A DNA stretch of 64,000 bases from Croceivirga sp. GTDB lineage: Bacteria; Bacteroidota; Bacteroidia; Flavobacteriales; Flavobacteriaceae. The notes beneath the pieces were generated by a model. It did no database searches. It had not been told where the DNA came from and saw only the letters and a program-made list of their open reading frames with translations. The translations under genes were made by a program, and so were the position numbers. Within the stretch, counting starts at the first letter, position 1; every line of letters starts with the position of its first letter. Shown piece by piece: positions 1-64,000 of the stretch. The stretch is from positions 248,001-312,000 of the forward strand of contig JANQSA010000001.1 in the NCBI GenBank assembly GCA_028284285.1, in the 5' to 3' direction.

Positions 1-288
1 GCGGCTTCTGTAGTTGCCATCCTTAAAAAAGAGAAGGCCATTTCGGTGGGAAATTTGATCGGATCCAACATTTTTAATTTACTGGCGGTACTGGGAATTA
101 CTTCTGTTATTACGCCTATCCGTGTAATAGACCAGCGGTTATTGACCACCGATATTTTTTGGATGCTGGGGATTTCTTTTTTAATTCTTCCCTTAGTATT
201 TTTCCCAAAGGGGCTGCGTCTGGGGTGGCGTGACGGCTTAATATTGCTTGGTTCTTATGCTACCTTTGTCTACCTTACCCTAAGGTAG
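1..288 (+). CDS. calcium/sodium antiporter, C-terminal part (truncated by window start)
   Basis: This is the last 95 residues of an inner-membrane cation exchanger of the YrbG / K+-dependent Na+/Ca2+ exchanger family; the reading frame is already open at base 1. The visible part contains the second alpha-repeat signature G-N-x-x-G-S-N-x-x-N, which in this family lines the ion pathway, followed by two or three hydrophobic helices that end close to the C-terminus. The family exchanges Ca2+ for Na+ or H+. The next gene starts a few bases downstream on the same strand, so the two may be co-transcribed. The family call is firm; the transported ion is inferred. Confidence 0.85.
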   Translation, partial: AASVVAILKKEKAISVGNLIGSNIFNLLAVLGITSVITPIRVIDQRLLTTDIFWMLGISFLILPLVFFPKGLRLGWRDGLILLGSYATFVYLTLR

Positions 289-291
289 ATT

Positions 292-1908
292 TTGAGTAAA
301 GTGGGTCTAAAGTTAAAAGCAGTAATTTTTGTTCTCTTTATCGCATTTTCCATAAAGGGATTGGCGCAGTTCCAGGACTCTCAGCCCTATGTAGAGGGGT
401 ATTTGTACGATGCCGAAAGAAAAGAGCCCATTCCATTCGCAACCATAAAAGTCAAAGGGTGGTCCAAAGGAGTGGTGACCAATAGAAACGGAAGTTTTAA
501 GGTGCCCAAGAAGTTTGCCGAATTGAACGATACATTGGTCGTTTCATCCATGGGGTATTATACCAAGACCTTTTTATTAAGACAAATGATGGCCAAAGCG
601 TCTAACATCATTTTTTTACAACCACATGTATTTGGATTGGAAGAAACCGTGGTATATGGAAAAAAGAAAAAGAGACTTAGTGCGAGGGCCATTGTCAGAA
701 AAGCGATTCGCGCCATACCGGAAAATTTTCCGAACCAACCTTTTGGTTTAACAGGGTACTACAGAGACTACCAATGGCACGAGAATGACTATCTTAACCT
801 TAATGAAGCTATCCTTAGCATCTATGACCAGGGTTTTGAAAGCAAAGATGATCAATCAACAGAATTTGCCCTGCATACTATCTTAATGAATGAAAATTTC
901 CCAAGAGATTCCATATCCGATAAACCTTATGATTATGAAAATAAGAGTAAGATCATAAATAGAGCGATTTTAGATGCATATGGTGGCAATGAGTTGCGGA
1001 TACTCAGAGTTCATGACGCTATCAGAAATTACGATATTTCCTCTTATGCCTTTGTTTACAAGTTAAAAAGTCATTTTTTGAAGAGTCATGGTTTTGAGCG
1101 GGGAGAAGATATTTTCCTCGATGACGATTCCTTTTATAGCATCACTTTTACCAAATCACAAAAGGGATATTCTGCTTTTGGCCAACTTTTAATTGATAAA
1201 GAGAACTTCTCCATTTATAAGCTATACTATTCCTTGTTTTTCAGGGATGCTGATACTAAATCAGTGGAAAGTGGTAACGGCTCTAAAGAGGAATTGATCT
1301 TTGAAGTCGTAAGTGAATATCGTCCTTTTAAAAATAAAATGTTTCTGAATTATATTACATTCAATAATAGTTTTCTTTTACCGGAGCCTCCTCGCTTTTT
1401 TGTGGAAGAGCTGCGTGTAGAAGTGGCCACACAAAGGCTATCATTACAATTCAATAATCCGGTCAACGAGCAAAAAGCGAGTATCATTTCCAATTATAAA
1501 TTAGAGTTCTTTGGTGAACCATTATCCATAAAAGAAGTTTTTCCGGATGGGTCATCTCCGAATACTGTTCTGATATACCCTTTATTCAAAAATCGAACGA
1601 AAGCACTTGATTTCTATAGCTATTTTAAAAATTACAAAGCGAATAAAGAAGCAGGAGAAAAGCTACGTTGCCGTTTGATGAATATCACCGATATCAATGG
1701 GAATTTGATAAATAAAATATATGATTACAAAGAGTTCCAACAGTTTAGGGAATTTTTCACTCAAGAAGTCCAACAGGATTTTGAAATACCGACCCCAGCC
1801 TTCTTGATGAACATGAATATCCCCGTTTTCGAGGGTCAACCCTTACTGGAAAAAGATGATTTGGAAAACTATTGGATGAACACTCCCTTAAAAGTTATAG
1901 AGAATTGA
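292..1908 (+). CDS. exported protein with carboxypeptidase-like regulatory (beta-sandwich) domain
   Basis: The 538-residue protein has an N-terminal signal peptide ending near G-L-A-Q and then a CarboxypepD_reg-like beta-sandwich at about residues 30-110 (the motif P-I-P-F-A-T-I-K-V-K-G is typical). The remaining 400 residues resemble Bacteroidetes envelope proteins that pair this domain with an unassigned C-terminal region; I recognise no catalytic motif. There is no ATG near the N-terminus: translation starts at TTG 292 or GTG 301, and both keep the signal peptide. It lies immediately after the exchanger gene. The likely location is periplasm or outer membrane, and the function is unknown. 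Confidence 0.7.
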   Translation: MSKVGLKLKAVIFVLFIAFSIKGLAQFQDSQPYVEGYLYDAERKEPIPFATIKVKGWSKGVVTNRNGSFKVPKKFAELNDTLVVSSMGYYTKTFLLRQMMAKASNIIFLQPHVFGLEETVVYGKKKKRLSARAIVRKAIRAIPENFPNQPFGLTGYYRDYQWHENDYLNLNEAILSIYDQGFESKDDQSTEFALHTILMNENFPRDSISDKPYDYENKSKIINRAILDAYGGNELRILRVHDAIRNYDISSYAFVYKLKSHFLKSHGFERGEDIFLDDDSFYSITFTKSQKGYSAFGQLLIDKENFSIYKLYYSLFFRDADTKSVESGNGSKEELIFEVVSEYRPFKNKMFLNYITFNNSFLLPEPPRFFVEELRVEVATQRLSLQFNNPVNEQKASIISNYKLEFFGEPLSIKEVFPDGSSPNTVLIYPLFKNRTKALDFYSYFKNYKANKEAGEKLRCRLMNITDINGNLINKIYDYKEFQQFREFFTQEVQQDFEIPTPAFLMNMNIPVFEGQPLLEKDDLENYWMNTPLKVIEN

Positions 1909-1994
1909 CCCGATGTGCTTAAAGGCCATTTTATGCTCAATTTCAGTTAAAGGCATTGTATGCCGTATTTGTGTACACCACACAATTGTAGAAA

Positions 1995-2024
1995 AAAAGC
2001 CGACCTTAAGGACGGTCGGCTTTT
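1995..2024 (-). terminator. rho-independent terminator of the GSII gene
   Basis: An 11-bp perfect stem (AAAAGCCGACC / GGTCGGCTTTT) with an 8-nt loop is followed, on the minus strand, by a run of seven T. It lies 28 bp beyond the stop codon of the minus-strand glutamine synthetase gene. The stem is also symmetrical enough to stop convergent plus-strand transcripts from the preceding gene. Confidence 0.85.
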
Positions 2025-2052
2025 CGATATAAGTCAACAATTAATTTACGTA

Positions 2053-3063
2053 CTATACTTCGGCAGATTTTACGGTGGTAATGATCCTGGCCGCTACTCT
2101 GTAAGGATCTGCATTGGAAGCAGGTCTACGGTCTTCCAACCAGCCTTTCCAACCGCTTTCTACGGTGGCAATAGGAATACGGATAGAAGCGCCCCGGTCC
2201 GATACGCCGTAGCTAAACTCATGAATGGATTGGGTTTCATGATCCCCGGTGAGGCGTTCATCATTAAATTCCCCGTAAACAGCAATATGTTCCTCCGTTA
2301 CCGGCCTAAAGGCTTCACATATTTTTTCATAGGTTTCCTTGTTGCCGGCATTTCGCAAAGTACTATCGGAAAAATTAGCATGCATTCCCGAGCCGTTCCA
2401 ATCGCCTTTAATAGGTTTGGGATGGTAATCAATATAAAAACCGTATTCTTCAGTCAATCTATCCAGTAAATAGCGTGCAACCCAAACTTGATCACCAGCA
2501 TTTTTGGCGCCCTTGGCAAAGATCTGGAACTCCCATTGTCCGCAGGCAACCTCTTGATTGATGCCTTCAAAGTTAATACCTGCTTCTAGGCACATATCGG
2601 CATGGCGCTCCACCAATTCCCTGCCATGGGTGTTTCTGCCACCAACTGAGCAGTAATACAATCCTTGCGGACCGGGATATCCCCCCATCGGGAAGCCTAG
2701 TGGGAGTTGCGTTTCGGTATCCATGATAAAGTATTCCTGTTCAAAACCAAACCAGAAATCATCATTCTCATCGTCAATAGTAGCTCTGGAATTGGATTCA
2801 TGAGGCGTGCCGTCCGGGTTGAGTACCTCGGAAATCACTAAATACCCATTGTGTCGGGCAGGGTCAGGAAAAATGGCAACCGGTTTTAAAAGGCAATCCG
2901 AAGAGCCTCCTTCGGCCTGTTGTGTGGAACTTCCATCAAATGACCAGATAGGGCAGTCTTCCAACTTGCCACTAAAATCTTTTTCAATTTTGGTTTTGCT
3001 TCTCATGTTGGCCGTTGGAGTATATCCATCCAACCAGATGTACTCTAATTTGGATTTGCTCAT
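2053..3063 (-). CDS. glnA: glutamine synthetase, type II (eukaryote-like)
   Basis: This enzyme makes glutamine from glutamate, ammonia and ATP in the cytoplasm. At 336 residues it has the short GSII architecture (about 340-370 residues) rather than the 470 of bacterial GSI. An N-terminal beta-grasp part contains W-S-F-D-G-S-S-T, and the catalytic part contains the glutamate-binding G-D-W-N-G-S-G-M-H and a C-terminal arginine-rich S-I-R-I-P segment. GSII is known in plants, animals and a few bacterial groups including Bacteroidetes. It is divergent from a second, unrelated GSIII gene 200 bp away. Regulation by adenylylation is not expected for this type. Confidence 0.93.
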   Translation of the reverse strand: MSKSKLEYIWLDGYTPTANMRSKTKIEKDFSGKLEDCPIWSFDGSSTQQAEGGSSDCLLKPVAIFPDPARHNGYLVISEVLNPDGTPHESNSRATIDDENDDFWFGFEQEYFIMDTETQLPLGFPMGGYPGPQGLYYCSVGGRNTHGRELVERHADMCLEAGINFEGINQEVACGQWEFQIFAKGAKNAGDQVWVARYLLDRLTEEYGFYIDYHPKPIKGDWNGSGMHANFSDSTLRNAGNKETYEKICEAFRPVTEEHIAVYGEFNDERLTGDHETQSIHEFSYGVSDRGASIRIPIATVESGWKGWLEDRRPASNADPYRVAARIITTVKSAEV

Positions 3064-3094
3064 AATCTGTGGTGATTTAATATTTTCTAAGCGA

Positions 3095-3102
3095 CAAAAG
3101 TA
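3095..3102 (-). promoter_or_regulatory. candidate -7 box for the GSII gene
   Basis: On the minus strand this reads TACTTTTG, an exact match to the Bacteroidetes TAnnTTTG element, 32 bp before the GSII start codon. I see no clear TTG -33 partner at the usual distance, so the site is plausible rather than certain. Confidence 0.5.
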
Positions 3103-3172
3103 TATTTTAATCTTTATTTATCGGTTTTTTTATGGGGTTAAATGCTAAAAAAAACTATGAAATTTCGCTTAC

Positions 3173-3189
3173 CCCCATTTTCTATGGGG
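3173..3189. promoter_or_regulatory. CCCCAT-N5-ATGGGG palindrome between the two glutamine synthetase genes
   Basis: A perfect 6-bp dyad with a 5-bp spacer lies about midway in the 200-bp divergent intergenic region. A single ATGGGG half-site is also present at 3132-3137, and a CCCCC run at 3244-3248 just before the GSIII start. The position suits an operator that could act on one or both divergent promoters; no regulator is identifiable from the sequence. Confidence 0.4.
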
Positions 3190-3263
3190 ATGGTTTGCAA
3201 AAAAAGCATTATTTTTTCTCTATACTGTCAATTTGTTAATTTTATGCCCCCAATTGGTATATT

Positions 3264-5450
3264 ATGTTACAAATGAGATTTGAAGCCCTGTCAGAAAGCC
3301 GTAATAGGAAGGCTTTTGCAATTTCGGAAAACGAAAAGAGATCCGGTTTATACGCCAGAAATGTCTTCAATAATGAAAAGATGCGGCAATTTCTCTCCGA
3401 TGAGGCCTTTGAAAAGGTACAGGCCGCTATTTTTTCCGGGAATAAGATAGATCGGAAAATCGCCGGCCAGGTGGCAGAAGGGATGAAAGCCTGGGCATTG
3501 TCCCTGGGAGCGACCCACTACACCCATTGGTTCCAGCCCTTAACCGGGGCCACTGCCGAAAAACACGATGCCTTCTTTGATATACAGCCGGATGGAAGAG
3601 CGTTGGAGAAGTTCGGAGGGGGGCAATTAGTGCAACAGGAACCGGATGCCTCCAGTTTTCCAAGCGGGGGATTGCGAAATACGTTCGAAGCCAGGGGATA
3701 TACTGCCTGGGACCCTACTTCGCCGGCTTTTATTTACAAGACCACACTCTGCATTCCTACCATCTTCGTTTCCTACACCGGGGAAGCTTTGGATAACAAA
3801 GCGCCTCTGCTTCGGGCATTGCACGCTGTAGATGAGGCCGCTACAGCGGTAGCCCAATATTTTGACAAAAATGTCCGAAAAGTTCAGGCCACCCTGGGTT
3901 GGGAACAAGAATATTTTTTAATTGACAAAGCTCTGGCACAATCCCGCCCGGATATTGTAATGACCGGTCGTACTTTAGTGGGTAACTCACCGGCAAAAGG
4001 GCAGCAGCTGGACGATCATTATTTTGGGGTGATCCCCAGTAGGGTACTCGGTTTTATGAGTGCCCTGGAGAAACGGTGTATGCTATTGGGGATCCCCTTA
4101 AAAACCCGTCATAATGAAGTGGCCCCCAACCAATTTGAAATGGCACCGGTTTTTGAAGAAGCCAATCTTTCCGTGGATCATAATCTGCTTTTGATGGACA
4201 TCATGGAGGAGATTGCCGACCAACACAATTTCAAGGTGCTTTTTCATGAGAAACCCTTTGCAGGGATCAATGGTTCCGGGAAGCACAACAACTGGTCTCT
4301 GGCCACGGATACCGGGGTAAACCTGCTTAGTCCCGGGACAACCCCAATGAAAAATCTTCAGTTCCTTACTTTTTTTGTAAATACTATTAAAGCGGTGGAT
4401 AATTATGAGGAACTTCTGCGATCTTCTATCGCTTCGGCAAGCAATGACCATCGTCTGGGGGCTAATGAGGCGCCACCTGCCATCATTTCTATTTTTATCG
4501 GAACCCAGTTGGCCAATGTGTTGGATGAGTTAGAAGGGGTTTCCAAAGGAAAGCTGTCTCCCGAGGAAAAAACAGAGCTAAAACTGAACGTGGTGGGGAA
4601 GATTCCGGAAATATTGTTGGACAATACGGATCGTAACCGAACCTCTCCCTTTGCCTTTACGGGAAATAAATTTGAAATGCGCGGGGTGGGGGCCAAGATG
4701 AACTGTGCCAAACCCATGACCGTGTTGAATACCATAGTGGCAAAGCAATTAAAGGACTTCAAAAAGGAAGTGGATGCCTTGATGGACAAAAAGAAGTTAA
4801 AAAAAGATGAAGCGGTATTCAATGTGTTACGGGAATATATCAAAACCTCCAAACGCATCCGTTTTGATGGAGATGGCTATAGCTATGATTGGCTGGAAGA
4901 GGCACGTAAGCGAAAACTAAGCCATAATAAAAACACACCGGAAGCCTTACAAGTACTTACCGCTAAGGAGAGTTTGGAACTATTTGAAAGTACGCAAGTA
5001 ATGAGCGAAACGGAGCTTCGGGCGCATCAGGAGGTGGAATTGGGCAATTATGTGTTTCATCTTCAGATAGAGGGTCGTATCCTGGGGGAATTGGTGTACA
5101 ACCATGTGCTTCCGGCCGCCTTACAATACCAGAACAGCTTGCTCACCAACGTAGCGGGATTGAAAGAAGTTTACGGCGCCGCACATAAAGATTTTACCCA
5201 ACCCCAACTGAACATTTTGGAGCAAACGGCGGAACATGTTGCCGAGATGAAAAAATTGACCGATGCCATGCGGGATGCCAAAAACAGGGCAGACAATTTA
5301 AGTACTGTGGCCAAAAAAGCACAGACCTATTGCAACACTATTGAACCCTATTTTGAAGCGATCAGGGAACATGCGGATGCTTTGGAGCGCCTGGTGCCGG
5401 ACGACCTCTGGCCCTTGACCAAGTACCGGGAATTACTTTTTGTGAAATAG
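3264..5450 (+). CDS. glnN: glutamine synthetase, type III
   Basis: This is a large (728-residue) GSIII, a family known from Bacteroidetes and cyanobacteria that does the same ammonia-assimilation reaction as GSI/GSII in a different oligomer. Visible signatures are the glutamate/ATP-site N-G-S-G-K-H-N-N-W-S, the loop N-D-H-R-L-G-A-N-E-A-P-P, and N-R-T-S-P-F-A-F-T-G-N-K-F-E-M-R. The C-terminal 150 residues are helical and GSIII-specific. ATG 3264 is used; an alternative ATG nine bases later would lose only three residues. It is transcribed away from the GSII gene and may share regulatory DNA with it. Confidence 0.95.
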   Translation: MLQMRFEALSESRNRKAFAISENEKRSGLYARNVFNNEKMRQFLSDEAFEKVQAAIFSGNKIDRKIAGQVAEGMKAWALSLGATHYTHWFQPLTGATAEKHDAFFDIQPDGRALEKFGGGQLVQQEPDASSFPSGGLRNTFEARGYTAWDPTSPAFIYKTTLCIPTIFVSYTGEALDNKAPLLRALHAVDEAATAVAQYFDKNVRKVQATLGWEQEYFLIDKALAQSRPDIVMTGRTLVGNSPAKGQQLDDHYFGVIPSRVLGFMSALEKRCMLLGIPLKTRHNEVAPNQFEMAPVFEEANLSVDHNLLLMDIMEEIADQHNFKVLFHEKPFAGINGSGKHNNWSLATDTGVNLLSPGTTPMKNLQFLTFFVNTIKAVDNYEELLRSSIASASNDHRLGANEAPPAIISIFIGTQLANVLDELEGVSKGKLSPEEKTELKLNVVGKIPEILLDNTDRNRTSPFAFTGNKFEMRGVGAKMNCAKPMTVLNTIVAKQLKDFKKEVDALMDKKKLKKDEAVFNVLREYIKTSKRIRFDGDGYSYDWLEEARKRKLSHNKNTPEALQVLTAKESLELFESTQVMSETELRAHQEVELGNYVFHLQIEGRILGELVYNHVLPAALQYQNSLLTNVAGLKEVYGAAHKDFTQPQLNILEQTAEHVAEMKKLTDAMRDAKNRADNLSTVAKKAQTYCNTIEPYFEAIREHADALERLVPDDLWPLTKYRELLFVK

Positions 5451-5460
5451 CAATAATGTC

Positions 5461-5541
5461 ATTCCTGCGCCCACCTGAACACCTGCCTGCCGGTTTACAC
5501 GCCCCTGGCATGCAGGCAGGGACGGGCAGGAAAGCAGGAAT
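5461..5541. repeat. 81-bp imperfect palindrome (ATTCCTGC ... GCAGGAAT)
   Basis: Two nested inverted repeats share the same centre at 5501: ATTCCTGC (5461-5468) with GCAGGAAT (5534-5541), and CCTGCCTGC (5482-5490) with GCAGGCAGG (5512-5520). The element fills the gap between the GSIII gene and the dehydratase gene and could fold into a long hairpin. It resembles short dispersed palindromes often seen in flavobacterial genomes, but only one copy is evident in this window. Confidence 0.6.
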
Positions 5542-5556
5542 CTCAAAGGTTACCAT

Positions 5557-6549
5557 ATGACTCTCAAGTTACAGGACGTTCAGGCTGCAAAAAAACGCAT
5601 AGCGCCTTACATCAACGCGACACCCATTTTAACCTCCTCCTCTTTAAATACATGGTTAGGACATGAGGTATTTTTTAAATGCGAGAATTTCCAGAAAATA
5701 GGGGCTTTTAAGGCGCGTGGCGGACTGAGCGCGGTTACCTGGCTACTGGGAAAGGGTCAACAGCCAAAACATATTGTGGCTAACAGTTCCGGGAACCATG
5801 CACAAGCGGTGGCCTACGCCGCCCGGCAATTTAATATTCCCGCTACGATCTTTATGCCGGAATACTCTTCCCGGATCAAGATTCGAGCCACCGAAGGCTA
5901 TGGGGCCAAAGTAGTACTATCGCCCACCCGGGATGCAACAGATGCCCTGGTACGGGAAGTGGCCCGGGAAGAAGGCACCTATTGGATACCACCGTTTAAT
6001 CATGAACAGGTCATTTGCGGGCAGGGTACGGCGGCTTTCGAAGCCCTTTCGGAACTGGAAGGGATCGATGCGGTTTTTGCCCCCTGTGGCGGAGGCGGAT
6101 TACTCTCCGGGACCTTGATCGCTACCCGCGGGCTGTCACCAAAGACCCGGGTCCTGGGTGCTGAACCCTTGAATGCCAACGATGCCGCAGAATCCCTTCG
6201 CAAAGGCAGTATCCAACGCCTGACCGAGATTCCGAATACCCTCGCGGACGGGGCCATGACCATGGCCGTTGGCGAACTTACTTTTGAATACCTCAAACAA
6301 TTGGACGGGTTTTATGAAGTGGGTGAAGAAGCCATGGTGTATTGGACACAATGGTTGTCGCACCTCCTGAAAATTCGCCTGGAGCCTACCTGTGCCCTGC
6401 CCATGGAAGGGGTACGGCAGTGGCTTAAAAACAAGGCTACAAAACAACGGGTGTTGGTTGTCATTTCTGGGGGGAATGTAGATCAGCAAACCACACAGAA
6501 AATCTGGGCGCAGGAGTATCTGGACAGACCCCCAACCCTGGCGGAATAG
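5557..6549 (+). CDS. PLP-dependent threonine/serine dehydratase family protein
   Basis: A fold-type II PLP enzyme of 330 residues. The PLP lysine is K52 in G-A-F-K-A-R-G; the substrate loop S-S-G-N-H-A-Q-A is at about residues 81-88, and the phosphate-binding glycine loop G-G-G-G-L-L-S-G at about 174-181. It lacks the C-terminal ACT domains of biosynthetic IlvA (about 420-510 residues). It therefore fits catabolic threonine dehydratase, serine racemase or hydroxyaspartate dehydratase, which cannot be separated by eye. A deaminating role next to glutamine synthetases would release ammonia for reassimilation, but that is inference. Confidence 0.88.
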   Translation: MTLKLQDVQAAKKRIAPYINATPILTSSSLNTWLGHEVFFKCENFQKIGAFKARGGLSAVTWLLGKGQQPKHIVANSSGNHAQAVAYAARQFNIPATIFMPEYSSRIKIRATEGYGAKVVLSPTRDATDALVREVAREEGTYWIPPFNHEQVICGQGTAAFEALSELEGIDAVFAPCGGGGLLSGTLIATRGLSPKTRVLGAEPLNANDAAESLRKGSIQRLTEIPNTLADGAMTMAVGELTFEYLKQLDGFYEVGEEAMVYWTQWLSHLLKIRLEPTCALPMEGVRQWLKNKATKQRVLVVISGGNVDQQTTQKIWAQEYLDRPPTLAE

Positions 6550-6856
6550 TAGTGATTTATAAATCGACAACATTGCGAATTTAAAGAGCACCCGGCTATA
6601 GCATCTTCCTTAAAGTGATATAGTTAAGGATTATAGTAATACCAAACCCCGTTAGGCGGGTCCTGGAGGGCGCTGTAGCCCGATAGGTCTGAATTTTGCT
6701 CCCTTTTACAACTAGTATGTGGTATGGTGATACTAAAATAAAAACCATTCCTTGTTATCGGTTTTGTACTAATTTTGAAGGGGTAGGGATGTATTTTACA
6801 TTTATACAAAAAGGTTAGCGGCAATTTAGATGCACAGTTAGTCAGAATTTTTAATT
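6550..6856. other. 307-bp intergenic region at the left edge of the accessory islet
   Basis: No convincing ORF is present. A TAATTTTG box (-7 consensus TAnnTTTG) lies at 6770-6777, with a TTG 15 bp upstream at 6752-6754, a little closer than usual. A leader motif GGATGTATTTTAC at 6787-6799 recurs at 9752-9764 ahead of another accessory gene. A short CCCG-TTAGG-CGGG hairpin-like stretch is near 6650. Confidence 0.5.
6787..6799 (+). repeat. leader motif copy A (GGATGTATTTTAC)
   Basis: A 13-bp sequence identical to 9752-9764, in both cases followed within about 10 bp by an ATACAA stretch and then by an accessory gene's start 50-60 bp downstream. Repeated short leaders of this kind suggest that the genes were inserted as units. 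Confidence 0.45.
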
Positions 6857-8296
6857 ATGAGATGTAGTCTTTACGTATTAGCTATTTTATTTTTTCTAGG
6901 TTGTACTAAAAAGAAAGTTAACCCAACTAATAATCTTCAAAGCACATTTTTAGAGGGTGATAATAGGATTAATCCTTTAATCCAGGGAGTATGGAAATCG
7001 ATTGGAAACGGATATTTCCTGGAAGCTCGTAAGGACAGTATTTTACTTTATAGTTACACCAAGAGTTTCAGCTATAAAGAGAAAAATGATTATTTGGAAG
7101 GTCTTTTAAATTCACAAAGCAAGTTTACTATTCGTGAAGATACTTTGGGAATTTACCTAACTGATTTTGGTGATAAAACTCAAATACTACAAACAAAAAA
7201 AGACTTTGTCAAAGTTGATAGACTTCCTGCCAATACCATCAGATTTTCAGAATTAGCGGAATTGAGTCCTGAAAAGTCCTTTACATTGTATTTGGAGACA
7301 ATGCAGGAAAATTATGCTTTTAGCGAGCGAAGAAATTTGAATTGGAACGAATTGCTTGGGAGATACAAGGACAGTGTATCATCAGGGAAAGAAGCACTTT
7401 TCAATACTATGGGGAAAATTGCCACACTAACAAAAGACCAACATACAAAGGTTATTTCTGAGACTGGAAAGACTTTACAATATCGTATAACACCCACAGC
7501 AGAAATTGTGAAGGAAGTGTTCAAAGAACAATCTGAAGTAGAAGACCTTAACGAATACTTTGACTCATTTTTTAAAACTAACTATAAAAATATATCGGAT
7601 AGCCTATTACAAGGAAACGGACAAAAAATAGCAAATGACAAAATAGAATGGGGTCAGTTAACGGAAAATATTGGCTATATCCATATTCACTCTTTTGCTG
7701 GTTTTTTAGGTAAAGAGTTTTCAAGAAAACAACAAATAGATAGCCTGAATACACAAATGCAAAAAGTAATAGAAACTTTTCAAAATAAGGAAGCTATTAT
7801 AATTGATGTCAGTTTTAACTTCGGAGGATATGATGCAACAGCGCTCACAATTGCCAGCTATTTTACAGATATTCCGGTATGGTCTCATACAAGTCAGGTG
7901 TACAATAATGGCGAATTTTACGATGAGGATAATGTGGTCGTATATCCTGCTGATTCCATAAGATTTACAAAACCCGTTTATGTGCTTATGACAGATATTA
8001 GCAGAAGCGCAGCAGAAGGCTTTGCTATGATGATGAGCGCCTTACCGAATGTCAAACTTGTAGGAACAAATACTTTAGGAACGTTATCTGGTATGTTAGG
8101 AAAATCAATTAGTGATTTTTATACAACCTATTCCAATCAAAGATTACTTACTGCTGATGGTGAATTCTATGAGGTATCTGGAGTTAACCCTGACATTAAG
8201 CTAAAGATTTTCACAAAAGACGATATATTTCAAAGCCATAAAAATGCAGTGTTCAATTTGATAAAAACAATTGAAGAAAATAAAAACAGCCGTTAA
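6857..8296 (+). CDS. S41 family peptidase-like lipoprotein
   Basis: The 479-residue protein has a lipoprotein signal peptide with lipobox L-G-C near residue 16. The C-terminal half is an S41 (tail-specific protease-like) domain. It has a strand I-G-Y-I-H-I-H-S-F, then I-I-I-D-V-S-F-N-F-G-G-Y (the family's conserved D-x-R-x-N-x-G-G region), and the nucleophile segment D-I-S-R-S-A-A-E with predicted catalytic Ser384. No PDZ domain is evident. The N-terminal 150 residues resemble nothing I recognise. A cell-surface or periplasmic peptidase is likely; the substrate is unknown. It is AT-rich relative to the upstream genes and opens an accessory islet. Confidence 0.75.
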   Translation: MRCSLYVLAILFFLGCTKKKVNPTNNLQSTFLEGDNRINPLIQGVWKSIGNGYFLEARKDSILLYSYTKSFSYKEKNDYLEGLLNSQSKFTIREDTLGIYLTDFGDKTQILQTKKDFVKVDRLPANTIRFSELAELSPEKSFTLYLETMQENYAFSERRNLNWNELLGRYKDSVSSGKEALFNTMGKIATLTKDQHTKVISETGKTLQYRITPTAEIVKEVFKEQSEVEDLNEYFDSFFKTNYKNISDSLLQGNGQKIANDKIEWGQLTENIGYIHIHSFAGFLGKEFSRKQQIDSLNTQMQKVIETFQNKEAIIIDVSFNFGGYDATALTIASYFTDIPVWSHTSQVYNNGEFYDEDNVVVYPADSIRFTKPVYVLMTDISRSAAEGFAMMMSALPNVKLVGTNTLGTLSGMLGKSISDFYTTYSNQRLLTADGEFYEVSGVNPDIKLKIFTKDDIFQSHKNAVFNLIKTIEENKNSR

Positions 8297-8328
8297 CATT
8301 GGGTATACCACATAGCGAAAACCATGAC

Positions 8329-9147
8329 ATGAACGAAGAAGTATTCAATCGAAAAGGAGCGCGGAAAGCGCAAGACATTCCTTTGGAAGTTATGGAATTA
8401 CTAAACCAGGGGAAAATTGAAACGGTTAATCTAACAGAGTGGTTAGCCATTGATCATGTACAGCTCATCACAACGGTATTTCCGGTACTGGGAATTGACC
8501 AGGACAAAGTAGATCTGATCTCCAAAGCGATTGTGGCGCAAAAGAAACCTTCCGCAATGCATACTACTAAATTGATAGGTTCAACACTTCACCAATTGTA
8601 TTCCAAGACCAAAAATCTTAATGAAGTACTGGACAAATTGAGTTCGCATTTGTCCGACACTATTCGCTGTTATGCGCCGTATTTGATTGGATTGGATGAA
8701 AATTTGACGATTGAAGAAAAGTTGACAAAAGCACAAGGATTAGTGGCAGACAAGCATTTTGGCGTACGGGAAGTAGTTTGGATGGCTTTGCGACCTGAAA
8801 TTGACAGCAATTTAGAAGAAGCTATTTCGATATTGAGTGAATGGACCAAGAATGAAGACGAAAACATACGAAGATTTACCACTGAATCTACAAGGCCAAG
8901 AGGGGTTTGGTGCAAACATATTGAAAGACTCAAGGAAAGTCCGGAAGTAGCTTTGCCCATTTTGGAAAATTTAAAGGCCGACAACTCAAAATATGTTCAG
9001 GATAGTGTCGGAAATTGGTTGAATGATGCCAGTAAATCCAGACCTGAGTTTGTTATCGGACTTTGTGATAGATGGCAAAAGGAATCGCCGACGAAAGCAA
9101 CAGAAAAGATCATTAAACGTGCAAAAAGGACAATTGATACAAAGTAA
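8329..9147 (+). CDS. DNA alkylation repair (AlkD)-like HEAT-repeat protein
   Basis: This 272-residue all-helical protein resembles the AlkD/AlkC group of HEAT-like-repeat DNA glycosylases. Its C-terminal segment R-F-T-T-E-S-T-R-P-R-G-V-W and the later Y-V-Q-D-S-V-G-N-W-L-N-D and K-A-T-E-K-I-I-K-R-A pattern match that family's end. The frame is open from TTG 8299, but ATG 8329 is the better start because helical HEAT sequence begins there. Glycosylase activity on N-alkylated purines is known for close family members; here it is inferred from fold only. It sits between an S41 lipoprotein and a GNAT gene in the accessory islet. Confidence 0.65.
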   Translation: MNEEVFNRKGARKAQDIPLEVMELLNQGKIETVNLTEWLAIDHVQLITTVFPVLGIDQDKVDLISKAIVAQKKPSAMHTTKLIGSTLHQLYSKTKNLNEVLDKLSSHLSDTIRCYAPYLIGLDENLTIEEKLTKAQGLVADKHFGVREVVWMALRPEIDSNLEEAISILSEWTKNEDENIRRFTTESTRPRGVWCKHIERLKESPEVALPILENLKADNSKYVQDSVGNWLNDASKSRPEFVIGLCDRWQKESPTKATEKIIKRAKRTIDTK

Positions 9148-9269
9148 CAGCTTACGACAATGTATAACGGTAACCCGCCTGAACGTAGGGCAGGTCCGCC
9201 TGAAAGACGCTGTCTGACGGGCCGGAAAACACTAACTTAAAACCCGTAACAGACGGTTGTACGAGACCG

Positions 9270-9277
9270 TAAATTTG
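9270..9277 (+). promoter_or_regulatory. candidate -7 box for the GNAT gene
   Basis: TAAATTTG matches the TAnnTTTG consensus and ends 18 bp before the ATG at 9296. No well-spaced TTG is seen upstream. The DNA before it (9150-9265) is unusually GC-rich for the islet, with repeated CCGCCTGAA segments at about 9174-9182 and 9189-9197. Confidence 0.45.
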
Positions 9278-9295
9278 TAATAAAAAAAATCAGAA

Positions 9296-9733
9296 ATGAG
9301 AATTGACCTGCTCAAAAAAACCGACATAAATCCAACTGTCCAGAAGCAAGTGTCAGATTTGTTTCAACAATTAGGCGGAAACAAAAAACAAATTGATTTG
9401 ACCGAAGTATTAGACGAAAAAAACCAGGTGACACTTGCGTATTGTTTGGACAATGCTGAAATAATTGGCATTGCTTTAATGTGCACCTATACGGTGATTT
9501 CCGGGAAAAAAGGTTGGATTGAAGATGTGGTTGTACATTCCAATGCAAGAGGTAAAGGCATTGGAAGGAAACTGATGAATACACTTATTGAAGCGGGGAA
9601 ACAACAGAATTTATCGGAAATACTTCTTTTCACGGAAGACCATCGCAAACCTGCAATACAGCTGTATTCCAGTTTAGGGTTTAAGGGTAAAGAAAGTCGG
9701 ATATATTCACTCAAACCTAACGTTTGGCCCTAA
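9296..9733 (+). CDS. GNAT family N-acetyltransferase
   Basis: A single-domain, 145-residue acetyl-CoA-dependent acyltransferase. The acetyl-CoA pyrophosphate loop is V-V-V-H-S-N-A-R-G-K-G-I-G-R-K-L (motif A, Q/R-x-x-G-x-G/A), followed by the helix L-M-N-T-L-I-E-A-G and the motif-B region A-I-Q-L-Y-S-S-L-G-F. The substrate cannot be told. It is a free-standing gene in the accessory islet with its own -7 box. The stop codon lies inside a small hairpin (CCCTAA / TTAGGG, 9728-9746) that may terminate transcription. Confidence 0.85.
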   Translation: MRIDLLKKTDINPTVQKQVSDLFQQLGGNKKQIDLTEVLDEKNQVTLAYCLDNAEIIGIALMCTYTVISGKKGWIEDVVVHSNARGKGIGRKLMNTLIEAGKQQNLSEILLFTEDHRKPAIQLYSSLGFKGKESRIYSLKPNVWP

Positions 9734-9751
9734 CCGTTTTTTAGGGGATAT

Positions 9752-9764
9752 GGATGTATTTTAC
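9752..9764 (+). repeat. leader motif copy B (GGATGTATTTTAC)
   Basis: Second copy of the 13-bp leader, 47 bp before the serine hydrolase start at 9812. The shared stretch begins with GGGG just upstream in both copies, allowing for a 1-2 bp difference. Confidence 0.45.
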
Positions 9765-9811
9765 TTACATATATATACAAATTGTGCAACATGCTGGAAA
9801 AGCGTATGGTC

Positions 9812-11257
9812 ATGAAACAAATAGTGTTGATTCTGGTACTACTATTTTGCAAGATTACTATTGCTCAAACTGCAAGGGACCACTTTTCTGAACTTGATCA
9901 CTTTATTAAAGAATTGCAGCTTGAAACAAGCTCACAATCTATTTCCGCTGCTATTTATAGTAACAACACGCTATTTTGGACAAACGGATTTGAAATACAG
10001 GATGAAGAGGTTGTACAAATCAAAGGGAAAAGGTCTTACAGGATCGGTAGTGTTTCGAAGATCTTCACTTCGGCAATACTGGAAATGATGCGCGCTGAGA
10101 ACAAATTAAACTTAGATGCCCCTGTGTTTAAATATTTGCCCGAATTTGGAGCGAAAGGTAAAAAGATTACGTTACGCTCCTTAGCAAACCATACAAGCGG
10201 TGTTAGACATTATGATTACGGTGAAGAGCAATTAGCAAGAAAGCCATATGAGAGCAGTTTGGAAAGCTTAGAACTATTCGTTAATGACCCGCTGTTGTTC
10301 GAGTCAAAAACAAATTACTACTACTCCAGCTATGGCTATAATCTTATTGCTGCGTGCCTGGAAAAAGTAGCTAAAAAAAATTACGAAGTAGTACTCAAAG
10401 AATACATTACGCAACCGTTTGGTTTTAATTCTATCGAGGTAGAAAAACAATATGATTTTAAGCCGGAATATGGGGATATCTATGAAGGTAAACATAGCGT
10501 TGCCAATGCTAAAGATTTGAGTTATAAATGGGCAAGTGGTGGCTTAAGGTCCAATGTTACTGATTTGGTAAAATTTGGGGCATTGTTTTTTGATAACAAC
10601 AGCACATTTGATAACAACTCAAGATTGAACTTTTTCACACCGGGAGTATTAAAAGATGGCACCTCTGTTTCCCATGCCATTGGATGGAAAGCAGACACAT
10701 TGAATACCGGTGAACGTATCATTTACCACAATGGAGAGGTACAAGGTGGCCGTACCCATTTTTTGGTGATTCCTGAGCTGAATATCTCAGTAGCGATTTC
10801 AGTTAACAGGGGCAGCTATTTCAGTTTGGATGAGGGCCTGTTCTTAGTCCAAAAGGCGTTAGATTTAGAAAAAAAGCCGTTTGGAATTAAATTCAAACGG
10901 GATCAAGAAAAAATTTCAAAAGTCGTTACCTCCATGCATGAAACACTCCGAAATTTCAGAACCGGGTTAAAGGAAGCCAATTTAGACCTTATCAAAGATT
11001 GTGTTTCCAATGATTTTTCCAACCCAATATGGAAAGATAAGTCTACCTTCCTGAACTTCTTAGCGCATGAATTAATGGACAAAACTGTTGTAGAGGAAGA
11101 TACGGAAATAGATTTGTCTATTGGCGGAATAGAAAATGGTGCCATATCTACCGTTGATAATTTGAAGTATAAAAACGTATTTGATAAAGAGTATACTTTC
11201 ATTTTTACATTTTTTGATGAGAAATGGAGCCTGACATCAATCTCGGAAAAACTTTGA
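9812..11257 (+). CDS. serine hydrolase, beta-lactamase/class C-like family
   Basis: The exported 481-residue protein starts best at ATG 9812, which gives a clean signal peptide ending A-I-A-Q. The penicillin-binding-protein fold is shown by the S-x-x-K nucleophile S80-V-S-K83, the Y-x-N motif in S-S-Y-G-Y-N, and H-N-G in place of K-T-G, a replacement common in esterase-like members. About 120 residues after the catalytic domain form a small alpha/beta extension that looks NTF2-like. Members include D-aminopeptidases, esterases and true AmpC enzymes; I would not predict antibiotic resistance from this sequence. Confidence 0.82.
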   Translation: MKQIVLILVLLFCKITIAQTARDHFSELDHFIKELQLETSSQSISAAIYSNNTLFWTNGFEIQDEEVVQIKGKRSYRIGSVSKIFTSAILEMMRAENKLNLDAPVFKYLPEFGAKGKKITLRSLANHTSGVRHYDYGEEQLARKPYESSLESLELFVNDPLLFESKTNYYYSSYGYNLIAACLEKVAKKNYEVVLKEYITQPFGFNSIEVEKQYDFKPEYGDIYEGKHSVANAKDLSYKWASGGLRSNVTDLVKFGALFFDNNSTFDNNSRLNFFTPGVLKDGTSVSHAIGWKADTLNTGERIIYHNGEVQGGRTHFLVIPELNISVAISVNRGSYFSLDEGLFLVQKALDLEKKPFGIKFKRDQEKISKVVTSMHETLRNFRTGLKEANLDLIKDCVSNDFSNPIWKDKSTFLNFLAHELMDKTVVEEDTEIDLSIGGIENGAISTVDNLKYKNVFDKEYTFIFTFFDEKWSLTSISEKL

Positions 11258-11262
11258 ACTGA

Positions 11263-11288
11263 ACAAAAAACACTAGTTGTTTTTTTGT
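11263..11288 (+). terminator. hairpin with T-rich arm after the serine hydrolase gene
   Basis: ACAAAAAACA pairs with TGTTTTTTTGT (one extra T) around a 5-nt loop, starting 6 bp after the stop codon. The right arm itself supplies the T-tract. A plausible terminator, although the stem is A/T-rich. Confidence 0.5.
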
Positions 11289-11371
11289 AACTCATCCTTT
11301 ACAAAAGCGTTGGCATTCATTGAAACACAACCATTTTAATTATACCGCATCAAAATAAAAAATAGGGAATC

Positions 11372-11704
11372 ATGAAAAAGTATATTGTATTTCTATGTAT
11401 TGGAATGACATTTCTAAGTTGCTCGAAAGATGATAATTCAAATGAAGCATCTTTAGTAGTATATAATCAAACCTATTGTTTTGATCCCTGGGGTTATGCA
11501 GATAATAACAATGAATTGATAGATAGAATAGGGGATTACTTCAAAGAAAAAAACATTGAACTATCCAACATAAGCATTGACAACAAAGGAACTCAACAAC
11601 TCTGTAATGCCTGTACGTGTTTAAGCGGAACGAGGATTTTCGCAATAGTCGATCAAAATGATTTGAATTCTATCCGGGAATACGGATTTCAAGAACATGA
11701 TTAA
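11372..11704 (+). CDS. small lipoprotein, unknown function
   Basis: A 110-residue lipoprotein: a signal peptide with lipobox L-S-C at about residue 17, then D-D-N-S-N. Four cysteines follow in the mature part, including a tight C-N-A-C-T-C cluster near residue 75 that could bind metal or form disulphides. The cluster is followed by an I-F-A-I-V-D strand near the end. I recognise no family. It is the last gene of the AT-rich islet. A short plus-strand ORF of 19 codons at 11771-11830 may be a gene remnant, but nothing supports its expression. Confidence 0.6.
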   Translation: MKKYIVFLCIGMTFLSCSKDDNSNEASLVVYNQTYCFDPWGYADNNNELIDRIGDYFKEKNIELSNISIDNKGTQQLCNACTCLSGTRIFAIVDQNDLNSIREYGFQEHD

Positions 11705-11841
11705 AACGAAGAATATCGCATAACTAAGGGAAAATCATTGAGCTTCAGAAAACATTATCCATAGTCCAAAATGAACAAGCGAAATGCGAACAAGGGCGGC
11801 TATTTGTCTATCAAAGAACCAGAATTGTAGTCGGGGCCTTC

Positions 11842-12615
11842 CTACAACTCCCTGATCTTCATATTCCGAAATCCCACTTCAAAATACCAGTTTTGCAAGG
11901 CGATGCTTCCCCTGGTCGCTTTGCCAAATTGAGGATACCTGGCGAAATGGGTTTGCGCCACTTGCTGTTTCCAATCCGGGGCGTTAAAATCTTCTTTGGC
12001 TGTTAGTTTTCCGTTCAGGTAGAACTCAATTTGGCCATTTTGTTGCACTATTCGGGAGGTATTCCATTGCCCGGCTGGTTGAGCCTCTACAGCAACGGTT
12101 TGGTCGGCAAACCCGTAAAGGCAACCGGGGCGTTTTTCAGGGATGCTGTTATCCATATGCAAAGGTTCCAGCAGTTGGTATTCCGGACCACTTTGGTAGG
12201 CGGTGGGGATGTCTTTGGACTCCTGTACGTTAATGAACACCCCGCTATTCCCCCGAACAGCGATCTGCCAATCAAAGACCAGTTCATAATTCTCGTACTC
12301 TGCGTCGGTAACCAAATCGCCATGCACTTTGCTTTCATCCGTAGCATTGCAGAAGAGGGTGCCGTCCCTGACCTCCCATGCCGAAAACCGGGTTGAATCC
12401 GGTACATTGTACAAATGCCAACCCTCCAGCGTCTTTCCATCGAAAAGCAACCGCCAACCTTGTTGTTTTTCTATATCCAACAATTGATTGTGGACCTGGT
12501 TTTCCAGGGCCGTCTTTTTGGTTCGCCATGTTTGGTTTTTTTTGGGGGTATCCGTTTTACAGGAAGTGCAAAGGAAAAGGAAAACCAATAACAGGGGTAG
12601 AAACTTTTGGGTCAT
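11842..12615 (-). CDS. DUF1080 (3-keto-disaccharide hydrolase-like) lipoprotein
   Basis: A 257-residue lipoprotein (signal peptide with C-T-S-C at about residue 19). The body is a concanavalin-like beta-sandwich of the DUF1080 family: G-W-R-L-L-F-D-G-K-T-L-E-G-W-H is the family's hallmark opening, and N-S-G-V-F-I-N-V and G-C-L-Y-G-F are further conserved points. The family has been linked to hydrolysis of 3-keto-sugars in Bacteroidetes, often with GFO/IDH/MocA dehydrogenases. A Tat-exported oxidoreductase of that type occurs in this window at 59638, but far away. It is convergent with the islet's last gene. Confidence 0.85.
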   Translation of the reverse strand: MTQKFLPLLLVFLFLCTSCKTDTPKKNQTWRTKKTALENQVHNQLLDIEKQQGWRLLFDGKTLEGWHLYNVPDSTRFSAWEVRDGTLFCNATDESKVHGDLVTDAEYENYELVFDWQIAVRGNSGVFINVQESKDIPTAYQSGPEYQLLEPLHMDNSIPEKRPGCLYGFADQTVAVEAQPAGQWNTSRIVQQNGQIEFYLNGKLTAKEDFNAPDWKQQVAQTHFARYPQFGKATRGSIALQNWYFEVGFRNMKIREL

Positions 12616-12658
12616 GGCGTATTGATTTTTTTTAAAAATAAGAATTTCATCGGCGTCC

Positions 12659-12690
12659 TTGTGACCTCAAACTTCGTTTTTCTATTTTTG
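12659..12690 (+). promoter_or_regulatory. promoter of purM (TTG-N21-TATTTTTG)
   Basis: Both elements of the Bacteroidetes sigma-A promoter are present: TTG at 12659-12661 and TATTTTTG at 12683-12690, separated by 21 bp. The start codon follows 14 bp later, so the leader is very short. Confidence 0.65.
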
Positions 12691-12704
12691 CCCAAACGCA
12701 TCCT

Positions 12705-13883
12705 ATGTCCTCCAACACCAGTAAACGTTATGCGCAACGTGGAGTTTCTGCCGCCAAGGAAGATGTGCATAATGCCATCAAAAACATTGACAAAGGTTTG
12801 TTTCCCAAAGCCTTTTGCAAGATTGTCCCTGATTTTCTTACGGGAAGTGAGGACCACTGCCTAGTGATGCATGCGGATGGTGCTGGGACAAAATCCTCCC
12901 TGGCCTATTTGTATTGGAAAGAGACCGGGGACCTTAGTGTCTGGAAGGGTATTGCACAGGACGCCCTGGTGATGAACCTGGACGATCTGATCTGCGTGGG
13001 CGCCACGGATAACATCCTGCTGTCCTCCACTATAGGCCGAAATAAAAACCGGGTGCCGGGGGAAGTCATCGCAACCCTTATTAATGGCACTGAAGCACTG
13101 ATCTCCGATTTACAAAAACACGGGATTACCATACATTCTACCGGAGGAGAAACGGCCGATGTAGGGGATCTGGTGCGAACGATCATTGTAGATTCTACGG
13201 TGACCGCCCGGATGAAACGCCATGATGTAATAGACAATGCCAATATCCGGGCCGGGGATGTGATTGTGGGCCTCGCCTCTTTTGGACAGGCCACTTATGA
13301 ACAGGAATACAACGGGGGGATGGGAAGCAACGGTTTAACATCCGCGCGCCATGATGTTTTTGCGCACTATCTGGCCCAAAAATACCCGGAGAGTTTTGAT
13401 CCTTCCGTACCATTGGATCTGGTGTATTCCGGTTCAAAAAAGTTAACGGATGCTGTGGTGAACACTACACTGGATGCCGGAAAACTCGTATTATCCCCAA
13501 CCCGTACCTACGCGCCTATTGCAAAGCAGATCCTTTCAAAGTATACGGGCAATGAGATCCATGGGATGGTGCATTGCAGCGGGGGAGCACAAACCAAAAT
13601 CCTGCATTTTGTGGAGGACCTGCATGTGATAAAGAACGATCTGTTTCCTGTTCCTCCCTTATTCAGACTTATCCAGGAAGAATCCGGAACCGACTGGAAA
13701 GAAATGTATCAGGTATTCAACTGTGGGCACCGCCTGGAACTCTATGTGGATGCTGCTGTTGCCAATGATATCATTGCCATTTCCGAAAGTTTCAATGTAG
13801 CCGCTCGGATCATCGGTAGGGTGGAAGAAAGTACTGCCAAAAAATTGACAATTTCCAGTGAATTTGGGGAGTTTATCTACTAA
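12705..13883 (+). CDS. purM: phosphoribosylformylglycinamidine cyclo-ligase (AIR synthetase)
   Basis: The enzyme closes the imidazole ring in purine synthesis (FGAM + ATP to AIR). At 392 residues it is the longer Bacteroidetes form; E. coli PurM has 345. Signatures include the N-terminal Y-A-Q-R-G-V-S-A, H-A-D-G-A-G-T-K-S, M-N-L-D-D-L-I-C-V-G-A and the nucleotide loop S-T-G-G-E-T-A-D-V-G. The C-terminal half contains H-C-S-G-G-A-Q-T-K. It has its own promoter immediately upstream. In many flavobacteria purM is close to prfA and pyrF; here a five-gene redox cluster lies between them. Confidence 0.92.
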   Translation: MSSNTSKRYAQRGVSAAKEDVHNAIKNIDKGLFPKAFCKIVPDFLTGSEDHCLVMHADGAGTKSSLAYLYWKETGDLSVWKGIAQDALVMNLDDLICVGATDNILLSSTIGRNKNRVPGEVIATLINGTEALISDLQKHGITIHSTGGETADVGDLVRTIIVDSTVTARMKRHDVIDNANIRAGDVIVGLASFGQATYEQEYNGGMGSNGLTSARHDVFAHYLAQKYPESFDPSVPLDLVYSGSKKLTDAVVNTTLDAGKLVLSPTRTYAPIAKQILSKYTGNEIHGMVHCSGGAQTKILHFVEDLHVIKNDLFPVPPLFRLIQEESGTDWKEMYQVFNCGHRLELYVDAAVANDIIAISESFNVAARIIGRVEESTAKKLTISSEFGEFIY

Positions 13884-13931
13884 TCCCATACGATTCCATT
13901 GGTATTAGCGTTCCTATAAAAAACACTTGCT

Positions 13932-14387
13932 ATGGAACGAAAAGAATTTTTGCAGAGTTTAGGTGCTGGTGCAGCTTTTGCATTGATGTTTCCCTGTGTT
14001 TCCGGTTGCTCCAATGACAGTGAGGACCTGGAAACTTTTCCGGTATCTGAAGGAGTGGACTTTACTATTGACCTTACTTCCCCTGAATCAGCCCCCCTGG
14101 CGAACAATGGGGGATATATTGCCGTTAAGTCCTCGGAAGAGCTTACCTACCTGGATATTGTAGTGGCCCGTAACCTGGAAGGCGAATTGGTGGCTGCCAG
14201 TAAGATATGCAGTCATCAACAGACAGAAGAAGTTCGTTTTATTTCGGATGAAGGGGGTATTTTCTTTTGTTCCACCCATGGTTCACGTTTCAGCCAGACC
14301 GGGACCCCTTTAAATACCATTACCAACAATCCATTAAAAGTATTTAACACCGCCCTCAACGGGGATATCTTGCGTATTTTTGAATAA
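13932..14387 (+). CDS. Rieske [2Fe-2S] lipoprotein
   Basis: A 151-residue exported protein with a lipobox-like V-S-G-C26 near the N-terminus. It carries both Rieske cluster motifs: C93-S-H95 and C113-S-T-H116, spaced by 17 residues. It therefore should hold a 2Fe-2S cluster with two His and two Cys ligands. It is a stand-alone small Rieske protein, not a cytochrome bc1/b6f subunit, since no cytochrome b gene is adjacent. It heads a same-strand series with a thioredoxin-like protein, ApbE, DUF4266 and DUF3570, which points to electron transfer outside the cytoplasm. Confidence 0.88.
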   Translation: MERKEFLQSLGAGAAFALMFPCVSGCSNDSEDLETFPVSEGVDFTIDLTSPESAPLANNGGYIAVKSSEELTYLDIVVARNLEGELVAASKICSHQQTEEVRFISDEGGIFFCSTHGSRFSQTGTPLNTITNNPLKVFNTALNGDILRIFE

Positions 14388-14407
14388 TCCGACAGTTTTT
14401 TCTTCCT

Positions 14408-14842
14408 ATGAAAACAGGAATGTGTGCCATGCTCCTTTTATTTCCTATGCTGTTGCTATCCCAGCAGTGGCAGCAGGACTTTACGGTCGCACTGGAGCAG
14501 GCCAGGCAGCAGGAAAAACCTATTCTACTGGTATTTGCCGGGTCCGATTGGTGCGGACCCTGTAAGAAATTGGATAGGGACGTCTGGCAATCGGAAACGT
14601 TTAAGGAATATGCAGCACAATATTATGTATTGTACAAAGCGGATTTCCCCCGTAAAAAGAAGAATCAATTACCACAGGAAATTGTGGCAACCAACGCAGC
14701 ACTTGCGGAACGCTACAATCCAAAAGGCCACTTTCCTTTGGTGGTGCTATTGGATGAAAAAAGTGAAGTGTACGGAAAAGTAGGGTACCGGAAGGGCACC
14801 CCTCAAGACTATCTGGACCTCTTGAATTCCTACCTCCAATGA
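14408..14842 (+). CDS. exported thioredoxin-like protein
   Basis: A 144-residue protein with an N-terminal signal peptide ending near L-L-L-S-Q and a thioredoxin fold whose active site is W-C49-G-P-C52. The cis-proline region is F-P-L-V-V-L-L-D. The fold is of the thioredoxin_7 / DUF255-like type often found beside ApbE and DUF3570. A role in keeping cysteines of envelope redox proteins reduced is inferred from the neighbours; the DUF4266 lipoprotein two genes downstream has a C-G-C tail. The stop overlaps the next start (ATGA), so translation is coupled. Confidence 0.85.
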   Translation: MKTGMCAMLLLFPMLLLSQQWQQDFTVALEQARQQEKPILLVFAGSDWCGPCKKLDRDVWQSETFKEYAAQYYVLYKADFPRKKKNQLPQEIVATNAALAERYNPKGHFPLVVLLDEKSEVYGKVGYRKGTPQDYLDLLNSYLQ

Positions 14843-15846
14843 AATACCTTACGTTTTACCTTTTCTCGTTGGTGGCTTTCCTTGGGCAAGGGCAGGAAAG
14901 AAAAGAGATAAGTGTACAAAAGGTTGTAAAATTGATGGGCACTCGTTTTGAGATCACTGTGGTGGCCCCCAACGAAGAGATTGGCTACATCAATATTGAT
15001 GAGGCGGTTTCTGAGATCAAAAGAATAGAGCGTATGATCTCTTCCTGGGACGAAAACTCCGAAACTTCCCGGATCAACCGTAACGCAGGGATAGGCCCTG
15101 TTGAAGTGAGTCAGGAGCTCTTACAATTAATTGAGCGTGCCAAAAAGATCTCCGAAATTACCAGCGGCGCTTTTGACATTTCTTATGCTGCTTTGGATGG
15201 TCTATGGCGGTTTGACGGGACTATGGAACGTTTTCCATCCCGTTCGGAGATCCAGAATGCCCTGGCCAAGGTGGATTACCGGAAAATTGTCTTATATCCT
15301 GAAACGCAAACGGTATTTCTCCAGGAAAAAGGGATGCGTATTGGTTTTGGTGCTATCGGTAAAGGGTATGCCGCAGATAAAGCCAAGGAATTGTTAGTGG
15401 CCAAAGGTGTTCGTGGAGGCATTGTCAATGCTGCCGGAGACTTAACCACCTGGGGCACCAAGGCTACCGGGGAAAAATGGATGGTGGGGATTACCGATCC
15501 CCTGGACAGAAAGAGGGTGTTTTCCTGGTTACCTGTGGTGGAATCTTCTGTGGCTACTTCGGGTAACTATGAAAAATATGTGATGTATCAGGGGGAACGG
15601 TATTCCCATATCATTGACCCCCGGACCGGTTATCCCACCAAAGGCGTGAACAGCGTCTCCATTTTTGCAAAACAAGCGGAGTTATGCGACGCTTTGGCCA
15701 CTGCAGTTTTTATCATGGGACGGGACAGTGGCATCCATATGATCAACCAGTTGGATGGGGTAGAGGTGGTGGTGGTAGACAGCGAAGACAAAATCCATAA
15801 GAGTTCCGGGATTATCCTGGATGCCAATAAAAATATAGAGAAATGA
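14839..15846 (+). CDS. apbE: FAD:protein FMN transferase
   Basis: ApbE takes FMN from FAD and attaches it covalently to a Ser/Thr in target proteins outside the cytoplasm. The 335-residue protein has a signal peptide (ending near F-L-G-Q-G-Q), M-G-T-R-F-E-I-T, the FAD-binding G-A-I-G-K-G-Y-A-A-D, G-G-I-V-N-A-A-G-D-L, and the metal/FAD site H-I-I-D-P-R-T-G-Y-P. Length and motif order are standard. It overlaps both neighbours by four bases (ATGA junctions). A candidate substrate is encoded two genes downstream: the DUF3570 protein has a D-x-x-S-G-A-S motif. Confidence 0.93.
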   Translation: MKYLTFYLFSLVAFLGQGQERKEISVQKVVKLMGTRFEITVVAPNEEIGYINIDEAVSEIKRIERMISSWDENSETSRINRNAGIGPVEVSQELLQLIERAKKISEITSGAFDISYAALDGLWRFDGTMERFPSRSEIQNALAKVDYRKIVLYPETQTVFLQEKGMRIGFGAIGKGYAADKAKELLVAKGVRGGIVNAAGDLTTWGTKATGEKWMVGITDPLDRKRVFSWLPVVESSVATSGNYEKYVMYQGERYSHIIDPRTGYPTKGVNSVSIFAKQAELCDALATAVFIMGRDSGIHMINQLDGVEVVVVDSEDKIHKSSGIILDANKNIEK

Positions 15847-16052
15847 AAAAAATGTGCTTACTGTTGATGATACTGATAGGCGCCTCGTCCTGTGTGGCGG
15901 TACGGGAATATGAAAAAGTGTATCTCAATGATGTGGAAATGCAATTGAGCTTTAAGAGTTCGGAGCGTTTTGAGACCACCTTTCAGATCTATCGTGAGGG
16001 CGCTTCGGGTGCTAATGGTGGCAAATCAGGTGGTGGTTGTGGCTGTAATTAA
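15843..16052 (+). CDS. DUF4266 small lipoprotein
   Basis: A 69-residue lipoprotein with lipobox S-S-C at residue 17 and the DUF4266 core R-E-Y-E-K-V-Y-L-N-D-V-E-M. The C-terminus is glycine-rich and ends G-G-G-C-G-C-N, a possible metal or disulphide site. A near-miss to the flavinylation motif (S-G-A-N) occurs in the tail, with Asn where Ser/Thr is required. DUF4266 is usually encoded next to ApbE and DUF3570, as here. Start and stop are fixed by the ATGA overlap with apbE. The function is unknown; membership of an envelope redox complex is inferred. Confidence 0.85.
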   Translation: MKKMCLLLMILIGASSCVAVREYEKVYLNDVEMQLSFKSSERFETTFQIYREGASGANGGKSGGGCGCN

Positions 16053-16055
16053 GTG

Positions 16056-16561
16056 AAGCCCATCTTTTGCAAGTGAAACGCAGCACAAGATGCCGGCTGA
16101 ACTTACCCTGAGCGACCTGTACTGAGCTTGTTGAAGAATTGTAGGAAGTTTGTGCCCATCTTTTGCAAGTGAAACGCAGCAAAGAATGCTGGCTGAATTA
16201 ACCCTGAGCGACCTGTACTGAGCTTGTCGAAGTAAGTCGAAGGGTCTTGTTGAAGAATTGTAGGAAGTCTGTGCCCATTTGTTGCAAGTGAAACGCAGCA
16301 CAAGATGCCGGCTGAACCTACCCTGAGCGACCTGTACTGAGCTTGTCGAAGCAAGTCGAACGGTCTTGTTGAAGAATGGCAGAAAGTTTGTGCCCATCTT
16401 TTGCAAGTGAAACGCAGCAAAGAATGCTGACTGAACCTACCCTGAGCGACCTGTACTGAGCTTGTCGAAGTAAGTCGAAGGGTCTTGTTGAAGAATTGTA
16501 GGAAGTTTGTGCCCATTTTTTGCAAGTGAAACGCAGCAAAGAATGCTGGCTGAATTCACCC
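16056..16561 (+). repeat. tandem repeat array, 119-bp unit, about 4.2 copies
   Basis: Five consecutive copies begin with (GT)GCCCAT..TTGCAAGTGAAACG: 16056-16151 (96 bp), 16152-16270, 16271-16389, 16390-16508 (119 bp each) and a partial copy 16509-16561. The first copy lacks exactly 23 bp, a loss that falls between two CTTGT direct repeats, as expected for slippage. Each unit contains CCTGTACTGAGCTTGTCGAAG, a kind of sequence found dispersed in many bacterial genomes. Because 119 is not a multiple of three, the long minus-strand ORFs seen here are artefacts. The array separates the DUF4266 and DUF3570 genes and could influence mRNA structure or termination. Confidence 0.95.
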
Positions 16562-16612
16562 GTCGGTAAGGCGGGCCAAAGAGTATTAAAAAAGAGTTAA
16601 TAGGACGACACC

Positions 16613-17914
16613 TTGTTTACTACAGTTCAGGAAATCATACGAGTCAAAAAACGCAATCGGTTCGTATTGGTATTGGGGGTATTGTTGGGTACAACAGTGT
16701 CCGCCCAACAAGTGGAGACCACCTACAAAAAAAGGGTGCTTGAGGCTACTGAGTTAGAGACATTATTCAGTTTTTATAGTCAGGACGGTCCTAATGCTGC
16801 CGTAACGGGAGGGGAAGGTACGGAACAACTCACGGATGCCACATCCACCCTGGTGTTGCGAATGCCCCTGAATGCGGATGATGTGCTTACCGTAGACGCC
16901 GGTATATCAGCGTATTCATCGGCCTCCTCCAGCAATGTAAACCCATATGATGGTGACGGTATCGCCGATGCTTTTGATGCCTCCTCCGGAGCCTCGCGTA
17001 ATGATTTGCTCGCTTATTTTAGTCCTTCCTATACCCACAGTTCTGATGACAGAAATCGGATTTGGAGCGCCAAAGCCTATGTTTCTGCAGAGTATGATTA
17101 TTTTTCCGTGGGTTTTGGGGGATCGTACACTTACTTGTTCAACGAAAGAAATACGGAGCTATCATTGGGTGGTCAGGTGTATTTGGATTCCTGGAATCCG
17201 CAATATCCTATAGAACTCAGGGGCGGATTTACCGGGGTGGTACCCGGATATGATCCGGATTTTACACCCTTTGAAAACGAAAATAGGAACTCCTTTTCCC
17301 TTTCCCTGGGATTTTCTCAAATCCTGAGCAAGCGGTTACAGGTATCGGTGGTGGTAGATGCGGTATTGCAGGAGGGATTGTTGAGCACTCCGTTCCAACG
17401 TGTATATTTTGGGGATATTGATGACTTTATCTTTGATGGTTTTCAATTGGCGGATGACGTAGAGCGCTTACCGGATACCCGGTTTAAACTACCCATCGGG
17501 CTACGTTTGAATTACTATCTCAGCGATTTGGCCATTCTGCGAACCTATTATCGTTTTTATTACGATGATTGGGGCATTCTCTCGCATACGGCCAATCTGG
17601 AGATCCCATTAAAAATAAGCGATCAGTTTACGCTTTATCCCAATTATCGTTTTTATTCCCAAACCGCTGCGGATTATTTCTTTGCCAAAGACGTAGCGGT
17701 ATCTACTGCGGACTTTTACACATCGGATTTTGACCTTTCAGACTATACCGCTAATCAATATGGCTTTGGGGTACGGTATTCGGACATTTTTACCAGGTCA
17801 AAATTTTTGATTTTTGGCCTGAAAACGGTAGATCTGCGCTTTGCGTATTATGACAGGAGTACGGACTTAGATGCTACTATAATTACCCTGGCCACTACCT
17901 TTATCATTGATTGA
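16613..17914 (+). CDS. DUF3570 outer-membrane beta-barrel-like protein, candidate flavoprotein
   Basis: The 433-residue protein has a signal peptide ending near V-S-A-Q and then many alternating hydrophobic/aromatic strands, as in a beta-barrel. The DUF3570 family regularly accompanies ApbE and DUF4266. At residues 122-128 it reads D-A-S-S-G-A-S (bases 16976-16996), which fits the known ApbE target consensus D-x-x-(S/T)-G-A-(S/T); Ser128 would carry the FMN. The best start is TTG 16613, because the next in-frame starts fall inside the signal helix. It is separated from the rest of the cluster by a tandem repeat, so it may have its own transcript. Function unproven. Confidence 0.82.
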   Translation: MFTTVQEIIRVKKRNRFVLVLGVLLGTTVSAQQVETTYKKRVLEATELETLFSFYSQDGPNAAVTGGEGTEQLTDATSTLVLRMPLNADDVLTVDAGISAYSSASSSNVNPYDGDGIADAFDASSGASRNDLLAYFSPSYTHSSDDRNRIWSAKAYVSAEYDYFSVGFGGSYTYLFNERNTELSLGGQVYLDSWNPQYPIELRGGFTGVVPGYDPDFTPFENENRNSFSLSLGFSQILSKRLQVSVVVDAVLQEGLLSTPFQRVYFGDIDDFIFDGFQLADDVERLPDTRFKLPIGLRLNYYLSDLAILRTYYRFYYDDWGILSHTANLEIPLKISDQFTLYPNYRFYSQTAADYFFAKDVAVSTADFYTSDFDLSDYTANQYGFGVRYSDIFTRSKFLIFGLKTVDLRFAYYDRSTDLDATIITLATTFIID

Positions 17915-17967
17915 TCCCTTAACAACAGCCCCCTAATCCATACAAAAAATTGTAAATTCGCACTCTT

Positions 17968-17973
17968 AGGAGG
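17968..17973 (+). promoter_or_regulatory. strong Shine-Dalgarno sequence of prfA
   Basis: AGGAGG sits 8 bp before the prfA ATG. Most genes in this window, as usual in Flavobacteriia, show no such site, so its presence here is notable. A near-match to the -7 box (TAAATTCG) lies at 17953-17960. Confidence 0.7.
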
Positions 17974-17981
17974 ATAGGAAT

Positions 17982-19058
17982 ATGCTTGAAAAACTGAACA
18001 TTGTTAAGCAGCGATTTGATGAGGTAGCCGATCTAATCATCCAACCGGATGTAATTTCCGATCAAAAACGATATGTAAAGCTGAACAAGGAATACAAAGA
18101 CCTTAAAACCCTGGTAGACAAACGGCAGATCTACATGGGTTTAACAGAAAACATCCGGGAAGCAGAAGAGATTCTAGCCGATGGAGGGGATCCGGAAATG
18201 GTGGAAATGGCCAAACTGCAACTGGAAGAAGCCAAGGAAGCGCTTCCAAAACTGGAGGAGGAGATCAAGTTCTTGCTAATCCCCAGGGATCCCGAGGATG
18301 AAAAAGATGTGGTTATGGAAATTCGGGCTGGTACCGGCGGGGATGAGGCCAGTATTTTTGCCGGGGATTTATACCGAATGTACGCCAAGTATTGTGAAAG
18401 TAAAGGTTGGAAGACCAATATTATTGACCTTAACGAAGGCACAGCGGGGGGATATAAGGAGATCCATTTTGAGGTCGCGGGAGAGGATGTGTACGGCACA
18501 CTTAAATTTGAGGCTGGAGTACACCGGGTGCAGCGCGTACCCCAAACGGAGACTCAGGGTAGGGTACATACCAGTGCGGCTACCGTGATGGTAATTCCTG
18601 AAGCTGAAGATTTTGATGTGCAAATAGACCCCAAAGAGGTACGTATTGATTACTTCTGTTCTTCCGGCCCCGGAGGACAATCGGTGAATACGACCTATTC
18701 GGCAGTGCGGCTTACGCACCTACCTACCGGATTGGTGGCACAGTGCCAGGATGAAAAATCACAGCACAAAAACAAAGACAAAGCTTTTAAAGTATTGCGT
18801 TCCCGTTTGTATGACCTGGAATTGGCTAAAAAACAGGCTGAAGATGCGGCAAAGCGAAATTCGCAAGTAAGCAGTGGTGATCGCTCAGCTAAAATCCGCA
18901 CCTATAATTATCCCCAGGGCAGGGTAACGGATCATCGCATAGGATTGACCTTATATGATCTGCAAAACATTATGAACGGGGATATCCAGAAGATCATTGA
19001 CGAATTAATGTTGGTAGAAAATACGGAGAAACTAAAAGAAGCCTCGGAGATCTTTTGA
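17982..19058 (+). CDS. prfA: peptide chain release factor 1
   Basis: RF1 reads UAA/UAG stop codons and triggers peptide release. The 358-residue protein has the catalytic G-G-Q loop ([11 protein letters not shown]), the RF1-type codon-recognition region [13 protein letters not shown], and the [11 protein letters not shown] segment. No frameshift site is present, unlike prfB. The start is set by a strong AGGAGG. It is followed after 135 bp by pyrF, an order common in flavobacteria. Confidence 0.97.
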
Positions 19059-19146
19059 TATCGATCATCCGGATACCCAATAACCAGTACCCATTCCATC
19101 AACTATTTCGGAGGGATGTGCCAGGGAATTGCAAGAAGAACTTAAC

Positions 19147-19193
19147 ATCAAACACCAAACACCAAACACCAAACACCGAACACCCAATACCAA
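19147..19193 (+). repeat. heptanucleotide tandem repeat (ACCAAAC) abutting the pyrF start
   Basis: Six to seven consecutive 7-bp units: ATCAAAC, three perfect ACCAAAC copies, then ACCGAAC, ACCCAAT and a partial ACCAAG. The array ends at the base before the GTG start codon. Being outside the coding frame, copy-number change would alter leader length and not the frame. Confidence 0.85.
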
Positions 19194-20018
19194 GTGAAAA
19201 TAACCGAACTTATAGATCAAATCCATAAGAAAAGATCCTTCCTATGCGTGGGACTGGATACGGATATTGACAAAATACCACCACACCTAAGGAAAGAGAA
19301 AGATCCTGTTTTTAGCTTTAACAAAGCGATAATTGAGGCTACCCAGGAGTATTGTGTGGCCTACAAACCCAATCTGGCGTTTTATGAAGCCTATGGTTTA
19401 AAGGGCTGGGAAGCCCTGGAAAAGACTATGGAGTATCTTAATGAAAAGTATCCTGAGCAATTCACTATTGCGGATGCAAAACGGGGGGATATAGGCAATA
19501 CCGCAAGCCGATATGCCCGGGCGTTTTTTCAGGAGTTGCAATTTGATGCCTTAACCGTTGCCCCCTATATGGGTAAAGACTCTGTGGAACCCTTCCTGGA
19601 GTTCCAAAATAAGCATACCATACTGCTGGCGCTAACCTCCAATCAGGGCGCTTTTGACTATCAAACCAGGAATCTGGGGGATGTAGCGTTGTACAAGCAG
19701 GTCATAAAGACTTCACAATCCTATACCAATGCCAAAAACCTGATGTATGTGGTAGGCGCTACAAAAGCTTCATATTTAGAAGAAATACGTCGGCTTATCC
19801 CGGATAGTTTTCTTCTGGTACCCGGAGTAGGGGCCCAGGGAGGTAGTCTGCAAGAAGTTTGCCGCTATGGCATGACGAAAAACATAGGCCTATTAGTAAA
19901 CTCTTCAAGAGGCATCTTGTATGCTTCCAATGGTGAGGATTATGCAGAAAAAGCAAGAGAAAAAGCCTTCGAGTTACAACGCGGAATGCAAAAGGAACTG
20001 GAAAAAAGAGCGCTTTAA
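19194..20018 (+). CDS. pyrF: orotidine 5'-phosphate decarboxylase, type 2
   Basis: The final step of UMP synthesis. At 274 residues this is the longer 'subfamily 2' form found in actinobacteria, Bacteroidetes and others. The catalytic segment is [13 protein letters not shown] (D-x-K-x-x-D-I), with G-L-D-T-D at the N-terminal strand and [10 protein letters not shown] near the phosphate site. The start is GTG 19194 directly after a heptanucleotide repeat; there is no ATG before the conserved region. It ends 4 bp into a small convergent gene. Confidence 0.94.
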
Positions 20019-20209
20019 ACCAATGCTTCCAGCGTCTTTTTCAAGCCTTTTATTTTTGCTTCAAAGAAATCCCCCATCCGGGAGTCCATTCCGGCCAAGT
20101 TTGCCGCTCGTTCTAAAAAGTTGTGATACCGCCGCTCTAATGCTGCGGCAGCTCCTGTGCCGCTTGTGATAGGCGTTGTGGCACCTACCTTACAATACTG
20201 ATTTCCCAT
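20015..20209 (-). CDS. small hypothetical protein
   Basis: A 64-residue ORF with an ATG start, overlapping the end of pyrF by four bases in convergent orientation. The sequence begins M-G-N-Q-Y-C-K-V-G and has a Thr/Gly/Ala-rich stretch and then a helical, charged C-terminal half. It fills an otherwise empty 370-bp gap and has a balanced, soluble-protein composition, which is why I keep it. I recognise no family. It could still be a spurious ORF. Confidence 0.5.
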
Positions 20210-20387
20210 GATCTAAGATTTGTTATAGTAAAGATACGTTGTATATCCAGGATTTGGATGTGATATCAGCGGTATTCAGCTAAATATCAGGTAGTTTATC
20301 TATTTTTAACGAAGAATTAGGACTATGGCGCAGGAAGTAGGCCTTTTACGGGTCAAAATTTAACGTATTTTTATCAAAAAACAGCTC

Positions 20388-21173
20388 TTGCTTCACTACA
20401 TCAAATATCCTCACCCAAATGCTGCGGAATGGGTGACATTCGTACATGGGGCCGGAGGAAGTTCCACTATATGGTACAAACAACTACGCGACTTTAAAAG
20501 GCATTTTAACGTACTGCTTTTGGATTTGAGAGGGCATGGAAATTCAAAACCCAACCTTAAGGATGCTTTTAGTGACAAATATACTTTTGATGCTATCACA
20601 CAGGATATCATGGAAGTAATTGATCATGAGAATATTAAAAAGTCACATTTTATCGGGATTTCGCTGGGGACCATACTGATCCGGAACCTTGCTGAGAAAT
20701 ATCCGGAACGGGTGTCCAGTTTAGTTATGGGTGGGGCCATCATGAAATTAAACTTTAGATCTCAGGTACTGATGAGGCTGGGGATCATCTTTAAGTCCAT
20801 TGTCCCTTATCTATGGCTATATCAGTTTTTTGCTTTTATCATTATGCCCAAAAAAAACCACAGGGAATCCCGATTGCTTTTTGTCCGGGAGGCTAAAAAA
20901 CTGTATCAAAAGGAATTCGTGAGGTGGTTTAGATTGACTTCCGAAATTAATCCTTTGCTACGATTTTTCAGGATGGTAGATATTCAGATCCCTACCTTTT
21001 ATGTAATGGGAGAAGAGGATTATCTTTTCTTACCTACCATACAAAAGATTGTAAAAGCCCATAGCAGTGCCGAACTTTTGGTGATAAAGAATTGTGGCCA
21101 TGTGGTTAATGTAGAACAACCTAAGGTGTTCAACGAAGGGGTGATCCGGTATCTGTCCCGGCTAAAACAATAA
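20388..21173 (+). CDS. alpha/beta hydrolase
   Basis: A 261-residue protein of the alpha/beta-hydrolase fold. The oxyanion segment is H-G-A-G-G-S, the nucleophile elbow G-I-S-L-G, the acid likely the Asp in G-E-E-D-Y-L-F, and the catalytic His in N-C-G-H-V-V-N, so the triad is complete. There is no signal peptide, so it should be cytoplasmic, although the lid region contains a hydrophobic stretch (I-V-P-Y-L-W-L-Y-Q-F-F-A-F). TTG 20388 is the only reasonable start, because the first strand begins within ten residues. The substrate is unknown. The stop codon lies at the foot of a long inverted repeat. Confidence 0.85.
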   Translation: MLHYIKYPHPNAAEWVTFVHGAGGSSTIWYKQLRDFKRHFNVLLLDLRGHGNSKPNLKDAFSDKYTFDAITQDIMEVIDHENIKKSHFIGISLGTILIRNLAEKYPERVSSLVMGGAIMKLNFRSQVLMRLGIIFKSIVPYLWLYQFFAFIIMPKKNHRESRLLFVREAKKLYQKEFVRWFRLTSEINPLLRFFRMVDIQIPTFYVMGEEDYLFLPTIQKIVKAHSSAELLVIKNCGHVVNVEQPKVFNEGVIRYLSRLKQ

Positions 21174-21257
21174 AACGGTCCTGGGATATAAGGTGACTAA
21201 TTCAAATTACTTGCAAAATGAAAACATTGTTTTGGAAGTGTTGTCCCAGGGCCGTTT
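21173..21257. terminator. 14-bp inverted repeat enclosing a nested hairpin, bidirectional terminator candidate
   Basis: AAACGGTCCTGGGA (21173-21186) pairs with TCCCAGGGCCGTTT (21244-21257) with one G-T mismatch; the 57-bp interior contains a second small stem (CAAAATG / CATTgTTTTG). It lies between convergent genes, and on the minus strand the stem is followed by TTTTATTGTTTT, which fits termination of the AraC-type regulator gene. The left arm begins at the last base of the hydrolase stop codon. Confidence 0.55.
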
Positions 21258-21302
21258 ACTTCCAAAAATAGGATGCGTTACGTTAGAAGCTGGAAACGCC
21301 CA

Positions 21303-22853
21303 TCAAAAATGACGCATTCCCGATAGACTAGGACTGTTTTTTTTTTCGATACCTTGAAGGTATTGTGTGGGGGTGAGCTGCGTTACTCTCTTAAAAGCTT
21401 TATTAAAGGTCACTTTGTTATTATAGCCCACTTCATAGGCAATGTCGATGATGTTTAACTCTTTGTTGGCTTCTAGCAGTTCTTTTGCTTCGGCAATTCG
21501 GAATTGATTTACTAATTCATGAAATCCTACCTGGAAATGCTCATTGATGATTTGAGATGCATTGTGCCGGGTGGTATTCAATTTTTTAGCGACCAGATCC
21601 AGGTTAATGTCATTTCTTCGATAGAGTTTTTCGTCCCTGAAAAGTCTTGACAAGTGCTCCCGTAATTCCATTGAAAGACTTTCTGTTAATCCGGATTTCA
21701 AGTATTTGGGAAAAAGCTGGTTGGTATACGTATACAACCCGCTAAACACATCCGGTTGAAGATTTGCGGCGTAACCTGCATACACCACCATAGCAGCCAT
21801 CATTATTATAGGCACATGGTAAAAGATAGGATAGGGATTTCCGGAAGATATGGATATACCGTAACTAATGTAAGTGATTACGTAAGCAATATGAATATAG
21901 TAGATATTTTTTTGCCATTGCCGGGTTTTATATTGCAATTGGTTGCTCCTTTTACTTTTCTGGAGTACCTGATGGACAAAGAAGGCATAAATGGCCAATG
22001 AAAGCGCTTTTAAGGTAACGATCAAAACCAATTTATTGGCATCTCCCGGGCTAACTCCGTTCTGAATCCTTGTTAGCATCAAATTGATTTTCTCAGTGCC
22101 TGAAAACCAATAAATGGTAGGGATCATATAGGCAATCAACAACAAGGTGGGGAGAAAATGCCAAAGGTCCTGTCTGTTGAGTTCATGCTTGAGGGATACA
22201 CGTCGGATGTAGAGAAAAAGCAAAGGGCCATACAAAAATGATGACCATGTTGACATTAAATAAGCGTGTGGAAACTCAAATAGATAGTTGGATCTGTTGA
22301 TACAAATATTGAGAATGAAAAAGGAATGGATAAATACGAAAGCGGCAATAAAAATCCGGGACCACAAATCTATCTTTTTGTTGAACATCAAAAGGGCTAC
22401 AACGTAAAAGCCAATTAAGGCTACAAAAAAATAGAAAACAGCCTCCAGGGTAATTTTAGGGAGTATACGACGGGAAATTTTGTTAAACTCCGGGGTGTTT
22501 CGTATTCCATCAAATCCTTCGTGTAAAAGGAAGGACGGTTGAAAATCCAATTGCAGGTATTCATGTATGTAATCAACCGAAGCGGTGGGATGTTCTATGG
22601 CGGCTTCACTTAGGGCCAATTTTTTGAGTACATGAACCTTTTCTTTTTTGGGTAAGTCAAGATTCTTCTCGTATAGGGGTATAGCCTTTTCAAACCTATG
22701 AATATTATAGAAATAATCTGCCCATTCCAAAGAATCCTGAAGGACTACAGGAAGCCCCACAATGGTGGCATTATTATTAATCTCTTTGCCCAGGGAAGTA
22801 AATCCATGAGCAAGCATAACAGATACGAAAATGCACCTTAGAGATAATCGCAT
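21303..22853 (-). CDS. membrane-anchored AraC-family transcriptional regulator with TPR-like N-terminus
   Basis: The 516-residue protein begins with a signal-peptide-like helix. It then has a TPR-like region (about residues 40-130), roughly six or seven transmembrane helices (about 135-370), and a C-terminal AraC-type double helix-turn-helix (about 410-505; Y-E-V-G-Y-N-N-K-V-T-F-N-K-A-F-K-R is the classic second-HTH signature). This architecture is known in Bacteroidetes: the outer part probably senses an envelope signal and the inner part binds DNA. No target is evident, as neighbouring genes are unrelated. A possible terminator is the inverted repeat just downstream. Confidence 0.88.
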   Translation of the reverse strand: MRLSLRCIFVSVMLAHGFTSLGKEINNNATIVGLPVVLQDSLEWADYFYNIHRFEKAIPLYEKNLDLPKKEKVHVLKKLALSEAAIEHPTASVDYIHEYLQLDFQPSFLLHEGFDGIRNTPEFNKISRRILPKITLEAVFYFFVALIGFYVVALLMFNKKIDLWSRIFIAAFVFIHSFFILNICINRSNYLFEFPHAYLMSTWSSFLYGPLLFLYIRRVSLKHELNRQDLWHFLPTLLLIAYMIPTIYWFSGTEKINLMLTRIQNGVSPGDANKLVLIVTLKALSLAIYAFFVHQVLQKSKRSNQLQYKTRQWQKNIYYIHIAYVITYISYGISISSGNPYPIFYHVPIIMMAAMVVYAGYAANLQPDVFSGLYTYTNQLFPKYLKSGLTESLSMELREHLSRLFRDEKLYRRNDINLDLVAKKLNTTRHNASQIINEHFQVGFHELVNQFRIAEAKELLEANKELNIIDIAYEVGYNNKVTFNKAFKRVTQLTPTQYLQGIEKKNSPSLSGMRHF

Positions 22854-23003
22854 TGCTTGATTGATGAATTAGCACTTCCTATCAAGGTATGAAATTGCCT
22901 TCTCCGAAATGTTAACAAAATACTAAAATAAGTAAGTCCCGATAATAATTTACCTCCAGTTTACCAAAATACGATTTAGGTTCGTCAAGTGCTGTAACAA
23001 AAA

Positions 23004-23026
23004 ATGCCGGTGTTTTACACCGGCAT
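23004..23026 (-). terminator. hairpin in the 22854-23200 gap, terminator of the purU-DUF4197 transcript
   Basis: A perfect 9-bp stem ATGCCGGTG / CACCGGCAT with a 5-nt loop; on the minus strand it is followed by TTTTTGTT. It is 175 bp past the DUF4197 stop codon. The rest of the 347-bp gap (22854-23200) has no convincing ORF; it contains CTAACTAACTC-type low-complexity DNA at 23028-23042. Confidence 0.65.
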
Positions 23027-23200
23027 CTAAACTAACTAACTCAAAAAAATGCTAACTCAAATAGTTTGGAACAAAATTCAAATATATGCTCCGGGTCAAG
23101 GTTAATTAAACTTTAGCAATATGTTATAATTGCCTTGTTTACTTTAGGTTACAACGAAGGTAGTACAAGTATTATTGTGGGAGATTACATTAAATTATTG

Positions 23201-23905
23201 TTAATCCTGAAGTGCAAAAACTTTCTTTAATAGCGTCGTTGTTCTGGAGGTGATATTGTTGCGTATGTTTCCTTCTTCAATTTGGATCATGGTATAAACG
23301 CCTTCCAGGGCTTCCCGGGTCACATAATCCGTAAGATCCGGGTTTACTTTCCTGGTAAAAGGCAGATCATTGTATTGGGATATGAGAGAGCTCCAGACTT
23401 TATCGGCGCCTACGGTAGTAAAGGATTCCTTGATCACCGGTTCAAAAGTGGTATACAATTGTTGCTCGGTATTTTGCATTAAATAATTCGTTGCCGCATC
23501 ATCAGCACCCAACAGAATGGCTCTGGCATCTTCAAAAGTGATGTTCTGCACCGCGTCAACAAAAATAGGTGTTGCCTCTTTTACAGCATCTTCCGCAGCG
23601 CGATTCAAAATTCGTAGCCCTTCATCCGCCAGGTTGGACAAACCAATGTCTCTTAAGGTGTTGTCCACTTTCCTTAATTCTTCGGGAAGTAGAATTTTTA
23701 CTCTTTCGTTGCCGAAAAAACCATTTTCCTCAGCTAATTTGCTTACCTGTTTTTCTATGCCTGCGTTAAGTGCAGCCTGTAGTCCTTGTGCAATCTCGGG
23801 ACTTCCAATAGTTTCAGATTGTGGTAATTGATTTACCACCTGTTGTAATTCGGCACATCCTGCTAAGGCCCAAAACCCTACAAGGGCAGCGACTTTTTTG
23901 TTCAT
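23201..23905 (-). CDS. DUF4197 lipoprotein
   Basis: A 234-residue lipoprotein using the ATG at 23905 (M-N-K-K-V-A-A-L); a longer frame exists to 23926, but the shorter start gives a proper signal peptide with lipobox A-G-C. The body is almost entirely helical, and the pattern A-A-L-N-A-G-I-E-K-Q-V and F-T-T-V-G-A-D-K-V-W is characteristic of DUF4197, a periplasmic family of unknown function. It follows purU by about 20 bp and probably shares its transcript, although no functional link is apparent. Confidence 0.83.
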   Translation of the reverse strand: MNKKVAALVGFWALAGCAELQQVVNQLPQSETIGSPEIAQGLQAALNAGIEKQVSKLAEENGFFGNERVKILLPEELRKVDNTLRDIGLSNLADEGLRILNRAAEDAVKEATPIFVDAVQNITFEDARAILLGADDAATNYLMQNTEQQLYTTFEPVIKESFTTVGADKVWSSLISQYNDLPFTRKVNPDLTDYVTREALEGVYTMIQIEEGNIRNNITSRTTTLLKKVFALQD

Positions 23906-23925
23906 TCGGATTGGATTTCTTCGCA

Positions 23926-24774
23926 TTACATAAAGATAACAGTCTTGTTGTTATATACCATGGTCTTGCGCTCCACATGAAGCTTCACCGCTCGGGAGAG
24001 CACGATTTTTTCCAGGTCTCTGCCTTTGGCGATAAAATCTTTGATACTGTGGGTGTGGGAAACAGGTAGTACATCCTGCTCTATTATGGGGCCGGCATCT
24101 AAGGCTTCCGTGACATAGTGGCTGGTGGCTCCTATAATTTTTACCCCTCTTTTAAACGCGGCATGATAGGGTTTTGCCCCTGCAAAGGCCGGGAGGAAGG
24201 AGTGATGTATGTTTATGATCTTACTGGGGTACTGATCGATTACCGTAGAGGACACAATTTGCATGTACCGGGCCAGGACAATAAAGTCTATCTGACTATT
24301 TTTTAAGAGCTCCAGTTGAATTTCCTCTGCCTTTTCCCGTGTTTCTTTTGAAATAGGTACATGGTGAAAAGGGATTTCAAATTTTGCAGCAATATAGGCT
24401 AAATCGGTATGATTACTGAGGATAAACGGAATATCTACTTCCAATTCCCCTGAGCGGTGCCTGCTTAACAAGTCGTAAAGGCAATGATTGTATTTAGACA
24501 CAAAAATGGCCATTTGGGGTCGTACGCCTTCCAAATGGCAACTCCATTTCATTTCGTAGGGCTGCGCCAACAGTGTTTCAAATTCCGCTTCAAATTCGGC
24601 ATTGGAAAAACCGTTGGGAAACTCCACCTGCAAACGCATAAAAAAAACTACAGCTTCTTTGTCCACATGCTGATCCAGATAAACTACATTACCGCCTTTT
24701 TGAAATAGAAAGTCTGTCACGGCATAAATTATACCGGTTTGATCTTTACAATGAATGAGAATAGTAAGTTTCAT
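23926..24774 (-). CDS. purU: formyltetrahydrofolate deformylase
   Basis: PurU hydrolyses 10-formyl-THF to formate and THF, balancing one-carbon pools and feeding purine synthesis. The 282-residue protein has an N-terminal ACT domain (D-Q-T-G-I-I-Y-A-V-T-D-F) and a C-terminal formyltransferase-type domain with I-N-I-H-H-S-F-L-P and the conserved Asp in D-A-G-P-I-I-E-Q-D. The length is normal. It is divergent from icmF, with a 138-bp intergenic region, and upstream of a DUF4197 gene on the same strand. Confidence 0.94.
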   Translation of the reverse strand: MKLTILIHCKDQTGIIYAVTDFLFQKGGNVVYLDQHVDKEAVVFFMRLQVEFPNGFSNAEFEAEFETLLAQPYEMKWSCHLEGVRPQMAIFVSKYNHCLYDLLSRHRSGELEVDIPFILSNHTDLAYIAAKFEIPFHHVPISKETREKAEEIQLELLKNSQIDFIVLARYMQIVSSTVIDQYPSKIINIHHSFLPAFAGAKPYHAAFKRGVKIIGATSHYVTEALDAGPIIEQDVLPVSHTHSIKDFIAKGRDLEKIVLSRAVKLHVERKTMVYNNKTVIFM

Positions 24775-24912
24775 TACTTCAAAAATGAGAAGAAAATTAT
24801 TTGATTCGGAAAAACAAACCTTAACACTACTAAATTTTTATAAAATTAAAGGTATAATCCATTTTTTATTGCGATTATCTTAACTTGCGGGAGAAAAAAT
24901 AAGGCTTTCATA

Positions 24913-27900
24913 ATGCAGCAGATCACACCCTATCTACCCAAGCACAAGATCAGAATTGTCACCGCAGCTTCTCTATTTGATGGTCATGACGCTGCGATTA
25001 ATATAATGCGTCGAATTATCCAGGCTACGGGGGTAGAAGTTATTCATTTAGGGCATGATAGGAGTGTAACCGAGGTGGTGGATTGTGCCATTCAGGAGGA
25101 CGCCCATGCTATTGCAATGACCTCTTACCAGGGCGGTCATAATGAATATTTCAGGTATATGTATGATCTGCTCCAGGAGAAACAGGCGGGACACATTAAG
25201 ATCTTTGGTGGAGGAGGAGGTGTTATCCTTCCCAAGGAGATAGAGGATTTGATGGCGTATGGAATAACCCGGATCTATTCTCCGGATGACGGTAGAAAAA
25301 TGGGGCTTCAGGGTATGATTAATGATCTGGTGGAAAAGTGTGATCAGGAAGTCCCCGGATTATGTTCCGACGCTTCGGAAAATGTTTCAAAGTATTTAAA
25401 ACAGAAACATCCGAACACCATAGCACGTTTGATCTCCCTGGCAGAGAATCGTCCATCGGAATTTAATGAGCATTTTTCGAGGGTAAATGCCAACCAGGAT
25501 ATTCCTGTATTGGGTATTACGGGTACGGGAGGTGCCGGTAAGTCCAGTTTGGTAGACGAGCTTATCCGAAGGTTCCTTATGGATTTTCCACAGAAACACG
25601 TGGGGATTGTTTCGGTTGATCCTTCTAAAAGAAAGACCGGGGGAGCCCTTCTTGGAGACCGTATCCGTATGAATGCTGTTAGTAATGGCCGCATTTATAT
25701 GCGCTCTTTGGCCACCAGGCAATCCAATTTAGCTTTGTCCAAATATGTGGGGGAAGCGCTTCAGGTATTAAAGGCTGCTGAATTTGACCTGATTATTCTG
25801 GAAACCTCGGGTATTGGACAATCCGATACCGAAATTCTGGATTTCAGCGATGTCGCACTCTATGTCATGACACCGGAATTTGGTGCCGCTACGCAACTGG
25901 AAAAAATAGACATGTTAGACTTTGCGGATGTGGTGGCCATTAACAAGTTTGATAAACGCGGTGCTCTGGATGCGCTACGTGATGTAAAAAAACAATATGT
26001 ACGCAACCATAACCTTTGGGATACGGATCAGGAAGAATTACCCATTTATGGAACTATTGCGTCCCAGTTCAATGATCCCGGGATGAACCGCTTATACCTG
26101 GCTACCCTGGCAGCTTTGGCAGGAAAAACCGGGGCAGCACTAACATCCAATTTTGAGGTGTCTACTGACACCACCGAAAAGCGATTTATCATTCCGCCTC
26201 CCAGAACCCGATATCTTTCAGAAATAGCGGAAAACAACCGGGGGTATGACCAACAAGTGGATCATCAAGCTGAAGTAGCACAACAACTGTACGGTATTTT
26301 TAAAACTATCCTTTCTTTACTTCATATCGGTCAGGAAGAACAGGATTCACATTTTTTGGACGGTAATGGGCTAAGTTCGGAGTTGACAGCAGCAGCGGGT
26401 AAGAGCGAAAATGCTAAAATCTGTAATGCATTAATTACAGAATTTGGTCGGATTAAATTAGAGCTGAATCCTAAGAATTGGGAATTGATCGTGAACTGGG
26501 AACGGCAGCTAAAACGGTATAAGGATCCGGTTTTCTCCTTTAAGGTACGGGAAAAGGAAATCAGAATTGATACCCATACTACCTCTTTATCCAAAAATGC
26601 AATTCCCAAGGTAGCCCTACCTAAGTACAAAGCATGGGGAGATCTGCTCCGTTGGATGCTTCAGGAGAACGTGCCGGGAAGTTTTCCTTTTACTTCGGGC
26701 ATCTATCCGTTTAAACGCAAAGGGGAAGACCCCACCAGGATGTTTGCCGGTGAAGGGGGTCCTGAGCGAACCAATAGAAGATTTCACTACCTGAGTTTGG
26801 ATATGTCCGCAAAACGGCTATCCACGGCTTTTGATTCGGTTACCTTATACGGGCATGATCCGGACCATAGGCCGGATATTTACGGAAAAATTGGAAATGC
26901 GGGAGTATCCATATGCTGTCTGGACGATGCGAAGAAACTGTATTCCGGATTTGATCTGAGTGATGCTATGACTTCCGTGAGCATGACCATTAACGGCCCG
27001 GCCCCTATGCTGTTGGGCTTTTTTCTGAATGCCGCAATAGATCAGAATTGTGAAAAATACATAAAGGAAAACAGCCTTGAAAAAGAGGTGACAAAAAAAA
27101 TCAACACTATTTACCGGGCAAAGAAAGTAGATCGTCCAAAGTATCAGGGAGAACTTCCCGAGGGGAACAATGGTTTAGGGTTGTTCTTATTGGGAGTCAC
27201 CGGAGACCAGGTGCTGCCTAAAGCAGTATACGATACCATTAAAGCGGAAACCCTGGGAAAAGTTAGGGGAACGGTGCAGGCAGATATTTTAAAAGAAGAC
27301 CAGGCGCAAAATACCTGTATTTTTTCCACGGAGTTCGCCCTGAGATTGATGGGGGATGTACAAGAATATTTTATTGGAAACAAGGTGCGGAATTTTTATT
27401 CGGTTTCTATATCGGGGTATCATATTGCGGAAGCCGGCGCTAATCCCATTTCACAATTGGCATTTACCCTTTCCAACGGTTTTACCTATGTAGAGTATTA
27501 TTTGAGCAGGGGAATGGATATTAATGAGTTTGGTCCCAACCTTTCGTTCTTTTTCTCCAATGGAATTGATCCCGAGTATGCGGTAATCGGTAGAGTCGCT
27601 CGTCGTATATGGGCCAAGGCCATGCGGGAAAAGTATGGAGCCGGGCCAAGAGCCCAACTGCTAAAATACCATATCCAAACCTCTGGTAGAAGCCTCCACG
27701 CACAGGAAATTGACTTTAACGATATCCGAACAACGCTTCAGGCCCTATATGCTATTTATGACAATTGTAACTCATTGCATACCAATGCTTACGATGAGGC
27801 TATAACTACCCCAACAGAGGAATCGGTCCGACGCGCCATGGCCATACAACTTATCATTAACAGGGAATTGGGATTGGCTAAAAATGAAAATCCGCTACAA

Positions 27901-28365
27901 GGATCATTCATCATTGAAGAGTTAACCCATCTTGTAGAGGAAGCGGTGCTGCTGGAGTTTGATAGAATTACCGAGAGGGGTGGTGTATTGGGAGCAATGG
28001 AAACCATGTACCAACGTTCTAAGATCCAGGAGGAAAGTCTACACTATGAAACCCTTAAACATTCCGGAGAATACCCCATTATAGGGGTGAACACCTTTTT
28101 GAGTTCCAAAGGATCACCTACAATCCTGCCGGCAGAGGTGATACGTGCAACCGAAAAAGAAAAAAAGGGCCAAATCCAGACCTTAGAGCAACTTCACAAG
28201 GGGAATTTGGAAAACGCAAATTCCCTGTTACAGGAATTACAACAGGTGGCCATAGCCAATGAAAATACTTTTAATAAGCTCATGGAGGTAACAAAATACT
28301 GCTCTTTAGGACAGATCACCCATGCGCTTTTTGAGGTAGGAGGGCAGTATCGTAGAAATATGTAA
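24913..28365 (+). CDS. icmF: fused isobutyryl-CoA mutase (IcmF)
   Basis: This adenosylcobalamin enzyme interconverts isobutyryl-CoA and n-butyryl-CoA. One 1150-residue chain carries three parts. The N-terminal B12-binding domain has D23-G-H25, His25 being the predicted cobalt ligand. A G-protein chaperone domain follows, with P-loop G-T-G-G-A-G-K-S at 204-211. A C-terminal mutase barrel starts at about residue 560. Phe611 (R-M-F-A-G) and Gln799 (A-Q-N-T) occupy the positions that are Tyr and Arg in methylmalonyl-CoA mutase, which is the isobutyryl-CoA signature. It is divergent from purU. It implies that the cell has or takes up B12. Confidence 0.95.
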
Positions 28366-28436
28366 GGATACCTCGGGGCGCTTTCACAAAGGAGGTGGAT
28401 CTTTAAGTGGCACCTCTTAATACTCCAATATTAGGA

Positions 28437-28844
28437 TTATTGATTCTCCTCGTTGGAAATAAGGGATTTGCGCCATTGGACGAAAGACTTTCTAAAGGTC
28501 CGGATTTCTTTACGCAATAGATTCAGATACTCTTTTTCCTTTACCCCATCTTTCTCCAAACCATTGCAATACGAAAGAATATTACGTGTGATAATATGGA
28601 TGAATGTCGCATTTTTAAGCTTGCCACTATTGGAACTGGTCTGGCACACTTTCTCTATGGCCGAAGGAATCAATGCAGCATCTGTGATGAGAGAATAGGC
28701 GATGATCGCCCGTAAACCAGCAGTTTTCCCGTTTTGAAAAACACCCGATTCATATGAAAAATAGCGCGCAATGGCTTTGCTCATGTCTCGCAACGCCAGG
28801 GATTTTTGGTAAACAGGAAGTGCATTATAATTAATGTTGCCCAT
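28437..28844 (-). CDS. hypothetical helical protein, four-helix-bundle-like
   Basis: A 135-residue protein predicted almost wholly helical. The opening L-P-V-Y-Q-K-S-L-A-L-R-D-M resembles the start of the four-helix-bundle family (S23 ribosomal intervening-sequence protein-like), but the family's usual central motif is absent. The C-terminal third is basic. It stands alone between icmF (convergent) and an Lrp-type regulator (divergent). I regard the ORF as real because of its length and composition; the function is unknown. Confidence 0.65.
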   Translation of the reverse strand: MGNINYNALPVYQKSLALRDMSKAIARYFSYESGVFQNGKTAGLRAIIAYSLITDAALIPSAIEKVCQTSSNSGKLKNATFIHIITRNILSYCNGLEKDGVKEKEYLNLLRKEIRTFRKSFVQWRKSLISNEENQ

Positions 28845-28960
28845 CTTTTCCTAGTCTTCTTTTACATAAAGTTACGCAAGCAATAAAAATGATTACCTTT
28901 AGAAAACAAACCAAAAGTCTAATTTTCCTTTTAAAAGATAATTATTTACGAAAAAAGAGT

Positions 28961-29404
28961 TTGAATTTTAAGATAGATCATTTAAATACGGAGATTTTAC
29001 GTTGTCTTCAAGAAAATGCCCGTTCCAGTTTTGCAGAAATTGGGAGAAAAGTTGGGTTGACTCCCCCTGCGGTAGCGGAAAGGATCAAAAAGATGGAGGA
29101 TCTGGGGATTATAGAAAAATATCAGGCCAAAGTATCCTATTTCAAGCTGGGGCATCAGCTAAGGGCTATCATCACCCTACGCGCATTTGTAGGAAAACTA
29201 CGTCCCTTTTTAGATAAAGTAGCTTCTTATGAGGAAGTCATTAATTGCTATCGGATCACTGGCAATGAAAACATTGTGATGGAAGTGGTATTAAAGGATC
29301 AAGCACATTTAGAAAACTTTATAGACACCCTAATTACGTATGGAGAAACCAGGACGCATATTATACTGTCCAACGTGATCTCTAATGCTCCCCTGCTTAA
29401 ATGA
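28961..29404 (+). CDS. Lrp/AsnC family transcriptional regulator
   Basis: An N-terminal winged helix-turn-helix (D-H-L-N-T-E-I-L-R-C-L-Q-E-N-A-R, then L-T-P-P-A-V-A-E-R-I-K-K-M) is followed by a RAM effector domain with the I-T-G-N-E-N-I-V-M-E-V segment. I prefer TTG 28961 (147 residues), which matches the family's N-terminus; an in-frame ATG at 28889 would add 24 residues of atypical sequence. Family members sense amino acids and form octamers. Its stop overlaps the ATG of the next frame, so it may be co-transcribed with the following gene. Confidence 0.88.
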   Translation: MNFKIDHLNTEILRCLQENARSSFAEIGRKVGLTPPAVAERIKKMEDLGIIEKYQAKVSYFKLGHQLRAIITLRAFVGKLRPFLDKVASYEEVINCYRITGNENIVMEVVLKDQAHLENFIDTLITYGETRTHIILSNVISNAPLLK

Positions 29405-29460
29405 AAAAACAAGACCTGCTTATTGTTAATTTTTGGCGAGATTTTTGCTGTAATGGCTAT

Positions 29461-30867
29461 ATGGTTAAAAAATACGCGCTAGTTGTTTTTTGTTTGCTTG
29501 CCCTTGCCTGTTTTCCATGCCATTCCCAGGAGTTGAGAATTAAAAAGGGGAGTATTGTGGACTCTTTGATGGTTGCAGATTCCATACAAGAAACGTTTGC
29601 ATTGTACCTGCCCAGAAAATTTGAATTAAAGGGGAAGTGGCCGTTGCTTTTGGTCTTTGATATGCAAGGCCGGGGGAAAAAAGGTATTTCAGGATTTACC
29701 AGGGTTGCTGACAGTTTGGGATATGTGGTGGCTGCACCCAATGCGGTTCACGACTCCGTTGCTTTAACCGAAAACATACTGAGAACAAAACGGGTGTTGG
29801 ATAAGCTCTTAACCACTTTGCCTATCCACAGAAGCCGGTTGTATACCGCTGGGGTTGAAGGTGCCGGCCGGTTTGCCAATTTGGTTCCTATGCTCATTAG
29901 AGAAATTGATGGTGCGATTTCCATAAATGCAGCTTTGGCCAATATAGAACTGTTGAATGCAAAAAATTCTTTTCATTTTATAGGGATTGTTCAAAGGGAG
30001 AACTACAATTATCCTGCATTACTTCAGGACGAAAAAGTATTGAATAGTCTCAAGTTTAGCAATAACCTTCTGGTTCATGACGGGAAGGACCCGGTGACAT
30101 GGGAGTTAATATATCGCGCCTTAGGCTATTTTGAGCTTTCCATGATGGCAAGAAAGAATCAGTCAAAGGACAGTTTAAAGATAGAACGATCGTATCAAAG
30201 GGATGTTGATGCGATAAGAGAATGGCTGTCCCAGAATAAAACCCTACTTGCCAACAGGGCAATGGCCGAGACCTTATCTGTTTTTAGAACGCTGAGGAGC
30301 ATAGATTCTTTACGTGAAGCCAAAAGAACGTTAAAAAGAAGCAGGGGGTTCCGGGAACGTAAGCGGCAGCAGGGGGCAGCTTTTTTTAAAGAAGGCTTTC
30401 TGAAGGAGGATTTCGCTTATTTTTTGGAAGAGGATGTCCTCACCTATAATTTTAATAATCTGGGATGGTGGAACTATCAAACGGGACAGATCAATAAATT
30501 CATAGGAGGTACTAAAGAGATGGAACGACGGATGGGTAAGCGACTCTATGGCTACGTAAATGCTTTGGTGAAGGACAACATAGAAGTGGTAACCAGTAAA
30601 GAGGTTGTGGATGAGGAAGCCTTAGTGTTCCTCTATATGCTAAAAACCTTAACCGATCCTCAAAATTATGATTACTATCTAAAGGTGGCCTCAATTGCTT
30701 CGAAAAACGAGGACTTTGGAACAGCGCTCTATTATTTGGAGGAGGCATTAAAGAAAGGTTTTAAAGACAAGAACAAATTATATGCGATAGAGCATACTGC
30801 TTTGCTGCGAATCACACCTGAGTTTAATGCTTTGGTAGAGCGTTACTTTGATGCATCCCGATATTAA
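29461..30867 (+). CDS. exported degenerate alpha/beta-hydrolase-fold protein with TPR-like tail
   Basis: With ATG 29461 the protein has 468 residues and a good signal peptide ending C-H-S-Q; the frame extends to 29401, but that would bury the signal. Residues about 45-240 resemble a PHB-depolymerase/esterase-like alpha/beta hydrolase (L-Y-L-P-R-K-F, P-L-L-L-V-F-D-M-Q-G). The nucleophile elbow, however, reads A-G-V-E133-G-A-G, with Glu where Ser is expected. A helical middle and a TPR-like C-terminus follow. It is therefore probably not a classical serine hydrolase; a binding role is possible. It directly follows an Lrp-type gene. Confidence 0.65.
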   Translation: MVKKYALVVFCLLALACFPCHSQELRIKKGSIVDSLMVADSIQETFALYLPRKFELKGKWPLLLVFDMQGRGKKGISGFTRVADSLGYVVAAPNAVHDSVALTENILRTKRVLDKLLTTLPIHRSRLYTAGVEGAGRFANLVPMLIREIDGAISINAALANIELLNAKNSFHFIGIVQRENYNYPALLQDEKVLNSLKFSNNLLVHDGKDPVTWELIYRALGYFELSMMARKNQSKDSLKIERSYQRDVDAIREWLSQNKTLLANRAMAETLSVFRTLRSIDSLREAKRTLKRSRGFRERKRQQGAAFFKEGFLKEDFAYFLEEDVLTYNFNNLGWWNYQTGQINKFIGGTKEMERRMGKRLYGYVNALVKDNIEVVTSKEVVDEEALVFLYMLKTLTDPQNYDYYLKVASIASKNEDFGTALYYLEEALKKGFKDKNKLYAIEHTALLRITPEFNALVERYFDASRY

Positions 30868-30868
30868 A

Positions 30869-31600
30869 CTACTGACGAATATAACGGGGAACGGTTTCCA
30901 AATTCCAATCGATAACCAGTCCCTTGGCTATGGATTGCGCTATTTTTTCTCCATAAAGTAGTTCGCATAGGTATAGTGCTGCCTCAAAACTTTTGGCGCC
31001 ACCAGCGGAGGTGATGTACTTCCCGTCATGCACAAAGATGACACTGTCTTTCACTACCAAATCAGGAAACCTTTGTTTATATGCGGTGATATCGCTTGGG
31101 AAGGTGGTGGAAACCACTTTATCTAAAAGTCCGGCTTTGGCCAGTACAAATGCCCCATCGCAATGTGAGGTCATAAAAAGGGCTTTTTTATCTACTTTTT
31201 TCACAAAGTTTAGCATAACGCTATCTTGCAAATCGGTATCCAGGTGGTGCACTGCACTGGGAACGACCAAAATATCAATTTGGGGAAGGCTATCCCGGAT
31301 GTAATCAAAATCCGGTAAAATTCGCAATCCCTCAAAAGTGGTTATGGCCTCTAGGGTATTCGCTACGGTAAAGGTATTCATGGCTTTTATCCCCTTTCGG
31401 TATTGGGTGTGCTGGAAAACGTCAAAAGGTGCAGTGAGCTCCGTATTATACACCCCGTTCATGATTAAAAATGCAACATTGTATCGGTTATCTTCCAAAA
31501 CCGGAAGTTTCCTCTCCGGAGGTGTTGCAGTATGGCGTTTGTGTTTTTGGCAGGCAATAGAGAAAAACATCAGTAGGCCAACGATTAAGAGATACCTCAT
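30869..31600 (-). CDS. DJ-1/PfpI family lipoprotein
   Basis: A 243-residue protein with a lipoprotein signal (lipobox S-I-A-C17) and a DJ-1/PfpI (class I glutamine amidotransferase-like) domain. The nucleophile elbow is T-S-H-C147-D-G-A-F, with Cys147 as the reactive cysteine. It resembles the N-terminal domain of GlxA-type AraC regulators but has no DNA-binding domain, and it is exported. Its role outside the cytoplasm is unknown. Its stop codon comes two bases after that of the convergent hydrolase-fold gene. Confidence 0.83.
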   Translation of the reverse strand: MRYLLIVGLLMFFSIACQKHKRHTATPPERKLPVLEDNRYNVAFLIMNGVYNTELTAPFDVFQHTQYRKGIKAMNTFTVANTLEAITTFEGLRILPDFDYIRDSLPQIDILVVPSAVHHLDTDLQDSVMLNFVKKVDKKALFMTSHCDGAFVLAKAGLLDKVVSTTFPSDITAYKQRFPDLVVKDSVIFVHDGKYITSAGGAKSFEAALYLCELLYGEKIAQSIAKGLVIDWNLETVPRYIRQ

Positions 31601-31669
31601 TTGTCCTTTTTTGAAGAAGGTACAATTCTGAATTGAAAATGGAACTGCTAACTGATGTATTTTTACAAC

Positions 31670-32308
31670 ATGAGACTTTACTTTATGGCCCTTTTAATGG
31701 TGATCACTTCTTGCCGGCAAGCAAAGCGATATCATGACCAATTTGAAGATCAACAGGTTGTTTCCCCATTGATCCGTGATATCCTGGATTTTCAGAAAGC
31801 TAAGAATGCGGAGTTAAAAAATCCTGAAACTTCACCATTGCCGGATAGATATCGGAAGAATTTTGAAGGACTCGACTTTTTCCCTCCCGACGAAAAATAT
31901 ATTGTGAAGGCTTTTCTTGAACGTACCCCTGAAGCGGAACCTTTTATGATGCCTACTACCACTGACCAGGAGAGCTGGGAAGTACGCTACGGTATTGCAA
32001 GGTTTTCGCTGAACGGCAACGAGCATGAGTTGGAAGTGTACAGAAGTCTTGATCTGACCAATGTAAAAAGGTATGAAGATTATCTGTTCCTACCTTTTAT
32101 GGACCTGACCAACGGGGAGGAAACCTATGGGGGAGGGCGATATCTGAATCTGCGTATTCCCGATGGGGATACCCTGGACATTGACTTTAACAGAGCTTAT
32201 AATCCCTATTGTGTTTATAACAAAAAATTCTCCTGCCCCCTGGTGCCAAGGCAAAACTTTATGAAAACCAGGGTGCGGGCAGGAGAAAAGCAGTTTTCCA
32301 TGGAGTAA
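31670..32308 (+). CDS. DUF1684 lipoprotein
   Basis: A 212-residue lipoprotein starting at ATG 31670 (lipobox T-S-C at about residue 15). DUF1684 is identified by F-L-P-F-M-D-L-T-N-G-E-E-T-Y-G-G-G-R-Y and the C-terminal F-N-R-A-Y-N-P-Y-C-V-Y, with a later S-C-P-L-V-P and A-G-E-K. The family is widespread and uncharacterised. The gene is divergent from the DJ-1 lipoprotein. A weak stem (ATCCC / GGGAT, 32311-32327) follows the stop codon. Confidence 0.87.
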   Translation: MRLYFMALLMVITSCRQAKRYHDQFEDQQVVSPLIRDILDFQKAKNAELKNPETSPLPDRYRKNFEGLDFFPPDEKYIVKAFLERTPEAEPFMMPTTTDQESWEVRYGIARFSLNGNEHELEVYRSLDLTNVKRYEDYLFLPFMDLTNGEETYGGGRYLNLRIPDGDTLDIDFNRAYNPYCVYNKKFSCPLVPRQNFMKTRVRAGEKQFSME

Positions 32309-32359
32309 ACATCCCTGTTTGCGGGATATCCTCCTAAAGAACTTTGAATGATATGGTGT

Positions 32360-33109
32360 TTAAAGGGTCATGAAAAACGCTAACTTATAAAAGTCATTGG
32401 GAGCAAAGCGATCATCTTCGTCCGCCAGGTTACCCCCAAAAGAGAACCTTAAGCCGGCATTGCCTTTTTGGAACTGGACATAAGGTCCCAGCCAGACATA
32501 GCCATCAGCCCTATCCAGGTCACCACCACCATTTATTTCACCACCGGATAGGAAAAGTTCCTCAAAATGTCCTCCCACGGAGAAAAACGGAGAGACTTTA
32601 TAACCTAAATTCGCCCAATAGTGTACGTAATTATTGGTGGCATCCCCGGCTTCGGTTTCATCACTTAAAGCAGCGTAGTACCCAAAGTAAAACTGGCCTT
32701 CCAGTTTTTCTGTGCCTAAATTTACCGTAAGGTTGGGCACAATACCATCGCCAATGATACCAGGTTGCGCAGCTCCACTTGACAGTAAGCTACCCATGGT
32801 GAAACCCAATTGTGGGTTGATATCAAAACTACCAATGGTTTTGTTGTACCCTATGCCAAATTCAGTCCATTGGCCCCAGGCCGATCCCGTACCTGCTCCC
32901 CATTGAATGCCGTAAAAGGTCAGGGCATCAGTATCGTTTAAGGAATACGAAATGGCCATCATGGGATTGAAGCCAAAAAATGCATCGAGATTCAGGCTCA
33001 ACCCAACCCCCACTTTATCGTCAATGCTTGGGGAATCCTGCGCCCAATTACTTCCTGTAAAGGCGAGAACGCTACATAGTGCAATTAAAACTGTTCGTTT
33101 TTTCATCAT
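32360..33109 (-). CDS. outer-membrane beta-barrel-like protein downstream of amtB (DUF6733-like)
   Basis: The 249-residue exported protein (signal peptide ending S-N-W-A-Q) has Gly/aromatic-rich alternating strands and ends in F-M-T-L, typical of a small outer-membrane barrel. It resembles proteins, which I believe are classed as DUF6733, that follow ammonium-transporter genes in Bacteroidetes. The start may be either of two adjacent ATGs (33109 or 33106). It lies 330 bp beyond amtB on the same strand, with a hairpin between them. It may serve uptake of nitrogenous solutes across the outer membrane; this is inferred from position only. Confidence 0.7.
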   Translation of the reverse strand: MMKKRTVLIALCSVLAFTGSNWAQDSPSIDDKVGVGLSLNLDAFFGFNPMMAISYSLNDTDALTFYGIQWGAGTGSAWGQWTEFGIGYNKTIGSFDINPQLGFTMGSLLSSGAAQPGIIGDGIVPNLTVNLGTEKLEGQFYFGYYAALSDETEAGDATNNYVHYWANLGYKVSPFFSVGGHFEELFLSGGEINGGGDLDRADGYVWLGPYVQFQKGNAGLRFSFGGNLADEDDRFAPNDFYKLAFFMTL

Positions 33110-33401
33110 AATTTCTAAGTTTAAAAAGGGTTAATACTAGGTTTCATTTTTTTAATGAAAATCTTGTAAACGGGATACTCTTCCATTACAACCTTATGAA
33201 AACCTGAAACCAGAGTGGGCATCGTTAGAAACTACCTCGGGAGAAACCTTTCCGATGCTTCGTGGGTAATGTCAGCTGGTTTTATCAGAAAGCTTTTTTT
33301 AGTATTTTGTGGAATAAGTAACCGTTTTCATAAATACCATGTTTAGAGGCCCGTGTCATCGGGCGGATTTTACGTCTTATGTGATTTTTGGAAAGGTTGC
33401 C

Positions 33402-33429
33402 AACGGAGCGTTCTGCCAAACGCTCCGTT
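33402..33429 (-). terminator. perfect 11-bp hairpin after amtB (in the 33110-33439 gap)
   Basis: AACGGAGCGTT pairs perfectly with AACGCTCCGTT around a 6-nt loop, 11 bp past the amtB stop. There is only a weak T-tract on the minus strand (ACCTTTCC), so it may attenuate rather than fully stop transcription into the barrel gene. The remaining 290 bp of the gap hold no convincing ORF or promoter. Confidence 0.55.
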
Positions 33430-33439
33430 ACCTTTATTG

Positions 33440-34687
33440 TTAATGTTGGTTCATCCTAAAGTCCGCATAGGCGTCCATTCCGTGCTCATGGATGTCCAGC
33501 CCCTCAAGTTCTTCCTGCTCGGAAACCCGAATTCCTACGAATTTCTTAATGGCAAAAAGGATAAGAAATGCTGTCAGGGAGCAAAAGGTTGCTGTGGCTC
33601 CTACCCCGGCCAACTGCACCAGAAACTGATCAAAGCTGGCCATTGCGCCAAAAATACCAACGGCTAGGGTGCCCCACATTCCGCAAATTAAATGTACCGC
33701 AACAGCCCCTACCGGGTCATCCAGTTTCAATCGGTCAATTAAGGCTACGCCAAAAACGATAATAACTCCGGCGATGAGTCCAATGATTACTGCCTCGTTG
33801 GGTGACATTTGATCCGCACCTGCCGTAATCCCTACCAGTCCCCCCAGAATACCGTTTAAAAACATCGTTAAATCGTATTGTTTGTAGCGAAAGGTAGAAG
33901 TGATAAATGCGGCAACACCTCCCGATGCCGCGGCCAAACAAGTGGTTACCAGAACCAATGAGGTGGTTTCCGGATCTGCAGAGAGAACGGAACCGCCATT
34001 AAATCCAAACCATCCCAGCCAAAGGATTAATACCCCTGCGGATGCCAAAGGAAGGTTATGTCCGGGGATGGCGCGCGTCTTCCCATCTTCTCCAAATTTT
34101 CCGATTCGGGCCCCGAGCAGATAGATCGCTATTAAAGCGCCCCATCCTCCAACGGAATGTACCAAAGTGGAACCGGCAAAGTCATAAAAGCCTTCCGCCT
34201 TACCAAAAGACAGAGTAGAAAGGAAACCCCCGCCCCACTGCCAGGAACCGACGATAGGGTATATGAAACCCACATAAAGAATGGTGAAGATCATAAATCC
34301 ACCGAGTTTGACGCGCTCCGCCACAGCGCCGGATACAATAGTTGCGGCGGTGGCTGCAAACATTCCTTGAAAAAGGAAATCTGTCCACCAGGTGTACCCC
34401 CCGTCCGCATACTCCGGAGTCATGCCATTTTCAGGGGCAGCAATTCCGGGATTGATCCCTGCAACAAAACCGTTAAAATCTCCCGGGTACATTAAGTTAA
34501 ACCCAAACGCATAATAGAGGAGCAATCCAGCTGTGATTATGAACACATTCTTAAATAGAATGTTCACGGTATTTTTTTGCCGGGTAAGTCCTATTTCTAA
34601 AAAAGAGAACCCAAGGTGCATAAAGAATACCAAACCGGTGCATACCATCATCCAAACATTATTCGCCGTAAATAATCCTGTTTCCAT
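33440..34687 (-). CDS. amtB: ammonium transporter
   Basis: A 415-residue Amt/MEP/Rh channel with 11 predicted membrane helices. Visible hallmarks are D-F-L-F-Q-G-M-F-A-A-T-A, the D-F-A-G-S-T-L-V-H-S-V-G-G segment containing the first pore histidine, the G-W-F-G-F-N-G-G-S stretch, and a second pore histidine in A-V-H-L-I-C-G-M-W-G-T. The C-terminal tail ends in M-N-Q-H. It is encoded 26 bp after a PII gene on the same strand, the classic glnK-amtB pair in which PII plugs the channel when nitrogen is plentiful. Confidence 0.96.
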   Translation of the reverse strand: METGLFTANNVWMMVCTGLVFFMHLGFSFLEIGLTRQKNTVNILFKNVFIITAGLLLYYAFGFNLMYPGDFNGFVAGINPGIAAPENGMTPEYADGGYTWWTDFLFQGMFAATAATIVSGAVAERVKLGGFMIFTILYVGFIYPIVGSWQWGGGFLSTLSFGKAEGFYDFAGSTLVHSVGGWGALIAIYLLGARIGKFGEDGKTRAIPGHNLPLASAGVLILWLGWFGFNGGSVLSADPETTSLVLVTTCLAAASGGVAAFITSTFRYKQYDLTMFLNGILGGLVGITAGADQMSPNEAVIIGLIAGVIIVFGVALIDRLKLDDPVGAVAVHLICGMWGTLAVGIFGAMASFDQFLVQLAGVGATATFCSLTAFLILFAIKKFVGIRVSEQEELEGLDIHEHGMDAYADFRMNQH

Positions 34688-34713
34688 AATTTTCGTAATT
34701 GATAGTTGGTTAG

Positions 34714-35052
34714 TTAATTGATCCCGGAATAACCGCTTTCCCCGGTTCTAATCCTGTAGGCCTCCAGAACTTCTGATATGAATACTTTTCCGTCTCCCAC
34801 ATTTCCGGTAGCAGCAGTTTTGATAAGAGTTTGTACGGTTTTTTCCAAATAATCGTCCGATACCACAATAACCAAGTACCGTCTTTGAATGTCCGTGGTG
34901 CTGTAAGTGATCCCCCGGTATACATGACCTTGTTTTTCATTGCCAACTCCAGTTACATCCCAATAGCTGAAAAAGTTGACCTCAATTTCATGAAGTGCTT
35001 TTTTCACTTCATCAAATTTTGATTTTCGAATAATTGCCTCGACTTTTTTCAT
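34714..35052 (-). CDS. glnK: PII nitrogen regulatory protein
   Basis: PII binds ATP/ADP and 2-oxoglutarate and controls AmtB. The 112-residue protein has the M-K-K-V-E-A-I-I-R start, the conserved B-loop T-G-N-V-G-D-G-K-V-F and the C-terminal Y-R-I-R-T-G-E. The T-loop (about residues 36-55) keeps a tyrosine at the uridylylation position (Tyr50), but its sequence, G-H-V-Y-R-G-I-T-Y-S-T-T-D, is altered after that residue. Whether it is modified is unknown, and no GlnD is in the window. The gene name follows its amtB linkage. Confidence 0.94.
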   Translation of the reverse strand: MKKVEAIIRKSKFDEVKKALHEIEVNFFSYWDVTGVGNEKQGHVYRGITYSTTDIQRRYLVIVVSDDYLEKTVQTLIKTAATGNVGDGKVFISEVLEAYRIRTGESGYSGIN

Positions 35053-35076
35053 TGTAGATTTTGTTAGTTAACCCAT

Positions 35077-35084
35077 CAAATATA
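35077..35084 (-). promoter_or_regulatory. candidate -7 box for glnK-amtB
   Basis: On the minus strand this is TATATTTG, an exact TAnnTTTG, 24 bp before the PII start codon; the -33 position has TTA rather than TTG, 20 bp further up. A TACCC...GGGTA inverted repeat at 35153-35174 lies about 70 bp upstream of it and could be an operator. The rest of the 260-bp gap shows nothing else. Confidence 0.5.
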
Positions 35085-35312
35085 TAGGAATAGAAATTTT
35101 ACCTTAAGATATTTTAGGGTTTTACGGCTATTTTTATGATATCTAAAGAAACTACCCCTTTCACTTTAAGGGTATGTAAATTTTTGGTATTTAAATTGTG
35201 ATATTTTTTAATAAAAGTGTGGAGATCACATCTGTTCTATGAAAATACTATAATAGAAAAGGGATATTAATTGGTGTATTTTCAATGAAATTGATCAAAC
35301 GTTGTAGAATAC

Positions 35313-35684
35313 TCATAGTATCTTGGCCAGATAGATGCCAGCGCTTATTGCCAGGATACCCACAAGAATACTGGCGAACAGATAGGCAGAGAAATAAAAG
35401 ATCTCTCCGGAACGCAATAACGAATGGTTTTCAAAGGCAAAGGCAGAGAATGTAGTGAAACCTCCGCAGAATCCCGCAGATACCAGTAATATTTGATTTT
35501 CAGTTAACAACTTTCCCTGCGCAAAAATACCAAGGATAAAGCCTATAAGCAGACAACCTAGAGTGTTAGAGACAAAAGTGCCCAGAAAAAAATGGGGAAA
35601 AACGGGATTGAGGTTTTTTGATAGAAAGTATCTTAGTATACTACCAAAACCACCACCTAGAAAAACCAATAGAGCTTGTTTCAT
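35313..35684 (-). CDS. crcB: fluoride ion exporter CrcB/Fluc
   Basis: A 123-residue, four-helix membrane protein that works as a dual-topology dimer to let F- out of the cell. Signatures are G-G-F-G-S-I-L-R-Y near the N-terminus, the N in F-V-S-N-T-L-G-C, and G-F-C-G-G-F-T-T-F-S-A-F, which includes the conserved Phe/Thr fluoride track. No crcB-type fluoride riboswitch is evident in the 16-bp gap upstream. It sits just after a tiny membrane protein gene on the same strand. Confidence 0.93.
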   Translation of the reverse strand: MKQALLVFLGGGFGSILRYFLSKNLNPVFPHFFLGTFVSNTLGCLLIGFILGIFAQGKLLTENQILLVSAGFCGGFTTFSAFAFENHSLLRSGEIFYFSAYLFASILVGILAISAGIYLAKIL

Positions 35685-35700
35685 GTCCTAAAAGTAAGGA

Positions 35701-35883
35701 CTAAATAGCTTTTTTATATTTAGTATCAGAATGCTCGGCTGACAGGGGGAATTTGATAACCTTGATTTCTGAAATTTTGCGGAAGGTTTTCCTAAAGTTG
35801 TCCATGGAGCCGTTTACACTGAATATCAATAGAACCACATTGGTAATCATTAAAACAGCAAGAATGCCAAGGAATATGAACAT
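35701..35883 (-). CDS. small single-pass membrane protein
   Basis: A 60-residue protein: one N-terminal hydrophobic helix (I-L-A-V-L-M-I-T-N-V-V-L-L-I-F-S-V-N) followed by a basic, soluble tail. A -7 box precedes it, and it is followed by crcB after 16 bp, so the two are probably co-transcribed. The membrane segment resembles that of a 27-residue ORF at 52664-52747. No family is recognised. The start ATG, the composition (positive-inside tail) and the promoter argue that it is real. Confidence 0.65.
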   Translation of the reverse strand: MFIFLGILAVLMITNVVLLIFSVNGSMDNFRKTFRKISEIKVIKFPLSAEHSDTKYKKAI

Positions 35884-35904
35884 TTTTGATTAGGTTTAAC
35901 AAAA

Positions 35905-35912
35905 CAAAAGTA
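35905..35912 (-). promoter_or_regulatory. candidate -7 box for the small membrane protein/crcB transcript
   Basis: TACTTTTG on the minus strand, 21 bp before the start codon at 35883. A TTG is present 14 bp upstream, closer than the usual 17-23 bp. Confidence 0.45.
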
Positions 35913-35992
35913 CACCTTTTCTTATACAATACGAGGGGAAAGCGAATAATGTTGTAAAAATCTTAATTTTTGTTGTCTACACAACCCAACTG

Positions 35993-36199
35993 TTAATTTT
36001 TCAGAAAATTCTTAATTAGGAATAGAAAAATTACGAAACCTATAAAAGAAATTAGGACCCATTTTACCCCTTTGTAGTTTTTGGTATGAAGGGTTTTGTC
36101 TTTTCTGTATACCAGAATCATGGTAATTGTAAAGGTTATCACAAAAAAAAGGGCGAAAATTGTTTGTCCCGTGGAAAACATGTTTTTAGTATTTTTCAC
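35993..36199 (-). CDS. small membrane protein, two transmembrane helices
   Basis: A 68-residue protein with two clear hydrophobic helices (about residues 9-30 and 46-65) separated by a basic, polar loop K-D-K-T-L-H-T-K-N-Y-K-G. Small two-helix proteins of this kind are common in flavobacteria and are uncharacterised. It starts at an ATG 25 bp from the divergent pyrophosphohydrolase gene. The function is unknown. Confidence 0.68.
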   Translation of the reverse strand: MKNTKNMFSTGQTIFALFFVITFTITMILVYRKDKTLHTKNYKGVKWVLISFIGFVIFLFLIKNFLKN

Positions 36200-36224
36200 A
36201 AAATTAATGCAATAAACTTACTTG

Positions 36225-36611
36225 ATGAAGAACCAACTTGATGCAGTAAAGGCATTTCATAAAGCCTTCGGCCTTGGAGTGCTCCATGAACCAAAGGCCC
36301 ATTTGGGCAGCGACAAAAACCTTCTACGTTATAAGCTTATGAGGGAAGAAAATGAAGAATATCTGGAGGCCGCCCAGCAGGGTGATCTGGTGGAAGTAGC
36401 TGATGCTTTGGGGGATATGCTCTACATTCTTTGTGGCACTATTCTGGAACATGGGCTTCAATATAAAATTGAAGAAGTGTTTAATGAAATCCAGCGAAGC
36501 AACATGAGCAAATTAGGAGAAAACGGTAAACCGGTTTATCGGGAAGATGGAAAAGTATTAAAGGGTCCCAACTATCGCAAACCCGATCTTAAATCCGTAC
36601 TGCAGGAATAG
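36225..36611 (+). CDS. MazG-like nucleotide pyrophosphohydrolase
   Basis: A 128-residue all-alpha NTP pyrophosphohydrolase of the MazG/HisE superfamily. The metal-binding pattern is visible as R-E-E-N-E-E-Y (E-E-x-x-E type) and E-V-A-D-A-L-G-D-M-L-Y (E-x-x-D), with a C-terminal P-N-Y-R-K-P-D-L. Family members hydrolyse NTPs or non-canonical nucleotides to NMP and PPi. ATG 36225 is preferred to the TTG one codon earlier. A stem TGGGAT / ATCCCA (36638-36656) lies in the gap before the convergent ilvE. Confidence 0.85.
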   Translation: MKNQLDAVKAFHKAFGLGVLHEPKAHLGSDKNLLRYKLMREENEEYLEAAQQGDLVEVADALGDMLYILCGTILEHGLQYKIEEVFNEIQRSNMSKLGENGKPVYREDGKVLKGPNYRKPDLKSVLQE

Positions 36612-36702
36612 TACGAAGTTCACAGCGGATGTTGTTCTGGGATAAGGGCTATCCCAACCTGTAGTATTTACCGAAAACCGCAGGCAAAAACATCCTTTCC
36701 CT

Positions 36703-37770
36703 CTAAACGACCTGGTAGCGCCAGCCGAATTTATCTTCGGCTCGGTTGTACTGTATGTCTGTAATTTTTGTTTTTAGCAGGTTGGCATAGCTGTTTTTAA
36801 TTTCAGGAAGTTCATAATCCTTACCACGAAACCCGAAACCGGCAATAGGTGAAACTACAGCCGCAGTACCCGCGCCAAACATTTCCTGCAAGCTGTTATT
36901 TTCCGCTGCTTCAATCACTTCGGAAACTTTTATTTTTCGCACTTCTGTAGGTATTCCTAAATCGTTGGTAAGTTGCAAAATACTTTTACGGGTAATTCCG
37001 TCTAATATGCGATCACTGGTTGGAGCTGTAATTAGGGTGTCGCCGATCCGAACAAAAATATTCATAGCTCCGGCTTCCTCAATGTACTCATGAGTATTAT
37101 CATCCGTCCAGATCACTTGCTGGTATCCTTTGTCCGCAGCTAATCGGGTGGGATAGAACTGTGCGGCGTAATTTCCGCCGGCTTTGGCATAGCCTACTCC
37201 ACCATTAGCCGCCCTGGCGTAGTGTTCTTCTATTAGCACTTTTACCTTACCTGAAAAATACGCTCCGGAGGGAGCAAGGGCAATGATAAACCTGTATGCA
37301 TTGGCCGGGGAAGCATGGAATCCTGTTCCCGAGGCAAACATAAAAGGACGAACGTACAACGAACTTCCCGGGGTAGTGGGTACCCAGTCTTTTTCCACTT
37401 GTAACAAGGTGGTTAGACCATCAATAAAATATTCCTGAGGTAGTTCCGGAATGGCCAGGCGTTGTGCTGATTTGTTTAAACGTGCATGATTGTCCAAAGG
37501 CCTGAACAACCAAATCTTCCCCTCCGCATCTTTATAAGCCTTCATTCCTTCAAAAATGGATTGTCCATAGTGAAATATCTTTGCCGCTGGGTCCAAAACA
37601 ATAGGACCGTAGGGAACGACTTTAGGGATGCTCCACGTACCATTTTCAAAGTCGGCCACTAACATATGGTCCGTATATACACTTCCAAAAGACAAATTAT
37701 TAAAATCAACCTCATTTATTTTAGTGGTTTCGGATTTTTCTATGATGATTTGCTTTTGTTGTACCTCCAT
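36703..37770 (-). CDS. ilvE: branched-chain amino acid aminotransferase
   Basis: A fold-type IV PLP enzyme that transfers amino groups between glutamate and the keto-acids of Leu, Ile and Val. The 355-residue protein is of the longer, eukaryote-like type 2 form. The PLP lysine lies in V-G-Y-A-K-A-G-G-N-Y, and the substrate-side features Y-G-Q-S-I-F-E-G-M-K-A-Y, Y-I-E-E-A-G-A-M-N and G-I-T-R-K-S-I are all present. It could link branched-chain amino acid breakdown to the isobutyryl-CoA handled by IcmF, although the genes are 9 kb apart. Confidence 0.95.
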   Translation of the reverse strand: MEVQQKQIIIEKSETTKINEVDFNNLSFGSVYTDHMLVADFENGTWSIPKVVPYGPIVLDPAAKIFHYGQSIFEGMKAYKDAEGKIWLFRPLDNHARLNKSAQRLAIPELPQEYFIDGLTTLLQVEKDWVPTTPGSSLYVRPFMFASGTGFHASPANAYRFIIALAPSGAYFSGKVKVLIEEHYARAANGGVGYAKAGGNYAAQFYPTRLAADKGYQQVIWTDDNTHEYIEEAGAMNIFVRIGDTLITAPTSDRILDGITRKSILQLTNDLGIPTEVRKIKVSEVIEAAENNSLQEMFGAGTAAVVSPIAGFGFRGKDYELPEIKNSYANLLKTKITDIQYNRAEDKFGWRYQVV

Positions 37771-37845
37771 ATCCTTATTTTTGTATTGTTAAAATTAGCG
37801 ATTTCGCGCCCAAATAATAAGTGCAAACCCTATAATTTCTAAGAT

Positions 37846-38349
37846 ATGTTAAAGACCGTTGTATTTTTCGTTAAACCTATCATTTTTAACACTTTCTTTG
37901 CGATTTTGTTGTTGGCAAATGTGGGGGCTGTGATAGCACAACAGCAGGAACATGAGCTGTTTGGTGAAGCTTTTGAGGTTAATTCTACCCTGGAAAAGCC
38001 AACACAGATCCTCCAAAAGTTAACAATGAAAGATTCCCTCCAGACCCAAATTACCGGAACCATAAAAGAAGTGTGTCAGGTCAAAGGATGTTGGATGAAA
38101 GTAGGACTTACCACTGGAGAAGAAGTATTTGTCCGGTTTAAAGATTATGGCTTTTTTGTTCCTACCAATTCTTCAGGAAAATCCGTTGTTATGAATGGCA
38201 AGGCTTTTATCGAGGAAATGAGCGTTGAGGATCAAAAACATTATGCTGAGGATGAAGGGGCAAGCGAAGAAGAGATCAAAAAAATTACAAAACCCAAAAA
38301 CACCTATAGATTTGAAGCCGATGGGGTACTGATCAATTCTAAACGTTGA
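37846..38349 (+). CDS. DUF4920 exported protein
   Basis: The 167-residue protein has an N-terminal signal/anchor helix and an OB-like DUF4920 domain marked by E-V-C-Q-V-K-G-C-W-M-K-V (two conserved cysteines) and F-K-D-Y-G-F-F-V-P. A charged Glu/Lys-rich stretch precedes the C-terminus. The cysteine pair suggests metal binding or a disulphide, but the family is uncharacterised. It overlaps mnmD by four bases (the TTGA junction), so the two are translated together despite no evident link. Confidence 0.86.
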   Translation: MLKTVVFFVKPIIFNTFFAILLLANVGAVIAQQQEHELFGEAFEVNSTLEKPTQILQKLTMKDSLQTQITGTIKEVCQVKGCWMKVGLTTGEEVFVRFKDYGFFVPTNSSGKSVVMNGKAFIEEMSVEDQKHYAEDEGASEEEIKKITKPKNTYRFEADGVLINSKR

Positions 38350-39023
38350 AACGTAAAATTGTTTTCACTGATGACGGATCCACCACCATTCACCTGGAAA
38401 CCTGGAATGAGCATTACCATTCCAAACATGGAGCGATTCGGGAAGCCTATCACGTTTTTATAAAAAATGGCCTGTTTCACCTACCCTTCTCGGAAATCAC
38501 TATACTGGAAATGGGTTTTGGTACTGGCCTCAATGCACTGATCACCTATTTGGAGGCGGAGAAAAACAGGTTAAAGATCAACTATGTGGGAATGGAAGCC
38601 TTCCCCGTTACCAAAGAAGAATTAGACCAGCTTAACTTTGCAACGGAATTAGGAGAGACAACGCTTACTTCGGTTTTTGCTGAAATGCATGCCACCCCCT
38701 GGGAGCAATCGGTAACGCTATCTAATTTCTTTTCATTACACAAGCAAAAACAGGACTTTTTAAGTCTGAGGGGTCATCATCTGTTTAACCTCGTTTATTT
38801 TGATGCCTTTGGCCCAAGAGTCCAACCTGAACTCTGGACGGAAGAGGTCTTTGAAAAGACATTCCGGGTATTAAAGGACAGCGGTGTGCTGGTTACCTAT
38901 TCTGCTAAAGGAAGTGTCAGAAGGGCTATGCAAAATGTAGGTTTTACGGTGGAACGACTACCTGGCCCACCTGGAAAAAGAGAGATGTTAAGAGCCACCA
39001 AAAACTTGAAAATCAATTCATAA
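38346..39023 (+). CDS. mnmD: tRNA 5-methylaminomethyl-2-thiouridine methyltransferase MnmD
   Basis: MnmD performs the last methylation of mnm5s2U34 in the anticodon wobble position of Lys/Glu/Gln tRNAs. The 225-residue protein is the stand-alone methyltransferase, without the MnmC oxidase domain. Motifs: N-E-H-Y-H-S-K-H-G-A at the substrate side, SAM-binding L-E-M-G-F-G-T-G-L-N-A, Y-F-D-A-F-G-P-R-V-Q-P-E-L-W, and the end G-P-P-G-K-R-E-M-L. The start is TTG 38346, overlapping the previous stop. Confidence 0.93.
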   Translation: MKRKIVFTDDGSTTIHLETWNEHYHSKHGAIREAYHVFIKNGLFHLPFSEITILEMGFGTGLNALITYLEAEKNRLKINYVGMEAFPVTKEELDQLNFATELGETTLTSVFAEMHATPWEQSVTLSNFFSLHKQKQDFLSLRGHHLFNLVYFDAFGPRVQPELWTEEVFEKTFRVLKDSGVLVTYSAKGSVRRAMQNVGFTVERLPGPPGKREMLRATKNLKINS

Positions 39024-39094
39024 TAAGCATTCACTCCAAAAAGGTGAAAATCTTCCCCAAAAGTTGAACAAGACTGTTAAATCCTTTTTAAGGC

Positions 39095-39127
39095 TTGGAA
39101 CTCAGCGTAATGAAAACCCTATTTTTG
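39095..39127 (+). promoter_or_regulatory. promoter TTG-N22-TATTTTTG
   Basis: A full Bacteroidetes-type promoter: TTG at 39095-39097 and TATTTTTG at 39120-39127, 14 bp before the ATG of the TIGR01777 gene. Confidence 0.65.
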
Positions 39128-39141
39128 TATAAAAATTAGAA

Positions 39142-40104
39142 ATGAAGGTATTGATCACAGGGGCCACTGGTTTGGTGGGTCAAGCCTTGGTGGAAGAGCT
39201 ACAACAACAAAACATTCCCGTGAACTATCTTACAACGGATAGGGCAAAGATAGTTTCTCAGGAAGGGTATAAAGGGTATTATTGGGATCCCTCCAAAGGA
39301 GAAATGGATAATACTGCCCTGGAAGGCGTTACTGCCATAATAAATTTGGCAGGAGCAACCATTTCCAAACGGTGGACCGCAGCCTATAAAGAAACCATTC
39401 TTCAAAGCAGGCTGGATAGCCTGGATACGTTGTATAAAGGCATGCAGCATTTCGGTCCGGAGAACCCAATTCCCTTGGTATCCGCCTCGGCAATAGGGAT
39501 CTATCCACATTCTTACACCACCTTTTACGAAGAAGCAGAAACAGCAGTAGATAATAGTTTTTTAGGGGAAGTAGTACAGGCCTGGGAGAAAAAAATGGAT
39601 ACTTTCCGTTCTTTTGGTGGTAGAATAACCAAGATACGGATAGGCCTTGTTCTCTCTGATGAAGGAGGCGCCTTACCCAAAATAGCGCAGCCCATTCATT
39701 ATTATGCCGGAGCTGCTTTCGGTTCAGGGCAACAGTGGCAATCCTGGATCCATATAAAGGATTTAGCCCGGATGTTTGTATATGTACTCGAAAAAAAACT
39801 GGAAGGAACCTTTAATGGAGTAGCACCTAATCCCGTTACCAACACGAAACTCACTAAAGAAGTAGCGAAAGCCTTGAAGAAGCCACTTTTTCTTCCTAAT
39901 ATCCCAAAAGGTATACTGCAGCTGATTTTGGGAGAAATGGCCTATCTTCTTTTTGCCAGTCAACGTGTGAGCAGTAAACGCATAGAGAAAAAAGGATTTC
40001 ATTTCTCTTACAGTAATATTTGCCAGGCGTTGGAAAGCTTTTATGGGGATGTGGATTGTAAAAAGGAAGCTGAGGTTACCGTCTACGAGCAAAACCTTGG
40101 TTAA
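39142..40104 (+). CDS. TIGR01777 family NAD-dependent epimerase-like protein
   Basis: A 320-residue extended short-chain dehydrogenase. The N-terminal Rossmann motif is G-A-T-G-L-V-G-Q, followed by I-N-L-A-G-A-T-I-S-K-R-W, the TIGR01777 hallmark, then S-A-S-A-I-G-I-Y and W-I-H-I-K-D-L-A-R. The C-terminal DUF1731-like region is shorter than average. Homologues include E. coli YfcH and plant SulA-type proteins; the reaction is unknown. It has its own promoter and terminator, so it is a monocistron. Confidence 0.9.
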   Translation: MKVLITGATGLVGQALVEELQQQNIPVNYLTTDRAKIVSQEGYKGYYWDPSKGEMDNTALEGVTAIINLAGATISKRWTAAYKETILQSRLDSLDTLYKGMQHFGPENPIPLVSASAIGIYPHSYTTFYEEAETAVDNSFLGEVVQAWEKKMDTFRSFGGRITKIRIGLVLSDEGGALPKIAQPIHYYAGAAFGSGQQWQSWIHIKDLARMFVYVLEKKLEGTFNGVAPNPVTNTKLTKEVAKALKKPLFLPNIPKGILQLILGEMAYLLFASQRVSSKRIEKKGFHFSYSNICQALESFYGDVDCKKEAEVTVYEQNLG

Positions 40105-40131
40105 AGTACTATAACACTCCCCGAACCCCTT

Positions 40132-40153
40132 ATCCGCCAAGGCGGATTTTTTT
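40132..40153 (+). terminator. rho-independent terminator
   Basis: ATCCGC-CAAG-GCGGAT followed by a T-tract, 27 bp after the stop of the TIGR01777 gene. A compact stem and clear T-run make this a convincing site. Confidence 0.8.
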
Positions 40154-40171
40154 ATGCAAATCAGTGACATT

Positions 40172-40204
40172 TTGACATTTATTGGGCTATTGGCAGTACT
40201 TTTG
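40172..40204 (+). promoter_or_regulatory. promoter of grpE-dnaJ (TTG-N22-TACTTTTG)
   Basis: TTG at 40172-40174 and TACTTTTG at 40197-40204, 29 bp before the grpE ATG. It looks like an ordinary housekeeping promoter; no CIRCE-type repeat is visible. Confidence 0.6.
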
Positions 40205-40233
40205 CCGTTCTAAATCGGTAAAAATAAAAATAC

Positions 40234-40800
40234 ATGAGCAAGAAAGGTAAAGTGGAAGATATGGATGAAGTGATGGCAGAACACGAATCTATGGAAGAAA
40301 CCGAACATCAGGCAGAGAATATCCGGGAACCGGAAGAAACCTCTAAAAGATCGGTGGAAGAAACACTACGGGAAGAGTTAGCTCAGGAAAAGGATAAATT
40401 CTTACGGTTGTTTGCTGAATTCGAAAATTTTAAAAAGCGGACCTCAAAAGAACGCATGGAGCTGTTCAGGACAGCCGGACAGGAGGTGATGGTCTCCTTG
40501 CTTCCCGTGATGGACGACTTTGACCGGGCGTTAAAAGAAATTAGCAAAACAGGTGAAAAGGAATTACTCAAAGGAGTAGAGCTCATCAATACAAAATTCA
40601 GGGAAACCCTAAAAGGAAAAGGGCTGGAGCAGATAGCGGTGAAGGAGGGTGATGTTTTTGATGCTGAGATTCATGAGGCAGTTACGCAAATCCCTGCTCC
40701 CAACAAGAAGTTGAAGGGAAAAGTAATTGATGTTATTGAAAAAGGCTTCAAATTGGGTGATAGGATCATCCGACACCCCAAAGTTGTAGTTGGTAATTAA
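40234..40800 (+). CDS. grpE: nucleotide exchange factor GrpE
   Basis: GrpE releases ADP from DnaK. The 188-residue protein has an acidic, disordered N-terminus (about 45 residues), a long coiled-coil helix (F-L-R-L-F-A-E-F-E-N-F-K-K-R), and a C-terminal beta domain. The beta domain includes D-D-F-D-R-A-L, G-V-E-L-I, and E-K-G-F-K-L-G-D-R-I-I-R-H-P-K-V. It is nine bases upstream of dnaJ and co-transcribed with it; dnaK is not in the window. Confidence 0.96.
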   Translation: MSKKGKVEDMDEVMAEHESMEETEHQAENIREPEETSKRSVEETLREELAQEKDKFLRLFAEFENFKKRTSKERMELFRTAGQEVMVSLLPVMDDFDRALKEISKTGEKELLKGVELINTKFRETLKGKGLEQIAVKEGDVFDAEIHEAVTQIPAPNKKLKGKVIDVIEKGFKLGDRIIRHPKVVVGN

Positions 40801-40809
40801 CAATGTGGT

Positions 40810-41922
40810 ATGAAGCAGGATTATTACGAAATACTTGGGGTATCCAAAAGTGCCTCCCAAAGCGAAATTAAAAAAGCCTATCGTAAAAAAGCTTTGGAAT
40901 ATCACCCTGATAAAAATCCTGGGGATGCCAAAGCAGAAGAGATGTTTAAAAAAGCGGCTGAAGCCTATGAGGTGCTGAGTGATCCGGATAAACGGGCGAA
41001 GTACGATCAGTTTGGACATGCAGCTTTTGAGGGTGGCGGTTTTGGCGGCGGCGGAATGAATATGGAAGATATCTTTAGCCAGTTTGGAGATATTTTTGGT
41101 AGTGCTTTTGGTGGCGGTTTTGGAGGTTTCGGCGGCTTTGGCGGTGGTCAACGCCGGGTAAAAGGAAGTAACCTTAGAATACGGGTAAAGTTAACATTGG
41201 ATGAAGTGGCCAATGGCGTAGAAAAGAAGGTGAAGGTAAAGCGCAAAGTACAGGCAGAAGGGGTAACGTATAAAACGTGTCCTACCTGTAACGGCTCCGG
41301 GCAAGTGACTAAAATTGCCAATACTATCCTGGGCCGTATGCAAACTTCTACTACCTGCAGTACCTGCGGGGGAACGGGCCAGATCATTGACAAGCGACCT
41401 AGTGGAGCAGATGCGCAGGGGTTAAAAATGGTAGAAGAAACCGTATCCATTAAGATTCCTCCCGGAGTAGAGGAAGGGATGCAACTCAAAGTTTCCGGCA
41501 AAGGAAACGAGGCCCCTGGAAACGGAATTCCGGGTGATTTACTGGTGGCCATTGAAACGGAAGAGCACCGGACTTTAAAGCGAGAAGGGGATAACCTGCA
41601 CTACGACCTGTATATTAGTTTTTCTGAGGCGGTCCTAGGCAGTTCCAAAGAAATAGATACCGTTGGCGGTAAGGTGCGTATTAAGCTGGAATCGGGTATA
41701 CAATCCGGCAAGATACTGCGCTTACGCGGCAAGGGGATCCAAAGTTTGAATGGTTATGGCAGTGGGGATTTGTTGGTACATGTGAATGTCTGGACGCCAA
41801 AAGAGCTGACCCGGGAGCAACGGGAATTCTTTGAACGTATGCAAAGTGATGAGAACTTTGTGCCTAAGCCTGAAAAAACTGACAAATCCTTTTTCGAAAA
41901 AGTTAAGGACATGTTCTCTTAA
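40810..41922 (+). CDS. dnaJ: chaperone DnaJ with two-motif zinc domain
   Basis: The 370-residue DnaJ has a J-domain with H32-P-D34, a Gly/Phe-rich linker (about residues 75-117) and a C-terminal substrate domain. Its zinc region has only two C-x-x-C-x-G-x-G motifs (Cys157/160 and Cys183/186) instead of four, so it can form a single zinc site. This reduced form is, to my knowledge, usual in Flavobacteriia. It follows grpE directly. Downstream lies a probable small RNA ending in a strong terminator. Confidence 0.96.
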
Positions 41923-41966
41923 ACAAAACATCATTTTGTTTAAGGAAAAAGCGTATATTTGACCTT

Positions 41967-42045
41967 GATACTGTAGACCAGTATCTAATTTTCTTTTTCA
42001 TAGCAATTTTTTTCCCATCCTTAAGCCTATTAAGGGTGGGTTTTT
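41967..42045 (+). ncRNA. candidate small RNA between dnaJ and the ABC transporter gene
   Basis: A TATATTTG -7 box at 41954-41961 (with a TTG 15 bp upstream, slightly short) is followed 6 bp later by a perfect 7-bp hairpin, GATACTG-TAGAC-CAGTATC (41967-41985). A U-rich single-stranded linker follows, and then a strong terminator (42014-42045). Together these would give a transcript of about 79 nt with the usual sRNA layout. No ORF is present. It could match a known flavobacterial RNA motif, which I cannot check. The alternative is a long 3' UTR of dnaJ. Confidence 0.5.
42014..42045 (+). terminator. rho-independent terminator of the candidate RNA or of grpE-dnaJ
   Basis: CCCATCCTTAA pairs with TTAAGGGTGGG (one T-G wobble) around a 5-nt loop, followed by TTTTT. 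The rest of the gap up to 42247 holds a weaker GGCCTTT / AAGGTC stem near 42129-42160 and the next promoter. Confidence 0.85.
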
Positions 42046-42205
42046 GTTTAAAGGACTCTGGGTTTTACAATACCCGTAAAACTTTTTTACAATTAGCGTT
42101 TTCTTGCAAACACGCAGAATTAAGTGAGATGGCCTTTCTCTTGATAGAAAAGAAAAGGTCATGGTACCTTTGTTTGTCCAGTGCAGATCAGCAAGTAATC
42201 CAACC

Positions 42206-42233
42206 TTAGAAACTGTTCATAATTGTATCTTTG
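42206..42233 (+). promoter_or_regulatory. candidate promoter of the ABC transporter operon
   Basis: TATCTTTG at 42226-42233 is an exact -7 box, 14 bp before the ATG at 42248. The -33 element is TTA at 42206-42208, 17 bp upstream, rather than TTG. Confidence 0.55.
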
Positions 42234-42247
42234 CCAAAATTGATTGC

Positions 42248-43180
42248 ATGACCCCGATTTTGGTTGCGGAACAGGTGTCCAAATCCTTTGGTAAACACGC
42301 TGCTTTACATGATGTTTCGTTGGAAATTCCTGAAAATTGTATCTATGGCTTGTTGGGTCCAAATGGCGCTGGAAAAACCACATTGATTCGCATAATAAAT
42401 CAAATTACCTATCCGGATAGCGGAAGGGTTTTTTTTAATGGTGCCTCCCTGGCTCCCGAGCATATTGCCATGATAGGGTATCTTCCTGAGGAACGCGGGC
42501 TATACAAAAGTATGAAGGTAGGGGAACAGGCCTTATACCTGGCTCAATTAAAGGGGCTTTCCAAAAATGAAGCCAGGAAACGTTTGAAATACTGGTTTGA
42601 ACGTTTGGAAATTGAAGGCTGGTGGGATAAAAAGATCCAGGAACTTTCCAAAGGGATGGCTCAAAAAGTACAGTTTATTGTGACCGTGCTACACCAACCT
42701 AAGCTGCTCATATTTGATGAGCCTTTTAGTGGTTTTGATCCCATAAATGCGAATAAAATAAAAGAAGAGATCCTGGAACTAAAAAAAGCGGGGACCTCAA
42801 TTATATTTTCTACCCATCGCATGGAATCTGTGGAAGAATTGTGTGAGTACATTGCCCTGATCCATAAATCCCAAAAAGTTCTGGATGGGAAGCTTTCGGA
42901 TATCAAAAAGGCCCATAAAAACAATGTCTTTAAGGTAGGCTTACAGCTGAATGGCCATGGAGACGGCCTCCTGAAAGAATTGCAAGAACGCTTTCAGATT
43001 TTGGAGAGTATTTTTGACCCTCTGGAAAAACAGTTAGACTTTACCCTGAGATTACCTTCCGAAGATACTTCCGAAGCCTTAACCCACCTGACATCCCTTG
43101 CCAATATTAATCGTTTTGAAGAAACCATTCCTTCTGCAAACGATATTTTTATCCAAACCATTAAAGCAAAAGGGGAATGA
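42248..43180 (+). CDS. ABC transporter ATP-binding protein (NatA-like)
   Basis: The ATPase subunit of an ABC-2 type exporter, 310 residues from ATG 42248; the frame is open further upstream, but a -7 box lies just before this ATG. Motifs: Walker A G-P-N-G-A-G-K-T-T, signature L-S-K-G-M-A-Q-K, Walker B L-L-I-F-D-E-P-F-S-G-F-D-P, and the switch histidine in S-T-H-R-M-E. The C-terminal DUF4162-like region is present. Its stop overlaps the permease ATG (ATGA), so the two form one exporter, related to NatAB-type Na+ or drug efflux systems. Confidence 0.92.
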   Translation: MTPILVAEQVSKSFGKHAALHDVSLEIPENCIYGLLGPNGAGKTTLIRIINQITYPDSGRVFFNGASLAPEHIAMIGYLPEERGLYKSMKVGEQALYLAQLKGLSKNEARKRLKYWFERLEIEGWWDKKIQELSKGMAQKVQFIVTVLHQPKLLIFDEPFSGFDPINANKIKEEILELKKAGTSIIFSTHRMESVEELCEYIALIHKSQKVLDGKLSDIKKAHKNNVFKVGLQLNGHGDGLLKELQERFQILESIFDPLEKQLDFTLRLPSEDTSEALTHLTSLANINRFEETIPSANDIFIQTIKAKGE

Positions 43181-44520
43181 ATAAATTGTGGTTGATCGTG
43201 AAACGGGAGTATTTAGCAAAAGTGCGGAATAAGTCCTTTGTAGTGATGACGTTCTTGAGCCCTATCCTTATGGTAGGGATGGTAGTGCTAATTGCTTATC
43301 TCACCAAGATTAATGACAGTGAAAAACGAATCATAGCCGTTCTCAATGAAAGCAGCTATGTTCACAATCAGTTTCTTCCTTCGGAATCCATGGCTTTTGT
43401 AGAATTTCGGTCAATTGGATTTGAAGAAGCCAAAGATTCTACCCAGGCAATGGGATATTACGGGCTATTGCATATTCCTGAAGGACCCAACCTGGAAACC
43501 GTAGCACAAAGTGCCTTTTTATACACCAAGGAGAATCCTGTGAGCTATGTGCTGGACCGTCTGGAAGGGATATTTGAAAACCGCTTGCGACAGGAAAGAT
43601 TGCAAAATCTTGGTGTTTCAGCAGGGGACTTTGCCGCTGTGGAGCAAGAATTTGAAATTAAGACCGCTACTTTTGACGGTCAAAAGAACCTAAAGGGAAT
43701 AAATGAGATCAAAGCCTTTATTGGAGGAGGGTTTGGATATCTGATCATGATGTTCATCATTATCTACGGCGGCTTCGTGATGCGAAGTGTGATAGAGGAA
43801 AAAACAAGTAGGATCATTGAGGTAATCATATCCTCTGTGAAGCCCTTTCAGTTGATGTTGGGCAAAATTGTAGGTACTTCTTTAGCCGGCATAACCCAGT
43901 TTGCTATTTGGATTTTCTCTGCCTCCCTCTTGTTATTCCTGGCGTTGTTGCTATTTGATATTGATATGACAGCCATGGGCGAGGCAACTCCAATGGGATC
44001 AAATACCGTTAATGGGATGACCGCTTTACCCCAAACCCCGGAAAGTGGGATACAGCAATATGCCAATGAGCTATTCAAAATTCCATGGCTACTCTTGCTG
44101 GTATCTTTTGTAGTGTATTTTGTTCTGGGCTATTTAATTTATAGCTCTATCTATGCTGCTATCGGAGCTGCCGTGGACAATGAAACAGATACCCAGCAGT
44201 TTATATTTCCCATTATTTTACCGCTGATGTTAGCGATCTATGTCGGCTTCTTTTCCGTTTTTAGCAATCCCCATGGCCCTATTGCCGTAGCTTTTTCTTT
44301 GTTTCCATTAACTTCCCCTATTGTTATGCTAATGCGGCTCCCGGGAGGCATTGGTGAAGGAGGAGTGCCGTTATGGCAACTGCTGTGCAGTATCCTCTTG
44401 CTTGTGCTTACTTTCCTGGCTATTGTTTGGTTGGCGGCAAAAATTTACCGGGTGGGTATTTTAATGTATGGGAAAAAACCAACCTATAAAGAATTGTATA
44501 AATGGCTTAAGTATTCATGA
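43177..44520 (+). CDS. ABC-2 type transporter permease (NatB-like)
   Basis: The membrane partner of the preceding ATPase, 447 residues. There is one N-terminal helix (F-L-S-P-I-L-M-V-G-M-V-V-L), a periplasmic domain of about 150 residues, then five or six C-terminal helices. The family hallmark V-I-E-E-K-T-S-R-I-I-E-V-I-I-S-S-V-K-P is clear. The architecture matches ABC2_membrane_3/NatB. The substrate is unknown. It overlaps the next gene by four bases, suggesting an operon through the MscS gene. Confidence 0.91.
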   Translation: MNKLWLIVKREYLAKVRNKSFVVMTFLSPILMVGMVVLIAYLTKINDSEKRIIAVLNESSYVHNQFLPSESMAFVEFRSIGFEEAKDSTQAMGYYGLLHIPEGPNLETVAQSAFLYTKENPVSYVLDRLEGIFENRLRQERLQNLGVSAGDFAAVEQEFEIKTATFDGQKNLKGINEIKAFIGGGFGYLIMMFIIIYGGFVMRSVIEEKTSRIIEVIISSVKPFQLMLGKIVGTSLAGITQFAIWIFSASLLLFLALLLFDIDMTAMGEATPMGSNTVNGMTALPQTPESGIQQYANELFKIPWLLLLVSFVVYFVLGYLIYSSIYAAIGAAVDNETDTQQFIFPIILPLMLAIYVGFFSVFSNPHGPIAVAFSLFPLTSPIVMLMRLPGGIGEGGVPLWQLLCSILLLVLTFLAIVWLAAKIYRVGILMYGKKPTYKELYKWLKYS

Positions 44521-45446
44521 TAATGCTACAGGAAAGGGATACGGATATCACTGAAATTATTGAAGAGGACATCTGGGGCTCCATAATGGACTTCTTAAAC
44601 TATGGTTTTCATATTCCTGCCGGTGAAAATACCATTCACCTCACCATTGGTTTGTTACTGTTGCTTATTGTCGCTTTTGTGGTTACCGGTTTTGTACTGA
44701 AACTACTGCGAAAGATTCTGACACGAAAAATGGAGCAGGAGGACAAGCTTAAGTTTATCAGTATTTTCAAATTCATCAAATATCTGGTGTACCTGGTGGT
44801 GATTTTGCTTACCATGAGCGCTGCCGGGATCAATATAACCGTTATTCTTACTGCTTCTGCGGCACTTTTTGTAGGTCTGGGCCTGGCGCTACAGGAGTTA
44901 TTCCAGGATATTATTGCAGGAGTTCTGATCATTGTAGACAAATCGCTTCGTGTTGGGGATGTTGTAGAGGTTGGGGGAAAAGTGGGAAAGGTGTTTGAGA
45001 TTAAACTGCGAACTACCCGCGCCATTACTCGCGATGACAAGATCATTGTTATTCCCAATCATAAGTTTATTAGCGATACGATTTACAACTTTACCCAAAA
45101 TCATAAAACCACAAGGGAAAAAGTAAGTGTGGGAGTAGCTTACGGGAGCGATGTAGCACTGGTTACCCGAATTTTACAGGAAGTAGCGGCGGAGCATCAG
45201 CGCGTGCTTAAGAACCCAAAACCTCTTGTCCTTTTTGAAGATTTTGGTGATTCCGCTTTGCTTTTTTCCATTAATTTTTTTATCAAAGACAGTTTTGGTG
45301 ATCCGGCGATTAAAAGTGAAATACGCTATGCCATAGACAAGAAATTCAGGGAACATAACGTTACTATTCCATTCCCGCAACGCGATGTTCATTTTTATCC
45401 TCATAACCCAATACGAATAGATAATAGTATAGATACTAATGCCTAA
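44517..45446 (+). CDS. mechanosensitive ion channel, MscS family
   Basis: A 309-residue small-conductance mechanosensitive channel. Three transmembrane helices are followed by the pore-lining TM3 (L-F-V-G-L-G-L-A-L-Q-E-L-F-Q-D-I-I-A-G) and the MscS beta domain beginning R-V-G-D-V-V-E-V-G. The C-terminal alpha/beta domain includes V-S-V-G-V-A-Y-G-S-D. It releases solutes on osmotic downshock. The start is at 44517 (overlapping the permease) or at the ATG two codons later. Confidence 0.93.
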   Translation: MIMLQERDTDITEIIEEDIWGSIMDFLNYGFHIPAGENTIHLTIGLLLLLIVAFVVTGFVLKLLRKILTRKMEQEDKLKFISIFKFIKYLVYLVVILLTMSAAGINITVILTASAALFVGLGLALQELFQDIIAGVLIIVDKSLRVGDVVEVGGKVGKVFEIKLRTTRAITRDDKIIVIPNHKFISDTIYNFTQNHKTTREKVSVGVAYGSDVALVTRILQEVAAEHQRVLKNPKPLVLFEDFGDSALLFSINFFIKDSFGDPAIKSEIRYAIDKKFREHNVTIPFPQRDVHFYPHNPIRIDNSIDTNA

Positions 45447-46320
45447 GACCTTAGCCCGCTTTTTTTTAGTGCAATGCTTTTTTGGTGGGATAATTGTCGG
45501 AAACGGACAGAGTTCGGATCTGTTCCGTTTGGAATATCTTAGAATACCGGAAAACAATACCGGAATTAATACCTCCCGCTACAGGGCCTTGCTGAATGTT
45601 CCTTTTCAGATTAACAAACGCGATTATCTCATTGTTGGAGCGGAATACAATGAATTCGATATTGAGTTTAGAAAAGAATTTCCTTTTGACGAATCAAGGA
45701 TAGAACAACTGCATATTGCGGATTTCAATTTGGGGTATATTACCAGATGGAATGAGAATTGGCGGTTAGTGGGAATAATAACGCCAAGAATGGCGTCCAA
45801 TCTCACGAGAGGGATTAGTATGGACGATTTCTTTTTTAATGCTACCGCAACACTTTGGAAGGAGAACAGCAAAGTGGATAAGCCGTATCGGATCGTTGTT
45901 GGATTGTCATTTAATAGTACTACAGGATTGCCCATTCCATTGCCCCTGGTAAGCTATTATCGCAGGTTTCATCCCAAATGGTCCTATACCCTGGGAATAC
46001 CACGGACCAATTTTAAATATCATGCTGCGAAAGGGCATAGCCTGCAACTGGCACTATTATTGGATGGTTATTTTATAAATGTTCAGGAAGATATTGATCT
46101 ACCCGATGGTCAAACAGGCTCCAGGATTTCCTTATCCGCGTTGGTCGCAACCATAGGGTATCAGTATAATCTGACCACAAACATCTCATTTTATGCATTG
46201 TTTGGACGTTCCTTAATTCTGGATAGTACCCTTAGGGACGACGGACGGAATGATGTATTTTTATTAAATAATGAGGCCAATCTATTCCTTAGGGGAGGGT
46301 TTAAAGTTTCAATTTTTTAA
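45439..46320 (+). CDS. outer-membrane beta-barrel-like protein (DUF6268-like)
   Basis: The 293-residue exported protein has a signal peptide ending near V-G-N-G-Q and repeating amphipathic strands with aromatic girdles (Y-R-R-F-H-P-K-W-S-Y-T-L-G-I-P). It ends in F-K-V-S-I-F with a terminal aromatic residue, as outer-membrane barrels do. It resembles Bacteroidetes proteins annotated DUF6268. It overlaps the MscS gene by eight bases and is followed by a response regulator gene after nine bases, so it appears to be part of the same transcript. Confidence 0.75.
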   Translation: MPKTLARFFLVQCFFGGIIVGNGQSSDLFRLEYLRIPENNTGINTSRYRALLNVPFQINKRDYLIVGAEYNEFDIEFRKEFPFDESRIEQLHIADFNLGYITRWNENWRLVGIITPRMASNLTRGISMDDFFFNATATLWKENSKVDKPYRIVVGLSFNSTTGLPIPLPLVSYYRRFHPKWSYTLGIPRTNFKYHAAKGHSLQLALLLDGYFINVQEDIDLPDGQTGSRISLSALVATIGYQYNLTTNISFYALFGRSLILDSTLRDDGRNDVFLLNNEANLFLRGGFKVSIF

Positions 46321-46329
46321 AATTAGCAT

Positions 46330-47493
46330 ATGTCAAAAATACTGGTCATAGAAGACGAAGCCGCCATTAGAAGAGTACTGGTGAAGATTCTTAGCGAAGA
46401 AAGCGATACATATGATGTTTCGGAGGCAGGAGACGGCCTCAGCGGGATGGAGTCCCTAAAAAAGGAGGATTTTGATCTGGTACTCTGTGATATAAAAATG
46501 CCCAAAATGGATGGGGTGGAGGTTTTGGAAGCTGCCAAAAAAGTAAAGCCGGAGGTGCCCTTTATTATGATCTCCGGACACGGGGATCTGGATACCGCAG
46601 TAAATACTATGCGGCTTGGGGCTTTTGATTACATTTCCAAACCCCCAGATCTTAACCGCTTGTTAACCACAGTTCGTAATGCCCTGGACAGAAAAGAACT
46701 GGTGGTCCAAAACAAGATCCTGAAAAAAAAGGTGGGCAAGAATTATGAAATGATTGGCGAAAGTGCCGCAATAAGCAGTATAAAGGAGATCATAGAAAAA
46801 GTAGCGCCCACAGATGCCCGGGTGCTGATTACGGGTTCTAACGGGACGGGAAAGGAACTGGTTGCCCATTGGATCCACCAAAAAAGTCCACGTTCCGCAG
46901 CACCCTTTATTGAAGTGAACTGTGCTGCCATTCCTTCGGAACTCATTGAAAGTGAATTATTTGGACATGTAAAAGGCGCATTTACTTCCGCCGTAAAAGA
47001 TAGGGCCGGAAAGTTTGAGGCTGCCAATAAAGGCACTATTTTTTTAGATGAGGTAGGGGATATGAGCCTTTCCGCCCAGGCAAAGGTATTACGCGCCTTG
47101 CAGGAAAATAAGATCTCCCGGGTTGGATCGGATAAAGACATTAAAGTGGATGTTAGGGTAGTGGCCGCCACCAATAAAAACCTAAAAAAAGAGATCGCAG
47201 AGGGTAAGTTCCGGGAAGACCTGTATCATCGATTGGCAGTTATCCTGATCCGAGTTCCCGCCCTCAATGACCGCAGGGAGGATATACCTATGCTTATTGA
47301 ACACTTCTCCAAGAAAATTGCTGAAGAACAAGGTACTTCACAAAAAAACTTCTCCAAAAAGGCTATTGCATTATTAAAAGGTTATGACTGGACCGGAAAT
47401 GTACGGGAATTGCGCAACGTGGTGGAGCGTTTGATTATTCTTGGGGGTGAAGAGGTAAGTGAAGAGGACGTTCAACTGTTTGCCAGTAAGTAA
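46330..47493 (+). CDS. sigma-54-type response regulator without DNA-binding domain
   Basis: The 387-residue protein has a receiver domain (phospho-acceptor Asp54 in L-C-D-I-K-M-P) and an AAA+ domain with Walker A G-S-N-G-T-G-K (169-175) and Walker B T-I-F-L-D-E-V-G-D. The sigma-54 contact loop is G-A-F-T-S-A (216-221). The chain stops shortly after the N-V-R-E-L-R-N-V-V-E-R segment, so the Fis-type helix-turn-helix of NtrC (about 80 more residues) is absent. The loop carries Ser in place of the usual Gly (G-A-F-T-G-A). No histidine kinase gene is adjacent. Confidence 0.92.
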   Translation: MSKILVIEDEAAIRRVLVKILSEESDTYDVSEAGDGLSGMESLKKEDFDLVLCDIKMPKMDGVEVLEAAKKVKPEVPFIMISGHGDLDTAVNTMRLGAFDYISKPPDLNRLLTTVRNALDRKELVVQNKILKKKVGKNYEMIGESAAISSIKEIIEKVAPTDARVLITGSNGTGKELVAHWIHQKSPRSAAPFIEVNCAAIPSELIESELFGHVKGAFTSAVKDRAGKFEAANKGTIFLDEVGDMSLSAQAKVLRALQENKISRVGSDKDIKVDVRVVAATNKNLKKEIAEGKFREDLYHRLAVILIRVPALNDRREDIPMLIEHFSKKIAEEQGTSQKNFSKKAIALLKGYDWTGNVRELRNVVERLIILGGEEVSEEDVQLFASK

Positions 47494-47496
47494 AGA

Positions 47497-48210
47497 TTAT
47501 CTTGCGCAATCATTTAATTGGGACAAGGCATCATAAGCAAGGTCTTGTACTTTGGAATGATATTGTCTTTGGGCATTGGTAAGCGTGGTAATCCTGAGCC
47601 TCTGTTGTGTTTTTTCCAGTAGTTCATGAATAAAGCGCTTTGCCTCCCCACATTCCTCAAGGGCCACGACCTGCTCCAGTGAGTTTTTAAATCTTGCAAG
47701 ACTTTTTTCCATGGCGTTTTGTAATTGACTGGCGGGCGTTATCCGTGGCTTTTTTGACGCACCTTCTACCTCCTTGGTGTTCATTACCAGAATATCATCA
47801 CGGTAGCTTCCTGTTTGACGGTAGTTCAGGCTCTCCAGGGCATTTAAGGTTAATCCGATATTTTGAAGGGCAATGTTTAAAAAGACTTCGGCATCTTCAA
47901 AGGACTTTGCCCGGGTAGCTTCTTTTAAATTTTTCCCGGCGTTGGAAACCGTTATTAAGGCACTTTCACAACCACAATCTACAAAGTTGGGTTGGGACTT
48001 GTACATTCCATTTAAAGCCTTATAGGCATGGTATTTAGCAAGATCAAGGCTTTTAGCGGTCAACGCTTTTTGCGTCTGTGCTCTAAAAAAGTAGGCATTA
48101 TTCTGTGCAAATTCGCAGGCGTTATAGTCACCTGCAGCAGTCAGTAATAAGAACCCCACAGCGGCAGTGATAATTATACCCGGTAAGTCTTGCACTTTAC
48201 GGCGTATCAT
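47497..48210 (-). CDS. hypothetical exported or membrane-anchored helical protein
   Basis: The 237-residue protein has an N-terminal hydrophobic helix (I-I-I-T-A-A-V-G-F-L-L-L-T-A-A-G) and otherwise long amphipathic helices. It has conserved-looking cysteines in V-D-C-G-C-E-S-A and a final N-D-C-A-R. I do not recognise a family. It is convergent with the response-regulator gene (four bases between stops) and divergent from the PPK2 gene. Its composition and length support a real gene. Confidence 0.65.
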   Translation of the reverse strand: MIRRKVQDLPGIIITAAVGFLLLTAAGDYNACEFAQNNAYFFRAQTQKALTAKSLDLAKYHAYKALNGMYKSQPNFVDCGCESALITVSNAGKNLKEATRAKSFEDAEVFLNIALQNIGLTLNALESLNYRQTGSYRDDILVMNTKEVEGASKKPRITPASQLQNAMEKSLARFKNSLEQVVALEECGEAKRFIHELLEKTQQRLRITTLTNAQRQYHSKVQDLAYDALSQLNDCAR

Positions 48211-48381
48211 AGGTTACAGTAGATTTGGTAGGGTAAAAATAATGGTCTGCTATCCGCTATTGGAAATACCATCGGCAAACAGCAGGTTTTTCCTGTAAAC
48301 CGAAGGATTTTGGGAAATCGGAGAAGAATTGTGGCTACATTTTTGGAGCCAAAAGTTCAAAAATTGTTTATATTTCTCCTT

Positions 48382-49266
48382 ATGGATAGCATTAAGAGTA
48401 ACACGTATCAGGTACAAGGCCCGGTAAACCTAAAAGAAATTCCTACTCATGAAGACTTTGGGCTCGATGGAAAAGTATTGCGTAAACGGTTGGAAGATGT
48501 AAGCGAACAACTGGCCGAATTTCAAGATATCCTCTATGCGCATGGTAAATATGGCGTATTGGTATGTTTACAAGGCATGGATACCGCAGGAAAGGATAGC
48601 CTTGTACGGGAGGTTTTTAAAGAACTAAATGCGCGCGGGGTTGTTGTACACAGTTTTAAGACCCCTAGCAAGTTGGAATTACGACATGATTATCTTTGGA
48701 GGCATTATATCGCGCTTCCTGAAAGAGGTAAATTCAGTGTATTCAACCGGACGCATTACGAAAATGTCCTGGTGACCAAGGTACATCCGGAATATATTCT
48801 AAATGAGAATATCCCCGGGGTAGAACATCTGGAAGATATTGACGCCGATTTTTGGGAAAAACGCTATCGCCAGATCAATGATTTTGAACGACATATTGCA
48901 GAAAACGGAACTATTGTTTTTAAGTTTTTTCTGCATCTTTCAAAAGAAGAGCAACGCTTGAGATTACTGCGCCGTCTTCGGCTTAAACAAAAGAATTGGA
49001 AGTTTTCGGCTGGAGATCTCGCTGAGCGAAAGCTATGGGATCGTTACCAACAGTGTTATGAAGAAGCCATTAACAACACTTCCCGTCCGCATGCCCCCTG
49101 GTTTGTGATTCCTGCAGATGATAAGAAGGCGGCACGACTCATTGTGGCTTCTATTCTATTGGAATCGTTAAAAAACTATAAAGATGTAAAAGAACCGGAA
49201 CTCGATGATGAAATAAAGGCTAATTTAGAATTCTTCAAACAGCAATTGGAAAAAGAAGGCGAATGA
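48382..49266 (+). CDS. polyphosphate kinase 2 family protein (polyphosphate:nucleotide phosphotransferase)
   Basis: PPK2 enzymes use inorganic polyphosphate to phosphorylate nucleotides. This 294-residue protein, started at ATG 48382, has Walker A L-Q-G-M-D-T-A-G-K-D-S and the Walker-B-like F-N-R-T-H-Y-E-N-V-L-V. It also has a lid region rich in Arg (L-R-L-L-R-R-L-R-L-K-Q-K-N-W-K). R-T-H-Y-E in place of R-S-W-Y-N points to the TIGR03709 subgroup rather than PPK2 class I. Whether it acts on AMP, ADP or both is not clear. It overlaps the M28 peptidase gene by four bases. Confidence 0.9.
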   Translation: MDSIKSNTYQVQGPVNLKEIPTHEDFGLDGKVLRKRLEDVSEQLAEFQDILYAHGKYGVLVCLQGMDTAGKDSLVREVFKELNARGVVVHSFKTPSKLELRHDYLWRHYIALPERGKFSVFNRTHYENVLVTKVHPEYILNENIPGVEHLEDIDADFWEKRYRQINDFERHIAENGTIVFKFFLHLSKEEQRLRLLRRLRLKQKNWKFSAGDLAERKLWDRYQQCYEEAINNTSRPHAPWFVIPADDKKAARLIVASILLESLKNYKDVKEPELDDEIKANLEFFKQQLEKEGE

Positions 49267-50663
49267 AACTACGATTACTATTATCCCTCCTTGCCCTTAT
49301 AGTACTGGAAGTATATGCCCAATCCGATGACGAGAAACAACTCAGGGCCATTTACGATATGGCGCTGACCAACGGAAAAGCTTATGACTGGCTCAATCAC
49401 CTTTCCAATCAGATCGGAGGGCGTCTTTCGGGTTCAGTGCAAGCGCAACAGGCGGTGGACTATACCAAAAGACAGTTGGATTCCATTGGACTGGACCGGG
49501 TATGGCTACAACCGGTAAGGGTACCCAAATGGGTACGCGGTACTCCGGAGTTTGCCTATATTGAGACTAAACCGGGAATTACTACCAATGTGCCTATTTG
49601 CGCCCTGGGAGGCTCCGTAGCTACTCCCGATGTGGGACTGAAAGCCAACATTGTTGAGGTACAGGGGATAGAGGAGTTGGCAACTTTGGGCAAAGAGAAG
49701 CTACAGGGGAAAATCGTGTTTTATAACCGGCCCATGGATCCTACCCTCATTAATACTTTCCAGGCGTATTCAGGATGTGTGGACCAACGCTATTCGGGTG
49801 CTGCGGAGGCGGGGAAATATGGGGCTGCCGGTGTAATTGTACGTTCCATGAACCTCCGTTTGGACGATTATCCGCATGCAGGAGCCATGAGCTATGGTGA
49901 TACTCCGGAAGACCAACGTATTCCTGCAGCTGCTATAAGTACCAAGGCAGCAGAATTGTTAAGTACCACGCTCAAACTTAATCCGGACATTAAGTTTTAT
50001 TTTAAGCAGAACTGCAAGCAGTTACCGGATGTAGAATCCTATAATGTGATTGGAGAGATACGGGGCAGCCAGTTTCCCAATGAGATCATCTTAGTAGGGG
50101 GGCATCTGGACTCCTGGGATCTCGGAGACGGCACTCACGATGATGGCGCCGGGGTAGTGCAAAGTATGGATGTACTCCGGCTCATCAGGGCTAATGGGTA
50201 TCGACCCAAACGCACTTTGCGCGTAGTATTGTTTATGAATGAAGAAAATGGGTTGCGCGGTGGCAAGAAATACGCAGAAGTGGCCAAAAGCAAAGGGGAA
50301 ACTCATGTTTTTGCATTGGAAAGTGATGCCGGAGGCTTCACCCCCAGGGGCTTTTCCTTGGACTGTTCTGATGAGAACTATGCGCAGGTACTGGGCTGGA
50401 AATCACTGTTTGAGCCTTATTTAATCCATATGTTTGTCCGCAATGGTAGCGGAGCTGATATTAATCCTTTGAAGGATGAAAATCTCGTACTGGCCGGTTT
50501 ACGGCCCGACTCTCAACGTTATTTTGACCACCACCATTCGGAAAACGACACCTTTGAGCATGTCAATAAACGGGAGTTGGAATTGGGAGCGGCTACCATG
50601 GCCAGCCTGGTGTATTTAATGGATAAATACGGCACCGTACGGTCGGACAAAGTAAAGGGGTGA
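49263..50663 (+). CDS. M28 family metallopeptidase (carboxypeptidase Q-like)
   Basis: An exported 466-residue di-zinc peptidase with a signal peptide ending V-Y-A-Q. Metal ligands are visible in G-G-H-L-D-S-W-D-L-G (His and Asp), D-D-G-A-G-V (bridging Asp), F-M-N-E-E-N-G (Glu-Glu), A-L-E-S-D-A-G-G (Asp) and the late H-H-H-S-E-N-D (His). A protease-associated insert lies at about residues 110-240. Domain order and length match plasma glutamate carboxypeptidase/CPQ relatives. It follows PPK2 with a four-base overlap. Confidence 0.92.
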   Translation: MKLRLLLSLLALIVLEVYAQSDDEKQLRAIYDMALTNGKAYDWLNHLSNQIGGRLSGSVQAQQAVDYTKRQLDSIGLDRVWLQPVRVPKWVRGTPEFAYIETKPGITTNVPICALGGSVATPDVGLKANIVEVQGIEELATLGKEKLQGKIVFYNRPMDPTLINTFQAYSGCVDQRYSGAAEAGKYGAAGVIVRSMNLRLDDYPHAGAMSYGDTPEDQRIPAAAISTKAAELLSTTLKLNPDIKFYFKQNCKQLPDVESYNVIGEIRGSQFPNEIILVGGHLDSWDLGDGTHDDGAGVVQSMDVLRLIRANGYRPKRTLRVVLFMNEENGLRGGKKYAEVAKSKGETHVFALESDAGGFTPRGFSLDCSDENYAQVLGWKSLFEPYLIHMFVRNGSGADINPLKDENLVLAGLRPDSQRYFDHHHSENDTFEHVNKRELELGAATMASLVYLMDKYGTVRSDKVKG

Positions 50664-50719
50664 TGTTTTGGTATTGAACGGTTTGCGTTTTACCCGGAAA
50701 TACTATCGGAGCACGCCTG

Positions 50720-51478
50720 CTATTGTTCGTTATAACTTTCAGTGAATTCGTCAGGGTCATGGTAGCCGAAGTAGGCTACGGTATCGCCATAGTTTTCAAC
50801 CACTTTTCTTACGCTGTCTAAACTTTTAATTCGCAATGCATTATCCACTGCCCGGATAGTCGCTAATTGATCCACAGGGTGATCTTTATTGGTTAATTCA
50901 GCCCTTAGATAATAGGCATCGCCAACATAAAAGGTCCATTTGCCCTCATTTTCAAAAGCTACGCCGCAGTGACCCGGTGTGTGCCCAAACAATGGAATTA
51001 AATAAACGTCAAAATCCATATCAAGTTTTCGGGCAGGCAACCCGAAACATTCGCTGTCATTACGTTCATATACTCTTACTTCTGGTGAGTGGGATAGTTG
51101 TTGTGGTAAATATCTCTCATTCCCGCTATTGAAACTGTCGTACTCCTCCTTTGAAGTGTGTACTATGGCTTCGGGAAAATCGGCTAATCCGCCTATGTGA
51201 TCCGGATCGAAGTGGGAACAGATGATGTTTTTCACCTCCTTCGGGTGATACCCTAATTTTTGGATTTGATAGATGGCAGTATTTTCTTCTGTAAGCTTGA
51301 ATCCTACAGTTTCAATCAATTCCTTACCCAGTCGCTTTTCGGGCTCCCGGGTTTCCGCTAAACCTATTCCGGAATCGATCAAGGTAAGGCCGTTATTTCC
51401 CTCCAATAACAAGCAATGTCCTATCGCAGAACCAAAAGCAGAAGCGATATGTAAACAATTGAGATGGTATACTTTCAT
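50720..51478 (-). CDS. metallo-beta-lactamase fold hydrolase
   Basis: A 252-residue MBL-fold protein with no signal peptide. The metal site is partly non-standard: C-S-H-F-D-P-D-H-I-G-G shows H-x-D-x-D-H where most members have H-x-H-x-D-H. The later G-H-T-P-G-H and V-G-D-A-Y-Y ligands are canonical. It resembles proteins annotated as N-acyl-homoserine-lactonase family, but the altered site makes that activity doubtful. It is a single gene, convergent with the M28 peptidase. Confidence 0.85.
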   Translation of the reverse strand: MKVYHLNCLHIASAFGSAIGHCLLLEGNNGLTLIDSGIGLAETREPEKRLGKELIETVGFKLTEENTAIYQIQKLGYHPKEVKNIICSHFDPDHIGGLADFPEAIVHTSKEEYDSFNSGNERYLPQQLSHSPEVRVYERNDSECFGLPARKLDMDFDVYLIPLFGHTPGHCGVAFENEGKWTFYVGDAYYLRAELTNKDHPVDQLATIRAVDNALRIKSLDSVRKVVENYGDTVAYFGYHDPDEFTESYNEQ

Positions 51479-51632
51479 TTTTTATGCTTTACGTAAGGAT
51501 TAGCTCAAATAATCAACAGTTTAAAATTCGATAAAAAAACCATACCATTGCGTATTAATTATTCACACTCCACCTTTCTTCTATCCGCGTTTTCCTTTTG
51601 TCAAATTCCTTTCTGCCTTCGCCCTAAACCCC

Positions 51633-51640
51633 TACCTTTG
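51633..51640 (+). promoter_or_regulatory. candidate -7 box of the PPIase gene
   Basis: TACCTTTG matches TAnnTTTG and lies 11 bp before the ATG at 51652; no TTG is seen at the right distance upstream. If it is used, translation from the second ATG (51661) would be more likely, since the transcript would begin very near 51652. Confidence 0.5.
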
Positions 51641-51651
51641 CGCTCTTAAAA

Positions 51652-52593
51652 ATGAGAATTATGCAAGACGGCATCTACGCAAAATTTAACACCACCAAAG
51701 GAGAGATTTTGGTAAAACTCACGCACGATAAGACCCCGGGAACTGTGGGCAACTTTGTGGCCCTGGCGGAAGGGAACATGGAAAACACGGCCAAACCTCA
51801 GGGAGATCCTTATTATAATGGATTAAAGTTCCATAGGGTGATCAATGATTTTATGATTCAGGGAGGCTGTCCCCAGGGCACAGGGACGGGAAGCCCGGGC
51901 TATCAATTTGAGGATGAGTTTCATGACGATTTAAAACATGATGGTCCTGGAGTGCTCTCTATGGCTAATGCCGGACCCGGTACCAATGGCAGCCAGTTTT
52001 TTATTACCCATGGGGCTACACCCTGGTTAGATGGCAAGCATACCGTGTTTGGGCATGTTGCGCAGGGTCAGGAAGTAGTAGATGCTATTGCCCAGGGCGA
52101 TACTATTGAAACCCTGGAGATCGTACGGGTAGGGGAAGAAGCGGAAAACTGGAATGGGATAGAAGCCTTCCGCACTTTTGACGGGCAACGGGAAAAAAGA
52201 GCAGCGGAAGCCAAAGCCAAAGCCGAAGCAGAATTGGAAAAAATAGCAGCGGGTTTTGAAAAAACGGCTTCAGGACTACGATACAAAATTATTCAGCAAG
52301 GCTCAGGCACGGCCGCTAAGAAGGGTGACATGGTATCTGTACACTATGAAGGGAGTTTGGACAACGGTCAGGTCTTCGATTCTTCTTATAGCAGAAAAGA
52401 ACCTATTGCGTTCCCCCTTGGTGCGGGGCAGGTGATCCCCGGTTGGGATGAAGGCATCGCCCTGTTGCAGGTAGGGGATAAAGCGCGATTTGTAATCCCT
52501 TCCCATTTGGCCTATGGCAGCAGAGGAGCGGGAGGGGTAATTCCCCCGAATGCGACGCTTATCTTTGATGTGGAACTGATGGCGGTAAAATAA
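51652..52593 (+). CDS. peptidyl-prolyl isomerase, cyclophilin-FKBP fusion
   Basis: Two unrelated proline isomerases in one 313-residue chain. Residues about 5-160 are a cyclophilin ([25 protein letters not shown]). A Lys/Ala/Glu-rich helical linker covers about 180-200. Residues about 203-313 are an FKBP ([37 protein letters not shown]). There is no signal peptide, so it should act in the cytoplasm. Such fusions are known from flavobacteria. Two possible ATG starts (51652, 51661) differ by three residues. Confidence 0.94.
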
Positions 52594-52638
52594 AAATGGT
52601 TTTCCCGGTGATTCTTATAACACCGGGGTAATAGTATG

Positions 52639-52665
52639 AAAAGACTCCTTATGGGAGTCTTTTTT
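52639..52665 (+). terminator. rho-independent terminator of the PPIase gene
   Basis: AAAAGACTCC-TTATG-GGAGTCTTTT followed by more T. A second stem (CCCGGTG / CACCGGG, about 52604-52626) lies between it and the stop codon. Confidence 0.82.
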
Positions 52666-52747
52666 ATTTGGAACGATTGACACTAATGAGCAACAGGAAG
52701 GCGTTGATGGCCAGTAGTGTAAGTAAAATGGCGAAAAATGTATTCAT
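52664..52747 (-). CDS. 27-residue membrane micro-protein
   Basis: An ATG-started ORF of 27 codons encodes a single hydrophobic helix (F-F-A-I-L-L-T-L-L-A-I-N-A-F-L-L-L-I-S-V-N) ending in R-S-K, a textbook positive-inside single-pass micro-protein. Its core aligns with the helix of the 60-residue protein at 35701-35883 (I-L-x-x-L-x-x-x-N-x-x-L-L-x-x-S-V-N). Its stop codon falls in the T-run of the convergent PPIase terminator. It is short enough to be missed by gene finders. The function is unknown. Confidence 0.55.
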   Translation of the reverse strand: MNTFFAILLTLLAINAFLLLISVNRSK

Positions 52748-52805
52748 TATCTATTGGGGTTGTTATTGTAATCCTTTCTTTCCTTTGTAACAGGTAAACG
52801 CCGAA

Positions 52806-52832
52806 AAACCCTACTTAGTATTGTAGGGGTTT
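52806..52832 (-). terminator. hairpin upstream of the micro-protein gene
   Basis: AAACCCTAC pairs with GTAGGGGTTT (one bulged G) around an 8-nt loop; on the minus strand the stem runs into TTTTTCGG. It may stop residual transcription from the peroxiredoxin gene before the micro-protein ORF. The DNA from 52833 to 52944 has no convincing ORF. Confidence 0.5.
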
Positions 52833-52944
52833 CATATTCAATCGTTTAAAGTGCCAAAGAATCCAGCGGTAAAGGTTATTTTGTTTAATCCTAGATGTAG
52901 AATTTCTTCAGGGTTGCTTAAAAAGTTAAACAAAATGCATAAAA

Positions 52945-52966
52945 AAACCTCCGCGTTGGGAGGTTT
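52945..52966 (-). terminator. rho-independent terminator of the peroxiredoxin gene
   Basis: AAACCTCC / GGAGGTTT, 6-nt loop, followed by a T-tract on the minus strand, 22 bp after the peroxiredoxin stop. Confidence 0.85.
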
Positions 52967-52987
52967 ACCGCTATAGATGGACTACCG

Positions 52988-53626
52988 CTAGGCTGTAGGA
53001 TCGGGTGTCATCCGCAAATAAGGTTTAATTTCTTCTACCCCTTTGGTAAAGATCTCTTTGGCCTCTTCCGTAGGAATAGCAGGGCTCACTACCACATCCT
53101 CTCCATTATTCCAATTGGCCGGAGTAGCCACCTTGTGGTAAGCGGTAAGTTGTAAAGAGTCCACTACCCGTAATAACTCGTAGAAATTTCTACCGGTAGA
53201 GGCGGGATAGGTTAATATCAATTTGACGGTTTTGTCTGGCGCAATGATAAATACCGAACGGACAGTTAATGTGTCATCGGCATTAGGATGAATCATATCG
53301 TATAGGTTCGCAACGGCTCTATGCTCATCTGCTACTATGGGAAAATTCACCACGGTGTTTTGCGTCTCGTTAATATCTTTGATCCACTCGTTATGGGAAT
53401 CGGCTCCGTCTACGCTTAACGCCATCATTTTTACGTTGCGTTTGTCAAATTCGGCTTTAAATTTGGCTGCTGTTCCCAATTCGGTAGTACATACCGGAGT
53501 AAAATCGGCTGGGTGAGAAAACAATATGCCCCAGCTGTCCCCAAGGTAATCGTAGAAATTGAGTGTACCCTGTGAGGTTTCTGCGTTAAAGTCGGGGGCA
53601 GGATCCCCGAGTCTCAATGCTGCCAT
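52988..53626 (-). CDS. 1-Cys peroxiredoxin (Prx6 type)
   Basis: A 212-residue thiol peroxidase that reduces H2O2 and organic peroxides. The peroxidatic cysteine is Cys46 in H-P-A-D-F-T-P-V-C-T-T-E-L-G, and it is the only cysteine in the protein, so there is no resolving Cys and an external thiol must recycle it. Length and the C-terminal dimerisation domain fit Prx6. It is monocistronic with a clear terminator. A near -7 box (TACCTTTA) is present upstream on the minus strand. Confidence 0.94.
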   Translation of the reverse strand: MAALRLGDPAPDFNAETSQGTLNFYDYLGDSWGILFSHPADFTPVCTTELGTAAKFKAEFDKRNVKMMALSVDGADSHNEWIKDINETQNTVVNFPIVADEHRAVANLYDMIHPNADDTLTVRSVFIIAPDKTVKLILTYPASTGRNFYELLRVVDSLQLTAYHKVATPANWNNGEDVVVSPAIPTEEAKEIFTKGVEEIKPYLRMTPDPTA

Positions 53627-53725
53627 GATTTTCCTTTTTAGATTATCCTATAAAGGTATTGGGGTTAGGAAAGTAACCCTTGTTTTTTTGGTTAAAACTA
53701 TATTAAAGTTCATTACTTTTATGCT

Positions 53726-54268
53726 ATGGAAGCTACTGAACTGGAGGAATTGCGATACCCTATTGGGAAGTACATAATTCCGGATCCCATTACCGAAGAA
53801 CATATTAAACAATGGATCGCTGTGTTGGAACAGCTGCCGGGAAAACTGGAGCAGTTGGTAACCCCACTTTCTGAGGAACAATTGGAAACACCTTATCGTC
53901 CCGGGGGATGGACGGTACGGCAGGCAGTACACCATGTGGCAGATAGCCATCACCATAGCTACATCCGTTTTAAATGGGCGCTTACGGAAGACAATCCCGT
54001 GATTAAACCCTATTTTGAAAAGGAATGGGCCAACCTCTTTGATACCCGTAGTGCTCCCATATCCCTTTCTTTGACACATTTGAAAGCGGTTCATGCCAAG
54101 CTGGTCTATTTGTTAAAAGGATTGACTCCTACACAACTGCAACGTAGCTTCATCCATCCTGATGACAATACCCAAAGTACTTTGACGGAAAATATCGGGC
54201 GTTACGCCTGGCACGGCAGTCATCATTTTGCGCATATTGAAAATCTGGTAAAACGTAAAGGCTGGTAA
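53726..54268 (+). CDS. DinB/YfiT family putative metal-dependent hydrolase
   Basis: A 180-residue four-helix-bundle protein of the DinB superfamily, YfiT branch. Likely metal-binding histidines occur in V-H-H-V-A-D-S-H-H-H and H-G-S-H-H-F-A-H-I. R-P-G-G-W-T-V-R-Q is the usual YfiT motif before the first histidine. Related proteins transfer bacillithiol or other thiols to small electrophiles; the reaction here is inferred only. It is divergent from the peroxiredoxin gene, which could suggest a shared stress role. Confidence 0.87.
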   Translation: MEATELEELRYPIGKYIIPDPITEEHIKQWIAVLEQLPGKLEQLVTPLSEEQLETPYRPGGWTVRQAVHHVADSHHHSYIRFKWALTEDNPVIKPYFEKEWANLFDTRSAPISLSLTHLKAVHAKLVYLLKGLTPTQLQRSFIHPDDNTQSTLTENIGRYAWHGSHHFAHIENLVKRKGW

Positions 54269-54272
54269 GTCC

Positions 54273-54794
54273 TTAAAGCGGTTTTATTAAAGTCCACATG
54301 GCTTTCTCCGAGGGTTTGGCGTTGGGAAAATGCAGCTCGGATGCCTTGAGGATGGTAAATCCTATTTTTTGGTAAAAGGCGAGTGCTTTTCCTTTTTGCA
54401 TGGTATCCAACCAAAGGATTTTTTTCCCCATTTTTCTGGCGATGTTTTCTACAAAACGAATAGCGGATACCCCTATCCCCATTCCTGAATAAGCGTTAAG
54501 CAGATATATTTTCTGAATATGGAAAGCCGCCTGAGCAGAAAGAGTATCCAGGGCTTTATTCGGGATGAGTTTTAAGACTCCTACGGGAACGGTACCTTTA
54601 TAGATAACGTATAGTAAAGTAGAAGGGTCCTTTCGTTCCTCGTCCACTACTTTCTTGCTAAAACTGGAGGAAATATACGTTGAAATATCCCCATCAGGCC
54701 ACAGATGTACATAATGCTCCTTATAGGATTGTTTTCCCACATTGATGTAAGTTGCCATAAGATCCGGGCTAACCGGGGCGAAACTTACTTCCAT
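54273..54794 (-). CDS. GNAT family N-acetyltransferase
   Basis: A 173-residue acetyltransferase. The core strand and loop I-Q-K-I-Y-L-L-N-A-Y-S-G-M-G-I-G-V-S-A carries the acetyl-CoA-binding G-x-G, and A-L-A-F-Y-Q-K-I-G-F is motif B. It overlaps the upstream thioredoxin-like gene by 10 bp and is probably translated with it. The substrate is unknown. It is convergent with the DinB gene (four bases between stops). Confidence 0.86.
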   Translation of the reverse strand: MEVSFAPVSPDLMATYINVGKQSYKEHYVHLWPDGDISTYISSSFSKKVVDEERKDPSTLLYVIYKGTVPVGVLKLIPNKALDTLSAQAAFHIQKIYLLNAYSGMGIGVSAIRFVENIARKMGKKILWLDTMQKGKALAFYQKIGFTILKASELHFPNAKPSEKAMWTLIKPL

Positions 54795-55339
54795 TTAATG
54801 TTGCACCCAATACTGGGCTTTTGATCCTCCGTGATGGGGCTTCCTGCCAAGAGTGCGGATATGGCCCCCCGGAGATCTTTTCCGGTAACGGGGATTCCGT
54901 TTCCGGGCCTGGAATCGTCCAATTGACCGCGATACACAAGTTTTAACGCTGCATCAAAAAGATAGAAATCCGGTGTGCAGGCGGCATCGTAGGCTTTGGC
55001 CACCTCCTGGGTTTCATCATACAAATAAGGAAAAGAATAGCCCTCTGTTTTTGCCACTTGTTGCATCAACTCCGGGGCATCTTCCGGATAGTTTTGTACA
55101 TCGTTACTGGAAATGGCCACAAAGGCTATCCCCTGATCCTGATAGGTGTTTCCCAATCGGGCGATTTCCGGATTCACATGTTTTACAAACGGACAATGAT
55201 TGCAGATAAACAGGATCACTGTGCCCTGTTTTCCTTTGAGTTCCTGAAGCTGTAGCGTTTTTCCACTTACCGTATCCGGTAAACTGAATTCCGGAGCCAG
55301 TGTCCCCAGTGGTAACATATTGCTAGGGGTACGTGCCAT
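54785..55339 (-). CDS. thioredoxin-like protein (AhpC/TSA-redoxin family)
   Basis: A 184-residue cytoplasmic redoxin with no signal peptide. The thioredoxin-fold active site is C46-N-H-C49 in F-I-C-N-H-C-P-F-V-K-H-V, a C-x-x-C variant typical of a sub-family found across Bacteroidetes and proteobacteria. The N-terminal A-P-E-F-S-L-P-D is peroxiredoxin-like. It may act as reductase or peroxidase; nothing distinguishes these. It is in an operon with the following GNAT gene. Confidence 0.88.
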   Translation of the reverse strand: MARTPSNMLPLGTLAPEFSLPDTVSGKTLQLQELKGKQGTVILFICNHCPFVKHVNPEIARLGNTYQDQGIAFVAISSNDVQNYPEDAPELMQQVAKTEGYSFPYLYDETQEVAKAYDAACTPDFYLFDAALKLVYRGQLDDSRPGNGIPVTGKDLRGAISALLAGSPITEDQKPSIGCNIKWK

Positions 55340-55381
55340 GCCGTATGGTTTTCAATTTCTCAACCCTAAAAATAAAAAAAA

Positions 55382-55401
55382 CGGCCTGTGAAAACAGGCC
55401 G
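55382..55401 (-). terminator. rho-independent terminator of the DUF3276 gene
   Basis: CGGCCTGT-GAAA-ACAGGCCG, a perfect 8-bp stem with a GNRA-type loop on the plus strand, with a run of eight T after it on the minus strand. It is 22 bp beyond the DUF3276 stop. Confidence 0.88.
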
Positions 55402-55423
55402 CGAAAACAGTTTTTTAGGTTTT

Positions 55424-55798
55424 TTAGATGTCGTCAAAATCTACATCCGTGAAATTACCGGAGGCGTTACCCTCAGAACCGGTATTTCCATCTTCTTCTT
55501 TCTTAAAATCCTTTTGATGTCTTTCCGAGATCACTTCAAGCCCTTTTTCATCAATGATATAGTCCATCATTTCCTCCATGATTTCCCGAAAAGCACCGAA
55601 ATCTTCTTTGTACAAATAAATTTTGTGCTTTTTATAATGGAAAGAACCGTCATCGTTGGTAAATTTTTTGCTTTCCGTAACCGTGAGATAATAATCCCCG
55701 GCTTTAGTGCTCCTTACGTCAAAAAAATACGTTCTTCTCCCGGCCCGTAAGACTTTGGAGTAAATTTCTTCCTGATCCATTAAATCTTTATCACTCAT
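55424..55798 (-). CDS. DUF3276 / PUR-family nucleic-acid-binding protein
   Basis: A 124-residue protein of the bacterial PUR-alpha-like family, which in Bacteroidetes and spirochaetes binds single-stranded DNA or RNA. The PUR repeat is clear: I-Y-S-K-V-L-R-A-G-R-R-T-Y-F-F-D-V-R and D-Y-Y-L-T-V-T-E-S-K-K-F. An acidic, flexible C-terminal tail (G-N-F-T-D-V-D-F-D-D-I) is typical. A single PUR repeat is expected to dimerise. It is a monocistron with a strong terminator. Confidence 0.92.
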   Translation of the reverse strand: MSDKDLMDQEEIYSKVLRAGRRTYFFDVRSTKAGDYYLTVTESKKFTNDDGSFHYKKHKIYLYKEDFGAFREIMEEMMDYIIDEKGLEVISERHQKDFKKEEDGNTGSEGNASGNFTDVDFDDI

Positions 55799-55879
55799 GT
55801 TGGTGCAGTGTTCAATTAGTATAATGTTCCATTATTCTGCCAAAAATGTAAAAAAAATCATAAAAGGACAACTTTTTCC

Positions 55880-57628
55880 TTAATCTTTCGCTGTAAGTTG
55901 GTCGTGGTACAACTGTTGATAATAGCCTTCAACATTGTTCAACTGGGCATGTGTGCCCTCTTGCAGGATTTTACCTTCTTCCAAAACAAGGATCTTATCC
56001 GCGTTCTTTGCCGAAGATACTCTATGGCTTACAATAAGGGTGGTTTTGTCTGAAGATGCTTTCTTTAGATTTTTCAGGATCTCTTCTTCGGTTTCTGTAT
56101 CTACTGCAGAGAGGCAGTCATCAAACAAGTAGATTTTGGGATCTTTTAAGAGCGCCCTGGCGATGGATACCCGTTGCTTTTGACCACCGCTTAAGGTAAT
56201 ACCGCGCTCTCCCAACACCGTATCATACGCTTTGGAGAAGCCTATAATGTTGTTATGCACCACGGCATCTTTGGCCACCCGTTCAATTTCTTCCATGGTC
56301 GCATTTTCTTTGCCAAAGCGGATGTTGTTTTCAATAGTATCGGAAAACAAAAAAGCGTCCTGGGGAACGGCACCTATGGCACTTCTAAGACTGTTGAGGT
56401 TGAGTTGTTCAATGGGAACATCATCAATCAGAATTTGACCGGAGCTCACATCATACAATCGTGCCACTACATCCAGTAGGGTAGATTTTCCAGCCCCTGT
56501 CTTTCCTAAAACCGCCAGCGTTTCCCCGGTATTCACGGTAAAAGACACATTATCCAGGGCTTTGATCCCGGTATCCGGGTATACGAAAGTAACATTCCTA
56601 AATTCAATTTTGCCTCGGATAGGGGTCTCCGCTTCTATCTCGTTTTTGATGGTAGGTTGTACCTTCAGGAATTCGTTAATCCGTTTCTGAGAAGCTTCCG
56701 CCCGCTGTACGATCGAGGTGAGCCACCCTACTACAGCTACAGGCCAGGTGAGCATATTCACATACAAGATAAACTCTGCAATTACACCAAGTCCAATTTC
56801 ACCGTTAATGTATTGTCTTCCTCCAATATAGATCACAAAAACATTGCTGATCCCTATTAGGAGGATCATCAAGGGAAAAAACCAGGCATTTACCTTGGCC
56901 AGATCCATACTGGTGTTTTTCCCCTCAACCGCCAATTCCCGCACCTCCTGGTTTATTTTAGGTTCAAGTCCATAGGCTTTTATCACAGCAACCCCAGAAA
57001 AGGACTCCTGTGCAAAAGTGGAGAGGGTGGATAAGAATTCCTGCACTTTTGTACTGCGTTTATGAATGATCCGGCTGATCTGATAGATGAGGACGGAAAG
57101 AATAGGCAAGGGTACCAGGGTGTAAAAAGCAATAGTAGGGGCCTTGATAAACATCAGGGGAATAAGGCAAACAAAAAGCGTCAAGGTCTGGATACCATAC
57201 ATAATAGCAGGCCCGCCATACATCCTTACCTGGGTTACATCTTCACTGATACGGTTCATGAGGTCTCCAATACGATTATTCTTGTAAAAACTGAGATTCA
57301 GTATTTGATAATGGTCAAACACCTCATTCTTCAGGTCGTATTCTATATAACGGGAAACATTGATGATGGTCTGGCGCATTAAAAAAGTGAACAAACCGGA
57401 TAAAATGGCCGCACCTACAATGATCAGGATGTACTCCAGAAGTAAAGCCTTGGCCTCGTCCTTTTCCAAAACACTATTAGTGAATCCCTGAATAGTATTG
57501 ATGGATTTGCTTACATAGGAAGGCATTACCAAAGAAAAAATCCTGGCAATAATGGTGATTAGTATACCCAGTAGGAGTTTAAACCAATATTTCTTAAAAT
57601 ACTTATTGAGATGCTTGAGTTCCTTCAT
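55880..57628 (-). CDS. ABC exporter (fused permease-ATPase), heterodimer-type
   Basis: The 582-residue half-transporter has six transmembrane helices (about residues 15-300) and an ATPase domain. Motifs are Walker A G-K-T-G-A-G-K-S-T, Q-loop, signature L-S-G-G-Q-K-Q-R and Walker B I-Y-L-F-D-D-C-L-S-A-V-D. The residue after the Walker B Asp is Asp, not the catalytic Glu. This is the mark of one half of asymmetric heterodimeric exporters (MdlA/YheI-like), so a partner is expected elsewhere. The substrate is unknown; lipid or drug export is typical for the family. Confidence 0.91.
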   Translation of the reverse strand: MKELKHLNKYFKKYWFKLLLGILITIIARIFSLVMPSYVSKSINTIQGFTNSVLEKDEAKALLLEYILIIVGAAILSGLFTFLMRQTIINVSRYIEYDLKNEVFDHYQILNLSFYKNNRIGDLMNRISEDVTQVRMYGGPAIMYGIQTLTLFVCLIPLMFIKAPTIAFYTLVPLPILSVLIYQISRIIHKRSTKVQEFLSTLSTFAQESFSGVAVIKAYGLEPKINQEVRELAVEGKNTSMDLAKVNAWFFPLMILLIGISNVFVIYIGGRQYINGEIGLGVIAEFILYVNMLTWPVAVVGWLTSIVQRAEASQKRINEFLKVQPTIKNEIEAETPIRGKIEFRNVTFVYPDTGIKALDNVSFTVNTGETLAVLGKTGAGKSTLLDVVARLYDVSSGQILIDDVPIEQLNLNSLRSAIGAVPQDAFLFSDTIENNIRFGKENATMEEIERVAKDAVVHNNIIGFSKAYDTVLGERGITLSGGQKQRVSIARALLKDPKIYLFDDCLSAVDTETEEEILKNLKKASSDKTTLIVSHRVSSAKNADKILVLEEGKILQEGTHAQLNNVEGYYQQLYHDQLTAKD

Positions 57629-57792
57629 TCGAAGTAGTGCGCGGCAATTCAGTTGCCTGCCAAAGATAGCGTATTGGTGATAAACCCAATGTTATAAAAC
57701 TGATAAGATAGTAATGTCCCATAGGTGGGCTAAAAATATAGCCTTACTTTTACCCCGTGATAATCTACCGAATTCTATAATAGTTCTTTTAC

Positions 57793-58740
57793 ATGCTTAC
57801 AAGAAGGCATATCAGGGTTAAAGTAATGCAATCCATTTATGCATTGACACAGTCCCGGGAAGAATCCCTGGAAAAACAGTTAAAATTTCTAAATGTCAGT
57901 ATTGCCAATGTGTATACCCTTTACCTGCTGCAACTTGGCTTTCTTGTTGAATTACGACAACTCGCCGAGAAATATGTTTCTCACGCTTCAAAAAAGTATT
58001 TGGAAGACAAGCAGGATCATTATCCCAACAAAGAAAAGTTTGTGCAAAACAGGCTTTTACTTCAGGTGGCAAACAACACATTGGTACAAAAGGAGCTTTC
58101 CAAACGAAAATTAAACGACTGGTACCTGAATGAAGACTATGTTAAGATCGTCCACAAGGAATTGATAGGAAGTGATCTCTACGATGGTTATATGACCTCT
58201 AAAACAGACGGTTATGTCGAGGATAAGGAATTGGTAATGGAGGTATTTAAAGCGGTCATAGCACCCAACGAAAAGATCTATGATTATTTTGAAGATGAAA
58301 AGCTTACCTGGGCAGATGATATTCCTATCGTAAATACGTTTTTGGTAAAACGCTTAAAAAAAGCGAAACCAGACAGCCCCAATAGCTTCTTTTTGCCAAG
58401 ATTGCTAAAAGATGAACAGGATATGGTTTTTGCCAAGGACCTACTGACAAAAACAGTACTACACAATGCCCAATGGGAAAAGGAAATCCAGATGAAAACA
58501 CCCAATTGGGATAAAGACAGAATTGCGGAAATTGACCATATCTTATTGAAAATGGCCATTTGCGAATTCATCCACTTTCCCTCCATTCCGGAAAAGGTAA
58601 CGATCAACGAATATCTGGAAATTGCCAAAGAATATTCCACCCCAAAAAGTAGCATTTTTATCAACGGAATTTTGGATAAACTGGTGAAAGAATACAAGAG
58701 TACCGGAAAAATGCAAAAAGTAGGCAGGGGGCTGCTTTAA
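57793..58740 (+). CDS. nusB: transcription antitermination factor NusB, long form
   Basis: NusB, with NusE, loads onto boxA RNA during rRNA transcription. The C-terminal part, about residues 170-310, is the NusB domain (I-D-H-I-L-L-K-M-A-I-C-E and I-N-E-Y-L-E-I-A-K-E-Y-S-T-P-K-S). The N-terminal part opens with the standard R-R-H-I-R-V-K-V-M-Q-S-I-Y-A and is then extended by a helical insert, giving 315 residues instead of about 140. This long form is usual in Bacteroidetes. It begins a nusB-DUF1573-yajC series. Confidence 0.94.
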   Translation: MLTRRHIRVKVMQSIYALTQSREESLEKQLKFLNVSIANVYTLYLLQLGFLVELRQLAEKYVSHASKKYLEDKQDHYPNKEKFVQNRLLLQVANNTLVQKELSKRKLNDWYLNEDYVKIVHKELIGSDLYDGYMTSKTDGYVEDKELVMEVFKAVIAPNEKIYDYFEDEKLTWADDIPIVNTFLVKRLKKAKPDSPNSFFLPRLLKDEQDMVFAKDLLTKTVLHNAQWEKEIQMKTPNWDKDRIAEIDHILLKMAICEFIHFPSIPEKVTINEYLEIAKEYSTPKSSIFINGILDKLVKEYKSTGKMQKVGRGLL

Positions 58741-58752
58741 AAATGAAATCCT

Positions 58753-58760
58753 TATTTTTG
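58753..58760 (+). promoter_or_regulatory. candidate -7 box for DUF1573-yajC
   Basis: TATTTTTG lies 19 bp before the DUF1573 ATG and 12 bp after the nusB stop, so DUF1573 and yajC may be expressed from their own promoter as well as by read-through. No TTG at the proper distance. Confidence 0.45.
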
Positions 58761-58779
58761 CGGAAATAAAAAAAGAATA

Positions 58780-59256
58780 ATGAAAAGAATAGTTTTTGCC
58801 TTTGCCATAGTGGGTAGTCTTTTAGTTTCTACCTCTTGCAAGGAAAAAGCCAGCAGCAAAATTGTTGCGGACAACCTAGAAACAGCCAACGAACGGGATG
58901 CAGTCGCTAAAAATCTCCCGGTAATGTCATTTGAAAAATCTGAGCATGATTTTGGTACCATAATTGAAGGAACCGCCCAGGAAACTGTCTTTAAATTTAC
59001 CAATACCGGTAACGCCCCATTGATCATTACCGATGCGAAAAGCAGTTGTGGATGTACCGTGCCGCAGTATCCTAAGAATACACCTATTGCACCCGGTGCT
59101 TCCGGAGAATTGTTGGTAAAATTCAACGGGTCTGGCAAAAATCAGGTGACCAAGACGGTTACAGTTACGGCTAACACACAAAAAGGTTCGGAATTACTGC
59201 GAATCAAAGCTTTTGTTACACCTAAGGATCAGGCGCCTGCCGGTCCCGTAAAATAG
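58780..59256 (+). CDS. DUF1573 lipoprotein
   Basis: A 158-residue lipoprotein (lipobox S-T-S-C at about residue 20). The C-terminal 100 residues are an immunoglobulin-like DUF1573 domain with F-D/E-x-x-x-H-D-F-G-T-I, F-K-F-T-N-T-G-N-A-P-L-I-I and S-S-C-G-C-T-V-P, all hallmarks. The family is abundant in Bacteroidetes and uncharacterised. It is regularly found between nusB and yajC, as here. Confidence 0.92.
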   Translation: MKRIVFAFAIVGSLLVSTSCKEKASSKIVADNLETANERDAVAKNLPVMSFEKSEHDFGTIIEGTAQETVFKFTNTGNAPLIITDAKSSCGCTVPQYPKNTPIAPGASGELLVKFNGSGKNQVTKTVTVTANTQKGSELLRIKAFVTPKDQAPAGPVK

Positions 59257-59262
59257 ATTTTA

Positions 59263-59553
59263 ATGGAGGGATTGGGACAGTTTTTTCCACTGATTCTCAT
59301 TTTTGTGGTTGCTTATTTTTTTATGATCCGGCCGCAAATGAAGCGTCAAAAAGATGAAAAGAAGTTTTTGGCGGAAATCAAAAAAGGGGATAAGGTCATT
59401 ACCAAAAGTGGACTGTACGGCAAGGTGGTAGATTTGAATGATAAAGATAATTCCTGTATACTGGAAACCATGGCGGGGCGGCTAAAGTTTGACCGTACCG
59501 CGCTATCGATGGAAGGCAGTAAAAAGTTGAATCCCACACCGGTAAAAAAATAA
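59263..59553 (+). CDS. yajC: preprotein translocase subunit YajC
   Basis: A 96-residue single-pass membrane protein associated with SecDF. One N-terminal helix (F-F-P-L-I-L-I-F-V-V-A-Y-F-F-M) is followed by the conserved I-R-P-Q-M-K-R-Q-K and the cytoplasmic domain with G-D-K-V-I-T-K-S-G-L-Y-G-K-V. It follows DUF1573 by six bases and is closed by a terminator. Confidence 0.95.
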   Translation: MEGLGQFFPLILIFVVAYFFMIRPQMKRQKDEKKFLAEIKKGDKVITKSGLYGKVVDLNDKDNSCILETMAGRLKFDRTALSMEGSKKLNPTPVKK

Positions 59554-59576
59554 TACTATCTATTGTAGTGTATTAG

Positions 59577-59604
59577 GCCTCTTGATTTTCAAGGGGCTTT
59601 TTTT
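59577..59604 (+). terminator. rho-independent terminator of nusB-DUF1573-yajC
   Basis: GCCTCTTG-ATTTT-CAAGGGGC (one T-G wobble) followed by seven T, 23 bp after the yajC stop. Confidence 0.87.
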
Positions 59605-59637
59605 GTTTGTATCTTTTAACAAAAGCAATAGATAATC

Positions 59638-60984
59638 ATGGGATCAAGAAGACAATTTGTAAAATCAGGGGCGCTCTATCTATCTGCCCTTGGCGTACCC
59701 TCATTTTTTTCCGGAGAACTCCTGGCAGCTATGCGAAAACCCGTAAGCCCTAATGACCGTATTCAGGTTGGGGTGATAGGATGTAAGGGCATGGGTTTTT
59801 CCAATTTAGCTTCCATGCTAAAAAATAGCGAAGCTAATTTGGTGGCGCTCTGCGATGTGGATGAGAGTGTTTTGGAAACCCGGACGGCAGATCTGGAAAA
59901 AGCCAATATCAAAAAACCGAAGTGGTATTCGGATTACAGAAAACTTTTGGACGATAAGGAGGTGGATGTGGTTATCATTGGCACCCCGGACCATTGGCAC
60001 TGTCTACAGCTAACAGACGCCATAGCGGCTGGTAAGGATGTCTATTGTGAAAAGCCTATAGCCAATTCCATTTACGAGTGTGAGGCGATGCTGAACAAGG
60101 TGAACGCCAGTGACCGTATCGTTCAGATTGGGCAGTGGCAACGAAGCCAACCCCACTTTGTAGAGGCTATTAATTTTGTGCATTCCGGTCAGTTGGGTAA
60201 GATCCGGTTAGTGAAGGCCTGGGCCTATCAGGGGTGGATGCAACCCGTTCCGGTTGTACCCGATACCGCTGTACCCCGTGGGGTAGATTATGATATGTGG
60301 CTGGGACCTGCCAAAAAGCGCCCCTTCAATCCTAATCGTTTCCATTTTAATTTCAGGTGGTTTTGGGATTATGCCGGGGGCTTAATGACGGACTGGGGGG
60401 TACATCTTATAGATTACGCTCTTTTTGGAATGAAAGCAGGGGTGCCCAAATCGGTAATGGCCATTGGAGGGAAATTTGCCTATCCCAATGATGCCTCTGA
60501 GACCCCGGACACCTTACAAACCGTATACGAATATGAGGACTATTCCATTTTATGGGAACATGCCACGGGTATAGACGGTGGGAATTACGGCAGGGACCAC
60601 GGCATTGCTTTTATAGGGAACAATGGCACCCTGGTGCTAAATCGGGGAGGCTGGGAGGTCATCCCCGAGAACGATCGTCCCCATTGGAGCAAAGATCTGG
60701 GCCCGAAAATCGAAGCTGTACCCTTACAATCCGGCACAGGAAGCGGATTGGATTTGCATACTACCAATTTTCTGGAAGCTGTGAAGTCCAGAGATACAAA
60801 AATGCTGAATGCACCCATTACCGTAGGCTATAACACTGCCTTGGTATGCCATATGGGCAATATTGCCTATACCACCGGGGAACGGATCTATTGGGATCGG
60901 GAAAATAAGAATTTCGACAACGAAAAATCTAACCAACTACTGGTTCCAAAGTATCACAACGGCTGGAAACTACCTGCGATTTAG
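59638..60984 (+). CDS. Gfo/Idh/MocA family oxidoreductase with Tat signal
   Basis: A 448-residue NAD(P)-dependent sugar-type dehydrogenase carried by a twin-arginine signal (S-R-R-Q-F-V-K-S-G). It has the Rossmann motif V-G-V-I-G-C-K-G-M-G-F, the acidic residue in L-C-D-V-D and the family's C-E-K-P-I signature. A C-terminal substrate domain contains W-D-Y-A-G-G-L-M-T-D-W-G-V-H, including the conserved D-x-x-x-H. Exported members bind their cofactor tightly during folding. In Bacteroidetes they often act with DUF1080 proteins on glycosides; a DUF1080 gene is at 11842 but is unlinked. The substrate is unknown. Confidence 0.91.
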   Translation: MGSRRQFVKSGALYLSALGVPSFFSGELLAAMRKPVSPNDRIQVGVIGCKGMGFSNLASMLKNSEANLVALCDVDESVLETRTADLEKANIKKPKWYSDYRKLLDDKEVDVVIIGTPDHWHCLQLTDAIAAGKDVYCEKPIANSIYECEAMLNKVNASDRIVQIGQWQRSQPHFVEAINFVHSGQLGKIRLVKAWAYQGWMQPVPVVPDTAVPRGVDYDMWLGPAKKRPFNPNRFHFNFRWFWDYAGGLMTDWGVHLIDYALFGMKAGVPKSVMAIGGKFAYPNDASETPDTLQTVYEYEDYSILWEHATGIDGGNYGRDHGIAFIGNNGTLVLNRGGWEVIPENDRPHWSKDLGPKIEAVPLQSGTGSGLDLHTTNFLEAVKSRDTKMLNAPITVGYNTALVCHMGNIAYTTGERIYWDRENKNFDNEKSNQLLVPKYHNGWKLPAI

Positions 60985-60993
60985 AGAACCACC

Positions 60994-61587
60994 TTATCGG
61001 TAGGCGTCATTAAGACCTATGCCTTTTTCAATCATTGGTAGGATTTTCCCCAAACGGCTTATTTTGGTTTTTTCCAGCTTGGCCTCAGTAATATACTCAG
61101 AGAATTCCTTTTGTTTAAAGGGCGTAAAAGCGGTGAAAGCAGTCTGCAATTGAGGGTTTTTGGTCAGGGCTTCCTGTAAGACCTTCGGTATTTCCAAAGC
61201 CGCTTTGGATTTTTTGAGCTCGAGTACTTTTCCCGCCTTTTGCTTTTGAATGGCCTCTTGCAAATACAAAAGCACTACATCGGGATCAATTTCTCCTTCC
61301 GAGTTGAACTTCCAGTGTCGCATAGCTTTGGTCTTCCCCTCCTGGGCATTTTCAAGCACTTTCTTAGGATCTTCCATAAAGGCACCATTAAAAAACCATA
61401 CTCCAAAATGATTTTTAAACCGACAAATGCCAAAAACATTTTTGTTGTCAACGGTGTACACCGGGAAGTTCCATTTGTAGGTCTCCACCGCCTCGGTTTT
61501 TTGGGCAATACTTCGCAATTGTTGTATAGCTGCCCTGAAGGGATGATCCTTTGCGTAGAACGCTTCAATTTTTTCCGCGATATTCAT
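60994..61587 (-). CDS. YdeI/DUF1801-type protein
   Basis: A 197-residue protein starting at ATG 61587; an upstream extension lacks family similarity. The N-terminal 115 residues form a DUF1801 domain (T-Y-K-W-N-F-P-V-Y, F-G-I-C-R-F-K-N-H-F-G-V-W-F-F-N-G). The C-terminal part has the YdeI/OmpD-associated helix pair with A-L-E-I-P-K-V-L and F-T-P-F-K-Q-K-E-F. The family's role is not established. It overlaps the pepT stop by four bases (ATGA), so it is translated with pepT. Confidence 0.86.
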   Translation of the reverse strand: MNIAEKIEAFYAKDHPFRAAIQQLRSIAQKTEAVETYKWNFPVYTVDNKNVFGICRFKNHFGVWFFNGAFMEDPKKVLENAQEGKTKAMRHWKFNSEGEIDPDVVLLYLQEAIQKQKAGKVLELKKSKAALEIPKVLQEALTKNPQLQTAFTAFTPFKQKEFSEYITEAKLEKTKISRLGKILPMIEKGIGLNDAYR

Positions 61588-62849
61588 GGTCGTTGTTTTT
61601 TCTTGGCTTTGCCGGCAAACCGGGTAGCCGTAAGTTCGCAAATTTTAACAATTACCTCAACCGCCTTTTCCATACTTTCCAGGGGGATGTATTCGTATTT
61701 TCCATGGAAATTATGGCCGCCGGCAAAAATATTAGGACAGGGTAATCCCATAAAACTCAACTGTGAACCGTCTGTTCCCCCACGGATCGGTTTAATATTA
61801 GGGACAATGCCCAGTGCTTCCATGGCTTCCTCTGCCAATTCAACAATGTGGAATACCGGTTCCACCTTTTCCCGCATATTTTTGTATTGATCCGTTATTT
61901 CAAGACGTACAAATGTTTCGTCATACGGGGCATTGATCTTTTTTGTAATATCGGCTAACAGGGCTTTTCTTGCCTGGAACTGTTCTGCATCATGATCGCG
62001 TACGATCAACTCAATTTCTGCCTGTTCCACGTTTCCTTTTATGCTATGGATATGAAAAAAACCTTCCATTTCCTCCGTGTGCTCGGGAACCTCATGTTTC
62101 GGCAGCAAGCTGATAAAAGTGTTGGCCAAACCAATAGCGTTGACCATTTTTCCTTTGGCATATCCGGGATGTACACTTCTTCCCTGAATACGGACCTTGG
62201 CTGAAGCGGCGTTAAAATTTTCGTATTCAAGTTCTCCGATTGCGCCTCCATCTACCGTGTAGGCCCAATCCGCGCCAAATTTTTTGACACTGAACTTATG
62301 CGCCCCTCTCCCGATTTCCTCGTCCGGAGTAAAGGCGATCCGTATCTTCCCACGAGGGATTTCCGGATGTTGGATCAGATACTCCATCGCCGTGATAATT
62401 TCTGCCACACCGGCTTTATCATCTGCCCCAAGCAGGGTAGTACCATCGGTAGTAATTAAGGTTTGGCTTTCGTATTGTGCTACTTCCGGGAAATATGCCG
62501 GAGACAAAACGACATTCCTGGAGCTATTCAGGACGATATCCCCTCCGTCATAGTCTTTAACGATCTTAGGTCGAACATTATCCCCTGTAAAATCCGGGGT
62601 GGTGTCAAAATGGGCAATAAACCCGATGGTGGGCAAATCCTTTTCGGTGTTCCCGGGTAAGGTGGCCATAATATAGGCGTTTTCATCTATGGCTACCTCC
62701 TGCATCCCGATCTGATGCAGTTCCAGGACCAGTTTTTTGGCCAAAACCCATTGTTTTTCCGTACTGGGAGTAGTGTTTGTGTTGGGATCGCTTTGGGTAT
62801 CGACGGCGACGTATTCTAAAAAACGGGGTAAAAGTTTATCCATTTCCAT
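61584..62849 (-). CDS. pepT: peptidase T (tripeptide aminopeptidase)
   Basis: An M20-family di-zinc exopeptidase that removes the N-terminal residue of tripeptides in the cytoplasm. The 421-residue protein has H-F-D-T-T-P-D-F-T-G (first ligand), G-A-D-D-K-A-G (bridging Asp), F-T-P-D-E-E-I-G-R-G (Glu pair) and Y-T-V-D-G-G-A-I-G-E. The dimerisation domain occupies about residues 210-320, and a late H-N-F-H-G-K-Y-E supplies the final His. The start at ATG 62849 gives M-E-M-D-K-L-L; a second ATG lies two codons on. Confidence 0.95.
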   Translation of the reverse strand: MEMDKLLPRFLEYVAVDTQSDPNTNTTPSTEKQWVLAKKLVLELHQIGMQEVAIDENAYIMATLPGNTEKDLPTIGFIAHFDTTPDFTGDNVRPKIVKDYDGGDIVLNSSRNVVLSPAYFPEVAQYESQTLITTDGTTLLGADDKAGVAEIITAMEYLIQHPEIPRGKIRIAFTPDEEIGRGAHKFSVKKFGADWAYTVDGGAIGELEYENFNAASAKVRIQGRSVHPGYAKGKMVNAIGLANTFISLLPKHEVPEHTEEMEGFFHIHSIKGNVEQAEIELIVRDHDAEQFQARKALLADITKKINAPYDETFVRLEITDQYKNMREKVEPVFHIVELAEEAMEALGIVPNIKPIRGGTDGSQLSFMGLPCPNIFAGGHNFHGKYEYIPLESMEKAVEVIVKICELTATRFAGKAKKKQRP

Positions 62850-62938
62850 GCTTTTTATCAAAAATACCGTTTATTCATCCATTTTATTCCGGCTTACAGG
62901 GATTCCAGGGTATCTTCTCCTGCTATTAAATTTACGAT

Positions 62939-63355
62939 TTGCATAAAAACTTACTTTGGTTACTTTTTTTACCGGGTTTGCTTTCTGCACAAGAGGACTG
63001 CTATCTTGGCATTGGAGGGCGGGATGACGAACGCATTGTCCAGGTGTTTCAGCTCACTGAGCAACAAATAGAACAGCTGCGCAATTGGGGAGCAGAATTG
63101 CATGTGAGAAATGAATTTCTGGAAAACAGAGCCCGGTGGCTGCTGAAAAACCACCCGCAAAGTACTACGGAAGATATCGTAAAGATGTCTGACGAATACA
63201 AAGCTGTGTTGGACAGCATGCGCAGTAATATGCGGATGCTGGACCGGCGTTTGTTGAGCACCTTCAACGAGAAGCAATACAACCTTTATGTTATGCTCTG
63301 CAATGAAGTACTGAGAAACCCCATTTATGCGAATCGGTCGGTGAACGAAAAATAG
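62939..63355 (+). CDS. small exported helical protein, unknown function
   Basis: A 138-residue protein with a short signal peptide (L-L-W-L-L-F-L-P-G-L-L-S-A-Q), using TTG 62939. The mature part is predicted to be two or three long amphipathic helices with many Glu, Gln and Arg (L-T-E-Q-Q-I-E-Q-L-R-N-W-G), somewhat like periplasmic chaperone-type proteins. I do not recognise a family. It lies between divergent pepT and co-oriented pyrD. Confidence 0.68.
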   Translation: MHKNLLWLLFLPGLLSAQEDCYLGIGGRDDERIVQVFQLTEQQIEQLRNWGAELHVRNEFLENRARWLLKNHPQSTTEDIVKMSDEYKAVLDSMRSNMRMLDRRLLSTFNEKQYNLYVMLCNEVLRNPIYANRSVNEK

Positions 63356-63411
63356 GGGATTTTATAAGGTACTGTTCCCAGAGTTCCTATTTTTACCGAA
63401 AATAAGTGTTA

Positions 63412-64000
63412 ATGTACAAGCTAATAATCCGCCCCCTATTATTTTTGCTTGATGCGGAAACTGCCCACCACTTTTCCTTTTCCCTACTGGGACTCCTCTC
63501 AAAACTAGGACTATCCCCGTTGTGCCGGAAACTCTTTCTCATAGAGGACGAACGTCTGGAGCGCACCGTATTTGGGGTAAAGTTTAAAAACCCGGTAGGT
63601 TTGGCCGCCGGATTTGATAAGGATGCTCAATTGTACAACGAGTTTTCCGATTTTGGTTTTGGATTTGTCGAGATCGGTACCCTTACCCCTAAACCGCAAC
63701 CGGGAAACCCCAAAAAACGTTTGTTCCGACTTAAAGGGGATGAAGCCATCATTAACCGGATGGGTTTCAATAATCTGGGTGTTTTTGATGCTGTAGAGCG
63801 ACTCAAAAAAGAACACCGTGTTATTGTGGGAGGTAATATTGGTAAAAACAAGGCCACGGCCAATAAAGATGCGGTAAAGGATTACCTGATCTGTTTTGAC
63901 GCCTTGTTTGAATATGTGGATTACTTTGTGGTTAATGTCAGCTCTCCCAATACACCCGGATTGCGAGAACTTCAGGATAAGAAACCGCTAACAGAGCTAT
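63412..64000 (+). CDS. pyrD: dihydroorotate dehydrogenase (quinone), N-terminal part (truncated by window end)
   Basis: The frame from ATG 63412 runs open to the last base (196 residues visible). It is a class 2 (membrane, quinone-linked) enzyme: an N-terminal helical extension of about 45 residues (A-E-T-A-H-H-F-S-F) precedes the FMN barrel. [34 protein letters not shown] and [12 protein letters not shown] are all conserved. The serine of S-S-P-N-T is in the region of the class 2 catalytic base. It joins pyrF as the second UMP-pathway gene in the window. Confidence 0.94.

Follow-up and report, generated by a model that had tools for sequence, protein, structure and literature searches.

The apbE locus of Croceivirga sp.

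The window, that is, the whole stretch of 64,000 nucleotides of Croceivirga sp. DNA analysed here, carries a cluster of genes around apbE with the following features.

13932-14387, + strand: Rieske [2Fe-2S] protein (PF00355, E 3.6e-08)
14408-14842, + strand: exported thioredoxin-like protein, active site WCGPC (PF13899, E 2.8e-18)
14839-15846, + strand: ApbE, FAD:protein FMN transferase (PF02424, E 3.3e-88)
15843-16052, + strand: DUF4266 lipoprotein with C-terminal GGGCGCN (PF14086, E 8.4e-19)
16613-17914, + strand: DUF3570 protein, predicted 16-strand outer-membrane barrel and candidate ApbE substrate (PF12094, E 5.4e-38)
16916-16927, + strand: site 1, S102-S-A-S105, homologous to the first SGAS site but degenerate, with S105 as candidate acceptor
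16976-16996, + strand: site 2, D122-A-S-S-G-A-S128 (residues 122-128, DASSGAS), candidate FMN acceptor S128

This gene order and the motif DASSGAS had been read from the letters in the first-pass annotation, and the open reading frames, Pfam profiles and translation bear both out. The scores lie far above the curated cut-offs for DUF3570 (131.3 bits against 25, PF12094) and ApbE (296.1 bits against 25.6, PF02424), and the N-terminus of ApbE appears hydrophobic on reading its sequence. The genome holds three apbE genes, the window copy included, and another of them adjoins nqrF. The first start codon of the DUF3570 gene, a TTG, follows directly on a repeat block some 500 bases long. The purM-like (AIRS domains), prfA and, by reading, pyrF-like neighbours are of housekeeping type and syntenic in 43-45 loci, and they are left outside the system.

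The acceptor sites and the predicted barrel

The earlier proposal that the DUF3570 protein is the substrate of ApbE is sound, and flavinylation is established at the level of the family, the DUF3570 protein of Chlorobium luteolum being flavinylated at two [S/T]GA[S/T] sites (PMC8238504). The proposal is not new, having been published in 2021 in the same source. By homology with this flavinylated relative, the window protein is a sound candidate for FMN attachment. Its two candidate acceptors are S128 and S105, the latter lying 23 residues upstream at the homologous acceptor position. Only site 2 reads SGAS, while site 1 reads SSAS, so that the window has one canonical and one degenerate site, unlike the two canonical sites described in PMC8238504. 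When the residues of the window protein, which is rich in serine, were shuffled 20,000 times, D-x-x-[ST]-G-A-[ST] arose in 0.58% of the shuffles and [ST]-G-A-[ST] in 5.4%; a short core so common in shuffles is weak evidence by itself, and the case rests on homology.

Among the 159 alignment rows covering the sites, the position of S105 is Ser in 157 (and invariant in 41 aligned proteins), and that of S128 is occupied by Ser in 139 rows and by Thr in 8. The acceptor serines are thus retained while neighbouring residues vary. The suggested conservation of the motif beside apbE holds for the acceptor serine and fails for the [ST]GA[ST] core: with apbE still adjacent, some family members no longer have it, and in many Bacteroidota it has degenerated to [ST]SAS; site 2 in many relatives, like site 1 in the window, deviates from the ApbE motif. 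The aspartate D122 is not conserved either: of 119 rows whose loop region has an SG[AED][ST] core, 35 show D at -6, and among the 78 rows that share the SAS/SGxS type of the window, 18 do. From this decay, with [ST]SAS followed by [ST]SA[ST] in 31/159 rows and SG[ED]S at site 2 in 13, it might be argued that the SGAS match here is a relic and that the cluster's ApbE has a different target or none. Such a reading is very unlikely, given that the acceptor serines are kept, that site 2 of the window is fully canonical, that apbE is adjacent to DUF3570 in 53 of 57 wide-flank regions (in the other four it lies elsewhere in the genome), and that replacements of the D, G or A in the ApbE motif have been reported to reduce, and not to abolish, flavinylation elsewhere (PMC12052999).

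The guess that DUF3570 is barrel-like agrees with two predicted models. The AlphaFold models of the window protein (pLDDT 85.3, pTM 0.79) and of a distant relative (L091) each have 16 strands in the same topology, and for both all 50 Foldseek matches listed are outer-membrane barrels (491 matches at E <= 0.001 for the window model); the best E is about 1e-10, and TM-scores by query length are modest, 0.31-0.50 among the matches listed. Both acceptor positions fall in the loop between strands 3 and 4 on the long-loop side of both models, which by the general rule on barrel loops is the outer side. The models therefore predict that DUF3570 forms a beta-barrel in the outer membrane, the flavin loop being on its outer side. 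It is precisely at the sites that the window model has its lowest confidence (pLDDT < 50 at 103-108 and 125-129), and in the model of the relative confidence is likewise low at 94-96 and 107-113. Invariant residues lie in the outer half in 20/21 and 29/33 cases in the two models, against 61-62% of residues (P 4e-4 and 6e-4), and on the strands alone in 11/12 and 14/18 (P 0.002 and 0.009); these values assume that related genomes and residues are independent and hence overstate the case. Since ApbE is periplasmic, it would have to modify DUF3570 ahead of barrel insertion or reach it by way of the lumen.

Partner proteins and their distribution

The distribution of the genes was followed in 392 Bacteroidota genomes, 106 with DUF3570 and 286 without, one genome being counted twice (L016 and L105, with identical DUF3570 sequence). 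DUF4266 occurs in 103/106 of the former and 0/286 of the latter, and DUF3570 is present in 103/103 genomes with DUF4266; these counts, too, treat related genomes as independent and so overstate the association. Likewise, apbE is found in 103 of the 106. The three exceptions are G181, G213 and G272; the one examined, G181 (L085), still has [ST]GAS at each of the two sites, and its assembly is in about 100 contigs, so its missing apbE decides nothing. Matches to the thioredoxin HMM were obtained in 50 of the 57 wide-flank regions only.

The barrel part of DUF3570 is devoid of cysteine in 141 of 160 proteins, and the commonest cysteine column holds 11 of 161 (aligned count). Without a conserved cysteine, a different protein has to act as thiol donor. 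The Cys-Gly-Cys tail of DUF4266, a CXC already flagged as possibly redox-active (PMC8238504), is kept in 144/144 HMM matches, 118 of which have a strict lipobox pattern. No natural DUF4266-DUF3570 fusion was found, the longest DUF4266 open frame listed (210 aa) being too short. The DUF4266 tail E-G-A-S-G-A-N was also considered as a second flavinylation site and rejected: the last residue is never Ser or Thr in the rows examined, and -3 is often Ala. The thioredoxin-like protein has WCxxC in 109 of 110 HMM matches, and in 87 of these 110 the site is WCAPC or WCGPC. As for the Rieske protein, of 56 HMM matches 55 contain CxH...CxxH and 52 have R[RK]xF[LIVF] close to their start; that of the window is, by reading, a lipoprotein with a Tat-like signal (RKEFL). 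In 54 of the 105 loci with room for it, the gene immediately precedes that of the thioredoxin. The first-pass annotation had placed the Rieske protein in the electron path; it is indeed present here, and in the family at large it is optional.

The Foldseek matches include folds resembling those of the OprD, FadL and AlgE channels, and 14 loci have VIT1-like genes and 13 have RND-type homologues in their vicinity (Pfam confirms one case of each). This would also suit an ordinary barrel transporter, for example of iron or another metal, in which the flavin gates or selects substrates and carries no current. Such a transporter appears quite unlikely, as a plain channel has no need of the usual thioredoxin or of the near-constant DUF4266 with its CGC tail, which points to a thiol carrier.

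A putative thiol-to-flavin path in the outer membrane

In the outer membrane, the system probably carries electrons from thiols to a flavin, as a variant of the published one in which ApbE, DUF3570, a PF13899 thioredoxin-like protein and DUF4266 are likewise adjacent (PMC8238504). Unlike that system, the window adds a Rieske lipoprotein. A DsbD gene in the cluster is typical there and not required, 316 DUF3570-type clusters without a nearby DsbD having already been counted (PMC8238504); the window cluster has none, and the sole DsbD_TM match of the genome is on another contig (C78).

In the proposed mechanism, ApbE would put FMN on DUF3570 at a serine in the loop between strands 3 and 4; S128 is the most likely one, and S105 may be used as well. 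The barrel would hold this loop and most of its invariant residues at the outer mouth. The thioredoxin-like protein, recharged by the DsbD encoded elsewhere in the genome, would be the electron source. The next carrier would be the DUF4266 lipoprotein, whose Cys-Gly-Cys tail would extend into the barrel as a flexible arm bearing thiols and hand the electrons to FMN. From FMN they would go on to an acceptor, perhaps ferric iron, located at the mouth of the barrel or beyond it, with the Rieske protein as an accessory one-electron carrier. In favour of this path are also the DsbD of the genome, the DsbD-like and VIT1-like genes near loci of relatives, and the separate apbE beside nqrF. The order and direction of the electrons, their acceptor and the role of the Rieske protein are as we infer them.

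The direction is unreadable from sequence, and the same components could work as a thiol oxidase, the flavin barrel taking electrons from thiols and oxidising periplasmic proteins, with oxygen or another end acceptor. The CGC tail and the flavin resemble the thiol shuttle of Erv-type oxidases, and the Rieske protein could be a further acceptor in the loci that have it. Against this, a DsbD-like gene, a donor of reductant, lies downstream in 16 loci of group f18, which we take to be Chlorobia (one confirmed by Pfam), and the prevailing WCAPC and WCGPC sites are probably those usual for reductive carriers. We therefore consider an oxidase rather unlikely. In Erv/ALR oxidases FAD is bound within the enzyme and there is no barrel. 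As in the present proposal, a cysteine pair exchanges electrons with a flavin in these enzymes, for which the available part of PMC3401233 does not show a CGC motif.

The carrier reading can be extended, more tentatively, to a heme-free outer-membrane conduit, which we regard as possible and somewhat doubtful. Here FMN would be covalently bound at both S105 and S128 in the outer-mouth loop, the CGC tail of DUF4266, a near-obligate partner, would supply electrons by way of the lumen, and the ApbE target in Bacteroidota would be relaxed to [ST]-[GS]-A-S, so that many flavinylated proteins would escape motif searches. MtrCAB porin-cytochrome conduits provide barrel-borne electron transfer across the outer membrane; the window system would also pass electrons through an outer-membrane barrel, with a flavin and thiols where MtrCAB uses haems. 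If this is true, thiols and a barrel flavin can move electrons to the outside of Gram-negative cells without cytochromes, and the ApbE target rule is broader than [S/T]GA[S/T]; systems of this type are present in 106 of the 392 sampled Bacteroidota genomes.

In the literature searched, PMC8238504 is the sole source for DUF3570, DUF4266 and PF12094, and nothing was found that joins ApbE with a Rieske protein, a thioredoxin and the outer membrane; the words barrel, porin and Rieske are absent from the available main text of PMC8238504, and the accessible part of PMC10979944, the preprint of PMC11334425, mentions neither DUF3570 nor a barrel. The FMN-bind proteins of NqrC/RnfG type likewise carry ApbE-attached FMN outside the cytosol and, unlike DUF3570, are small soluble domains of a distinct fold (PMC11334425).

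Linkage of DUF3570 to apbE and DUF4266

The first-pass annotation described five neighboring genes, for a Rieske lipoprotein, a thioredoxin-like protein (PF13899), ApbE, a DUF4266 lipoprotein and a DUF3570 protein, the last bearing a D-A-S-S-G-A-S motif and proposed as the ApbE substrate. Genes and motif are present as noted (open reading frames, Pfam families and translation were checked); the observation is real and its core already known. Meheust et al. (2021; PMC8238504) report apbE adjoining DUF3570, two conserved [S/T]GA[S/T] motifs in 228 flavinylation-associated proteins, and flavinylation of a Chlorobium luteolum DUF3570 by its own ApbE, abolished only when both serines were replaced; the substrate assignment is therefore right at the family level and not new. 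The same paper describes clusters holding a PF13899 thioredoxin and DUF4266, some with DsbD and 316 without, and already remarks that DUF4266 terminates in a conserved CXC. Features of the window include:

16058-16554: tandem block between the DUF4266 and DUF3570 genes (~119-base units, 3.6 copies, 90% match); the word CTGAGCTTGTCGAAG recurs in it, its 4 occurrences within the window (<=1 mismatch) all lying in this block
16613-17914 (+): DUF3570 gene
16613-16720: beginning of the DUF3570 frame, shortly after the repeat block; the first start codon is TTG, without ATG ahead of the signal peptide, and the start position is tentative
Site 1: S102-S-A-S105 (candidate acceptor S105)
Site 2, 16976-16996: D122-A-S-S-G-A-S128 (candidate acceptor S128)

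The family was surveyed in 70 loci from one scan of genome contigs, 30 loci obtained with a single search of 392 Bacteroidota genomes (DUF3570 in 106), and 57 further regions with flanks up to ~5 kb, chosen as the listed matches outside one group of loci, f18; a home-built HMM gave 160 DUF3570 frames in 157 loci. apbE was present in 53 of the 57 wide-flank regions, the remaining four (L124, L139, L158 and L159) having it elsewhere in the same genomes, and in 68 of the 70 genome-contig loci, with the exception of L007 and L067, cut off by contig ends. By genome, ApbE was found in 103/106 with DUF3570 vs 153/286 without (Fisher P 2e-19) and DUF4266 in 103/106 vs 0/286, co-occurrence for which P values overstate independence because the genomes are related.

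Acceptor sites across the family

The [ST]GA[ST] core by itself is not rare in the window DUF3570, because the protein is so serine-rich: among 20,000 shuffles, 5.4% held the core and 0.58% the full seven-residue pattern. The 160 frames and the window were classed by text pattern within the loop segment.

Patterns at site 1/site 2 (rows of 161)
[ST]SAS/[ST]GA[ST]: 65, window included
[ST]SAS/[ST]SA[ST]: 31
[ST]G[AS]S/[ST]GA[ST]: 30
[ST]SAS/[ST]G[ED]S: 13
[ST]G[AS]S/none: 8
Other patterns: 12
Loop segment uncovered, frames cut at contig ends: 2

In the alignment columns of the 159 covered rows, 157 have Ser at position 105 and two (L158 and L159) have Ala there; at position 128, Ser occurs in 139 rows and Thr in 8. 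Asp at -6 from the acceptor occurs in 35 of the 119 rows that hold an SG[AED][ST] core (site 1 supplies the last core in 8 of the 119) and in 18 of the 78 of the window's own type (SAS at site 1, SGxS at site 2), so that the perfect D-x-x-S-G-A-S of the window is a minority state even within its type. Conservation of the motif, proposed as a check, held for the acceptor serine and failed for the [ST]GA[ST] core in part of the family; the kept feature of the family is the serine, not the full motif. According to a review (PMC12052999), exchange of the motif Asp has only a minor effect on flavinylation, and Gly->Ala or Ala->Val lowers it to about half.

By reading, some f18 proteins carry an extra N-terminal SGA[ST]. 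In the DUF3570 of six f18-type loci (L086, L088, L090, L095, L096 and L100), the usual loop lacks a second site and an SGA[ST] or TGAS stands upstream of that loop, which suggests that flavin sites move or multiply.

Predicted barrel and position of the acceptor loop

AlphaFold models of the window DUF3570 (41 sequences; pLDDT 85.3, pTM 0.79) and of L091, a distant f18-type relative (37 sequences; pLDDT 85.0, pTM 0.83), each have 16 strands, as counted from the listing with one broken strand merged in the former. Among the Foldseek matches listed (50 of 491 and 50 of 466, respectively, E <= 0.001), all are outer-membrane barrels, OpdK, FadL, AlgE and OmpG among them. Both acceptor positions fall in the strand 3-4 loop (102-130 in the window model, 93-114 in L091), the site segments being of low confidence in both models. 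Of the eight loops that follow odd strands in the window model, five are long, with 14 to 33 residues, and the other three have just 2 to 4; the turns after even strands have 4 to 13 residues. In L091 the loops span 2 to 34 residues and the turns 2 to 5. In outer-membrane proteins the long-loop side is generally the outside, and by this rule the acceptor loop is predicted on the outer side. The outer half, which contains 61-62% of residues, holds 20/21 (window, P 4e-4) and 29/33 (L091, P 6e-4) of the strictly invariant columns, and 11/12 (P 0.002) and 14/18 (P 0.009), respectively, when strands alone are considered.

Partner genes and a possible electron path

All 144 HMM matches to DUF4266 terminate with Cys-Gly-Cys followed by one or two residues (GGGCGCN in 135), and WCxxC is found in 109 of 110 thioredoxin matches. 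No conserved cysteine was found in DUF3570, 141 of 160 having none in the barrel part (aligned count). Of the 105 loci with room, 54 have the Rieske gene as the immediate upstream neighbor of the thioredoxin gene, and L046 has it between thioredoxin and apbE; all five distant Rieske forms tested were confirmed by Pfam. A VIT1-like gene is found in the vicinity of 14 loci, and 16 f18-type loci have a DsbD-like gene downstream; Pfam confirmed one example of either kind. The window's own genome has one DsbD and two further apbE, one adjoining nqrF.

A thiol-to-flavin electron carrier, with DUF3570 as outer-membrane barrel and ApbE substrate, is the best explanation and a moderately probable one. 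Electrons would pass from thioredoxin to the CGC arm of DUF4266, then to FMN in the loop of the predicted barrel and on to an acceptor; the role of the CGC tail as an arm, the direction of flow and the acceptor are all inferred. Flavinylation itself has been demonstrated only in a relative (PMC8238504). ApbE is described as periplasmic (PMC12052999), and therefore would have to act ahead of barrel insertion or through the lumen. Added to the published account are the predicted barrel location, the relaxed motif, the near-obligate DUF4266 pairing and the Rieske extension.

Two other arrangements were also seen: a tandem pair of DUF3570 genes with a single apbE and a single DUF4266 (L065:5968-8418), and ApbE and thioredoxin-like matches sharing one open frame, a natural fusion (L147:2818-4377).
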